Below are positions 1 through 43,327 of a stretch of DNA of 43,327 nucleotides, one piece after another. The DNA is from Selenomonadaceae bacterium (GTDB taxonomy: Bacteria; Bacillota; Negativicutes; Selenomonadales; Selenomonadaceae). The notes beneath the pieces were generated by a model. It searched no databases. It saw nothing but the letters and a program-made list of their open reading frames with translations, and was not told the origin of the DNA. Made by a program: the position numbers and the translations under genes. How positions within the stretch are numbered: position 1 is the first letter of the stretch; the number at the start of each line of letters is the position of its first letter. The stretch spans positions 1-43,327 of the forward strand of contig JAGBMX010000061.1 of assembly GCA_017634675.1 (NCBI GenBank). The letters run 5' to 3'.

Positions 1-60
1 ATAGCCAGTCTCGGCTATATCGCCATGACTGACTATTACATCAAAGTTTGTAAAACCTAG
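1..60 (+). CDS. Group II intron-encoded maturase/reverse transcriptase, C-terminal tail (partial)
   Basis: Frame 1 is open from the first base to TAG at 58-60 and encodes 19 residues ending GYIAMTDYYIKVCKT. Group II intron proteins commonly end in a Tyr-Tyr-x-Lys-(Val/Ile)-Cys pattern, and the placement immediately before domain V is what is expected of an ORF in domain IV. Everything upstream (RT, X/thumb and any endonuclease domain) is off the left edge, so activity of the protein cannot be judged. Confidence 0.7.
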   Translation: MASLGYIAMTDYYIKVCKT

Positions 61-139
61 AGAACCGCCGTGTACCGAACGGTACGCACGGTGGTGTGAG
101 AGGTCGGCTGGTCAAATAATGGTCAGCCTCCTACTCGAT
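1..139 (+). mobile_element. Group II intron, 3' end (maturase tail plus RNA domains V and VI)
   Basis: Seen: after the maturase stop codon, positions 64-95 fold as a domain V. The lower stem is 64-71 with 88-95 (one G-U pair), then a two-base bulge GC at 86-87, an upper stem 72-76 with 81-85, and a GAAC tetraloop. Domain VI follows: GAGAGG at 98-103 pairs with CCT/CTC at 130-136, leaving A133 bulged as the expected lariat branch point, and GGCTG (106-110) pairs with CAGCC (124-128). With the branch A about 7 nt from the end, the 3' boundary falls near T139. Known: this is the catalytic and splicing core of all group II introns. Inference: the intron lies antisense to hslU and its last base coincides with the hslU stop codon. 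The 5' part of the intron is outside the window. Confidence 0.85.
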
Positions 140-1515
140 TACAAAATATATTGCGATAAATCTCGATTCTTCGCTACTTCTTCCAACTTTTCGTTTACGT
201 ATTTGTCGTCTATGACGATGTTTTTATCCTCTAGATCCGGCGCATCAAACGATACGTCTTCTAAAAGTTTTTCAAGAAGGGTATGCAAACGTCTTGCGCC
301 TATGTCTTCCGTGTTGTCGTTTACATCCGCCGCAAGTTCTGCCAGTCGTTCTATAGCGCTGTCTTCGAAGTTTAACACAACGTCATCTGCCCCCAATAAT
401 TCTTGATATTGTTTTATAAGAGCGTTTTTCGGTTCGGTTAAGATGCGTTTGAAATCTTCTTTTTTTAGTGATTTTAATTCGACTCTAATGGGGAACCGAC
501 CTTGAAGTTCCGGAATTAAGTCCGAAGGTTTTGCTGTGTGAAAGGCTCCCGCCGCTATAAAAAGTACATGATCTGTTTTTACGGGACCGTACTTCGTCAT
601 AACAGTAGAGCCTTCAACTATCGGCAAAATATCCCTTTGCACGCCTTCCCTTGACACATCGGCGCCACCCGCATGATTTTTAACGGCGATTTTGTCTATC
701 TCATCCAAAAATACAATTCCGCTGCGCTCCGCAACCTGTATGGCTTCGTCTGCAACTTCATCCATATCTATTAACTTTGAGGCTTCCTCTTGTGTAAAAA
801 TTTTTCTCGCTGCTTCTACGGTGACTTTGCGTTTGCGTTTCTTTTTCGGCATGAGTCCAGCCATCATATCTTGAATATTGTCCCCCATACCTTCAAAACC
901 CGGCGCGGTAAACATCATAGCCTTTGGGGTTTCTTCAACCTCTATTTCTATCATGTCCTTTTCCATTTCACCCGAATCCAGACGTTTTTTCATCCAAGCG
1001 CGTCCCGCTTGATATTTCGGCTCTTCCTCCTTTTTTTCTTCGTCATTATCGGAGAAAAAATCCTGAAAAGCCTTTGTGGGAGATGTGGCCTCCGGGACAA
1101 AAACGTCTATAAGCCTCTCTTTTGCCAGTTCCTTCGCCTTATCCTGCACGCTCTTCAATTTTTCGGCGCGAACCATTCGAACGGCAATTTCGGCAAGATC
1201 CCTTACTATTGATTCAACATCTCTTCCAACATAGCCAACCTCGGTAAACTTTGTGGCTTCCACTTTCAAAAAAGGCGCCTTTACGAGTTTTGCCAAGCGA
1301 CGTGCAATTTCTGTTTTACCGATACCGGTAGAACCTATCATAAGGATGTTTTTGGGCGCAATGTCATCCTGCATGGAAAGGGAAATTTTACGGCTGCGCC
1401 AACGGTTTCTAAGCGCAATAGCGACAGAACGTTTTGCTCCCTCCTGTCCCACTATAAATTTATCAAGCTCCTCCACTATCTCTTTTGGTGTTTGCTCATT
1501 TACTCCTATATCCAT
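139..1515 (-). CDS. hslU: ATP-dependent protease ATPase subunit HslU (ClpY)
   Basis: 458 aa AAA+ unfoldase that caps the HslV peptidase and feeds it substrates in the cytoplasm. Visible motifs: Walker A GSTGIGKT (61-68), the HslU-specific pore loop GYVG (94-97), Walker B VFLDEID about residue 265, and a [10 protein letters not shown] sensor-2 region near the C-terminus. The protein ends in Tyr-Ile-Leu, like the C-terminal tail that docks into HslV. The charged insertion (I domain, about residues 130-230) contains runs of KKE and KKKRKR. A GAGGAG ribosome binding site precedes the ATG, and the gene starts 1 nt after the hslV stop. The stop codon (139-141) directly abuts the end of the antisense group II intron. 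Length is typical. Confidence 0.97.
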
Positions 1516-1516
1516 T

Positions 1517-2053
1517 TTACAACTCCTCTGTAATTATATTATGATTCGTAAATACACAGATGTCCGCCGCTATATTTAAGGCGTCTTTTGCTATTTCAAG
1601 CGCAGAAAGTTCCGTATGTTTTATCATGGCTCTTGCCGCAGCCAAGGCGTAAAATCCGCCCGAACCAATCGCCGCCGCATCTCCCTCAGGCTCTATTACC
1701 TCGCCAGTGCCTGAGAGCATTAAAATCAAATCCTTATCCGCAACCAACAAAAGAGCCTCCAGTTTACGAAGCACCCTGTCCGTACGCCATTCTTTGGCAA
1801 GCTCGACGGCGGCGCGTTGTAAATTTCCGTGATAGGCTTCGAGTTTCCCTTCAAATTTTTCAAATAGTGTAAATGCGTCTGCGACGGAGCCGGCAAACCC
1901 AGCCAACACTTTGCCGTCGTATAATTTTCGTACTTTTTTTGCGTTGCCCTTCATAATGTTGGCTTGTCCGAAAGTAACCTGTCCGTCGCCCGCTATGGCT
2001 GTCTTGCCGTTGCGTTTTACACAGCATATTGTAGTAGCGTGAAAGTCCCCCAT
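1517..2053 (-). CDS. hslV: ATP-dependent protease peptidase subunit HslV (ClpQ)
   Basis: 178 aa N-terminal-nucleophile threonine peptidase that forms the double-hexamer core of the HslUV protease. The N-terminus reads [13 protein letters not shown]. By analogy with ClpQ-type proteins, a short propeptide is removed to expose Thr7 or an adjacent residue as nucleophile, and the following GDGQVTFG and [14 protein letters not shown] motifs are diagnostic. The ATG overlaps the trmFO stop by one base (TGATG), so translation is probably coupled, and hslU follows after 1 nt. The trmFO-hslV-hslU order is the common Firmicutes arrangement. Confidence 0.97.
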
Positions 2054-3366
2054 CAGAGTCGCTCCTTTAGAAATTTTTCCATATCCGAAATCGCTCGTCT
2101 TGCCAGAGCAAATTTTTTTTCCTTTTTATCCTTGATTTTTTCGTTTAGCGGTGAAAATAATCCGAAATTAACATTCATAGGTTGAAAATGTTTTGCCTCC
2201 GAAGTTACTATGTAGTTTAACAAAGCGCCCAAAGCCGTGGTAACGGGAAAAGCGAGCGGTTCTTTGCCTATAGCTATTCTCGCCGAATTTATTCCGGCAA
2301 CAAGTCCTGAAGCGGCTGACTCCACATATCCTTCAACCCCCGTCATCTGTCCCGCAAAAAAAAGGTCGTCTATGTCTTTTAATTGCATTGTGGCTCGCAT
2401 TAACCTAGGCGAATTCAAAAAGGTATTTCTATGCATTACACCATATCGGGTGAATTCTGCGTTTTGAAGTCCAGGTATCATGCGAAATACCCTTTTTTGC
2501 TCGCCCCATGTCAAATGGGTTTGGAAACCTACAATATTGTAAAGCGTCCCCACTGTGTTATCTCTTCTAAGTTGTACCACCGCATAAGGCCGTTCTTTTG
2601 TATCCGGATGTTCCAAGCCAACAGGCTTTAAAGGACCGAAAAGCAAGGTATCTTTTCCCCTCTTGCCCATAACCTCAACCGGCATACAGCCTTCGAAGAA
2701 TTTTTCCTTTTCAAACTCTTTTATTGGCGCAAGTTCCGCCGTGGTGAGCGCTTCCCAAAACGCTTCATATTCCTCTTTTGTCATGGGACAATTGATATAA
2801 TCCCCATCTCCTTTTCCGTAACGAGAAGCTCTGTACGCCTTTGTCATGTCGATTGAGTCGTAATTCACGATAGGCGCAACAGCGTCGTAAAAATAAAGCG
2901 AGTCATTTCCTATGATTATTCCAATGTCTTTGGCAAGTTCCCCATCCGTTAAAGGACCGCTGGCTATAACCGTTACAGCTCCTTTTTCTCTTGGTATCTT
3001 TAATATTTCTTCCCTGCGTACCTCTACATTCGGATGATTTTCAAGCTTTTTTGTCACATATTCGCTAAAGCCTTCCCTGTCAACGGCCAATGCGCCGCCC
3101 GCAGGAATTTTCGTGGCGTCCGCCGCTTCCATTATAAGAGAGCCTAAAAGCCGCATCTCCTCTTTCAACACTCCCACGGCGTTTTCAAGCCCTGCGCCCC
3201 TTAAAGAATTGCTGCACACAAGCTCCGCAAAATGCTCTGTCTTATGAGCGGGCGTCTGTCTAACAGGCCGCATCTCGTAAAGCGTAACTTCAGCTCCCGT
3301 ATTGGCAGCTTGCCAAGCCGCTTCTGATCCTGCAAGCCCCGCTCCTACCACAATTATTTTTTTCAC
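2053..3366 (-). CDS. trmFO: Methylenetetrahydrofolate--tRNA-(uracil-5-)-methyltransferase TrmFO
   Basis: 437 aa flavoprotein that makes m5U54 (ribothymidine) in the T-loop of tRNAs using methylenetetrahydrofolate and FADH2. Seen: N-terminal dinucleotide-binding motif [14 protein letters not shown] (from about residue 8), the TrmFO signature region [19 protein letters not shown] in the middle, and the C-terminal FAD segment [15 protein letters not shown]. The chosen start is GTG at 3366, giving [13 protein letters not shown], because an AAAGGTG ribosome binding site lies just upstream. A longer ATG reading frame to 3408 would translate the GC-rich repeat. Lies between topA and hslV on one strand and overlaps hslV by 1 nt. 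Confidence 0.96.
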
Positions 3367-3384
3367 ATGTTCACCTTTTGTTTG

Positions 3385-3454
3385 TCGGGGCTTTGCCCCA
3401 AACCTCACAAGGGCGCTGCCCTTGACCCGGCAGGGTTTTGCAACCCTGCACCCG
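3385..3454. repeat. GC-rich multi-hairpin dispersed repeat, copy 1
   Basis: Contains consecutive short hairpins: GGGGCTTTGCCCC, AAGGGCGCTGCCCTT and GCAGGGTTTTGCAACCCTGC. Closely similar sequence recurs at 8881-8953 and 25655-25730. This copy lies between the topA stop and the trmFO ribosome binding site, both on the minus strand, so it would be transcribed into the mRNA just upstream of the trmFO start. Confidence 0.85.
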
Positions 3455-3477
3455 CAATAATTTTACTGTTTTGTTTT

Positions 3478-5760
3478 TTATCCTTTTTTTTCTGGCTTCA
3501 CTTTTTCGGTTTCCTCAAGTTTTTTTCGTCTTGCCTCTTCCCTTGCTTTATTTTTCGCAAGTTCCTTATTGATGGGGTGATTTATCCTTGTCTCGCAATC
3601 ATCATTTATGCAGTATAAGAGAAAACGACCGCCGCTAAAATTATGTTTTAGCATTAAAGAGCCGCATTTTTTACACGGCTCTTTTAACGGCATATCCCAT
3701 GAAACAAAATCGCATTCGGGATATTTTTCGCAGCCGTAAAATTTTCTTCCTCGACGAGATTTTCTCTCCAATATCTTACTGCCACACTTAGGACACTTAG
3801 CCCCCGTATCTACCAAGATAGGCTTTGTGTTCCTGCACTCGGGAAATCCGGGACAGGCTAAAAACTTACCGTATCGCCCCAATTTATAAACCATCATTCG
3901 CCCGCAAAGCTCGCACTTTACGTCCGATTCTTCGTCTTTAAGCTCCACATGACCGATTGCCTCGTCAGCTTCTTCAAGAGTTTTTTCAAAAGGCTCATAA
4001 AACTCTTTAAGCAATTCGTTCTTCTTACATTTGCCCTCTGCAATTTCATCCAATTCATTCTCAAGGTTCGCGGTAAACTTTACGTCCACTATATCCTTAA
4101 AATATTCCTCAAGCATATCAAGTACGATAAATCCAAGTTCTGTCGGCCAAAACTTCTTTTCGCGCCGCTCCACATATCCCCTCGCCTGAATGGTTTCGAT
4201 AATTGGCGCATAAGTGCTTGGGCGACCTATATCCTTTTCTTCGAGGGTTTTTACCAATGAAGCGTCGTTATACCTAGGCGGAGGTTCCGTAAAATGTTGC
4301 TCTTCCATGGTTTTAACGAGTTTAAGGGCATCTCCCGCCTCTAATTTCGGCAAAACCACATCCTTTTCTTCCTTAGACGATTCCGCTCCTACATAAACCG
4401 CTTTAAATCCCTTAAATTTCAGGAGCGATCCGGCAGTTTTTACCATAAAACGCTTTCCAGCCTCGATTGTCACGGATTGCGTATCATAAACAGCCGACGT
4501 CATCTGACTTGCTATAAATCGTTGCCAAATTAAATTGTAGAGTTTAAACTGATCTTTCGTGAGGTACTGTTCAATCTTTCCCGGCGCGTACTCCATACTT
4601 GTTGGTCTTATGGCTTCATGCGCGTCTTGCGCATTTTTTGAAGAATAACTATTAGGCGTTTTCGGTACATAATCTTCTCCAAAAGCTTCCAATATGTATT
4701 CTCTTGCCTCATTTTGAGCAATGTCTGATATTCTCGTGGAGTCCGTGCGCATATAGGTGATAAGTCCGACGGAATTTTTGCCGATAGCTACGCCCTCATA
4801 AAGTTGTTGGGCAATCATCATTGTTTTTCTCGACACGAAGCCCAATTTATTCGCCGCATCTTGTTGCATACTGCTGGTGATAAATGGCGGCGCAGGGTTG
4901 CGCTTCCTTGTTCCCCGCTTTACCTCTTTTACCGTAAACTTCGATTTTTTTAGTTCTTCAACCACTTTTACGGTATCTTTTTCATTTTTAAGTTCCGGGT
5001 TTTTCCCGTCGATACGCGAAAGTTCCGCGTTAAATGGTTTGCCTTTGCCTTCTTGGAGCTTCATTGGAATTGTCCAATACTCTTCAGGGGTAAAATTTTG
5101 TATCTCTTTTTCCCTGTCGCAGATTAATTTCACTGTAACTGACTGCACCCGTCCGGCAGAAAGCCCTCTTCTCACCTTTCGCCAAAGCAGGGGACTTAAT
5201 TTATATCCAACTATTCGGTCAAGCATTCGTCTCGCTTGTTGCGCATCAACTCTATTCATATCAATTGGTTTTGGACTTTTCACCGCAGCTTGAATAGCCG
5301 GCTTTGTAATTTCGTTAAAAACTATGCGGCATTTTTCTTTGGGGTCAACCTCTAAAATATGGGATAAATGCCAAGCTATGGCTTCTCCTTCTCTATCGGG
5401 GTCGCTTGCAAGATATACCTTATTAGCTTGCTTTGCTTCTTTTTTGAGAGATTTTATTAAATCTCCCTTGCCTCTAATATTTATATACTTTGGCTCAAAA
5501 TTATGTTCCACGTCAATGCCAAATTGGCTTTTTGGAAGGTCCCTTAAATGCCCCATAGAAGCTAGAACCGTATAATTTTTTCCCAAATATTGTTCAATAG
5601 TCTTGGCTTTTGCGGGAGACTCTACAACCACAAGGGTCTTTGATCCTGAAGTTTTTTTCATCGCAGCGCCTCTTACCGCGGTTTGCTTAACAGTTGTTTT
5701 TTTGACTGCAGTCTTTTTTGCAGTCGTTTTCTTTACCGCAACTTTTTTTGTCGCCGGCAT
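3478..5760 (-). CDS. topA: DNA topoisomerase I (type IA) with basic N-terminal tail
   Basis: 760 aa. Relaxes negative supercoils by single-strand passage. Toprim domain begins at TLVVVESPAKAKTI (42-55), with the metal-binding ASDPDREGEAIAWHL segment (about 118-132). The catalytic tyrosine is Y336 in GLITYMRTDSTR, and the PPRY and GRPSTYAPIIETIQ motifs follow. Three C-terminal four-Cys zinc ribbons start at CELCG, CPKCG and CKKCG. Oddity: residues 1-41 form a Lys/Thr/Ala/Val tail of repeated KKT(A/T) units, resembling histone H1-like C-termini, before the usual N-terminus. The start at ATG 5760 is preceded by AAAGGA and follows the dprA stop at 5765 with almost no gap. An in-frame ATG at 5778 is less likely. 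Confidence 0.96.
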   Translation of the reverse strand: MPATKKVAVKKTTAKKTAVKKTTVKQTAVRGAAMKKTSGSKTLVVVESPAKAKTIEQYLGKNYTVLASMGHLRDLPKSQFGIDVEHNFEPKYINIRGKGDLIKSLKKEAKQANKVYLASDPDREGEAIAWHLSHILEVDPKEKCRIVFNEITKPAIQAAVKSPKPIDMNRVDAQQARRMLDRIVGYKLSPLLWRKVRRGLSAGRVQSVTVKLICDREKEIQNFTPEEYWTIPMKLQEGKGKPFNAELSRIDGKNPELKNEKDTVKVVEELKKSKFTVKEVKRGTRKRNPAPPFITSSMQQDAANKLGFVSRKTMMIAQQLYEGVAIGKNSVGLITYMRTDSTRISDIAQNEAREYILEAFGEDYVPKTPNSYSSKNAQDAHEAIRPTSMEYAPGKIEQYLTKDQFKLYNLIWQRFIASQMTSAVYDTQSVTIEAGKRFMVKTAGSLLKFKGFKAVYVGAESSKEEKDVVLPKLEAGDALKLVKTMEEQHFTEPPPRYNDASLVKTLEEKDIGRPSTYAPIIETIQARGYVERREKKFWPTELGFIVLDMLEEYFKDIVDVKFTANLENELDEIAEGKCKKNELLKEFYEPFEKTLEEADEAIGHVELKDEESDVKCELCGRMMVYKLGRYGKFLACPGFPECRNTKPILVDTGAKCPKCGSKILERKSRRGRKFYGCEKYPECDFVSWDMPLKEPCKKCGSLMLKHNFSGGRFLLYCINDDCETRINHPINKELAKNKAREEARRKKLEETEKVKPEKKG

Positions 5761-5764
5761 TAAT

Positions 5765-6949
5765 TCACGTCCTTTCAACTCTTAGGTATTTTTGTGCGCC
5801 GTCTTCCTTAACAATTCCTTTCATGGTAAGCTGCAAAAGTATCATCGAAAGGTTTTGCACCTCGATATGCCCCGGCATGCTTATTAAAATTTCATCCATG
5901 GAGAGCGGACTTTTATAAGACAAAAGCTGATACACAATCTTCTCTTCGGCTGTCATGGGCGGCAGATTTTCTTTCATCTTCGCCGACTTCTTTTCTTCTT
6001 CCTTTGAAGCGTTTATCTTATATTTTTTTCTCGGTGTATCGGGCGAATCCACTCTATCAACGATTTTCCTTAAATCCAAATGCTTATATTCTTTTACAAT
6101 ATCATAAGCTTCCGTTACAGGTTTTGCCCCTTCTTTTATAAGACGGTTAGTACCCTCGCTCATGTGAGAAAAAATACTTCCCGGCACGGCGAAAACGTCT
6201 CTTCCTTCATTTAGCGCATGTTCGGCCGTAATAAGCGCGCCGCTTCGTCTGCCCGCTTCAACAACTATTGTGCCGTATGAAATCCCGCTGATAATTCTGT
6301 TCCTCGCCGGAAAAAAAGCGGGATATGGCGAAGTTCCCGGGGGATACTCCGAAATTATTGCGCCGCCTGTGTTTAATATTTCATAAAAAAGCCTTCGGTT
6401 TTCTTGAGGATAAATCACATCAACTCCGCAACCCAATACAGCTATCGAACGACCAGCTTTTAATGCGCCTATGTGAGAGGCAGTATCAATTCCCCTCGCT
6501 GCGCCGGACACTACGACCACACCGGCTCTGGCTAAATCCTGAGCTATCATATCGGCAACCTGTTTCCCATACGGCGTAATATTTCTTGAACCCACCATAG
6601 CTATACAAAGATCTTCGTCGCTTGGCAAATCGCCCTTAAAAAAAAGCATAGCGGGAGCTTCGTGAATCTGTTTTAAAGGATAAGGATATGCTTCGTCTTT
6701 AATGCTTATCGCCTTTATATTTTTTGACTTACATTCCTCAAAGAGTTTTTCCGGATAATTTTTGTTATCCGCCCTATACTTTTGAAAATTTTCGATAGTT
6801 TTATCTTGTAAAAGCCCCAGCGAACGAATTTTTTCCATATCGCTTTCCCAGAGCTCTTTTGCGGAAGAAAAGCGGTTTAAAAGTTCCGCAATTCGCCTAT
6901 CACCCAATCCTTTTACACGTTTTAGGGCTGCGATATAATATGCTTCCAT
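5765..6949 (-). CDS. dprA: DNA-processing protein DprA (Smf)
   Basis: 394 aa. Binds incoming single-stranded DNA and loads RecA during natural transformation. Seen: an N-terminal helix-hairpin-helix-like region (KGLGDRRIAELLNRF, about 14-28), the Rossmann-like DprA core with MVGSRNITPYGKQ, SGAARGIDTASHIGAL, VLGCGVDVIYPQENR and the ARNRIISGIS segment, an SGALITAEHALNEGRDVFAVPG stretch, and a C-terminal winged-helix-like domain after a Lys-rich linker (about residues 305-325). A GGGAG ribosome binding site precedes ATG 6949. It heads the dprA-topA-trmFO-hslVU string. No other competence genes are in the window. Confidence 0.96.
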   Translation of the reverse strand: MEAYYIAALKRVKGLGDRRIAELLNRFSSAKELWESDMEKIRSLGLLQDKTIENFQKYRADNKNYPEKLFEECKSKNIKAISIKDEAYPYPLKQIHEAPAMLFFKGDLPSDEDLCIAMVGSRNITPYGKQVADMIAQDLARAGVVVVSGAARGIDTASHIGALKAGRSIAVLGCGVDVIYPQENRRLFYEILNTGGAIISEYPPGTSPYPAFFPARNRIISGISYGTIVVEAGRRSGALITAEHALNEGRDVFAVPGSIFSHMSEGTNRLIKEGAKPVTEAYDIVKEYKHLDLRKIVDRVDSPDTPRKKYKINASKEEEKKSAKMKENLPPMTAEEKIVYQLLSYKSPLSMDEILISMPGHIEVQNLSMILLQLTMKGIVKEDGAQKYLRVERT

Positions 6950-7014
6950 AAACTACTCCCTTAAAAATTTCTTCCCATTATATATCATCAATATAGAATT
7001 TTTCAAGCAATTTA

Positions 7015-7383
7015 TCATTTTACCTTAGCTTCCTCTATGATAAATTTAATTCTTTCAATATTTTTTCTATGCTTCTCCGCTGCAAATACCATTCTTGTTT
7101 TCTCTTCCTCAGTAAATTTATCGCTTTTCATTCTACTTTCGATAACTTCTAATCTATCCTCAACCTCTTTCAATTCATCCGCTAAAAGTTTTTCATGCAA
7201 AAATATAAATCCGTACACAGCCCTTAAATTTTCCTCAATATGTTTGGCGTATCCGACCTCATTCGATAATTTTTCAAGTTCTTTTGCCAAATACATAATA
7301 ATATCGAAGGGATTTTCAGCGTTCTCTATCATAGATAAAAGTCTAACCTTGATATCCTCCGCAGTACTGTACATCGCTTCCAT
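7015..7383 (-). CDS. Small helical protein of unknown function
   Basis: 122 aa, not recognised. Translation begins MEAMYSTAEDIKV and is rich in Glu, Lys, Leu and Ile with almost no Gly or Pro. It is therefore probably all-helical or coiled coil, especially residues 60-120 (DELKEVEDRLEVIESRMK, then EEEKTRMVFAAEKHRKNIERIKF). There is no signal peptide or membrane segment. A strong GGGAGG ribosome binding site sits 8 nt before the ATG, which supports a real gene. It lies 65 nt upstream of dprA on the same strand and could be the first gene of that operon. The 156 bp repeat begins 20 nt upstream of its start. Confidence 0.7.
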   Translation of the reverse strand: MEAMYSTAEDIKVRLLSMIENAENPFDIIMYLAKELEKLSNEVGYAKHIEENLRAVYGFIFLHEKLLADELKEVEDRLEVIESRMKSDKFTEEEKTRMVFAAEKHRKNIERIKFIIEEAKVK

Positions 7384-7402
7384 AGTCTCTTCCTCCCTTT
7401 GC

Positions 7403-7558
7403 TATAACAAGACTAGATGTCCCCCACCTCTTAGGTGGGGGCTCTATCGGAGAACGGCGGAAGTTTAAATCTCCCGCCTCTCGGACGTCTTGTTGAAATG
7501 CTGACGTATGTATTTTTTTCTTCTTGCGAAGAAAAAACTTGAATTAAGGCATTTTAAT
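7403..7558. repeat. 156 bp dispersed element, copy 1 (inverted copy at 41267-41424)
   Basis: Nearly the whole sequence recurs in reverse orientation at 41267-41424, with a few substitutions and a 2-3 base indel. It contains several hairpins: CCCCCACCTCTTAGGTGGGG, an imperfect GGCGG..TTTAAA..CCCGCC stem, and AGTTTTTTCTTC..GAAGAAAAAACT-like arms. One end reads TATAACAAGACTAG and the other GGCATTTTAAT. No ORF is carried. The structure suggests a non-autonomous mobile element, possibly IS200/IS605-derived, but the family is not established. The surrounding non-coding stretch 7384-7704 otherwise holds only the terminator at 7643-7688. Confidence 0.85.
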
Positions 7559-7642
7559 CGCACTTTCGCTCTATTTTATCACCGTTGTCATTCTTTTTCA
7601 ACGAAATTTCAATATCGCTAAAATATCACTCAAATATCACAA

Positions 7643-7688
7643 AAAAATGTTGCTATTACCGCATATTGCAGTATCTAGCAACATTTTT
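7643..7688 (-). terminator. Rho-independent terminator after the CheB-like gene
   Basis: 13 bp perfect arms, AAAAATGTTGCTA (7643-7655) and TAGCAACATTTTT (7676-7688), around a 20 nt loop. On the minus strand the stem is followed by a run of T (A at 7641-7647), placing it 17 nt after the CheB-like stop. It ends the minus-strand signalling operon. Confidence 0.85.
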
Positions 7689-7704
7689 AAATACCGTTGA
7701 AAAA

Positions 7705-8853
7705 CTACAACCCCGCAATCTCCTCAATAGCTCCGGCAATAGCCGTAAGCGGGAGCTGTTTCGCTACCGCTCCTAAATCAAAGGCGGCGCGGGGCATACC
7801 GTATACTACGCAGGTATTCTTGTCCTGCCCTAATGTGTACGAGCCTTCTTTACGCATTTTTAAAAGTCCCTGCGCTCCGTCTTGTCCCATGCCCGTTAAA
7901 ATTATGCCTAGCGCAGATTTTCCGATAAAAGCCGCAACAGAATCAAACAACACGTCAACGGAAGGTCTGCAACTGTGAACTTTGGGACCCGTGTTTAGAT
8001 GCGTCACTATTAAACCGCTTTCGCGGTTCACCGTCATGTGAAAATTCCCAGGCGCTATGTATACGTTGTTGTTTTTAACCGTCAATCCCTCTTCGCCTTC
8101 TTGCACGGTTAAGCGACATTCATCATTTAACCTTTCCGCAAAGAGTTTTGCGAAAAGCGCGGGGATATGCTGCGCTATTACGATGGGCGGCAAGGGAGGG
8201 TGCAATTCCTTTAAAATGGAGGATAAAGCCTCCGTGCCGCCGGTGGACGAGCCTATGGCGATTAAATCCACCGAGCCTTTCGGCGGTGGCGAGTCCGTTG
8301 CTGTTTCAATGTTTCGGGATTTTGCTATGCTTGAAGCGATTTCTCTTGCAACTTGCAACGCTTCCATGGGATTTGTCTTTGTCTGCCTTGCTTCCTTATC
8401 CTTTTTCCAACGAGCTCTTGTCAAAGTCGCTCCCGGCTGCATCATTCTTGGTTGTGGTTCGGCTTTCAGCGGATTTTTTAATACGAACATATGCTTTGTG
8501 GCGTTGATAAAATCTCTCGCCAATAATGCCGCATTGTCTTCCTTCTTCTCCAAATAATCCGTTATCCCAATCCACGAATAATTAACTTTGCTCTTATCGG
8601 CTATTCCATACGAAACAATAGGGAACTTTCCCTCTTCCTGTATCTTATGTATCAGCTTATCATCATTCACGCGCATAGCCACGTTCGCATGATTTATAAG
8701 GACAATATCGGGATGAAACAGCGCAATTTTTTCCAATCCTTCGCTAGGATCCCCCGAACTCTCTATCAAACTTCCCTCAGGAAGCAACGGAAGGAGTTCC
8801 TTCGTCAGCTCTCTTCGAAAATTATGCGACAAATCAAATATTATTATCCTCAT
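7705..8853 (-). CDS. CheB-like protein-glutamate methylesterase with degenerate receiver
   Basis: 382 aa. C-terminal CheB catalytic domain (about 195-382) with the full triad: S203 in GSSTGGTEA, H229 in AQHIP and D325 in GMGQDGA. In CheB enzymes this domain hydrolyses methyl-glutamate on chemoreceptors. The N-terminal region (1-125) folds like a receiver by pattern (IIIFDLSHNFRRELTKEL, then HPDIVLINHANV), but the expected phospho-acceptor Asp position is Asn54, so phosphorylation control is probably lost. Start is ATG 8853 with GGAGGGAG upstream. A longer frame to 8928 only translates the GC-rich repeat. It is the last gene of the signalling operon, 139 nt after the histidine kinase. No cheR or receptor gene is nearby, so the substrate is unknown. 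Confidence 0.9.
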   Translation of the reverse strand: MRIIIFDLSHNFRRELTKELLPLLPEGSLIESSGDPSEGLEKIALFHPDIVLINHANVAMRVNDDKLIHKIQEEGKFPIVSYGIADKSKVNYSWIGITDYLEKKEDNAALLARDFINATKHMFVLKNPLKAEPQPRMMQPGATLTRARWKKDKEARQTKTNPMEALQVAREIASSIAKSRNIETATDSPPPKGSVDLIAIGSSTGGTEALSSILKELHPPLPPIVIAQHIPALFAKLFAERLNDECRLTVQEGEEGLTVKNNNVYIAPGNFHMTVNRESGLIVTHLNTGPKVHSCRPSVDVLFDSVAAFIGKSALGIILTGMGQDGAQGLLKMRKEGSYTLGQDKNTCVVYGMPRAAFDLGAVAKQLPLTAIAGAIEEIAGL

Positions 8854-8880
8854 TAAAACTCCCTCCTTTCTTTTTCTTGT

Positions 8881-8953
8881 TGAGACTCCGCCCCAAACCC
8901 CGGCAGGGCACTGCCCTGCACCCGCCAAAGGGCGCAGCCCTCTGGACTCCCGG
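8881..8953. repeat. GC-rich multi-hairpin dispersed repeat, copy 2
   Basis: Same family as 3385-3454 and 25655-25730: shared strings include CCCCAAACC, CTGCCCTGCACCCG and CCAAAGGGCGCAGCCC followed by TCTGGACTCCC. Located between the histidine-kinase stop and the CheB-like ribosome binding site on the minus strand. Confidence 0.85.
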
Positions 8954-8992
8954 GTATGTTTGTTTGTTGTTTTGTGGTTTATTTCTTGTTTT

Positions 8993-11635
8993 TCATTCTT
9001 CCATCAGTTTGCGTTCTTTTGCTTCAGCAGCAAACTTTTCGTATAAATCTAATGCTTCCTCATGGTGTTCTTTTATGTACGAAAGATTCTTTTCAGCCTC
9101 TTCTCCCGCTAAATAAGCGTGACCCGCCATCTCTAACGCTTTTGCGCATTCGGACAAAATCTTTCCTCCCATGGAAAGCGACGTGGATTTTACTGCGTGG
9201 ATATGAGTGGTGTAATCCTGCCAGTTTTCCGTATCGAAATCATTTTGAAGCTGCTCTGCAACTTTATCCTTTCTCGATACGAACATGGTGATGAATTTTT
9301 TATACATCTCCTCCGAGCCGCCGCTATAAGAAAGTCCCGTTTCTACATCTATATACTTTCCTTCAGACATTTCTACGGATTGTTGCTCATTGGTTTCAAT
9401 TGCCGTCACCGGTTCTTCCGCTGCTTCGACGGTTTCTTCAACAAATTCATCTTCATCTTCTATATCTTCTCCAGTCAGCACCTTATCGTTCGGCAGATAG
9501 TGCATGAGCATTCTTTCAAGCGCCTTGCTGTCCACGGGTTTTGAAAGATAGTCCGTAAATCCTTTCTTTATGAACATATCCCGTACTCCCGCAATAGCGT
9601 TTGCGGTGAGCGCAATATAGGGCGTGTTCTTACACTTACTGTTTGGCAAAGCCAGGGCTTTCTGCAAAGTTTCAATACCGTCCATCTCTGGCATCATATG
9701 GTCAAGGAACACTATGTCAAAACGTTGCTCGGCGATTTTTTGCAGACATTCCCTACCGCTTAACGCTTTTGTTACTTTGACTCTAGTGCGTTTCAAGAGA
9801 TTTTCCACAACGTAGAGATTCATCTCGTTATCGTCTACAACCAAAATTTCAGCTTCCGGCGCAACAAAACTCTCTTGATATTCTTTTTGTTGACGCAAAA
9901 AGTCCTCTACTCTCTTGTGGAAATCACCGACAGCGTCGTAACGGGGCATTTTTTGAGGTATCTCAATGGTAAATACGCTGCCCTTTTCATATTCGCTTTC
10001 AACCTTTAGCTCACCGCCCATCATGCGAACGAGGTTCATGGTTATGGAAAGCCCTAATCCCGTGCCTTCCACATTGCGATTTCTCTCAAGGTCAAGCCGT
10101 TCAAACTTTGAAAAGAGTTTTCCGATATCCTCTTTTTTTATGCCTATACCGGTATCTATCGACATGAATTTTAAAAGCGCCGTTTCGTCGTTTTTCTTTT
10201 CCCAAGCCACTTTAAATGTAACGGAGCCTTTTTGCGTATACTTTACGGCGTTGTTTAAAATATTAACGATAACTTGACGCACACGCACCTCGTCGCCTAT
10301 CAAAGCGTCCGGCGCAGTTCCGTCCACTTCGATTTTAAACTCTAAATTTTTCCCTTCCGCTTTAAAGCGAATCATATTGAAGATGTCATTTAAAATCGAG
10401 CTGAGGGAGTATTCGGCGTTTACAAGTTCCATCTTGCCGGACTCTATCTTCGAGAAATCGAGTATATCGTTGATAAGCGAAAGCAGTGTTTCGCTGGCGC
10501 TTTTTATGTTCCATGCGTAATTTTTCAAGGGACCTTCGCCGACTTCCCTTAAAATCATCTCGTTCATACCCAGAACGGCGTTTAAGGGAGTTCTAATTTC
10601 ATGGCTCATATTCGCCAAAAATTCGCTTTTCGCTTGATTAGCTCTGTCCGCTTCCTTCTTGGCAGCGGATAATTCGTCGCTCTCGGAGACTTTAAGTTCC
10701 GCCGTAAACGAGTAAAGAGTATAAATTCCAAAAAGTATCAAGAGGAGCCAGAACACCCACAGCACAAGTCTATGAATGTGCAAAAGATTGCTTACGATGG
10801 GATTCCACTCCGCATAGCCTATCATATAGAAACCGTCAAAAATTTCCGCAGCAAAAACCGCATATTTTTCGTCGATATCCTTGTCATAGATAACCGAAGT
10901 GCCTCTCAATCGCACTCTTTCTACAATATCCGTCTTTCCCAAAGGCGCGTTAGTCTCTTTATCGAAAAATTTATCGTCTTCGTTGCCGTAACCTGCGTAG
11001 GGTATGACAACCTTATTTTCATCTGCGCTCCAAAAGACAATATTTTTACTTAAATTGCCTTCAAGATGAAAATATTTTCCGCGCAAAGCTTTATCGTCGT
11101 AATATTTATAAAGCACCTCTTGAGTATTGCCGTTTATAACGATAGGCACCGAGAGCAAAAGTCCCACGCCTTCGTGGTAGTTTATGGCGGATTCTCCTCC
11201 AGCAGAACGCACAAGCTGGGCTCTGGCTTCTCTTGATATCTCCTGCCCGTATATCGAGCGCCCGTTAATATCGGATATTCCCGCCCGAACCCCCGGCTCT
11301 ACCTGTTCCATCAAGGTGACAAGCTGATTTCTCGCTATTTTGTTTTCGGCTATAGCGATGGAAAAACGGCGCAGTTGCTCAAGCTCGCCGCCAAATCTAT
11401 CCCTTGCAATATCAGCAGTGGTTTCCGCTTCGTGAGAGACCAAAACTTCAGCTTCTTCGTTTAAAAGTGTCTCCATGCGGTTTAATATGAGAGCGCCCAA
11501 CATTATCAGCGCCACTAAAAATATAAAAAATCTTCCCACCAACGTAAGGGCAAAGCGGAAAGTATTTTGCTTTTCCTTTTTTGCCGCTCTGTCAAGAGCG
11601 TCGTCAAGATCGCCGTACAAATCGTCAGTTGCCAA
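8993..11635 (-). CDS. Hybrid sensor histidine kinase with receiver and Hpt domain
   Basis: 880 aa multi-domain phosphorelay protein. N-terminal membrane helix (about 30-51), an extracytoplasmic sensor region of about 230 residues (Cache-like in layout, not assigned with certainty), and a second membrane helix (about 289-310). Then HisKA with H345 in [13 protein letters not shown] and HATPase_c with N-box [10 protein letters not shown] and GTGLGLSI. A receiver follows with D645 in [11 protein letters not shown] and K699, then a very acidic linker (720-755) and a C-terminal Hpt with H813 in [10 protein letters not shown]. Start is TTG 11635, 11 nt inside the upstream BMP-like gene, with GGAG upstream. 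Inference: it relays a signal detected with the EIIC-like and BMP-like partners to the stand-alone receiver encoded first in the operon. Confidence 0.93.
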
Positions 11636-12722
11636 GCACTCTCACTCCTTCCACCAGATAACTCATGGAGTCGAGATTTTTTATTCCTATTACTTCATCG
11701 TTTTTTACCCTTAAAACCCCTCGGTTATCTTTTATTGGCCCCGTAAAAATATTTTTTCCGTTCTTTACCTCATAGGCCTCTGCGCCAAAAATCGCTTGGT
11801 GCCTTGAATTAAGCTTTCTATTGACAATAATATCAACGTCATCGTTCTGTAAGGTTGCAATATAATTCACATTAATATTGCTGGTGTCTCTCCTTAACAG
11901 GTTAAGATAAATTTTTTCCCAATTCACGTTTATTACAGCCAAATTGTACACGCTGGAGTGTTTGGAATATAGAGAAATATAATCAATCCTGGCTCTTGAC
12001 GCGGCGTTAGGAATAGTATCCCCGTCCCCAAAATAAACCAATGTATCCACCGCATTAGCCTTCATATCCCGAACGGCCTGTTCTTCAAGCGAAGACGCAG
12101 AAAACGCTCCCGTCCAAGCAAGCAGTACCTTGGCGTCTTTATTAACCTGTTTTGCGCCTATTGCAAAAGCGTTTATCATTTGATGCTGCGCCGGAGAAGG
12201 ATGAGGGGCGATAAATCCCAACCTGTTTGTTCTCGTTTTAAGTCCCGCTAAAATTCCTGCAAGGTAATAACTTTCCGCATATCTTACGCTGTATCTGCGA
12301 ACCGTGTTCCCGGTGTCGTCAAGCGTCATTCCATAAAACGAAATAGAAGGATGCGTTGAGGCGATATTGGCGGCTTCGTATAGATTTTCGGTATTCGCGA
12401 AAAATACGGTCTTAGCCCCTTTTTGAGCAAGATAATCAACGGCTTTTGACAAACTTCTCATGTCAGTCCCGACCGTTTCGGCCATAATAGGTTCAAACCC
12501 CAACTTTTGACATACGCTTTTTAAACCTTTCGCATTACTCTCGCTCCAGCCAATATCCGTCTCTTTTCCCGGCAAAATAATCCCCACCGTCCGTTTTCCT
12601 TCAAACGCGGCGACTCCGAATTGCAAGATAGACACTATGATAACTACCAATAAAACGATAGAAACAACGACGTTTAGAAAATAAAACCGACCGTGTATTT
12701 TGTCATCCCGAGAGAAACTCAT
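11625..12722 (-). CDS. Membrane-anchored BMP-family (Med/PnrA-like) binding protein
   Basis: 365 aa. N-terminal hydrophobic helix (about 15-38, [20 protein letters not shown]) without a lipobox, so probably an uncleaved anchor. The rest matches the basic membrane protein family fold: [22 protein letters not shown] (about 46-67), [37 protein letters not shown] and [27 protein letters not shown], and a C-terminal [14 protein letters not shown] segment. Known: BMP proteins usually deliver nucleosides to an ABC transporter. Here no ABC genes are near, and it overlaps both neighbours (4 nt with the EIIC-like gene, 11 nt with the kinase). Inference: a ligand-binding accessory of the sensor kinase. 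Confidence 0.85.
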
Positions 12723-14008
12723 GATTCGTCCTCCCCAAATTCAAGCATATTCGCCGTTATTACAAAGGGCGCGTAGATGAAAATATCCGTAATGAGCCAC
12801 ACCACTTCCAATGCGCCGCCCATAAAAGAGTCGGTGCCGATAATTCCGCTTAAAATAACGGGCATTGTCCAAGGTACGCTTTCGGAAAATGCGGGGACGA
12901 TACCCCACAAAATCGCCACATATCCGAGCGCTATATTTGCGATAGGAGCCGAAATGTACGGAATGAAGAAAACCGGATTTAAAATTACGGGCAGACAAAA
13001 CATAAGAGGATCCTGTATGTTGAAAAAAGCGCAGGGTATAGATACAAATGCCACTCTCCGCCATTTTTTGTGGTTTGAAAACACCAAGATTGCAATTATA
13101 AGGCCTAGAATATGAAGCGTGCCGGCATTAAAAAAACCGCTGGTGAAAATATACGACGTATCCCCTACCTGATTGCTTAACTGCGCGGGGTAATAAGCGA
13201 TTTCCTGAATTGTCGACGTAAAGCCGTAACCGGGGAACCCGAACCACCACAAGAGAGATACCAAACCTTGGTAGGAAAAGGCAAAAATCGGATGCTGATA
13301 TATCGAAAGCGGCACATTTTCTTTTATGAAATCTACGACCGAAGACACGGTAGCTCCAAAGAGCAGGGAAAGTACCGTCAAAATGACAAAAGTAATTGTG
13401 ACGGGAATTCCCGCATTAAAAAACCGCGCTAAATTTTTTGGTAAAAAGGGAAGAGCTTCGTGTTTACTAAAAGATCTTGAGGATACCCACGCGTATATGC
13501 GCGAGGCCACAATCGCCACAACGAAAGCGGGCAAAAAACGTCGTCCCATGGTATATTGAGATATGTCGCTCTCTAACGCCGTATCAACCGGTATAAAGAA
13601 CAGAAAAGCAGCAAGAGCGCACAGCGAAGTCATTAAGGTATCTGCGCCCCAAATCTCGGCGAGACGGCGCGAAAGACTCATTGTAAAGACTATGGAAAGC
13701 ATTCCGTAACCTAGATCTATCATGCGCCTGCATTGCACCATAAGAGAAACCGCCCAGTGTTGCAGATATTCCTCGCCGGTCAGTCCGGTAATTATGAATC
13801 CCAGATTTAACCCCTTTTCGCCGAAAATAGGGCCGAAGGGACTAAAAATAAGCCCTACAATCACGTCAATAAGAGATACCGCCAGCAAAAAAGGCAATAT
13901 CGCAAAAAAAGAGTGACGCACCGCGCGCAAATAGCGGTTGTTTGCAAGATGCCTCGCAAAAGGCAAAAAACTTGCCCCTTGAAACATCTCTGCGCTTCCC
14001 ATTTTCAT
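12719..14008 (-). CDS. PTS EIIC-like membrane protein (lactose/cellobiose family), probably a sensor
   Basis: 429 aa, about ten hydrophobic segments, matching the CelB/ChbC EIIC family by pattern: an N-terminal RHLANNRYLRAVRHSFFAILPFLLA, and an FNIQDPLMFCLPVILNP stretch equivalent to the family's FN(I/L)NEP(I/V)xFGxP(I/V)xxNP. Two hallmark spots differ. The family GIHG segment reads GFPG (WWFGFPGYGF, about residue 260), and NEP reads QDP. In structurally studied ChbC these His and Glu residues contact the sugar, so sugar phosphotransfer is doubtful. No EIIA, EIIB, HPr or glycosidase gene is nearby. GGGAG precedes the ATG. It starts 1 nt after the receiver gene and overlaps the BMP-like gene by ATGA. 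Confidence 0.8.
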   Translation of the reverse strand: MKMGSAEMFQGASFLPFARHLANNRYLRAVRHSFFAILPFLLAVSLIDVIVGLIFSPFGPIFGEKGLNLGFIITGLTGEEYLQHWAVSLMVQCRRMIDLGYGMLSIVFTMSLSRRLAEIWGADTLMTSLCALAAFLFFIPVDTALESDISQYTMGRRFLPAFVVAIVASRIYAWVSSRSFSKHEALPFLPKNLARFFNAGIPVTITFVILTVLSLLFGATVSSVVDFIKENVPLSIYQHPIFAFSYQGLVSLLWWFGFPGYGFTSTIQEIAYYPAQLSNQVGDTSYIFTSGFFNAGTLHILGLIIAILVFSNHKKWRRVAFVSIPCAFFNIQDPLMFCLPVILNPVFFIPYISAPIANIALGYVAILWGIVPAFSESVPWTMPVILSGIIGTDSFMGGALEVVWLITDIFIYAPFVITANMLEFGEDES

Positions 14009-14009
14009 C

Positions 14010-14456
14010 TTATTCTCCCAAATTCATAAGCTGCGCCATCAAATTCGCTTCCGCTTCTTTATCTTCCTCTTTCTTTTTTTGATTTGCATCGAGGATTTTC
14101 TTTACCCTCTCCGACAAATCCTTGGGCATAAAAGGCTTTTTTATGTAATCCGCCACTTTTAAAAGCCCCGCTTTTATAACCGTATTCTTATCCGCCGACG
14201 CCGTTAAAAATGCCACGGGGATACTTTGCCAATTTTGGTGGGCGCGAATCATTTCAAGTGTTTTAATGCCGTCCATTCTGGGCATCTGCACGTCAAGCAA
14301 TATAAGGTCGTACATCGTTTGTTTCTGCAAGCGTTCGATACATTTATACCCACTGTCCACACAAGTAAGTTCTACATCCGGAAAATCTTTCTTCAATATA
14401 AATTCCGCCATCTGCAAATTCATTTCATCATCGTCTACTACCAAAATTTTACTCAT
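14010..14456 (-). CDS. Stand-alone response-regulator receiver protein
   Basis: 148 aa single CheY-like receiver: acidic pair D8-D9 in LVVDDDEMN, phospho-acceptor D55 in LILLDVQMPRMDG, T86 in FLTAS and K107 in YIKKPF. After residue 122 there is only a charged helical tail (KKKEEDKEAEANLMAQLMNLGE) and no DNA-binding or enzymatic output. Start is ATG 14456 (MSKILVVDDD) with AAAGGAAAAATC before it. The upstream in-frame ATG at 14486 has no ribosome binding site. First gene of the signalling operon. Inference: a phosphate-shuttle or diffusible output for the downstream hybrid kinase/Hpt. Confidence 0.92.
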   Translation of the reverse strand: MSKILVVDDDEMNLQMAEFILKKDFPDVELTCVDSGYKCIERLQKQTMYDLILLDVQMPRMDGIKTLEMIRAHQNWQSIPVAFLTASADKNTVIKAGLLKVADYIKKPFMPKDLSERVKKILDANQKKKEEDKEAEANLMAQLMNLGE

Positions 14457-14608
14457 GATTTTTCCTTTCTTGGAACTTAGTCCCAAATCACCTATCTAAA
14501 ATAATCTATTCGCCTTTTTTTTTCTTTTTCCTTTTTCTCAATGAAGGAGAAATTCTTTTTTTGTCGAAAAAATTTTATGATAAAACAGCAAATTTTGGGG
14601 GACTCAGA

Positions 14609-17455
14609 ATGCAAAAAATCTTGTCGTTGTTTTTGTTTCTATTTGTAGCGCTTTCGCCTTTGGTAAGCGCCGACAGCCGTCCCGTCATCAGAGTGGGATA
14701 TATTTCCGGCATCGGTTTTCTGAACGAAAATCGTCCGGGGCATTTTGAAGGGTACGGCTACGAGTATATGGAATTTCTTGCCCGTTACGGCAACTGGAAA
14801 ATGATTTATGTTCCTTGCCGTTCGTGGAAGGAAATGGGAGAAAAACTAAATGCGGGAGAAATCGACTTTTTGCCGGCTATGCCGGGGGATTATAAAAGCT
14901 TGCCCTTTGCAAAGCGCACCGAACACGTTGTTGGGCGCTATTCTATGGGGCTGATTACAAAAGACGGCAAGGTAAAATCTCACATGAAAGTCGGCTACAT
15001 TCCCTATAATGCGCCAATTCCCTCTTTCCCTAAAGTCGCTAAGGATCAAAATTTTACGTACGATTTGGTTCCGTACGTCGTACATTACGATATGGCGGAC
15101 GCTTTTGACAAAGGCGAGATTGACGGCTATATTGCCCCTATTTTGGAACCCAACAAAGCGAAAAATGTTGTGGCGGATTTTGACCGTCAAAGCTACCGCC
15201 TGTTAATCCGCGCCGACAGAAATGATCTATGGGCGGAGGCAAACCGCGCTCAAGACGCTATGCTTATGGATCAGTTTGACATAAGGGAACGCCTTCAGAA
15301 CAAATATTTGAGAAAAGGCGGCGTACCGCTTATTCTTTCCCGCTCAGAGCAAGAGTATTTGGACGAAAAGAAAACCCTCAAAGTCGCCATTCAAACAACT
15401 GTTCAGCCTTACGGATATTACGACGGCAAAGAGGCTAAGGGCGTCATACCGGCTCTTGTCGAGCAAATGGGCAACGATTTAAATATAGGTATAGAATTTG
15501 TAAAGACCGATACCAGAGAAGACGCGCTGAAACTTTTAGAGCTTGGTAAAGTTGATATTTTAGCGGATATTCTCTGCGATTTTAGTTGGGCTGCGACAGT
15601 AAACGCCGTGCCTACCGCTTCTTATATCAATTTTGATTTTGTCGCCGTGAGAAGAAGAGACGACGAAGCAAGGGATTCCGATATAGCGGCGCTTATTGCC
15701 GACGAACCCTATACGCCGAATTTTATCGAGCCTCTTTACGGCGAGGATAAACGGTTTTATGTAAAATCCATACAAGAAGGATTTCGCGCCGTCAACGAAA
15801 GCAGGGCGGACGTGGTATTTGCCCCTAGAAGCGAAGTGCCGTATTTAATCGAACAGACCGGGACCTATAATCTTGAAGCGGAAACCGAGACTTTATTTCA
15901 AATGCCCGTGGCACTTGGCATTTACCAAGGCGCTGACCCTAGGCTTTGGCGCATAATGAGCAAGGAAATTTCGCATCTTGACATCACCAAACTTCACGAT
16001 ATGATGAGCGCGTCGCGCACGGGACAAAATATAACTCCCCAATGGATACTCTACCATTACCCAATGAGAGTTTTAGGCGCTCTAATGCTTATCATCGGCG
16101 CTATAGGTTTTATTCTCTACAGTCGCTATCGCATGCGCCGCATTCATTATGCGGAAGTCGAGCGTGTGGCGGATACCGATATGCGCTATGATTTGCCCAA
16201 TATCCGCTATCTTACCAAAGTTGCGCCTGATTTGGTAGAAGCCGCTCTGGCGAAAAATCCCGATATACAGCTTTACACGATGATTTTCTCCATGAACAGC
16301 AAAACCGCCGTGGCGCTTCCATACGGCGAAGAGCTTTTGATAAGTCAGCTTAAAACCATGGCGGAACAACTGAAGGCCGAATCACACGTACTAGCGGTGG
16401 CTGCCGGAAACGATGCCGGGCATCTCGTCCTCCTTGCCGAATGTGAAAACGACGAATACGCCTTATCTTTGGCGGCGGCTGTGGTGGAAGATTACGGCTA
16501 TATCATTACGCCCGAAGCCAGGATTTGGCTCCATATGCAAGGCGGCCTCGCCCATTACGATGAAAACGTCACGCTCTCCGTGGAGCAGGCGCATATCGCA
16601 TCCCATGAAGCGAAAAATTCGCCTAACCACGTGCAGATTTTCGATGATAAATTAAAAGAAAACTTAGAGTTTGACCAAAAAATTGAAAACATAATGGAAA
16701 ATTCATTGAAGAACGGGGAATTTGTGCCTTGGTATCAGCCTAAATACGATATAAAGACAAAGAAGATAGTGGGCGCGGAAGCTCTTGTGCGCTGGATAAG
16801 CAAGGACATGGGCTTTTTGCCGCCGGGAAAATTCATTCCCCTCTTTGAGCAGAACGGTTTCGTTATCCCCGTTGACCACTATTTATTAGAAGAAGTGTTT
16901 AAGTTCCAGCGCCGCGCCTTGGACGAGGGCAAAAAGCCCGTCACCATCTCGGTAAACCAAAGCCGACTGCACATGACGGAAGAAAATTATTTGGGCAAAA
17001 TCCGCGCGTTGGTGAAGAAATATAAACTTCCCAAAGGTCTGATAGAACTTGAGTTGACGGAAACGGTCTTTGGTGATCTCGATCAAAAACGCGAAAGAGA
17101 AAACGCCATACACATTATAAAATCATTAAAGGAAATGGGATTTACCATCTCTGTTGACGACTTTGGTTCCGGATATTCATCCTATACTCTTTTAAACTAT
17201 CTCCCAATGGACGTAATGAAGATAGACCGTTCGCTGCTTGTCGCCTCCGACGATTCCGACAGAATGCAAAGCATATTAAAAAATATAATAGAGCTTGGTC
17301 ATCTTTTAAACATGAAGGTACTCTGCGAGGGAATCGAAACAACCGAGCAGGAAGAATTGTTGCTTTCATTGGGTTGCCGCTACGGTCAAGGTTATCTAAA
17401 CTCTAAGCCTTTGCCCGAAAAGGATTTCTTGGTGTTCTGGGCAGCGCACGAATAA
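14609..17455 (+). CDS. Double solute-binding-domain protein with degenerate GGDEF and EAL (c-di-GMP phosphodiesterase)
   Basis: 948 aa. Signal peptide (1-21, ending VSAD), two tandem SBP_bac_3-type modules (about 25-245, then 255-475 starting KTLKVAIQTTVQPYGYYDG), and a membrane helix (about 487-505). A GGDEF-like segment (about 515-685) lacks any GG(D/E)EF motif, and an EAL domain occupies about 690-948. The EAL domain looks catalytically complete: E724-A725-L726, N783, ELTET at 815-819, DDFGSGYSS (850-858), K871/D873 and CEGIET. Predicted role: ligand-controlled hydrolysis of c-di-GMP at the membrane. I chose ATG 14609, with GGGGGA 6 nt upstream and a clean signal peptide. A TTG at 14561 is an alternative start. 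Divergent from the receiver/kinase operon, so probably the same signalling island. Confidence 0.92.
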   Translation: MQKILSLFLFLFVALSPLVSADSRPVIRVGYISGIGFLNENRPGHFEGYGYEYMEFLARYGNWKMIYVPCRSWKEMGEKLNAGEIDFLPAMPGDYKSLPFAKRTEHVVGRYSMGLITKDGKVKSHMKVGYIPYNAPIPSFPKVAKDQNFTYDLVPYVVHYDMADAFDKGEIDGYIAPILEPNKAKNVVADFDRQSYRLLIRADRNDLWAEANRAQDAMLMDQFDIRERLQNKYLRKGGVPLILSRSEQEYLDEKKTLKVAIQTTVQPYGYYDGKEAKGVIPALVEQMGNDLNIGIEFVKTDTREDALKLLELGKVDILADILCDFSWAATVNAVPTASYINFDFVAVRRRDDEARDSDIAALIADEPYTPNFIEPLYGEDKRFYVKSIQEGFRAVNESRADVVFAPRSEVPYLIEQTGTYNLEAETETLFQMPVALGIYQGADPRLWRIMSKEISHLDITKLHDMMSASRTGQNITPQWILYHYPMRVLGALMLIIGAIGFILYSRYRMRRIHYAEVERVADTDMRYDLPNIRYLTKVAPDLVEAALAKNPDIQLYTMIFSMNSKTAVALPYGEELLISQLKTMAEQLKAESHVLAVAAGNDAGHLVLLAECENDEYALSLAAAVVEDYGYIITPEARIWLHMQGGLAHYDENVTLSVEQAHIASHEAKNSPNHVQIFDDKLKENLEFDQKIENIMENSLKNGEFVPWYQPKYDIKTKKIVGAEALVRWISKDMGFLPPGKFIPLFEQNGFVIPVDHYLLEEVFKFQRRALDEGKKPVTISVNQSRLHMTEENYLGKIRALVKKYKLPKGLIELELTETVFGDLDQKRERENAIHIIKSLKEMGFTISVDDFGSGYSSYTLLNYLPMDVMKIDRSLLVASDDSDRMQSILKNIIELGHLLNMKVLCEGIETTEQEELLLSLGCRYGQGYLNSKPLPEKDFLVFWAAHE

Positions 17456-17527
17456 ACGTGTTGCGTCGACTAAAATATAAAGAATGTTGTTAAGTACCCA
17501 AAAGTTATTAAAATTTTTTCTCTTTTT

Positions 17528-17558
17528 TAGGGAAACGATAATTAAATAAGTTTCCCTA
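17528..17558. promoter_or_regulatory. Inverted repeat upstream of terD
   Basis: TAGGGAAAC (17528-17536) and GTTTCCCTA (17550-17558) form a 9 bp perfect inverted repeat with a 13 nt AT-rich centre. There is no T-run after it, so a terminator for the EAL gene is less likely than an operator or mRNA leader hairpin for terD, 70 nt downstream. The bound factor is unknown. Confidence 0.4.
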
Positions 17559-17627
17559 GTTTCCTAATTTGAGGAAAAAGAGTGAAAATAAAAAAACAAA
17601 CGATTTATTACAAAGGAGGAAAATTTA

Positions 17628-18206
17628 ATGGCAGTTAGTTTATCAAAGGGACAGAAGGTAGATCTTACCAAGGGAAATCCCGGGTTATCTAAAATTTTGG
17701 TGGGACTTGGTTGGGACACCAACAAATATGATGGTGGATTTGACTTTGACCTTGATGCAGCGGCATTTCTTTTAGGCGCAAACGGCAAAGTTACTTCAGA
17801 TGAAGATTTTGTGTTCTACAACAACTTGAAACATAAATCCGGATCCGTGGAGCATTTGGGCGACAACTTAACAGGCGCAGGCGAAGGCGATGACGAGGAG
17901 ATTAAAATCGATCTTTCCAAGGTTCCCGCAAACATTGAAAAAATCGACTTTACCGTTACCATTCATGAAGCGGATGCAAGAAAACAAAACTTCGGTCAGG
18001 TCAGCAACGCCTTCATCAGAATCGTGGACGAAGCCAACAATAAAGAACTTATACGTTACGATTTAGGCGAAGATTTTTCCATTGAAACCGCCATCATTGT
18101 CGGCGAGCTTTACCGTCACAACGGCGAGTGGAAATTTAACGCTATAGGCAGCGGCTTTAGCGGAGGACTTGCAGCCCTTGGCAAAAACTTCGGAGTAAAC
18201 GTATAA
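17628..18206 (+). CDS. terD: TerD-family (tellurium resistance / general stress) protein
   Basis: 192 aa cytoplasmic beta-sandwich protein. Diagnostic motifs: [13 protein letters not shown] at the N-terminus, [24 protein letters not shown] (about 27-50), the acidic [23 protein letters not shown] calcium-binding-type stretch (about 78-100) and the C-terminal [25 protein letters not shown]. TerD proteins bind Ca2+ and protect against tellurite, oxidants, phage and other stress. The biochemical mechanism is not settled. A strong AAAGGAGG precedes the ATG. This is a lone copy: no terA, terB, terC, terE or terZ is in the window. The stop codon lies inside the terminator shared with hypD. Confidence 0.93.
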
Positions 18207-18253
18207 AAAACAGTACCCATGCAAAAAATTTGCATGGGTACTGTTTTTTATAC
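18201..18253. terminator. Bidirectional terminator shared by terD and hypD
   Basis: A 53 nt palindrome with 25 bp perfect arms and a 3 nt AAA loop. The core is CAGTACCCATGCAAA with its complement, flanked by A-runs and T-runs on each side, so it works in both directions. The terD stop TAA (18204-18206) and the hypD stop (18248-18250) both lie within the stem. Confidence 0.93.
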
Positions 18254-19282
18254 ACCATAACGATAAAACGCGGCGCAAGAGCCTTCGTTAGAGACCATGC
18301 AAGCGCCAATCGGATGTTCGGGTGTACAAACTTTTGAAAAAAGCGGACAATCTCGAGGAAGAATTTTGCCGCTCAGCACGTCGCCGCACCTGCAAGCGGG
18401 ATTTGCTTGTCCTTTTATATCCGGGATATTAAATTTCTTTCTGGCATCAAAATTTGAAAATTCTTCTTTAATGGCAAGACCGCTGTTTTTTAACACTCCT
18501 AGCCCGCGCCATTCCGTATCTATTGGATGAGTATATATTTTCACGAGTTCGTTTGCCGCTTTATTTCCTTCGGGTTTAACAACATTTTCATAGGCGTTTC
18601 CAAAAAAAGGTACACCCCTTTTTATTTCTTCGATTATAAGGTAAATCGCTTGAAGTATATTTTTTGCGGAAAATCCTGCGACAACGCCGCTTATTCCCAT
18701 ATCTTTTAATTTTTCAAGTTTATCTGCGCCTGTTATGGCCGCAACATGACCCGGATATAGATAAGCGTCTGCGCTTTTTGCCATAATGCGATAAGCTTCA
18801 TCCATAGTTTTATTCGCTGTAAGCAAGGAAAAATTTTTTACATCATCTGCGATGGCTTGTTTTAGTGCTAGTAACGAAGCGGGTGTCGTGGTTTCAAAGC
18901 CCACCGATAGAAAAACGATTTCCTCATCTAAATAATTTTTGGCATATTGCAAAGCGTCCAAAGGCGAATACACTATCTCAACTTTTGCGCCATTTTGTCT
19001 TGCGCTCGCTAATGATTCTTTGCTCCCAGGCACTCGTACCAAATCACCGAACGTAAAAATACTTTTGCCCGTTTTGGCAAGGTAAACGGCTTCGTCTATA
19101 AAACCTACGGGAGTGACGCACACCGGACAGCCGGGACCCGATATCAATTCGATATTTTGGGGCAAAACAGAGCGCACGCCCAATCTAAAAATCTCATGAG
19201 TATGTGTGCCGCATACTTCCATTATACGAATTTTTTTCCCGTCATAGTTTGTAATTCTTTTTTTCAGTTCGTTTATTTCCAT
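18248..19282 (-). CDS. hypD: Hydrogenase maturation protein HypD
   Basis: 344 aa [4Fe-4S] scaffold protein that, with HypC, assembles the Fe(CN)2CO unit of [NiFe]-hydrogenase. Seen: CGTHTHEI (C24), GPGCPVCVTP (C52, C55), SVGFETTTPA (126-135), YPGHVAAITG (176-185), and the C-terminal Cys-rich segment with C297, C299, C312, C319, C328 and C336 (CTPEHPIGACMVSNEGSC). Ends in the bidirectional terminator with terD. Lies 49 nt after the DUF389 gene and appears to be the last gene of the hyp/nitrogenase-like string. The ribosome binding site is weak (GCGAGG, distant). hypA, hypB, hypE and hydrogenase structural genes are not in the window. Confidence 0.97.
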   Translation of the reverse strand: MEINELKKRITNYDGKKIRIMEVCGTHTHEIFRLGVRSVLPQNIELISGPGCPVCVTPVGFIDEAVYLAKTGKSIFTFGDLVRVPGSKESLASARQNGAKVEIVYSPLDALQYAKNYLDEEIVFLSVGFETTTPASLLALKQAIADDVKNFSLLTANKTMDEAYRIMAKSADAYLYPGHVAAITGADKLEKLKDMGISGVVAGFSAKNILQAIYLIIEEIKRGVPFFGNAYENVVKPEGNKAANELVKIYTHPIDTEWRGLGVLKNSGLAIKEEFSNFDARKKFNIPDIKGQANPACRCGDVLSGKILPRDCPLFSKVCTPEHPIGACMVSNEGSCAAFYRYGV

Positions 19283-19331
19283 ATCAAAATAAAACCTCGC
19301 GTCGGTATTGCTTAATCCAATATCGTTATAT

Positions 19332-20696
19332 CTACATATTCTGGTACATTATAGTAACATTCATGCCCGTTTCCGCATTAATCCACCGTTGAAACCTGGT
19401 GATTTCCTCTTGACTCATGGGAACTTTTAGAGAAACAACGGCGAGCATATGTTTATAGACCACGTTCCCTTTTGCGTCCTCCGAAGCGACTGACGCCGCC
19501 TCGATAGCGGCAAACTGAGGAAACAAGAGCGGCGCTTTTGCCCTTATGTCCGCCAAAACTTTCTTATCCTGCGTGTACCTTTGATAAGCGGGAGCGTAGA
19601 GCAAACTGCGCTCTTGGTACTTTTTCAGTTCTTCCTTGGTTTTTTCCAAAGTTGCGCCGCCAACGTCAGCCCATTTCGTATTGATAACGTTCTGCAAATC
19701 CTCTGTTCTGACGGTGCCCGTCATATCGTTTTGGATAATATCCAGCTTTAACCCCGACAAACGCGGATATTCGTTGATTTTTTTCGCAAGTTCCGCCTGC
19801 TCTTCCGGCGTTACGTTCTTACCCACAATCGTAATTTCCAATTCGTCTTTATTCGGAGTTATGCGGTACGCCACAACCTGCGAATCTCGGGTGTTAAAAT
19901 TCTTGTCTATATAATTTTTTACTTGCACCTGCGTCAAGTGATCCGATACGCTTCTATACGCCACGAACAAACTCGGGATAATTACAACAATACCCAGAAT
20001 GGTAAGCCCCCAACGCTGTCTTTTAAAAGCGCCCTCGGAAACATAATTCTTAGCGGGAACATCTATCCACTTTAGAATAACAAATGTGGTAAGGCAAATA
20101 AAAACGCTGTTGATAAAAAAGAGGTACAATGCGCCGAAGAAAAATTTAGGCGATTGAGTGGCAAGCCCAAATCCCGCCGTGCAAAGAGGCGGCATAAGCG
20201 CCGTTGCGATTGCAACCCCCGGAATTACATTGCCCTTTTCAATGCGGGTACTTCCAATAATCCCCGCCAATCCGCCAAAAACAGCGATAAGCACGTCCCA
20301 AATAGTAGGCTCCGTCCTCGCCAACAATTCCGATGAAGCTGTATCTATGGGCGAAAGCGTAAAGTAAAGAGCAGAAGTCAGCACGGAAAGCGTAACCTGA
20401 AAGATAAGTTTTAAAAACGATTCCTTAACATAGTCGGTGTCGTATGTCGCCATACCGTAACCTATGGACATAATAACGCCCATAAGCGGCGAAATGAGCA
20501 TGGCGCCGATAATTACGGCTACGCTGTTCATATTAAGCCCGATAGACGCGATAAAAATCGCCAACACCAATATGCACATATTGGTGCCTTTAAGCGTTCC
20601 GCCCGAATATATGCGCTCCGCAATTTCTTCAAAAGGCGCTCTGTCCTTATGAAGGTTAAAAAGTTCCCCAAAAATCTTCTTTAAACTACTGTCCAT
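19332..20696 (-). CDS. DUF389 family membrane protein
   Basis: 454 aa. Matches the DUF389 family by its core: GTNMCILVLAIFIASIGLNMNSVAVIIGAMLISPLMGVI (about 37-76) and a GVAIATALMPPLCTAGFGLA segment (about 165-184), with five to six further hydrophobic helices up to about residue 245. The C-terminal half (about 250-454) is soluble and begins with a small ferredoxin-like-looking region (VVAYRITPNKDELEITIVGKN). The function of DUF389 is not established. It sits between hypC (36 nt upstream) and hypD (49 nt downstream) on the same strand with a GGGAG ribosome binding site, so it is probably co-transcribed with the maturation genes. Any functional link is inference. Confidence 0.85.
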   Translation of the reverse strand: MDSSLKKIFGELFNLHKDRAPFEEIAERIYSGGTLKGTNMCILVLAIFIASIGLNMNSVAVIIGAMLISPLMGVIMSIGYGMATYDTDYVKESFLKLIFQVTLSVLTSALYFTLSPIDTASSELLARTEPTIWDVLIAVFGGLAGIIGSTRIEKGNVIPGVAIATALMPPLCTAGFGLATQSPKFFFGALYLFFINSVFICLTTFVILKWIDVPAKNYVSEGAFKRQRWGLTILGIVVIIPSLFVAYRSVSDHLTQVQVKNYIDKNFNTRDSQVVAYRITPNKDELEITIVGKNVTPEEQAELAKKINEYPRLSGLKLDIIQNDMTGTVRTEDLQNVINTKWADVGGATLEKTKEELKKYQERSLLYAPAYQRYTQDKKVLADIRAKAPLLFPQFAAIEAASVASEDAKGNVVYKHMLAVVSLKVPMSQEEITRFQRWINAETGMNVTIMYQNM

Positions 20697-20732
20697 ACAT
20701 TCTCCCTTTGAGCCTTCTCGATACCTTTTTGA

Positions 20733-20912
20733 CTAGCTTTCGCTTTCACCCGTTATCTTAGCGATAGCGACTCCGGCGTGAACCATTACATAATCCCCTA
20801 CATCCAATTCGTCTATCAACTCCCGCGACACTTCGCGCCTTGCCCCGGTCGCATCTATTATCGCCATGTCCTTATCAAAACTTACCACTTTCCCCGGTAT
20901 TCCCACACACAT
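20733..20912 (-). CDS. hypC: Hydrogenase maturation chaperone HypC
   Basis: 59 aa, beginning MCVGIPGKVVSFDKDMAIID. The N-terminal Met-Cys-x-x-(I/P)-PGKV motif is the HypC signature: Cys2 carries the Fe(CN)2CO unit and binds HypD and the hydrogenase large-subunit precursor. The C-terminal VGDYVMVHAGVAIAKI is the usual family ending. Shorter than typical HypC (about 75-90 aa), because it stops shortly after the VHAG(V/F)A motif. An ideal AAGGAGGATAAAT ribosome binding site precedes ATG 20912. Lies between hypF (after the purine/pyrimidine repeat) and DUF389. Confidence 0.95.
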   Translation of the reverse strand: MCVGIPGKVVSFDKDMAIIDATGARREVSRELIDELDVGDYVMVHAGVAIAKITGESES

Positions 20913-20940
20913 ATTTATCCTCCTTCGTTACAGCAAGTTC

Positions 20941-21018
20941 CTTCTTTCTTTCTCTTTTTCTTTTTTGTAAAAAAAGAAAAAAAGAAAGAAGCAAAGAAAG
21001 AGAAAAAGAAAAAACTTT
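20941..21018. repeat. Purine/pyrimidine hairpin repeat, copy A
   Basis: A pyrimidine arm from CTTCTTTCTTT at 20941, a TTTTTTGTAAAAAA turn and a purine arm ending GAAAGAAG at 20991, followed by a second purine tract (CAAAGAAAGAG...AAAAAACTTT). The same architecture occurs at 28583-28666, 31009-31107 and 34011-34070. Lies between hypF and hypC. Confidence 0.85.
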
Positions 21019-21027
21019 AATAATTTT

Positions 21028-23328
21028 TTATTTTTTATTCAAGTAAGCCATAGCGGCGAAGGCTTGACCTAACGCTATGCCGCCGTCGTTTGGCGGGATT
21101 AGAGAGTGAGTCAATACATGAAAGCCGTTGTTTTCCAAGGCTTTTTTTGTTAGCGTTGTTAAGAGTTGATTTTGAAAAACTCCGCCCGATAGGGCGATTT
21201 TCTTTATGTTTGTTTTCTCTTTCGCCCAAAGAGCCGATTGAAGCATTTCAAAAACAAGCGCCTTGTGGAAGAAATAAGCGAGTTTATTCGGATTTTCACC
21301 GTTAAGCCGTCTTTTTAACAGTTCCCTCATAATTCGCTTCGTTCGCATAATACCGTTAAAACTCTCGCTGTTATTAGGAAAAAACATATCCTCCGTAAAC
21401 TCGGGATTTTCGGCTAAAAATTTTTCAGCGGCAAATTCCAAATAAATCGCAGCTTCACCTTCAAAGGTCGAACACTTCCTTATGCCAAGAATGGCGCTCG
21501 CTCCGTCAAAAAGCCTTCCCGCGCTTGTGGAAATCGCCGTGTTAATGTTGTTGTTTAGCATGAACATTACAGCTGAAAATTCCTCTTTTGTAGCTAAATC
21601 AAGTTTTTTTACCGTTTCAAAGACTTTTTCTTCGTCTCCTTCAAATTCTTCGTATAAGAATTGAATTGCAATGCGGTACCCTTCCCTTGAAACCTTATCT
21701 CCCCCCGCAAGTACAAAGGGTTCAATATGGGCAAACCTTTCGTAAGACGTCGCATTCACCCTTAAAAGTTCGCCTCCCCATATAGCGCCGTCTTCCCCGT
21801 AACCCGTACCGTCAAAGGCAAGCCCCAACACTTCGCCGTATTCGTGATTTTCCGCCATACATGAAAGTATATGGGCGTAATGATGTTGGACGAAAAATAC
21901 GGGCAATCCCAATTCTTTTGCTACTGCCGAAGTGTTGTAAAGAGGGTGCGGATCTGCCGCTACGATTTCAGGTCTTATCTCCAAAAGCGACTCCATAAGA
22001 TTAACGGAATCTTTAAGAGCAATGACGCTCCGTAAATCAGTCATATCCCCGATGAATGGCGAAGGATAGAACAATTCGTTTTTTGCAAGACAAAAAGAAT
22101 TTTTAAGTTCGCCGCCTATCGCTAAAACCTCGCCTTTAAAATCAATGTTCATCATAACGGGAAGCGGCGCGTATCCCCTACTTCGCCTTATCATATAAGG
22201 CGCGTTGTTTAAGATTCCCATGACGGAATCATCGGCTCTAAGACGAATTCGCCTGTTGTGGGATAAAATCACGTCCGCAATGCTTGAAAGCGACTCTTTA
22301 GCTTCTTCGTCCGTATGGCAAATAGGCGCGCCGGAGGGATTGCCGCTGGTCATAATGAGTATTTCCGGCATTAGCGCGTCGTCTTCGTCGTCTAATCTAA
22401 AAATCAGGGATTGTATAGGCGCGTAAGGCAACATTACCCCCAAATTGGGATTGTCGATAGCGACATTTTTGGCGACGGGAGAATTGTCCTTTCTCGGTAA
22501 TAAAAGTATTGGTTTTTGCGGGCTTTCTATAATATCTTTCGCCTCATCGGGAATTTTCACAATTTTTGAAAGCGCATCCATATCCTTCGCCATAAGCGCA
22601 AACGGTTTTACCGGGCGACTCTTCCGCTTGCGAAGTTTCGCCACAGCCTCTTCGTTTGTAGCGTCGCAAGATAGATGAAACCCGCCTATTCCCTTGATGG
22701 CGACGATTTCGCCTCTTATTATCGCCCGCCTAACAGCTTTTATCGCCTCTTTACCTTTTAGATTGCTGCCCAAAATATAAACCTCGGGGCCGCAATCGTT
22801 GCAACATACGGGTTGAGCATCGTAACGCCTGTCCTCCGGCGCAAAATATTCCTTTTCGCATTTATCGCACATGGGAAATTCTCCCATGCTTGTGCGCTCC
22901 CTATCGTATGGCATAGCGTCCAAAATCGTGAGCCTAGGGCCGCAAGCGGTACAGTTTATAAAGGGATGCAAATACCTACGATTATTTTTGTCAAAGAGTT
23001 CCCTTTTGCAATCCTCGCAAACCGCAATATCCGGCGATACGAAAATTTTTCCCTCTTCCCTTTCGCTCTCTATTATGGAAAATTCCGAATAATCTTTATC
23101 GGGAACTTTTAAAATATCAAGGGATATTATCGCCGAACGTTTAGGAGCGTGCATTTTTAAGCCTTCCGTAAAATTTTTTAAGGCAACTTCGTCGCCCATA
23201 GCGAATATTTCAACATAAGAACCTTTATTCGCAACGGTACCCATTATGCCAAACTCATCCGCAAGCCGCGCAACAAACGGTCGAAACCCCACCCCTTGCA
23301 CAATTCCGCAAACTTTTATGTTAAGCAT
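21028..23328 (-). CDS. hypF: Carbamoyltransferase HypF
   Basis: 766 aa. Makes the thiocarbamate on HypE from carbamoyl phosphate and ATP, the precursor of the CN ligands of [NiFe]-hydrogenase. Domains in order: acylphosphatase (1-90, VCGIVQGVGFRPFVARLA), two zinc fingers (CEDC...CTAC, 104-129; CDKC...CNDC, 154-179), YrdC-like carbamoyl-AMP domain (about 195-385, KGIGGFHLSCDATNEEAVAKLRKRK) and the Kae1-like C-terminal domain (VQHHYAHILS, LAFDGTGYG, GGVFQNQLL). I chose ATG 23328, inside the end of the nitrogenase K-like gene (8 nt overlap, GAGG upstream), because the protein then starts MLNIKVCGIVQG. The longer frame adds nine unsupported residues. The overlap implies coupling to the nitrogenase-like genes. 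Confidence 0.97.
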   Translation of the reverse strand: MLNIKVCGIVQGVGFRPFVARLADEFGIMGTVANKGSYVEIFAMGDEVALKNFTEGLKMHAPKRSAIISLDILKVPDKDYSEFSIIESEREEGKIFVSPDIAVCEDCKRELFDKNNRRYLHPFINCTACGPRLTILDAMPYDRERTSMGEFPMCDKCEKEYFAPEDRRYDAQPVCCNDCGPEVYILGSNLKGKEAIKAVRRAIIRGEIVAIKGIGGFHLSCDATNEEAVAKLRKRKSRPVKPFALMAKDMDALSKIVKIPDEAKDIIESPQKPILLLPRKDNSPVAKNVAIDNPNLGVMLPYAPIQSLIFRLDDEDDALMPEILIMTSGNPSGAPICHTDEEAKESLSSIADVILSHNRRIRLRADDSVMGILNNAPYMIRRSRGYAPLPVMMNIDFKGEVLAIGGELKNSFCLAKNELFYPSPFIGDMTDLRSVIALKDSVNLMESLLEIRPEIVAADPHPLYNTSAVAKELGLPVFFVQHHYAHILSCMAENHEYGEVLGLAFDGTGYGEDGAIWGGELLRVNATSYERFAHIEPFVLAGGDKVSREGYRIAIQFLYEEFEGDEEKVFETVKKLDLATKEEFSAVMFMLNNNINTAISTSAGRLFDGASAILGIRKCSTFEGEAAIYLEFAAEKFLAENPEFTEDMFFPNNSESFNGIMRTKRIMRELLKRRLNGENPNKLAYFFHKALVFEMLQSALWAKEKTNIKKIALSGGVFQNQLLTTLTKKALENNGFHVLTHSLIPPNDGGIALGQAFAAMAYLNKK

Positions 23329-24364
23329 TACGAGCCTCGCTTCCGCTGACTGCAAAATGGTGAAGCGGTATAAAAGTCTTTTTGTAAAAAGGTATGGCTC
23401 TCATAAATATCCTATCCGCAAAAATAACGTCAAAATCTTCTGCTTTCACATAATCTTGAAAATCTTTTTCCTCCGTAAATTTTACATCGCCAATGCGAGC
23501 GTATTCTTTATCCATTGTGAACCAACAGCCTACCGTAACGGTTTCACGATGCGACAAGCTTTCGATTTTATCCCTGACTGCGTTGGCGCAAAACTGTTCG
23601 TGCATAACTAGATTTTTTCCCTTTTCTTTGGCAATTTCAGCGTTTGAAGGAGACAATTCGCATTTCATTAGCGGACGGAAAACCTCAAAGGGCGTACCGA
23701 ACCTTTCCCTCAGATATTTCGCCGCTTTAAGCCCCGCAATCGAAACCACCAAATTTTTTTCAACGTCTCCCGCTTTTATGAAAGAATCAAGAGAGCCGTC
23801 GTAGCCGTAGAGAAGAATTTCATCGTATGGCTGCGATGCGGCAAATTTTCGCCAATCAAATTTTTCGGGAAAATCAAAATGCGTTGCGCCTAAAATTCCT
23901 AAAACTTTCTTTTTTTTCGTATTGGTCGCAAAAGTTTCGAACAGTTCCACATAAGCCTTGGATATGCCTTCATCGTAGAATCTCGTGCCGTCGGTATCAA
24001 GCGTAACGGCGGGAACGTTAAGTCTGCTTTCAATCATTCGTTTCAGCGCCCTATAATCCGTACCGATAACCGCAGGTACCGGCGTACCGATTATCGCCAC
24101 AAATTTTGCGTTCACCTGTTTTACCGCCGAGGCAAGTTTTTCCACCAACTTTTCGTCCCGCCCCAAAATTGCGTCCATGTCCCTAAGCCCCGCGCTGAAA
24201 ACCGAGCTTTTTTCATTTGTGCGCGGCTCGTCAAAACCCGCTATATTTCCCGCGCAACCTCCCGCGTCCAAAATTACGGTAAAGCCGCCCAATTTGTATA
24301 AAACCGCCGCAGCCCCGCTGTCGTCCGGTGCAAAAGGCGGTATATAGAGTCGTAGTCCTTTCAT
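23321..24364 (-). CDS. Nitrogenase component 1-like protein, NifK/BchB-like position
   Basis: 347 aa, much shorter than NifK (about 520). N-terminus GLRLYIPPFAPDDSGAAAVLYKLGGFTVILDAGGCAGN carries C37 in GGC, the spot of a cluster Cys in this superfamily. The next expected site, S-x-C-xx-E-(I/L)-I-G-D-D, reads IIGTPVPAVIGTDYRALKR (91-109) with no Cys. Other cysteines are C235, C259 and C280. No FeMo-cofactor motif is seen. Overlaps the D-like gene by 4 nt (ATGA) and hypF by 8 nt. Known: reduced, non-N2-fixing nitrogenase homologues (BchNB, CfbD and others) use [4Fe-4S] clusters to reduce other substrates. The specific function here is unknown. Confidence 0.8.
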   Translation of the reverse strand: MKGLRLYIPPFAPDDSGAAAVLYKLGGFTVILDAGGCAGNIAGFDEPRTNEKSSVFSAGLRDMDAILGRDEKLVEKLASAVKQVNAKFVAIIGTPVPAVIGTDYRALKRMIESRLNVPAVTLDTDGTRFYDEGISKAYVELFETFATNTKKKKVLGILGATHFDFPEKFDWRKFAASQPYDEILLYGYDGSLDSFIKAGDVEKNLVVSIAGLKAAKYLRERFGTPFEVFRPLMKCELSPSNAEIAKEKGKNLVMHEQFCANAVRDKIESLSHRETVTVGCWFTMDKEYARIGDVKFTEEKDFQDYVKAEDFDVIFADRIFMRAIPFYKKTFIPLHHFAVSGSEARNA

Positions 24365-25641
24365 TTCTTCACCTTTGCAAGCGCGTTTTCCATCGCCGAA
24401 AAAAGTCCCTTAATCCCGTGATACCCGAAAGGTTGAATTTCCTCATTATAGTAAACGCTCGGAACCCTCGGATGATAATACGCCGCATCCTTACCTAAGG
24501 CAAGGGTTACGCTTGTATCCTCTTTGTAATGAACCATCGTCGGCGAAAGATTGCTCATTATTTTAGTCTCGGGGCTTAATCTTGCCAGATGTTTTAAATA
24601 GGCAAAATCTCGAAGTTCAGGGTCAGCGAAGATTTCTTTTACCTTTAACCCATAGCGCACCATAGCGAGAGCAATTTCAAAGGCGTTACCGTTTATACGC
24701 GAACCAATAGCAAGCTGTTTGTCGCCGTGATTGCTGATAAATTGCTTTACTCTATCCAATGTCTCTTCATAATATACGGCATCATCAATGGGCGCGTCTA
24801 TCGCCTGCGCAAGCGCCGCATATTGGGAGCGTATCTTATCTATTTGGTAAAGTCTTGTAAGTTCAATGGACGGAATGTTTAATTTATTGAGGAAAAATTT
24901 TGCGGCGGCTCTTGCTTCGGGATTTAACACCAAATTAAAATTCGCGTCCGAAAGTTTCTGGTATTCCTCCATTGTTTTGGTTCGCGAAAGTTCTTGGACG
25001 CGCTTTACGCCCGCTTTTCTCAGTATCTCGTAAAGTTCCGCTTTATCGTCAAGCGGCGAAAAATAACCCAGCAAATTTACAACATCGTATTTTTTTTTCG
25101 CAGGTTTCAACAGCGAATAAACCGTCTCTCTCACATACGCCATTGGCGGACGGTGGCTTTCCCTTGTCAGCGCGTACATATAACAGGGTCGGCACGGAAT
25201 GCCGATTTTTTCCTCAACCTTCTTTGCCACCCGCTCCATATCGGTTCCAAGCAGCGCGTCAACGCAAGTTATACAAAGCATAAGAACGGTTGGCAACTCT
25301 TCCCTGCTATTTACAAACTCGTTTGCCGCCTCCGGAATTTTTGTAAGATGTTTTCCCGTAACAATATCGTTTTCATCGAGCAGCAAATAAGCGAACCTTT
25401 CGCCGAAACCCTGTCCCAATGCCGAAGTATTCCTGCCGCAGCAAGCCGGCGACACCAAAAGCATAACGGACCCCGGCACGGAAAGCCCCGCCCGTTTAAC
25501 CCCGAACCCCTCCGCTCCCGGCGAATTAAAATCTAAAGCCGCCGGCGAATTATAAATCAAATGGGCGTTCTTTTGCAGTTCCTCCGGAATACTTCCCCTC
25601 TCAAAAAGCTCCCCCGCCGTTATGTAATAAGCTTCACTCAT
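24361..25641 (-). CDS. Nitrogenase component 1-like protein, NifD/BchN-like position
   Basis: 426 aa. Start ATG 25641 (MSEAYYITAG) with AAAGGAAAG upstream. The longer frame to 25731 only translates the GC-rich repeat. Cluster-binding sites by pattern: C67-C68 in VSPACCGRNTSALG and C123 in MLCITCVDALLGTD, which resembles the S-E-C-x-x-x-(I/L)-G-D-D site, plus C126, C150 and C153. The first P-cluster Cys of NifD is absent. Near the C-terminus PFGYHGIKGLF (404-414) resembles GPYHGFDGF of NifD. In register, Asn399 would replace the FeMo-cofactor ligand His. Not a dinitrogen-fixing enzyme on this evidence. Partner of the adjacent K-like and H-like proteins. Substrate unknown. Confidence 0.82.
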   Translation of the reverse strand: MSEAYYITAGELFERGSIPEELQKNAHLIYNSPAALDFNSPGAEGFGVKRAGLSVPGSVMLLVSPACCGRNTSALGQGFGERFAYLLLDENDIVTGKHLTKIPEAANEFVNSREELPTVLMLCITCVDALLGTDMERVAKKVEEKIGIPCRPCYMYALTRESHRPPMAYVRETVYSLLKPAKKKYDVVNLLGYFSPLDDKAELYEILRKAGVKRVQELSRTKTMEEYQKLSDANFNLVLNPEARAAAKFFLNKLNIPSIELTRLYQIDKIRSQYAALAQAIDAPIDDAVYYEETLDRVKQFISNHGDKQLAIGSRINGNAFEIALAMVRYGLKVKEIFADPELRDFAYLKHLARLSPETKIMSNLSPTMVHYKEDTSVTLALGKDAAYYHPRVPSVYYNEEIQPFGYHGIKGLFSAMENALAKVKK

Positions 25642-25654
25642 AATCTTTCCTTTT

Positions 25655-25730
25655 GTTGGGGCTTTGCCCCAAACCCCACAAGGGCGCTGCCCTTGACCCG
25701 CCAAAGAAGCTTCGCCCCTCTGGACTCCCA
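25655..25730. repeat. GC-rich multi-hairpin dispersed repeat, copy 3
   Basis: Starts GTTGGGGCTTTGCCCC and continues through AAGGGCGCTGCCCTT to TCTGGACTCCC. Homologous to copies at 3385-3454 and 8881-8953. Lies between the H-like stop and the D-like ribosome binding site, 13 nt from the start codon. Confidence 0.85.
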
Positions 25731-25741
25731 TTTAAAAATTT

Positions 25742-26485
25742 CTATTTATAGTTTTGTGCAAACTCGATAAATTTGCGGCTGATTTCATGATTTATGTTTA
25801 TTTCTATCAATGTTTTTCCCATTTCTTCCGCTTTGTTTATATCATCGCATCTCGGTATATCCAATACGATCGGCAAATTATGTTCGTTTGCAAAATTTTT
25901 TACTTTTTCTTCTTCATCAGGTACGTTTCGTCTGTTTAATATAATGCCTTTCACCTTCGCATATCCTCTGTCCGCAAAATTTTCCACGGCAGTTGCGATA
26001 TTATTCGCGGCGTAAAGCGCCATTTTTTCGCCGGAAGTTACGATTAAAACATCTTCGGCGTACCCTTCCCTTATAGGCGCAGCAAAACCTCCGCACACCA
26101 CGTCACCCAATACGTCGTAAAGCACAACATCGGGATTAAACGATTCAAACAGGGAAAGTCTCTCCAAAAGGTTAAACGTAGCGATAATGCCGCGCCCTGC
26201 GCAACCAAGCCCGGGCGTTGGTCCTCCCGTTTCGATGCACAAAATACCCTTATATCCTATTTTAGAAATTTCCTCCAAACTTTCCGGCTCTTTATCGAAA
26301 TCCCGCATATATCCCATAACCGAGGTCAATTCTTCGCCGCTAAGTAAATTCATGGTGGAATCGGCTTTCGGGTCGCAACCTATCTGGCAAACTTTTTTTT
26401 GGAGATTGGCAAAAGCCGCCGACAAATGACTTGTCATGGTGGATTTCCCTATGCCGCCTTTTCCGTAAACCGCAATTCTCTGCAA
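25742..26485 (-). CDS. Nitrogenase iron protein-like ATPase (NifH/BchL/CfbC family)
   Basis: 247 aa. Complete Fe-protein signature: P-loop GKGGIGKS (8-15), [10 protein letters not shown] (switch I, 35-44), and the two cluster-ligand Cys, C95 in GLGCAGRGI and C131 in [13 protein letters not shown]. The protein should be an ATP-driven [4Fe-4S] electron donor to the D/K-like partner encoded directly downstream. Somewhat shorter than NifH (about 275-295), lacking the long C-terminal tail. The start is TTG 26485 ([11 protein letters not shown]), with GGGAGCGGGAAG before it. First gene of the string H-D-K-hypF-hypC-DUF389-hypD. No nifB, nifE, nifN, nifV or glnB genes are present. Confidence 0.9.
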
Positions 26486-26656
26486 ATCTTCCCGCTCCCG
26501 TCTATATTTTATCTTACACTATTTCGCCGTAAGCCGTTTTTTTCCTGCATGAAAATTTTTTTGAAAATTTTTTTAGGCTGACACTTTTCCAGATGGAAAG
26601 TTTTGTAAACAGCAACTTCTTAATCACAGAATTGCAGCACAATTCTAAATTTTCTC

Positions 26657-26686
26657 TTGACAAGCTTAAAATCCATTCGGTATAAT
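26657..26686 (+). promoter_or_regulatory. Sigma-70-type promoter for the AT-rich membrane protein gene
   Basis: TTGACA at 26657-26662 and TATAAT at 26681-26686, both perfect consensus, spaced 18 nt, reading toward the gene at 26807. The rest of the 321 bp gap 26486-26806 is AT-rich and holds no ORF. Two imperfectly repeated strings, CTGACACTTTTCC near 26579 and GTGACACTTTCAA near 26732, flank the promoter and might be regulator sites. This is speculative. Confidence 0.75.
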
Positions 26687-26806
26687 GAACGCAAATCGGG
26701 TTATGGATATGTTACGAACTGAAATAAAAGGTGACACTTTCAAAAAAAGGTATAAAAAATGGTTTTGTAATAAGTTTTCACAAATGTAAAAGGGTGGTAA
26801 AATATC

Positions 26807-28075
26807 GTGGCTGTTATTCTTGGTATACTTATTGCATGTTTAGTTGTATGGCGACTTTATATAATTTGTAAAATGATATGGACTTACGATTTTTTTGTTG
26901 GAATGGTAAAATTAGTCATAGCACTACTATGTGGTAGAATTATTTTTATTATGAGTAACGCTTTGACTAGGTTAGAGACATCGCAAGACTTTCTTCGTTT
27001 TATGTTCTTTTATGTTATGCACTCGTTTTTACCCATTGCGTTGTTAGCTGTCGGAATATTTTTTTTGTTGCATAATATTCGCAATGGGTATAATAGAAAA
27101 ATCTTATCTAAACTTATACCGTTAAGCAGCGGGGTAATCATTTTACTTGTAGCTTTATCTGTGGCAATATTATACAGTTTTCCGTATATAGATAGAATCT
27201 TTTTAAATAAATCAATAAACGATAATAATTTTTTGCTTTATGCCTATGTATCGGTGACTTTTTTTATTAAAATGGTATTGTGTCTTGTAATATTTTACAT
27301 AATAGATATTCTTTTTAAAAAATTGGCGGCAAAGCTTTCGCTAAAACGCATGAAAGTCGGAATGGGATATGGTATTGCAGGAGCTGTTTTATTGTTCGTT
27401 TTAGGCGCAATTCTAATGTTCTTTATGAGCTACAATCACTTTAAATTTTTTTCGTACGCTTTTATGCTACTACCGGTTTTATTGGTTGCTGTCGTTTCAA
27501 AACATGCAAATGTTACTTGCGCGGTTTTAATCAATATATGCTTTTTAGGACTTATTGCATTTAAATATGATAGTGGTGGATCTTTTGATGATGGTATGGA
27601 TTTTGATGCAGGAGGTTCATATGATTACACTGGAGATATAACGGTTTCGTCAGTTGACGTTTCGTCTGATTTTGGTTCATCGTCAGTTTCAAATAACGCA
27701 AGCATTAACTACGCAGATACTAATTTTTCAACACCGAGTAACTCTTCTGGCATGGAAGCATATATGCAGGGAGACGGAACGGTTCAGAGCGTTATGGTGA
27801 ATTCTGTCGGAGATACCACCACTATTTCAGATTTGTCCGGTGGTCTTATGACTTGCCTAAATGATGGTACTATTTTAAATTCACTAGGTATAGCAGATGG
27901 CAGGATTGACATGTCAAATATGAGTAATATCAAGATTTTTGACGCAAATAATCAACTTGCATTTACAATGGAAAACAATGTTATATTCGACAAACTTCAT
28001 CAGGTTGCGTATACGATTCAAGACGGGACATTGTTTGACGCTAATCATAAGTTAGTGGCAAAATTGATGTCATAA
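26807..28075 (+). CDS. Membrane protein of unknown function with C-terminal 16-residue repeats
   Basis: 422 aa, family not recognised. Residues 1-252 hold about seven or eight hydrophobic helices (for example 31-50, 68-88, 105-125, 143-167, 186-208, 215-231, 236-252). A Ser/Asp/Gly-rich low-complexity linker follows (254-315, SGGSFDDGMDFDAGGSYDY). The tail is beta-rich by pattern and ends with three consecutive units: IFDANNQLAFTMENNV, IFDKLHQVAYTIQDGT and LFDANHKLVAKLMS (377-422). GTG start with AAAGGGTGG upstream, own consensus promoter and own terminator, so monocistronic. Base composition is visibly more AT-rich than its neighbours, which hints at transfer. It faces away from the nitrogenase-like operon. 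Confidence 0.85.
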   Translation: MAVILGILIACLVVWRLYIICKMIWTYDFFVGMVKLVIALLCGRIIFIMSNALTRLETSQDFLRFMFFYVMHSFLPIALLAVGIFFLLHNIRNGYNRKILSKLIPLSSGVIILLVALSVAILYSFPYIDRIFLNKSINDNNFLLYAYVSVTFFIKMVLCLVIFYIIDILFKKLAAKLSLKRMKVGMGYGIAGAVLLFVLGAILMFFMSYNHFKFFSYAFMLLPVLLVAVVSKHANVTCAVLINICFLGLIAFKYDSGGSFDDGMDFDAGGSYDYTGDITVSSVDVSSDFGSSSVSNNASINYADTNFSTPSNSSGMEAYMQGDGTVQSVMVNSVGDTTTISDLSGGLMTCLNDGTILNSLGIADGRIDMSNMSNIKIFDANNQLAFTMENNVIFDKLHQVAYTIQDGTLFDANHKLVAKLMS

Positions 28076-28110
28076 TCTCAAAATTAAATTATACCGCTTA
28101 AAACAAAGAA

Positions 28111-28152
28111 AAGCTGTCTATCCTTTTATCACAATGGGATAGACAGCTTTTT
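28111..28152 (+). terminator. Rho-independent terminator of the unknown membrane protein gene
   Basis: AAGCTGTCTATCC (28111-28123) pairs with GGATAGACAGCTT (28137-28149) over a 13 nt loop, followed by TTT and preceded by A-rich sequence. It could also serve ridA on the opposite strand, whose stop is at 28181. Confidence 0.85.
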
Positions 28153-28180
28153 CTCGTTGCTATTCTAAAAATTTCTAACA

Positions 28181-28555
28181 TTAATCCTTAATCGCCACAA
28201 CCTCGATCTCGCACAGCGCGCCTTTGGGCAAATCTTTAACGGCTACGCAGCTTCTGGCGGGCTTATGGGAAAAATATTTGCCGTATACTTCGTTAAACGC
28301 CGCAAAATCGTTGATGTCCGCCAAAAAACAGGTGGTTTTTACCACATTTGTAAATTCTGCGCCGGCTTCTTTCAGTACCGCCTCTATGTTTTTGCAACAT
28401 TGTTCCGTTTGTCCCGCTATATCCTTTGCGACAATATCTCCCGCTTTAGGGTCGATTGCGATTTGCCCCGATAAAAAGAGCGTGTTCCCCGCTTCTATCG
28501 CTTGACTATATGGACCTACAGCTTTTGGCGCATCGTCCGTATGAATAATGTTCAT
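28181..28555 (-). CDS. ridA: RidA family 2-iminobutanoate/2-iminopropanoate deaminase
   Basis: 124 aa. Hydrolyses reactive enamine/imine intermediates from PLP enzymes such as threonine dehydratase. Family motifs: AVGPYSQAIEAGNTLFLSGQIAIDP (12-36), the catalytic Arg in PARSCVAVKDLPKGALCEIEVVAI (99-122). GGAGG lies 8 nt before ATG 28555. The longer frame upstream to 28777 reads through the purine/pyrimidine hairpin and out of nrdD, and is not protein-like. Follows nrdD on the same strand, separated by the repeat, so co-transcription is possible but the hairpin may attenuate it. Confidence 0.95.
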   Translation of the reverse strand: MNIIHTDDAPKAVGPYSQAIEAGNTLFLSGQIAIDPKAGDIVAKDIAGQTEQCCKNIEAVLKEAGAEFTNVVKTTCFLADINDFAAFNEVYGKYFSHKPARSCVAVKDLPKGALCEIEVVAIKD

Positions 28556-28582
28556 AAAACAACCTCCAATAAACATTTTATT

Positions 28583-28666
28583 AAAGTTTTTTCTTTCTCT
28601 TTTTTCTTTGCTTCTTTCTTTTTTCTCTTTCTTTTTTACAAAAAAGAAAGAGAAAAAAGAAAGAAG
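28583..28666. repeat. Purine/pyrimidine hairpin repeat, copy B
   Basis: Arms 28611-28637 and 28640-28666 are 27 bp perfectly complementary, with only AC between them, and AAAGTTTTTTC... precedes them. Opposite orientation to copies A and C. It begins 14 nt beyond the nrdD stop codon, exactly where the missing end of nrdD would be expected. Confidence 0.9.
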
Positions 28667-28680
28667 AATTTTATCGTTTA

Positions 28681-30924
28681 CTACAACATTCTTTCGTCTA
28701 AAATAATAACGCCTTCTTCGATTTCCTTTCTGTGGCAATGAGGACATTCGGAGGCGATAATCCCGGTATAACCGCATACGGGATCTCTGTCTACGGGATG
28801 GTTTATGGAAAAATAGCCCATATCGTGATCGTGCATGGCGCGAACTACTCTTATAAAAGCGTCGATGTTTTGAGATGGATCGCCGTCCATTTCGATATAA
28901 GCGATATGTCCCGCATTTTCTATAGCGTGATACGGCGCTTCGATGCGAATTTTGTCGATGGCTCGAATGGGATAATATACCGGCACATGACTTGAATTTG
29001 TCATATATTCTCTGTCGGTAACTCCTTTAATTATGCCGTAAACCTTGCGATTTGCGCGTTGGAACTGTCCCGCCGTAGATTCCGCAGGCGTGCCGAAACA
29101 AGTCCAATTCATTTTTTCCTTCTTGGTATAATCGTCAAGGGCGTTCCTAAGGTGCTTTACGATTTTCAGCCCCAATTCCTGCGCTTCTTCGCTTTCGCCG
29201 TGATGTTTGCCCGTAAGCGCCACCAAACATTCAGCAAGCCCGCAAAACCCAACCGAGAAGGAGGCGTGTTTTAAAACTTCGCCTATTTTATCCGAAGGTT
29301 TAAGTTTATCGCTGTCCATCCAAACGCCTTGTCCCATTAAAAAGGGATAATTGTAAACGTGCTTTTCGGCGATGGTTTTCAATCGGAACAGCAAATAATC
29401 ATGTGAAAGTACAATATAGTGATTGTAAAGCCGCCAAAATTCCATCTCGTCGCCTTTTGCTTCTAAGGCGATTTTGGGAAGATTTATGGTGACAAAGGAG
29501 AAATTTCCGCGACTTCCCGATTCGGAAGGCCCGTTCACATTGCTCATAACCCTTGTGCGGCAACCCATCGTTGCAACATAACTGTTGTAGTCGCCCGGTT
29601 TATAATATTCGAGATTATAAGGCGCATCAAGATTTACAAAATTCGGAAAGAGTCGTTTTGCGCTGACCTCGCAAGCCCTGCGAAACAAATCGTAATTGGG
29701 GTCGTCTTCGTTGTAATTTACCCCCGCTTTTAATTGGAAAACGGAAATTGGGAAGATAGGCGTTTCGCCGTTGCCAAGTCCCGCCATAATCGCTTCCAAT
29801 ACCTCTCTTGTCGCAAGCCTGCCCTCAGGCGACGTGTCCATACCGTAATTTATCGAAGAAAACGGAACTTGCGCGCCGGCTCTTGAATGAAGCGTGTTAA
29901 AATTGTGTATCAGAGCCTCCATCGCCTGATGAGTTTCTTCTTCCACATCTTCGCACGCAAGTTTATATATATGCTCTGCAAGGTTTCTTACATCGCCTTC
30001 GACTTTGTCTCCCAAAACTTTTTTAAGCAAGTCTTCGACTGCGCCAACGCTTTTATCTCTCGCTTCTCCCGCATTTTCGGTATACGCAATCAAGTCTTCG
30101 CTTATAAGCGACAAAACTTTTTTTACAAATTCTTTACGGTTTAAATCCCGATCAATATAAACCCCCGCTTTATATATTTCGTCCGCAACGGCTTTTTTAA
30201 AAGATTTACGCACGCCTTCCGCCATCGCGTAGTCGAAACAGTTTATGCTCTGACCGCCGAACATATCGTTCTGGTTGGATTGTATCGCTATACAGGCAAG
30301 GGAAGCGTAAGCGCGTATAGAATTAGGCTCTCTTATAAAGCCGTGCCCCGTGGAGAAGCCGCCTTTAAACAGCTTCAACAAATCAATCTGGCAACAGTTA
30401 AAAGTTATAAGGCTGAAATCCTTGTCGTGGATATGTATGAAATCATCCTTGTCGGCGGCGGCGAAGGCTTCCGGCAAAACGTAATTGTCAACGAAATGTT
30501 TCGCGCCCTCGGCTCCCAACTTTAGCATTATGCCCATGGAAGCGTCCGTATTTATATTGGCATTGTCGCGTTTAAAATCCGCATCCACAGCGTCCGCAAA
30601 AAATATCTCCCTATAAGCGTCCATCAAATGTTTTTGCGCTTTGCGTCGCTCTTCGTGACGATGCCTATAACGAATATATTTCTTTGCAATATCAAAATAT
30701 CCGTGTTTCATGAGCGCCTGCTCCACGATATCTTGAATTTCCTCAACGGTAACCGCGGTACGCTCCGCAATCTTTCCCTCGACAGCAAGTGTTACGGAAC
30801 GCATCTCGCTGTCCGTCATCTTCTCCGTGCTGTCGCTGTTCGCGCCCTTTATGGCGTTAAAAATCTTTTCCTGATCGTAATCAACGGTAAGACCCGACCT
30901 TTTGGTAACTTTCTGCAATTTCAT
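28681..30924 (-). CDS. nrdD: Anaerobic ribonucleoside-triphosphate reductase NrdD, lacking the C-terminal glycyl-radical motif
   Basis: 747 aa class III ribonucleotide reductase. ATP-cone (about 3-95, KVTKRSGLTVDYDQEKIFNAI), NCCQIDLL (176-183), catalytic thiyl Cys C455 in MGCRTRVMSN followed by GNFSFVTINLPKIA, and FGTPAESTAGQF (610-621). The C-terminus follows the family (YFSINHPVDRDPVCGYTGII, then CPHC at 727-730) but then ends KEIEEGVIILDERML. The expected R-I-R-R-(I/V)-(T/C)-G-Y-L segment with the radical glycine is absent, and no frame between here and ridA encodes it. As written the enzyme could not hold a glycyl radical. Start ATG 30924 with GAGGGG upstream. The frame to 30975 is untranslated leader. 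No nrdG in the window. Confidence 0.93.
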   Translation of the reverse strand: MKLQKVTKRSGLTVDYDQEKIFNAIKGANSDSTEKMTDSEMRSVTLAVEGKIAERTAVTVEEIQDIVEQALMKHGYFDIAKKYIRYRHRHEERRKAQKHLMDAYREIFFADAVDADFKRDNANINTDASMGIMLKLGAEGAKHFVDNYVLPEAFAAADKDDFIHIHDKDFSLITFNCCQIDLLKLFKGGFSTGHGFIREPNSIRAYASLACIAIQSNQNDMFGGQSINCFDYAMAEGVRKSFKKAVADEIYKAGVYIDRDLNRKEFVKKVLSLISEDLIAYTENAGEARDKSVGAVEDLLKKVLGDKVEGDVRNLAEHIYKLACEDVEEETHQAMEALIHNFNTLHSRAGAQVPFSSINYGMDTSPEGRLATREVLEAIMAGLGNGETPIFPISVFQLKAGVNYNEDDPNYDLFRRACEVSAKRLFPNFVNLDAPYNLEYYKPGDYNSYVATMGCRTRVMSNVNGPSESGSRGNFSFVTINLPKIALEAKGDEMEFWRLYNHYIVLSHDYLLFRLKTIAEKHVYNYPFLMGQGVWMDSDKLKPSDKIGEVLKHASFSVGFCGLAECLVALTGKHHGESEEAQELGLKIVKHLRNALDDYTKKEKMNWTCFGTPAESTAGQFQRANRKVYGIIKGVTDREYMTNSSHVPVYYPIRAIDKIRIEAPYHAIENAGHIAYIEMDGDPSQNIDAFIRVVRAMHDHDMGYFSINHPVDRDPVCGYTGIIASECPHCHRKEIEEGVIILDERML

Positions 30925-30945
30925 GGGCATCCCCTCGCACAACAT

Positions 30946-31006
30946 CTTGTATAAAAAAATTCTCCGATACAACATATATTGTATCAGAGAATTTTTTTTT
31001 TACAAG
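30946..31006. promoter_or_regulatory. 61-nt near-palindrome in the nrdD leader (bidirectional terminator or operator)
   Basis: CTTGTA...A-run, TTCTC, GATACAA, a short centre, TTGTATC, GAGAA, T-run...TACAAG: nested arms with two internal mismatches. On the minus strand the hairpin lies between clpB (stop 31123) and nrdD (start 30924) and is followed by a T-run, so it can end clpB transcripts. It may also regulate nrdD. The centre resembles, but is out of register with, an NrdR box. Confidence 0.6.
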
Positions 31007-31008
31007 TA

Positions 31009-31107
31009 CTTCTTCTTTCTTTTCTCTTTATCTTTCTTTTTTGTAAAAAAGAAAAAGAAAGAGAAAAGGAAGAAGCAAAGAAAAGAGAAAGAGAAAGAAA
31101 AAACTTT
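31009..31107. repeat. Purine/pyrimidine hairpin repeat, copy C
   Basis: CTTCTTCTTTC arm, TTTTTTGTAAAAAA turn and a purine arm ending GGAAGAAG, then a second purine tract ending AAAAAACTTT. The arms are imperfect but largely complementary. Shares the following string (TTTGTCAAACTT) with copy D. Lies between clpB and nrdD. Confidence 0.85.
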
Positions 31108-31122
31108 GTCAAACTTTAATTT

Positions 31123-33690
31123 TTAATTGGTTGTAAAGATGAAACCATCGTCTTTTACGTCAATATTTACCGTATCGCCTTCTCTTACCGCGCCTTTTAT
31201 AATTTCTTTGGAAAGAGCGGTCTCAACGGTGTGGGAAAGCAAGCGCCTTAACGGTCTTGCGCCGAAGTTTTCGTCAAATCCCTCTTTTACCAATTTATCA
31301 AGAGCCGCTTCCGTGAATTTAAGCGAAATTTTGCGCTGCGCTTCAAGACGGCGGCTGAGATTTTTCAGCAAGAGAGCGGCTATTTGCTTGATTTCTCCTT
31401 CTTTTAAACCGTGGAACACAATTGTATCGTCTACGCGGTTTAAAAATTCCGGGCGGAAATATTCTTTCAATATGCAAGATACCGCTTCTTTCGCCGCCTC
31501 ATAATCTTTGTTTAAAATCTCGTGAGAACCAAGGTTACTGGTCATTATAATAACCGTATTCTTAAAGTTGACGACTCTGCCTTTGCCGTCGGTAAGCCTG
31601 CCGTCGTCTAAGATTTGCAAAAGCACGTTGAAAACGTCGCGATGGGCTTTTTCAATTTCATCGAGCAAAATCACGCTATAAGGTCTTCTGCGCACAGCTT
31701 CGGTAAGCTGACCGCCTTCCTCGTAACCGACGTATCCGGGAGGCGCTCCGATTAAACGCGCCACCGAATGTTTTTCCATGTATTCGCTCATATCTATGCG
31801 AATAATGTTCTTTTCGTCGTCAAACAAAGCTTCGGCGAGGGTCTTGGCAAGCTCTGTTTTGCCGACTCCCGTAGGACCTAAGAAGATAAATGAGCCGATA
31901 GGTCTGTTGGGGTCTTTTATCCCGGCTCTGGCTCTTAAAATCGCCTCGCTTACGGCTGACACCGCTTCGTCTTGCCCGATTACACGCTCGTGCAACACGT
32001 CCTCTAAGCGGAGCAATTTCTCCTTCTCGCCCTGCATCATCTTTGCAACGGGAATACCCGTCCAGCGGCTCACGACTTTTGCGATATCCTCCTCCCCTAC
32101 TTCTTCTTTTAAAAGCGTTTCGTCGCTGTTTGCGATTTTTTCCTCAGCTTCCGCAAGTTCTTTTTGAAGGGAAGGAAGTTTGCCGTATTTTAATTCGGAC
32201 AATCGGCTGAGGTCGTAAGCCCGTTCAGCCTTCTCCATCTCGCTTTTTACCGCGTCCATTTCCTTTTTAATGGCTCGGACGCGGACAATTACGGCCTTTT
32301 CGTTCTCCCACTTGTCTTTTAAAGCCTTCTCTTCATCTTGAAGAGAAGCTTTTTCCGTGGTTATCTCCGAAAGTTTCTCCTTTGAAGCGTCGTCCGACTC
32401 TTTTTTGAGCGCTTCTTCTTCAATTTCAAGCTGCATTATCTTACGACGAATTTCATCAAGCGGCGCCGGCATGGATTCTATTTCCGTACGGAGTTTTGCC
32501 GCCGCTTCGTCAACTAGGTCTATCGCTTTATCGGGCAAAAATCTGTCGGAAATATACCTATCGGAAAGCACGGCGGCAGACACCAGCGCAGCGTCACGAA
32601 TACGAACGCCGTGATGGACTTCGTATCGTTCTTTTAACCCGCGCAATATGGAAATTGTGTCCTCTACTCCGGGTTCGCCTACCAAAACGGGTTGGAACCG
32701 ACGTTCCAGAGCCGTGTCTTTTTCAATGTATTTACGATATTCCGCAAGGGTTGTTGCGCCTATGCAACGAAGTTCGCCTCTGGCAAGCATAGGTTTTAAA
32801 ATATTTCCCGCGTCCATTGCGCCTTCCGCTGCGCCTGCGCCAACGACGGTATGCACTTCGTCGATAAAGAGGAGAATTTCGCCTTCGGATTTTGCAATTT
32901 CTGTCAAAACTCCTTTTAACCGCTCTTCAAATTCGCCCCTGAACTTTGCGCCCGCTACCAATGCGCCCATATCCAAGGAGTATAATTTTTTGTTTTTGAG
33001 CGATTCAGGCACGTCGCCCGCTACAATCCTTCTTGCAAGACCTTCTACAATGGCGGTTTTACCAACGCCGGGTTCGCCGATTAAGACAGGGTTGTTTTTG
33101 GTTCTTCTGGAAAGTATTTCAACCGTGCGACGAATTTCTTCGTCCCTGCCTATAACGGGGTCGAGTTTTCCGCGTCTTGCCGCCGCAGTCAAATCCCGCC
33201 CGAATTTTTCCAAGGATTTATATCCGTCTTCGGGATTGTCGCTTCTTACGTTGTCTTTGCGAAGTTTTTGAATGGCGGATTTTACTTTTGAAGCAGTTAA
33301 ATTTTCGGATTTTGCGACCGCTACGACATCTTCTCGACCATCGGACACGAGAGCCAAAAGTAAATGCTCCGTGCTTACAAAGTCATCGTTAAATATTTTC
33401 TGATATTCTTCGGCTTTTGCAAGGACACGCACCATATCCATACCCATGGTAAGACGTTCCGTTCCCTTTACGCTCGGGATTTTGGATAAAATCTCCTCTA
33501 ATTTTTTCTGCAAGTTGGGCAAATTAGTTTTGCACTCGGTAAAAATGTCAAGGAGCAACCCTTCCGCATCTTTTACAAGGGCAAGAAGAGCGTGCGCCGA
33601 AGTTATCTCCTGATGATAGCGGAGCGCCGCCGTCTGTTGCGCCGCTTGTAATGCCGCTAAAGTTTTTGCCGTATATCTATCCTCTTTCAT
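31123..33690 (-). CDS. clpB: ATP-dependent disaggregase ClpB
   Basis: 855 aa Hsp100 chaperone that extracts proteins from aggregates together with DnaK. Clp_N repeats (1-145, beginning [16 protein letters not shown]), first AAA+ module with Walker A GEPGVGKT (205-212), then a long coiled-coil middle domain rich in Glu/Lys (about 395-525). The second AAA+ module ([14 protein letters not shown], about residue 600) and C-terminal GARPLRRLL complete it. The middle domain identifies ClpB rather than ClpA or ClpC. Start ATG 33690 has GGAGG 7 nt upstream. An in-frame ATG at 33711 lies before that site. Own promoter with an overlapping inverted repeat at 33734-33788. Confidence 0.97.
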
Positions 33691-33733
33691 GGTAATTCCT
33701 CCAATTTTCAAGGTTTATTTTTCTTTCGAGGAT

Positions 33734-33762
33734 ATAATACAACGAATAAGTCAAAAAGTCAA
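33734..33762 (-). promoter_or_regulatory. clpB promoter
   Basis: On the minus strand: TTGACT (-35, 33762-33757), 17 nt, TATTAT (-10, 33739-33734), about 45 nt upstream of the clpB ATG. A second TTGACT is repeated 8 nt further in. The rest of the gap 33691-34105 holds the inverted repeat 33745-33788, an AT-rich stretch without ORFs, and repeat copy D. Confidence 0.75.
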
Positions 33763-33788
33763 ATTGTTTTTTGATATTTTGACTTATT
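33745..33788. promoter_or_regulatory. Inverted repeat overlapping the clpB -35 region
   Basis: AATAAGTCAAAA (33745-33756) and TTTTGACTTATT (33777-33788) are perfect 12 bp arms 20 bp apart, spanning the -35 element and upstream. This is a good operator candidate for a heat-shock repressor. It matches neither CIRCE nor the CtsR heptad spacing. Confidence 0.6.
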
Positions 33789-34010
33789 TCTATTCTGCCG
33801 CTCATCGTCTATTTTCATGTAATTCATTTCGTTAATTTGAAAAATTTTATGAAACAACAGTAAATTCTTCTCCTTTTGAGTTGCCATTATACTTCAATTT
33901 TGCTATACTTAATTTTGTTTGAAAAAGATTTGAAAAAACTGGAAAATTCTTAAAAACCCTTAATGAAAAAAAGGCTTAAATTTAGGGTAAATTTAGAATT
34001 GAAGTTTGAT

Positions 34011-34070
34011 AAAGTTTTTTCTCTTTTCTTTTTCTTTTTTAAAAAAAAGAAAATAGAAAAAGAAAGTAAG
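34011..34070. repeat. Purine/pyrimidine hairpin repeat, copy D
   Basis: AAAGTTTTTTCTCTTTTC..., TTTTTTAAAAAAAA turn, then a purine arm ending AGAAAGTAAG. Opposite orientation to A and C, shorter, and lacks the CTTTG spacer tract. Flanked by near-inverted AATTCTTAAAAACCCTT (33945-33961) and AAGGTTTTTAGAATT (34068-34082). Lies 36 nt upstream of the LCP gene. Confidence 0.75.
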
Positions 34071-34105
34071 GTTTTTAGAATTGCCCTCAATAAAAAGCAG
34101 GTGAA

Positions 34106-35371
34106 ATGTTGAGCGTTAAGCGTGATTATAGCAGAATACAGAAACTTTTTGCGATTGTACTTCTGATAGCGGCGTCTATCATAGGTATTGTTATGGATGA
34201 AAAATACGAATTGCCTGTTGCCGAGAAAAAGACGGCGGAAAAAATCGTCAATGTCATCGTGCTGGGCGTGGATAGACGTTCTGACGATACAGGCAGAAGC
34301 GACACCATGATGATTGTATCCTACGACGAAAATAACGGGACGGCGACACTTTTTTCCGTTCCCAGAGATACGAGAGTTAAATATAAAAATGACAAATACG
34401 ACAAAATAAACCATGCGTACGCATACGGCGGTTATAAAGAATCCATAATGCGCGTGGAAGAATTGTTCGATGCGAAGATTAATCATTACATATTGGTTGA
34501 TCAGCGGGCATTTCCCAAAATAATAGACGCTATGGGCGGATTATTGTTAGACGTGGATAAGAGAATGTATTACGAGGATCCTTGGGATGATGATGGGCTT
34601 GTAATAGATTTGTATCCTGGAGAGCAGTTTTTGGATGGCAATCGCGCCATACAATATGTACGATACAGGGACGACGAGGGCGACATAGGAAGAATAAAGC
34701 GCCAGCAAAAATTTGTAAAAGCTGTCTTGGAAGAATTGATGAGCGCCGAAACTTTACCGAAACTCCCGGATATTTTGCGTATTGCCGCAAATTCCGTTGA
34801 AACGGATTTGGAAATTTCAGAGATGCTTTCACTGGCAGATGTTATAAAAAGCGTTTATGAAAAAGGGCTAAAGGTTAAAACAATATCGGGCAGACCCGCA
34901 TATTATGAAGGTATAAGTTATTATATACCCAATATATCGGAACTTCGAAAGGATTTCAAAAATGCTAACAATGTAGCAATAACCGATGAATTTTTAGCAA
35001 AAGCCGAAGGTGACGAAAAAAGTTATAATGCGGATATCCCCAAAGGAATGAAATTCGATGAAACGCCGCCTGCGACGGATTTAATTGAGGATGAAGACAG
35101 GGAGTTAAAGCCGGAAGATATTAAAGTTTCGATTATAAACGACAGCGGTATCAACGGAGCGGCGGCAAAAGCGGCGGAAATATTGGCAGCTAAAGGCTTT
35201 ATTATAGTGAAAATCGAAACGGGAGATAGAAGCGATAGGGAAACATCGACGTTTACAATTCCCAAGGACAGTGAAGAAATGTTTACGCCGTTGCCGTTTA
35301 AATGTGAATTTACGGTAGGTAAAAGGAAACGAGAGGCGTTTTTACATATTGGATTGGATTTTAAGGAGTGA
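34106..35371 (+). CDS. LytR-CpsA-Psr (LCP) family cell-wall polymer ligase with LytR_C domain
   Basis: 421 aa. One N-terminal membrane anchor (about 15-31), then the LCP catalytic domain outside the membrane: NVIVLGVDRRSDDTGRSDTMMIVS (48-71), FSVPRDTRV (82-90), KINHAYAYGG (98-107), GEQFLDGNRAIQYVRYR. These include the Asp/Arg residues that bind the polyprenyl pyrophosphate substrate in this family. The C-terminal segment from about residue 340 (DIKVSIINDSGINGAAAKAAEILAAKGF) fits LytR_C. Such proteins transfer glycopolymers onto peptidoglycan. AGCAGGTGAA precedes ATG 34106. Followed after 4 nt by the dTDP-glucose dehydratase, consistent with surface-glycan work. Confidence 0.92.
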   Translation: MLSVKRDYSRIQKLFAIVLLIAASIIGIVMDEKYELPVAEKKTAEKIVNVIVLGVDRRSDDTGRSDTMMIVSYDENNGTATLFSVPRDTRVKYKNDKYDKINHAYAYGGYKESIMRVEELFDAKINHYILVDQRAFPKIIDAMGGLLLDVDKRMYYEDPWDDDGLVIDLYPGEQFLDGNRAIQYVRYRDDEGDIGRIKRQQKFVKAVLEELMSAETLPKLPDILRIAANSVETDLEISEMLSLADVIKSVYEKGLKVKTISGRPAYYEGISYYIPNISELRKDFKNANNVAITDEFLAKAEGDEKSYNADIPKGMKFDETPPATDLIEDEDRELKPEDIKVSIINDSGINGAAAKAAEILAAKGFIIVKIETGDRSDRETSTFTIPKDSEEMFTPLPFKCEFTVGKRKREAFLHIGLDFKE

Positions 35372-35375
35372 TGAT

Positions 35376-36365
35376 ATGAATATAGTTGTAACAGGCGGCG
35401 CAGGGTTTATCGGGAGCAATTTTATTTATTACCTAATGGATAATTCCGATGACAGGATAATATGTTTTGACGCGGTAACTTACGCCGGAAATAAGAAGAC
35501 GTTGGAACCATTAACCGATAATAGTCGATTTACATTCGTGCGTGGGGATATTTCGAGCAGACTTGACGTATACTCCATGTTTGAAAGAGAAAAACCGGAT
35601 ATAGTGGTGAATTTTGCGGCGGAAAGTCATGTGGATCGTTCCATAATGGCGCCTGAGGTGTTTTTACGCACAAACATCTTTGGGGTTGAAGTATTGTTGG
35701 ACGCTTGCAAAAAATACGGAGTTAAGCGATTTCATCAGGTTTCAACCGACGAGGTTTATGGTGATTTGCCGCTTGATCGCCCCGACTTGGCATTTACGGA
35801 GAAAACTCCCATAAGAGCTTCAAGTCCTTATTCAGCTTCAAAAGCATCGGCAGATTTATTGACGCTTGCCTATCACCGCACATACGATATACCCGTCACT
35901 ATCTCCCGTTGTTCTAACAATTATGGTCCCTATCATTTCCCCGAGAAACTGATACCATTAATGATAACAAACGCCATGTCAGACAAAAAACTTCCCGTTT
36001 ACGGCAAAGGCGAAAACATAAGGGATTGGCTTTATGTAAAAGACCATTGCAGCGCAATAGACGCGATAATTCGCCGAGGTAAGTTGGGCGAAGTATACAA
36101 TATAGGCGGGCATAACGAACGCAAAAATTTGGATGTTGTAAAAATTATTCTAAAGGAACTAGGAAAAAGCGAGAATCTGATAGAATTCGTAGAAGACAGA
36201 AAAGGACACGACCTTCGCTACGCCATTAACGCCGACAAGATTGAAAAAGAACTTGGTTGGAAACCTGCCACTAATTTCGAAGAAGGCATAAAATCAACAA
36301 TAAAATGGTACAAGGAAAACGAATCTTGGTGGAGGCCTCTTTTAAAACGAGCGGAACTCCAGTAA
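35376..36365 (+). CDS. rfbB: dTDP-glucose 4,6-dehydratase
   Basis: 329 aa extended short-chain dehydrogenase that converts dTDP-glucose to dTDP-4-keto-6-deoxyglucose, the branch point to rhamnose and other deoxysugars. NAD-binding GGAGFIGSN (7-15), catalytic STDEVYGDLP (Thr-Asp-Glu) and YSASKASAD (Tyr-x3-Lys), SRCSNNYGPYHFPEKLIPL and the C-terminal GWKP. ATG 35376 follows AAGGAGTGATGAT. The in-frame ATG at 35349 overlaps the LCP gene and lacks a site. rfbA, rfbC and rfbD are not in the window. Confidence 0.95.
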   Translation: MNIVVTGGAGFIGSNFIYYLMDNSDDRIICFDAVTYAGNKKTLEPLTDNSRFTFVRGDISSRLDVYSMFEREKPDIVVNFAAESHVDRSIMAPEVFLRTNIFGVEVLLDACKKYGVKRFHQVSTDEVYGDLPLDRPDLAFTEKTPIRASSPYSASKASADLLTLAYHRTYDIPVTISRCSNNYGPYHFPEKLIPLMITNAMSDKKLPVYGKGENIRDWLYVKDHCSAIDAIIRRGKLGEVYNIGGHNERKNLDVVKIILKELGKSENLIEFVEDRKGHDLRYAINADKIEKELGWKPATNFEEGIKSTIKWYKENESWWRPLLKRAELQ

Positions 36366-36390
36366 TTCCTTGTGTTTAGGACAATATTAA

Positions 36391-36420
36391 GTGGAAAAAA
36401 AGTCATGACTTTTTTTCCAC
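36391..36420. terminator. Perfect 30-nt palindrome after rfbB (terminator)
   Basis: GTGGAAAAAAAGTCA followed directly by its complement TGACTTTTTTTCCAC, 15 bp arms and no loop, 25 nt after the rfbB stop. The arms contain A/T runs typical of an intrinsic terminator. A degenerate second copy lies at 36507-36536. Confidence 0.6.
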
Positions 36421-36506
36421 TATCAATTTGGGTATTTTTATGTAAATTTGGAGCAATTTTTTTAAGTTTCTTCATTGAATTGAATTAAAAATTTAACAAA
36501 AAAAAG

Positions 36507-36536
36507 GTGGAAAAAAAGTCATACATTTTTTTCCGC
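36507..36536. repeat. Degenerate second copy of the 30-nt palindrome
   Basis: GTGGAAAAAAAGTCAT then ACATTTTTTTCCGC: the same palindrome as 36391-36420 with changes near the centre and at one end. It lies 21 nt before the glycosyltransferase TTG start and could regulate it, or could flank a small mobile remnant (36421-36506 is AT-rich and non-coding). Confidence 0.6.
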
Positions 36537-36557
36537 TTGTCTTGGGAGGGAAATGTA

Positions 36558-37796
36558 TTGAATTCAATACTTTCGGGGGATTCAATAAATATTTGTTACG
36601 CAATTTACGATAAATCCGGAAATTTCAGCAAGATTGCCGGAACAGCCATTGTTTCCGTATTCGAAAACACTACGTCCCATATATCTTTACATTTACTGCA
36701 CGACAACACTTTAACAGAAGAAAACAGAACAAAATTCATCAAACTTACCCGCTCATACGGTCAAGAAATTTCCTTCTACAATATCGAAAAAATGCTGCCG
36801 GAGGCGTTTAACGCTCTTCCCGGCGATAGTCGCTTCAGTAAAGCAACTATGTATAGATTGTTGATTGAAAAGATTTTGCCACATGATATTAAAAAGGTTA
36901 TTTATTTAGATGTTGATACCATCGTAACTCTTGACATCGCAAGATTATGGTGTGAAGATACCGGAGATGGCGGTCTTGCGGCAATTCCCGAAAAGGCTTT
37001 GACCCACGATCACATGATTGAAAAGCACATATGTCAAAGTGGGTTTGTTTCAAAGGATTGTTATTTTAATGCCGGCGTTCTCCTAGTAGATATGGAAAAA
37101 TTCAGATTGCGTCCTAATTTATTACTGGAGGGATTGGAACTTTTAAAGGCTAATCCCAACTGGAACTGCTATGATCAAGATATCTTGAATTACTTTTTTG
37201 CAGACAGCTATCGTCAGCTTCCGATTTATTACGACATATTCGTAGAGGCGGAACGAGTGGTTGGCAATTATTCTTTGGAACAGGGAATCTATCATTACGC
37301 CGGAATGGCCGTCAATGTATTTCAAGGTCATGACGTATTTGACAGTTTATATCTGCATTATTTCATTAAAACCCCTTGGTTTGACGAAAATATGCTGCTG
37401 AAAATATTTGCCCTCGTTCCAAAATCTCACGATGACTGTCGCGGATATTTGAGAAAAATTCTAAATGACACGGTAGGAAAACGTCGCTGTTTCTTAGGTT
37501 TCGCCGATAATGAAGCAATTATACGCTCTTATTTTACCTTTGCCGGAAACGAACGATTCATAGCGATCGACCAAAATTCCGGCGAATTGGAAACCAACAC
37601 ACTCGTTAATGCGCTTAAAGATATGTCTTCGGACGAAATAGGAGTGCTTTGCGTAAAAAATTCTCATATTCTTATAAATGAACTAATAGCAAATGGCCTT
37701 ACCGAAGGAGTCAATTTTGTAAACGGCGCCGCATTTTTTTCATCGTCTTTTGGCGGCGTTTCCTTAGATGGTCGCAATCTTATACAAAGATTATGA
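36558..37796 (+). CDS. Family 8 glycosyltransferase with C-terminal extension
   Basis: 412 aa. GT8 retaining transferase by pattern: INICYAIYDKSG (10-21) binding the nucleotide sugar, ATMYRLLIEKILPHDIKKVIYLDVDTIV with the D-x-D metal site, YFNAGVLLVDMEKFR, NCYDQDILNYFF and HYAGMAVNV near the end of the fold (about residue 265). Residues about 280-412 form an additional domain with no motif I recognise (KRRCFLGFADNEAIIRSYF). TTG start at 36558 because GGGAGGG lies 7 nt upstream. The upstream in-frame GTG at 36507 would translate a palindrome. Probably adds hexose to surface glycan or lipopolysaccharide. Confidence 0.87.
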   Translation: MNSILSGDSINICYAIYDKSGNFSKIAGTAIVSVFENTTSHISLHLLHDNTLTEENRTKFIKLTRSYGQEISFYNIEKMLPEAFNALPGDSRFSKATMYRLLIEKILPHDIKKVIYLDVDTIVTLDIARLWCEDTGDGGLAAIPEKALTHDHMIEKHICQSGFVSKDCYFNAGVLLVDMEKFRLRPNLLLEGLELLKANPNWNCYDQDILNYFFADSYRQLPIYYDIFVEAERVVGNYSLEQGIYHYAGMAVNVFQGHDVFDSLYLHYFIKTPWFDENMLLKIFALVPKSHDDCRGYLRKILNDTVGKRRCFLGFADNEAIIRSYFTFAGNERFIAIDQNSGELETNTLVNALKDMSSDEIGVLCVKNSHILINELIANGLTEGVNFVNGAAFFSSSFGGVSLDGRNLIQRL

Positions 37797-37829
37797 AAAA
37801 GTCGTCGTTAAAATTACGACGGCTTTTTT
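37797..37829 (+). terminator. Rho-independent terminator of the GT8 gene
   Basis: AAAAAGTCGTCG and CGACGGCTTTTTT (one G-U pair) with a 9 nt AT-rich loop, beginning at the stop codon and ending in a T-run. Confidence 0.85.
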
Positions 37830-37925
37830 GCGTTTAACATATCTATTTGCTATGTGAAGGAGGATTTTTTTTTGTTGTGGCGAATAAGAGGAGTTAGAAT
37901 TTTACTTAAAGGAGATGCGTCTACA

Positions 37926-38933
37926 ATGAAAAAACTTCTTATCGCGCTTATATTTATTATCGTCTTTTCCGTATTACTGACAGGTTGCGGCAAGAAAGCT
38001 GAAAACTCCAATAACAAACTCGTTATTTATACATCCATGAAGGAATCCTTAATCGGTGGAATTGTAGAGGGTTTTAAAAAGAAACACCCGGAAATTGAAA
38101 TCGACTATCAATCCGCAGGTGCAGGCAAACTCATTGAAAAAATCGCCGCCGAACGCCAAAGCGGACAAATTATGGCTGATATTATCTGGACAAGCGAAGT
38201 GCCGGATTTTTATCAAATGAAACAAGACGATCTTTTAGAAGCCTATACGCCCACAGAATTTCCAAACGTTATAAATCCCTTTGAGGATTATGAAGGCTTC
38301 TTTACGGCAGCTCGTTTGGGAACCCTTGGAATTGTGGTCAATACGGATAATGTGAAAACTCTTCCCGTATCGTGGGAGGAAATTGCAACCAATCCAATTT
38401 ATAAAGATTCTTTTGGCATTGCAGATCCTGCGCTTTCAGGGACTTCATTTATGAGCGTCGCTCTTTTGGAAAAAGAATTTGGATGGGATTACATTGCTCG
38501 TCTTCGTAAAAACGGCGCCTCTAAGAGCAAAGGCTCTGGGCAAGTTGTGGACAACACCGCTTCCGGCTCGCTTAACGCTTGCTTGGGAGTTGACTACATA
38601 GCAAAGAGCAAGATAGAAAAAGGTGCACATCTTACCATGGTGTATCCGAAAGAACTTCTCATGGTGCCTAGTCCCATCGCCATTTTTAAAAACGCAGCCA
38701 ATATGGAAAACGCCAAAGCCTTTGTGAATTATGTGTTAAGCGAAGAGGCGCAGGAAAAAGTCGCCGAATCGGGTACCGTTCCGGTCAGAAAAAACGTAAA
38801 ATTACCGAGAGGTTATAGTCTGCCTACACCAGAAGAAGCCATGGAACGCGGTATAAAAGTAAATTACAATGAGGTTTTGGCAAAAAAATCGGAAATTATA
38901 GAAAAATTTTCTGAACTTTTTAAGAATACCTAA
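37926..38933 (+). CDS. Solute-binding lipoprotein (family 1 / iron(III)-type ABC binding protein)
   Basis: 335 aa. Lipoprotein signal peptide with lipobox LLTGC (C21). Mature protein starts with VIYTSMKESLIGGIVEGFKKKHPEIEIDY, then ADIIWTSEVPDFYQMKQDDLLEAY, GTLGIVVNTDNV, and NAKAFVNYVLSEEAQEKVAESGTVPVRK. This is the pattern of FbpA/AfuA-like binding proteins for ferric iron, phosphonate or similar ligands. I chose ATG 37926 with AAAGGAG upstream. The longer frame to 37854 would displace the signal peptide. No ABC permease or ATPase is adjacent. A hybrid histidine kinase starts 11 nt after its stop, so it probably presents a ligand to that kinase. Confidence 0.9.
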   Translation: MKKLLIALIFIIVFSVLLTGCGKKAENSNNKLVIYTSMKESLIGGIVEGFKKKHPEIEIDYQSAGAGKLIEKIAAERQSGQIMADIIWTSEVPDFYQMKQDDLLEAYTPTEFPNVINPFEDYEGFFTAARLGTLGIVVNTDNVKTLPVSWEEIATNPIYKDSFGIADPALSGTSFMSVALLEKEFGWDYIARLRKNGASKSKGSGQVVDNTASGSLNACLGVDYIAKSKIEKGAHLTMVYPKELLMVPSPIAIFKNAANMENAKAFVNYVLSEEAQEKVAESGTVPVRKNVKLPRGYSLPTPEEAMERGIKVNYNEVLAKKSEIIEKFSELFKNT

Positions 38934-38944
38934 AAGGTACGAAT

Positions 38945-41116
38945 ATGGAAACGCAAATAAAATTCGAAAGCGGGAAGAATTTTTCTCGACTGCTCTTGGG
39001 CAGCCTCTTTATGGCAACAGTTCTTATAGGAACGTATCTTTATCTTTCCGATGCGTTTCGTCCGTCTCCTAAGTGCGAGATTAAGGCAAAGAACAACTTT
39101 AATGCTACGCTTCGGGTTGTAGCCGATAATGATTACGCTCCATATTCATATATAGACAGCGATGGACAAATGCAAGGACTTGATGTTGAACGAATGAACG
39201 AACTGGCTAATCGTCTCAATATGAACTTAGATCTAAAGCTGATGGATTGGGCCTCCGCTCGCAGGGCTTTCCTTTCGGGTGAAGCGGATATTATTATGAA
39301 TTTTGACGCAGATCTTGTCGTAAACGACACCCGATACATTGCAACCTTGCCAATTGCTGAAAAACAATATGTTGTCTACGGTAAAAACGAAGTCTCTTCG
39401 CCCCTTGATCTCTATGGCAGAAGAGTGGCTTCAAGGCATCGTTTGCCCGGATTGGGGCTTGACGATGAGATTACCTATATTGATTCTTACGAAGAAATTT
39501 TTAGTGCTCTTAAAAGAGGAGAGTATGAATACGCCATTTGCCCCATTCAGATTGGCGCAGGTTTTATGGAAAAACTGAAAATAGATGATGTGCGGCCAAG
39601 TTACGCCGTCACTCACGTATACAGCGCCCTTGCCCTTCATCCGAAGGACACGGCTTTATGCGTGCGACTTTCAGCCATATTAAGGCAAATGAAGCAAGAG
39701 GGTTTATCGAATAAACTTGATGAAAAATGGATAAGTCACCGCTACGAAAACACCACTATTATAGGTATGATAAAAAATCATCCTTGGCTGGGCGCTTCGA
39801 TTTTTCTCCTCTCTTTCCTATTTTTCATGCTCATTGTCTCTACGGTTTTTCAATATAAAAACGTCAAAACCCAAGAAGCCTTCAACAAACGCTTGCAAAA
39901 AAGCCTCAGAACTATAGGCGAACAGCGAAAGCGTCTAAAAAATCAACAGGAGGAATTGATTCGTTCAAAGGCGAAAGCGGAAGAAAGCAGCAGAGCGAAG
40001 ACAACCTTTCTGTTTAATATGAGCCACGACATAAGAACGCCCATGAACGCAATAATAGGGTATATAGAGCTTGCGAAACGGGAAAAAAACCTTCCTGTGA
40101 CAATCAAGGAGTTTTTAAACAAAATTGAGGCCTCAAGCGGACATCTTCTTTCCCTCATAAACGATACTTTGGAAATGAGTCGCATTGAAAACGGAAAACT
40201 TGAGCTAATAGACGCTCCTATGGATTTTCGTCGATTGATGCAGGATGCAAGTGATTTATTTGCCACTCAAATGCAAGAAAAGGGCATAAAATTCAGCGTA
40301 ATTTATGACGAATTAACGCATCCAACGGTTTTATGCGATGAAAACCGCTTCGACAGAATACTGTTAAATCTTATCAGCAACGCATATAAATTCACGCCTC
40401 AGGGTGGAAAAGTAACGGTTATATTAAAGGAGCTTCCCTCCGAAACCGAAAATCACGGACGATATAATCTGAGAGTAAAAGACACAGGCATCGGCATGGC
40501 TCCCGAATTTGCCGCTAAAGTATGGGAGGCGTTTGAAAGGGAACGCACTTCAACTGTAAGCGGTATACAAGGCACAGGGCTTGGAATGGCTATAACCAAA
40601 AACATCGTAGAGCTGATGAAAGGTACTATTAATGTTAAAAGCGAGTTAGGCAAAGGCACAGAATTTAGCATTATGTTGGAGCTGCCCATTTACGAAGATT
40701 TATCGTCAATATCCGATATTAACGATAACAAATCGGAAATTTCGCTTGATTTTAAGGGCAAACGTTTACTTCTGGCTGACGATATTGAGATGAATCGAGA
40801 AATCGCAAAAATGCTCCTTGAAGAAGCGGGATTTGTGGTAGATACGGCATCAAACGGCAAAGAGGCTGTTGAAAAAGTTAAAGACAGCTCTTACGACGCT
40901 GTTCTTATGGATATACAGATGCCAATTATGGATGGTTACGAAGCGACACGAGCCATCCGTGATTTTAATGTTAATTTGCCGATTATTGCCATGACCGCCA
41001 ACGCTTTTAGCGAAGATGTAGCCATGGCTAAAGAAGCCGGTATGGACGGTCACATTGCAAAACCCATCGACGTTAAAAAGATGATGGAAACTTTAGCGAC
41101 TATCTTGGATACTTGA
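38945..41116 (+). CDS. Hybrid sensor histidine kinase with SBP_bac_3 sensor domain
   Basis: 723 aa. N-terminal membrane helix (about 15-35), an external SBP_bac_3-type ligand-binding module (about 53-265, LRVVADNDYAPYSYIDSDGQMQGLDVERM), and a second membrane helix (282-302). Then a coiled coil (305-352), HisKA with H361 in NMSHDIRTPMNA, HATPase_c (NLISNAYKFTPQGG, DTGIGM, GTGLGMAI) and a C-terminal receiver with acceptor D656 in LMDIQMPIMDG. No Hpt or separate output regulator follows, so its final target is unknown. Translationally close to the binding lipoprotein upstream (11 nt), forming a two-gene sensing unit. Nucleotide sensing is not implied: the ligand could be an amino acid or another small molecule. 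Confidence 0.94.
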   Translation: METQIKFESGKNFSRLLLGSLFMATVLIGTYLYLSDAFRPSPKCEIKAKNNFNATLRVVADNDYAPYSYIDSDGQMQGLDVERMNELANRLNMNLDLKLMDWASARRAFLSGEADIIMNFDADLVVNDTRYIATLPIAEKQYVVYGKNEVSSPLDLYGRRVASRHRLPGLGLDDEITYIDSYEEIFSALKRGEYEYAICPIQIGAGFMEKLKIDDVRPSYAVTHVYSALALHPKDTALCVRLSAILRQMKQEGLSNKLDEKWISHRYENTTIIGMIKNHPWLGASIFLLSFLFFMLIVSTVFQYKNVKTQEAFNKRLQKSLRTIGEQRKRLKNQQEELIRSKAKAEESSRAKTTFLFNMSHDIRTPMNAIIGYIELAKREKNLPVTIKEFLNKIEASSGHLLSLINDTLEMSRIENGKLELIDAPMDFRRLMQDASDLFATQMQEKGIKFSVIYDELTHPTVLCDENRFDRILLNLISNAYKFTPQGGKVTVILKELPSETENHGRYNLRVKDTGIGMAPEFAAKVWEAFERERTSTVSGIQGTGLGMAITKNIVELMKGTINVKSELGKGTEFSIMLELPIYEDLSSISDINDNKSEISLDFKGKRLLLADDIEMNREIAKMLLEEAGFVVDTASNGKEAVEKVKDSSYDAVLMDIQMPIMDGYEATRAIRDFNVNLPIIAMTANAFSEDVAMAKEAGMDGHIAKPIDVKKMMETLATILDT

Positions 41117-41140
41117 TTATTATATGTAATAAGCTTAATG

Positions 41141-41538
41141 TTACTATTCACGGGTAATAAAACATAGTGGTGCGAAAGGCGAATTAGTGCCGTTCATGGT
41201 CGACCTCTCCACCGCTTCGCGGTCCCCCTCCCCTTTCAGGGGAGGCAACGTGAAGGCGACTTTTCTATTAAAATGCCTTAATTCAAGTTTTTTCTTCGCC
41301 AGAAGAAAAAACTACATACGTCAGCATTTCAACAAGACGTCCGAGAGGCGGGAGATTTAAACTCCCGCCTTTCTTCCGATATAGACCCCCACCTAAGAGA
41401 TGGGGGACATCTAGTCTTGTTATATATCCACAAAATGAGAAATCAGAGAGCCTCCCCTGAAAGGGGAGGTGCCCGAAGGGCAGAGGGGTTAACCATGAAG
41501 AGCAATATTTTTCTTTTTTTACTACCCGTGAATAGTAA
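41141..41538. mobile_element. Nested foldback (MITE-like) element with 16-bp terminal inverted repeats
   Basis: TTACTATTCACGGGTA at 41141-41156 and its exact complement at 41523-41538. The match extends to 22 bp with one mismatch. Internal arms carry inverted copies of a GC-rich hairpin (CCTCCCCTTTCAGGGGAGG about 41228-41246, CCTCCCCTGAAAGGGGAGG about 41452-41470). The 156 bp dispersed element sits in the middle (41267-41424). No transposase ORF is present, and no clear target duplication is visible beside the terminal repeats. The gap 41117-41621 holds nothing else except the tRNA promoter. Confidence 0.75.
41267..41424. repeat. 156 bp dispersed element, copy 2 (inverted relative to 7403-7558)
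   Basis: Runs from ATTAAAATGCC to CTTGTTATA. Reverse complement of the element at 7403-7558 with few differences, preserving the hairpins. Example: GGCGGGAG..TTTAAA..CTCCCGCC is more symmetrical here, so this copy is probably closer to the ancestral sequence. Confidence 0.85.
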
Positions 41539-41579
41539 CGCGTTTTTTGCGGAAGACGGTGCAAATTTTTTAAAATATC

Positions 41580-41609
41580 TTGACAACTAGCGAATAAGCG
41601 TGATATAAT
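41580..41609 (+). promoter_or_regulatory. Promoter of tRNA-Ala
   Basis: TTGACA (41580-41585) and TATAAT (41604-41609), perfect consensus with an 18 nt spacer, ending 12 nt before the tRNA. Confidence 0.85.
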
Positions 41610-41621
41610 AGCCAAAGTTTT

Positions 41622-41697
41622 GGGGACGTAGCTCAGCTGGGAGAGCACCAGGTTCGCAATCTGGGGGTCGAGGGTTCAATCCCCTTCGTCTCCACCA
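41622..41697 (+). tRNA. tRNA-Ala (anticodon CGC)
   Basis: 76 nt cloverleaf with encoded CCA. Acceptor stem GGGGACG with CGTCTCC includes the G3-U70 pair that marks alanine tRNAs. D arm GCTC...GAGC, anticodon stem CCAGG/TCTGG with loop TTCGCAA (anticodon CGC, 41655-41657, reads GCG), T arm GAGGG-TTCAATC-CCCTT. Own promoter upstream and terminator downstream. Confidence 0.97.
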
Positions 41698-41750
41698 TCG
41701 ACGCACACAAATTTTTTATCATATATCGAGCTTTTTAAAGGAATTTGAAG

Positions 41751-41776
41751 AAAATCGGGTTTTTCGCCCGATTTTT
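41751..41776 (+). terminator. Terminator of tRNA-Ala
   Basis: AAAATCGGG pairs with CCCGATTTT across a short TTTTTCG loop and ends in T-rich sequence, 53 nt after the tRNA. Confidence 0.85.
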
Positions 41777-41811
41777 AATTTTTTTTGACAGAATTTAAAT
41801 TAAACATACGA

Positions 41812-41861
41812 AAAAGAACCGTTAGGAGAAAGTTTTACGATTTTCTTCTAACGGTTCTTTT
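41812..41861. terminator. Terminator at the 3' end of the serine recombinase gene
   Basis: AAAAGAACCGTTAG (41812-41825) and CTAACGGTTCTTTT (41848-41861), 14 bp perfect arms with a 22 nt AT-rich centre that can pair further (GAGAAAG with TTTTCTTC, imperfect). The recombinase stop codon TAG lies in the right arm. Confidence 0.8.
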
Positions 41862-43327
41862 CTTTTAAATCTTTTCGGCTGATCTTACTGACTTGTCGTG
41901 TAAAGCTGTGTCTGTAAAATAAAGGGACGAGATTAAGGATAACCTCAATCTCGTCCTCGTGAACTATTATTTTTTCCACATACAAGTCAATAAGTTGCTG
42001 CATTTCTTCAAGCGTTCGTTCTCGAAACATTTCTTGCGCCCGTTTTAAGCAACACAGTAATTCTTCTTTTGTCGGCACATCTAACTCTATATTCGCTTTT
42101 TCCCTTAAAACGTATTCTTTAAGAGCAACTTTTTCATCTTCCAATTTTTCCATTTTTTCAAGAATCATTTGTCTTTGTTTTCTTTCAAGGCCATCTGCCA
42201 AAACATCTGAAAGATTGTTTAATTTAACCGTAATGCCTTGAATTTGGTTTTCTAAATTTTTTAAAGTCTTGCTTATTTCTTTATTTTTTTCGATAATGTA
42301 CTTCTTGAACCGTTCCAAAATAATATTTACCATACGTTTGTTAAAAACGGAACGCTCTATCTGCTCTATAACAAAAGCTTCAACATAATCTCTATTGACC
42401 TCGCGATTATCGCAGGCGATATTTGTGCGCCTAGATTGATTGTTGCAACGATAGGTGACGATAGGAGCACGATTTCCCGTTGATTTTTTTCGATTGCCGG
42501 TATATGTGTGACCGCACTTACCGCAAAAGATTTTTCCTATCAAGAGATAGATTTCTTTGCGCTTCTCTATCCCACGATAATAACGCCTTCTCTTTTTAAG
42601 TATTTGCTGTACTTTATCAAAATCCTCTTCCGAAATAATAGGGGGAACGCCGTTGGGTATGGTTATTATATCTTCGGAGATATTATCGCGGTGGGAATTG
42701 CGTTTCTTCGTGTATGGGTCGGCAGGACTTGCACGATTATAGAAATAAAGGCCTTTGTACTTAGGATTTCGCAGAATTTCATATAGTGAATTTTTACCGA
42801 ATGTTTTATTTGCCTTGGTGCGATAGCCTCTCTCTTGCAACGCTTGGACAATGGAGTTATAACTTTTTCCTTCCAAAAACATCTCAAAAATCAACCGTAC
42901 AGCTTGAGCTTCATGCTCGTTGATAACGAGAAGTCGAGTATTTTTATCCACATCGTAACCAAGCGGGGGCAATCTTCCCGTATGCTTGCATTTTAAAGCG
43001 TTTTCCTTCAAGCCTTTTCTGACCTCTCTGGCAAGATTTCTGCTGTAAAATTCATTCATACCCTCGATAACGGATTGCAGGAGGATAGTTTCGGGTCTGT
43101 CTTCATCAAACGGCTCCAATACGCTTAATAACGCCACTTTGTTTCTTTGCAGCTTCATTCTGTAAGCAATGCTGTCGTTGCGATTACGAGCGAAGCGGTC
43201 AAGTTTATGGACAATAAGAAGTTGAAAATTTCCCTTGCCGGAGTCTTCAATCATACGCTGAAATTCGGGGCGATCGTCCGTTGTTGCGGATTTTGCTCTG
43301 TCTATATATTCAGATACAATAACTATG
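41848..43327 (-). CDS. Large serine recombinase (site-specific integrase), N-terminus outside the window
   Basis: The frame stays open to the right edge: 24 further codons upstream of the first internal ATG (43254) read ...SEYIDRAKSATTDDRPEFQRM, the classic resolvase core. The gene is therefore cut by the window end, and its catalytic Ser lies outside. Visible order: end of resolvase domain (VHKLDRFARNRNDS, YRMKLQRNKVALLSV), recombinase domain (GRLPPLGYDVDKNTRLLVINEHEAQAVRLIFEMFLEGKSYNSI), zinc ribbon (CGKCG...C...C), and a coiled coil rich in Lys/Glu. Such enzymes integrate and excise phages, ICEs and cassettes. It lies 150 nt from tRNA-Ala. Confidence 0.93.
   Translation of the reverse strand, partial: IVIVSEYIDRAKSATTDDRPEFQRMIEDSGKGNFQLLIVHKLDRFARNRNDSIAYRMKLQRNKVALLSVLEPFDEDRPETILLQSVIEGMNEFYSRNLAREVRKGLKENALKCKHTGRLPPLGYDVDKNTRLLVINEHEAQAVRLIFEMFLEGKSYNSIVQALQERGYRTKANKTFGKNSLYEILRNPKYKGLYFYNRASPADPYTKKRNSHRDNISEDIITIPNGVPPIISEEDFDKVQQILKKRRRYYRGIEKRKEIYLLIGKIFCGKCGHTYTGNRKKSTGNRAPIVTYRCNNQSRRTNIACDNREVNRDYVEAFVIEQIERSVFNKRMVNIILERFKKYIIEKNKEISKTLKNLENQIQGITVKLNNLSDVLADGLERKQRQMILEKMEKLEDEKVALKEYVLREKANIELDVPTKEELLCCLKRAQEMFRERTLEEMQQLIDLYVEKIIVHEDEIEVILNLVPLFYRHSFTRQVSKISRKDLKEKNR

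What the first reader, a model, noticed from the sequence alone, without database searches (positions are those of the whole stretch)
28583..28760. NrdD ends before its glycyl-radical motif, at the edge of a hairpin repeat
Seen: the protein follows the family through DPVCGYTGII and CPHC, then stops 17 residues later. No R-R-x-(T/C)-G-Y-L segment exists in any frame before ridA. The purine/pyrimidine hairpin copy B starts 14 nt after the stop. Known: class III reductases need a Gly radical in that segment. Inference: arrival or rearrangement of the repeat may have deleted the 3' end, giving an inactive enzyme, or the radical-bearing tail may be supplied in trans by another small protein.
Basis: partly seen in the sequence, partly recalled or inferred. 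Interest (0 to 1): 0.72.

Follow-up and report, generated by a model that had tools for sequence, protein, structure and literature searches.

The report
Split anaerobic ribonucleotide reductase, radical in trans
The enzyme that makes DNA building blocks in this gut bacterium lacks its own radical-carrying tail, and the tail is encoded elsewhere in the genome as a separate 98-residue protein beside the activating enzyme; the same two-piece design is found across the bacterial family and in phages.

Summary
In detail: the window's NrdD (28681-30975, minus strand) stops 17 residues after CPHC, where the radical glycine should be, and no glycyl-radical segment follows before ridA. It is not a deletion by the hairpin: relatives with 72-98% identity end at the same place, with or without it. 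The missing part is in the same genome as a free-standing 98-aa protein (G000:C19:4187-4480): a new ~58-aa N-terminal domain plus KFERIRRITGYLVGTIDRWNNAKREEEHERVKH, overlapping the start of nrdG by 4 nt. Nearly all of 111 Selenomonadaceae genomes sampled pair a truncated NrdD with such a protein; the three that keep only a full-length NrdD lack one. No class I/II RNR was found in this genome or in closed relatives with the same split, so the two-piece enzyme must work. Genomes outside the family carry full-length NrdD plus the same small protein, a likely spare part like YfiD/GrcA; phages carry the small protein alone or with a truncated NrdD. Most likely an obligate two-chain class III RNR in which NrdG installs the radical on a separate subunit. 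No published split class III RNR was found in the open-access papers searched. All evidence is sequence-based.

The parts
28681..30975 (-). nrdD core: class III ribonucleotide reductase without the glycine loop (ORF of 764 codons; the real start is probably near 30924-30945)
   Evidence: Pfam NRDD 5.7e-174, ATP-cone 5e-20; PRK07111 947.9 bits, cut-off 764; AF2 model aligned to P. copri NrdD at Z 39
30649..30912 (-). ATP-cone (activity-regulating domain)
   Evidence: Pfam PF03477, residues 22-109
29551..29568 (-). MGCRTR finger loop with the presumed thiyl-radical cysteine, intact
   Evidence: position; invariant in split and fused NrdD (alignment A3); assignment as the radical cysteine from knowledge of class III RNRs
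28735..28785 (-). zinc-site segment DPVCGYTGIIASECPHC, retained
28684..28734 (-). 17-residue tail after CPHC; ends at the position of the radical Gly (CPxC+17 to +19 in full-length relatives)
28681..28683 (-). stop codon, followed directly by a second stop
28611..28666 (.). purine/pyrimidine hairpin (27-bp perfect arms, 2-nt loop); judged unrelated to the truncation
   Evidence: absent after nrdD of G002
28181..28555 (-). ridA, downstream neighbour
   Evidence: Pfam Ribonuc_L-PSP; start read from the sequence

Best explanation
The window gene encodes the catalytic subunit of an obligate two-chain class III ribonucleotide reductase. The subunit has the ATP-cone, ten-stranded barrel, thiyl-radical cysteine loop and zinc site, but ends at the position of the radical glycine, which leaves it in the same shape as an oxygen-cleaved enzyme. 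The glycine loop and C-terminal tail are supplied by a separate ~98-aa protein, encoded immediately upstream of nrdG, whose own N-terminal beta-alpha-beta-beta domain probably docks it on the core. NrdG would install the glycyl radical on the small protein, most likely in the complex with NrdD, and the radical would pass to the NrdD cysteine as in single-chain enzymes. Shown: the truncation, the small protein and its homology to the NrdD glycyl-radical domain, its linkage to nrdG, its co-occurrence with truncated NrdD, purifying selection, and no other RNR found. Inferred: physical complex, radical installation by NrdG, catalysis, the docking role of the N-domain, and descent from a spare part that became compulsory.
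For: (a) The genome holds a 98-aa ORF matching NRDD positions 530-562 (E 5e-7), overlapping nrdG by 4 nt. (b) 33 of 40 small-protein loci examined in the family have nrdG directly downstream on the same strand, and in one NrdD clade the order is nrdD, small gene, nrdG. (c) Of 111 Selenomonadaceae genomes 105 have NrdD. G013, G108 and G129, with full-length NrdD, lack a separate Gly-bearing protein; nearly all others end at profile 529-541 and have one. (d) No class I/II RNR by PF02867 in the own genome or in single-contig genomes G009, G010 and G020 that have only the split form; TIGR02505 also negative in G000, G009 and G010. (e) No other glycyl radical enzyme over the PF01228 cut-off in the genome. 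(f) dN/dS 0.03-0.04 for nrdD, 0.068 for the small gene. (g) Split proteins stop 13-31 residues after CPxC, against Gly at 17-19 in full-length ones; catalytic motifs are invariant. (h) Anaerovibrio RM50 has two truncated NrdDs and one small protein. (i) Elsewhere in the class, small proteins resemble the GRD of the second NrdD subfamily in the same genome (52-75% identity) and not the first (24-25%).
Against: No protein or activity data. The complex could not be modelled because the tool folds one chain. The isolated GRD is only moderately confident (block pLDDT 63-76), as expected without its barrel but not proof of docking. The own genome is 85% complete, so absence of another RNR there rests partly on relatives. 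Six sampled family genomes had no NrdD match; one more (G024) has its gene run off the contig.
Confidence: 0.9

Rival explanations
1. The hairpin repeat or a local rearrangement deleted the 3' end of nrdD and the enzyme is inactive.
For: The hairpin lies 14 nt after the stop.
Against: G002 has the same end without the hairpin; the whole family ends there; dN/dS 0.03-0.04; no other RNR found.
Confidence: 0.02
2. The small protein is only a repair part for oxygen-cleaved full-length NrdD, as YfiD is for pyruvate formate-lyase, and not an obligate subunit.
For: Ruminococcus, Eggerthellaceae, Roseburia and others have full-length NrdD plus the small protein.
Against: In the window's genome and most of its family no full-length NrdD exists to be repaired. 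Repair is the likely role elsewhere and may be the ancestral role here.
Confidence: 0.04
3. The truncated NrdD stores its radical on another residue and the small protein serves a different enzyme.
For: A non-glycine radical cannot be excluded from sequence.
Against: No other glycyl radical enzyme over the cut-off in the genome; linkage with nrdG; no separate copy where NrdD is full-length in this family.
Confidence: 0.03
4. The two pieces are rejoined at RNA or protein level (trans-splicing or split intein).
For: The core ends and the radical loop begins at nearly the same point; some relatives have intein- or intron-like interruptions.
Against: The small protein has its own start, a conserved folded N-domain and purifying selection on it; core tails are divergent and end in stops.
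Confidence: 0.01

Closest known systems
Class III ribonucleotide reductase NrdD (Prevotella copri, PDB 8p23; phage T4, 1hk8)
   Same: ATP-cone, barrel, cysteine finger loop, zinc site; GRD sequence of the small-protein family matches P. copri residues 697-739 (E 1e-12)
   Different: In known enzymes the radical glycine (Gly711 in P. copri, PMC11226230) is on the same chain; here it is on a second protein with an extra domain
YfiD/GrcA and T4 Y06I, spare-part proteins of pyruvate formate-lyase (PMC8683613)
   Same: Small free-standing protein carrying a glycyl-radical domain that completes a core ending at the glycine; also carried by phages
   Different: Serves RNR, not PFL; sequence family is NRDD, not Gly_radical; folded N-domain predicted instead of a disordered one; obligate in Selenomonadaceae
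Split class II RNR NrdJa/NrdJb (Pseudomonas; cited in PMC9669993)
   Same: An RNR divided into two chains at its C-terminal part
   Different: Class II, B12-dependent; the second chain carries zinc-finger and IscU-like domains, not a radical
Fragmented phage nrdD (phiAS4, 949, c-st; PMC3653736)
   Same: nrdD in pieces
   Different: Reported as fragmentation or interruption by introns, inteins or homing endonucleases; not a conserved separation of the radical domain

Membership tests
Class III RNR (NrdD) | NRDD catalytic barrel above curated cut-off | tested here: met
   PF13597 580 bits; PRK07111 947.9 bits vs 764
Class III RNR (NrdD) | Thiyl-radical cysteine loop and zinc-site cysteines | tested here: met
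   MGCRTR and CPHC motifs conserved
Class III RNR (NrdD) | Radical glycine (RRxTGYL) on the same chain | tested here: not met
   absent; present on a separate protein
Class III RNR (NrdD) | NrdG activase in the genome | tested here: met
   ORF beside the small gene, L035:1794-2300, Fer4_12 and Radical_SAM
Class III RNR (NrdD) | Glycyl radical formation and NTP reduction | not testable with these tools
   needs biochemistry
YfiD/GrcA spare-part proteins | Small free-standing protein with a glycyl-radical motif | tested here: met
   98 aa, RRITGYLVG
YfiD/GrcA spare-part proteins | Gly_radical (PF01228) sequence family | tested here: not met
   only NRDD matched above its cut-off
YfiD/GrcA spare-part proteins | PFL partner in the genome | tested here: not met
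   no PF01228 match over the cut-off in G000; genome 85% complete
Split class II RNR (NrdJab) | Class I/II barrel (PF02867) | tested here: not met
   no match in G000

The most novel reading that the evidence does not exclude
A widespread, unnamed family of stand-alone glycyl-radical proteins serves anaerobic RNRs. It exists as a spare part beside full-length NrdD in many gut anaerobes, has become a compulsory radical-carrying subunit several times independently (Selenomonadaceae, some other Firmicutes, phages), and phages carry it alone to revive or take over the host's RNR.
Probability: 0.65. Interest if true: 0.88.

Novelty: new variant of a known kind. Interest (0 to 1): 0.82.

Why it matters
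Andorfer et al. 2021 (PMC8683613) note that only YfiD and Y06I, both for PFL, are validated spare parts, and ask whether other glycyl radical enzymes have them. This gives a concrete answer to test for RNR, the essential enzyme of DNA precursor synthesis. It provides natural genomes in which the radical subunit is compulsory, a two-chain system in which the radical domain can be titrated and exchanged, and a phage gene of no known function that probably supports nucleotide supply during infection. It also warns annotators that truncated NrdD in this family is not a pseudogene.

Tried and rejected
Assembly error or frameshift: rejected, since independent MAGs and isolates share the end. Hairpin-driven deletion: rejected. 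Another RNR doing the work: not found. A PFL-type radical enzyme or GrcA as the owner of the small protein: PF01228 found nothing over the cut-off. Fold of the N-domain: Foldseek gave nothing with E below 0.09, and VIA-align at best Z 5.5 (ToxR periplasmic domain) and 3-4 for HPF-like proteins, too weak to name. An N-domain profile over 249 genomes of the phylum found only 9, so that profile is insensitive or the family patchy. Rfam found no known intron in the interrupted small genes. My dN/dS for nrdG against G001 used a wrong frame and is discarded. Literature: seven searches found no split class III RNR with the radical domain in trans; the library is open access only, so this does not prove novelty.

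Full report
What is in the window. The gene at 28681-30975 (minus strand) encodes an anaerobic ribonucleoside-triphosphate reductase with an ATP-cone and the NRDD barrel. The match ends at profile position 533 of 562. The chain stops 17 residues after CPHC, and no glycyl-radical motif exists in any frame of the window. The hairpin at 28611-28666 is real.

The missing piece. A search of the window's own genome with PF13597 found the core and, on another contig, a 100-codon open frame matching positions 530-562 (E 5e-7). It encodes MKKMRVNDVEVKVIGFDGVTEKEVSHYIDYIENETHEPLKTLFIERTADNKVALKYSMKKQKFERIRRITGYLVGTIDRWNNAKREEEHERVKHGVSK, and its end overlaps the start of a 168-aa radical SAM protein, NrdG, by 4 nt. 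The C-terminal 40 residues are a class III RNR glycyl-radical domain. The first ~58 residues match no Pfam or NCBIfam family. AlphaFold2 on 100 aligned homologues gives a confident beta-alpha-beta-beta N-domain and a less certain radical domain (mean pLDDT 81), with no clear relative among solved folds.

It is a rule of the family. Relatives named (Selenomonas, Anaerovibrio, Megamonas, Schwartzia, Mitsuokella) place the window in Selenomonadaceae. Two NrdD clades there, one like the window (72-98% identity) and one at 51-55%, end at the same place. In 111 genomes sampled, 105 have NrdD. G013, G108 and G129 keep the full chain and lack a separate Gly-bearing protein. Almost all others stop at profile position 529-541 and have one. 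Exceptions are G024, whose gene runs off its contig, and genus g13, which has interrupted or rearranged copies, one of them matching the full profile (G179). In 33 of 40 family loci the small gene is directly followed by nrdG; in the second clade nrdD precedes both. Anaerovibrio RM50 has two truncated NrdDs and one small protein.

It must work. The own genome and most of the family, including single-contig genomes G009, G010 and G020, show no class I/II RNR by PF02867; the monomeric class II model TIGR02505 was also negative in G000, G009 and G010. dN/dS is 0.03-0.04 for nrdD and 0.068 for the small gene within the genus. Catalytic motifs are invariant among split and fused forms, and the AF2 core aligns to P. 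copri NrdD at Z 39 over 532 residues. Split proteins stop 13-31 residues after CPxC, where full-length ones have the glycine at 17-19. P. copri NrdD carries its radical on Gly711 in a C-terminal domain that also contains the zinc site (PMC11226230); the window protein keeps the zinc part and loses the rest. The split core thus resembles the oxygen-cleaved form that YfiD repairs in PFL (PMC8683613).

Beyond the family. Ruminococcus, Raoultibacter, Adlercreutzia, Marvinbryantia, Roseburia and others carry full-length NrdD and a separate ~95-aa homologue of the small protein, the state expected of a spare part. In other Negativicutes the small protein resembles the radical domain of the second NrdD subfamily in the same genome (52-75%) and not the first (24-25%), which suggests partner-specific co-evolution. 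Of 39 virus records examined, 9 carry a truncated NrdD with the small gene and 30 show only the small gene; records may be fragments. On a tree of 62 NrdD cores the split state needs 7 changes, at least 4 forced by well-supported branches. Repeated loss of the attached domain in the presence of a stand-alone copy is the simplest account; the direction of change is inferred, as the tree is rooted at the midpoint.

Mechanism. Most likely NrdD and the small protein form a complex, NrdG makes the radical on the small protein's glycine, and the radical passes to the cysteine of the MGCRT loop. The N-domain may act as the docking handle and, by analogy with the beta-strand safety lever described for YfiD, might prevent radical formation on the free protein. 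These steps are inferred.

Known or new. The parts are known kinds: class III RNR and spare-part radical domains. The combination, an RNR radical domain on its own chain and an obligate split, was not found in seven full-text searches of open-access papers or in the papers read. The 2013 phage survey describes nrdD fragmentation and interruption by introns or inteins only. I rate it a new variant of a known kind with high interest.

Noticed in passing
L285:567-800, L286:969-1205, L287 (ORF 932-1282): A paralogue of the small protein keeps the N-domain and FERIRR strand but has lost the glycine loop; conserved in several Selenomonadaceae, next to what looks like an Rrf2-type regulator in two of three loci. 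Possibly a regulator or plug of the split RNR.
   Followed up: partly
L309-L313 (genus g13 genomes): The stand-alone radical-domain gene is interrupted directly after the codon of the radical glycine by inserts of roughly 240-700 nt; the upstream exon ends in T, and in the two inserts printed in full the insert ends in G, as in group I introns, but Rfam finds no match.
   Followed up: partly
G146:C2:43649-46507, G184:C81, G179:C60: NrdD of genus g13 is interrupted around profile position 265 within one long open frame (1095 aa in G146), suggesting an intein.
   Followed up: no
window 28611-28666, 31012-31075, 34015-34065: Three related purine/pyrimidine hairpins between genes; a similar stretch follows nrdG in L002 near 2116-2253. 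Probably a genome-wide intergenic repeat.
   Followed up: partly
window 23321-26485: NifH-like ATPase with two nitrogenase component-1-like proteins; the two scanned against NCBIfam fell below every equivalog cut-off; followed by hypF: a nitrogenase-like reductase of unknown substrate.
   Followed up: no
window 26807-28075: 422-aa membrane protein with a repetitive C-terminus and no Pfam match, on the opposite strand between the nifH-like gene and ridA.
   Followed up: no
L289:103-1380 (G001): A second radical-domain homologue is embedded in a 425-aa ORF after a PPPP linker, a possible fusion or phage gene.
   Followed up: no
L241 with L123 (Clostridia MAG): nrdD ends ...VERIRRLSGAAGGAAQPGG..., a degenerate radical domain, in a genome that also has the stand-alone protein: a possible intermediate in the loss of the attached domain.
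   Followed up: partly
L197, L207, L224 and similar virus records: Very short stand-alone radical domains (about 50 aa) without the N-domain.
   Followed up: no
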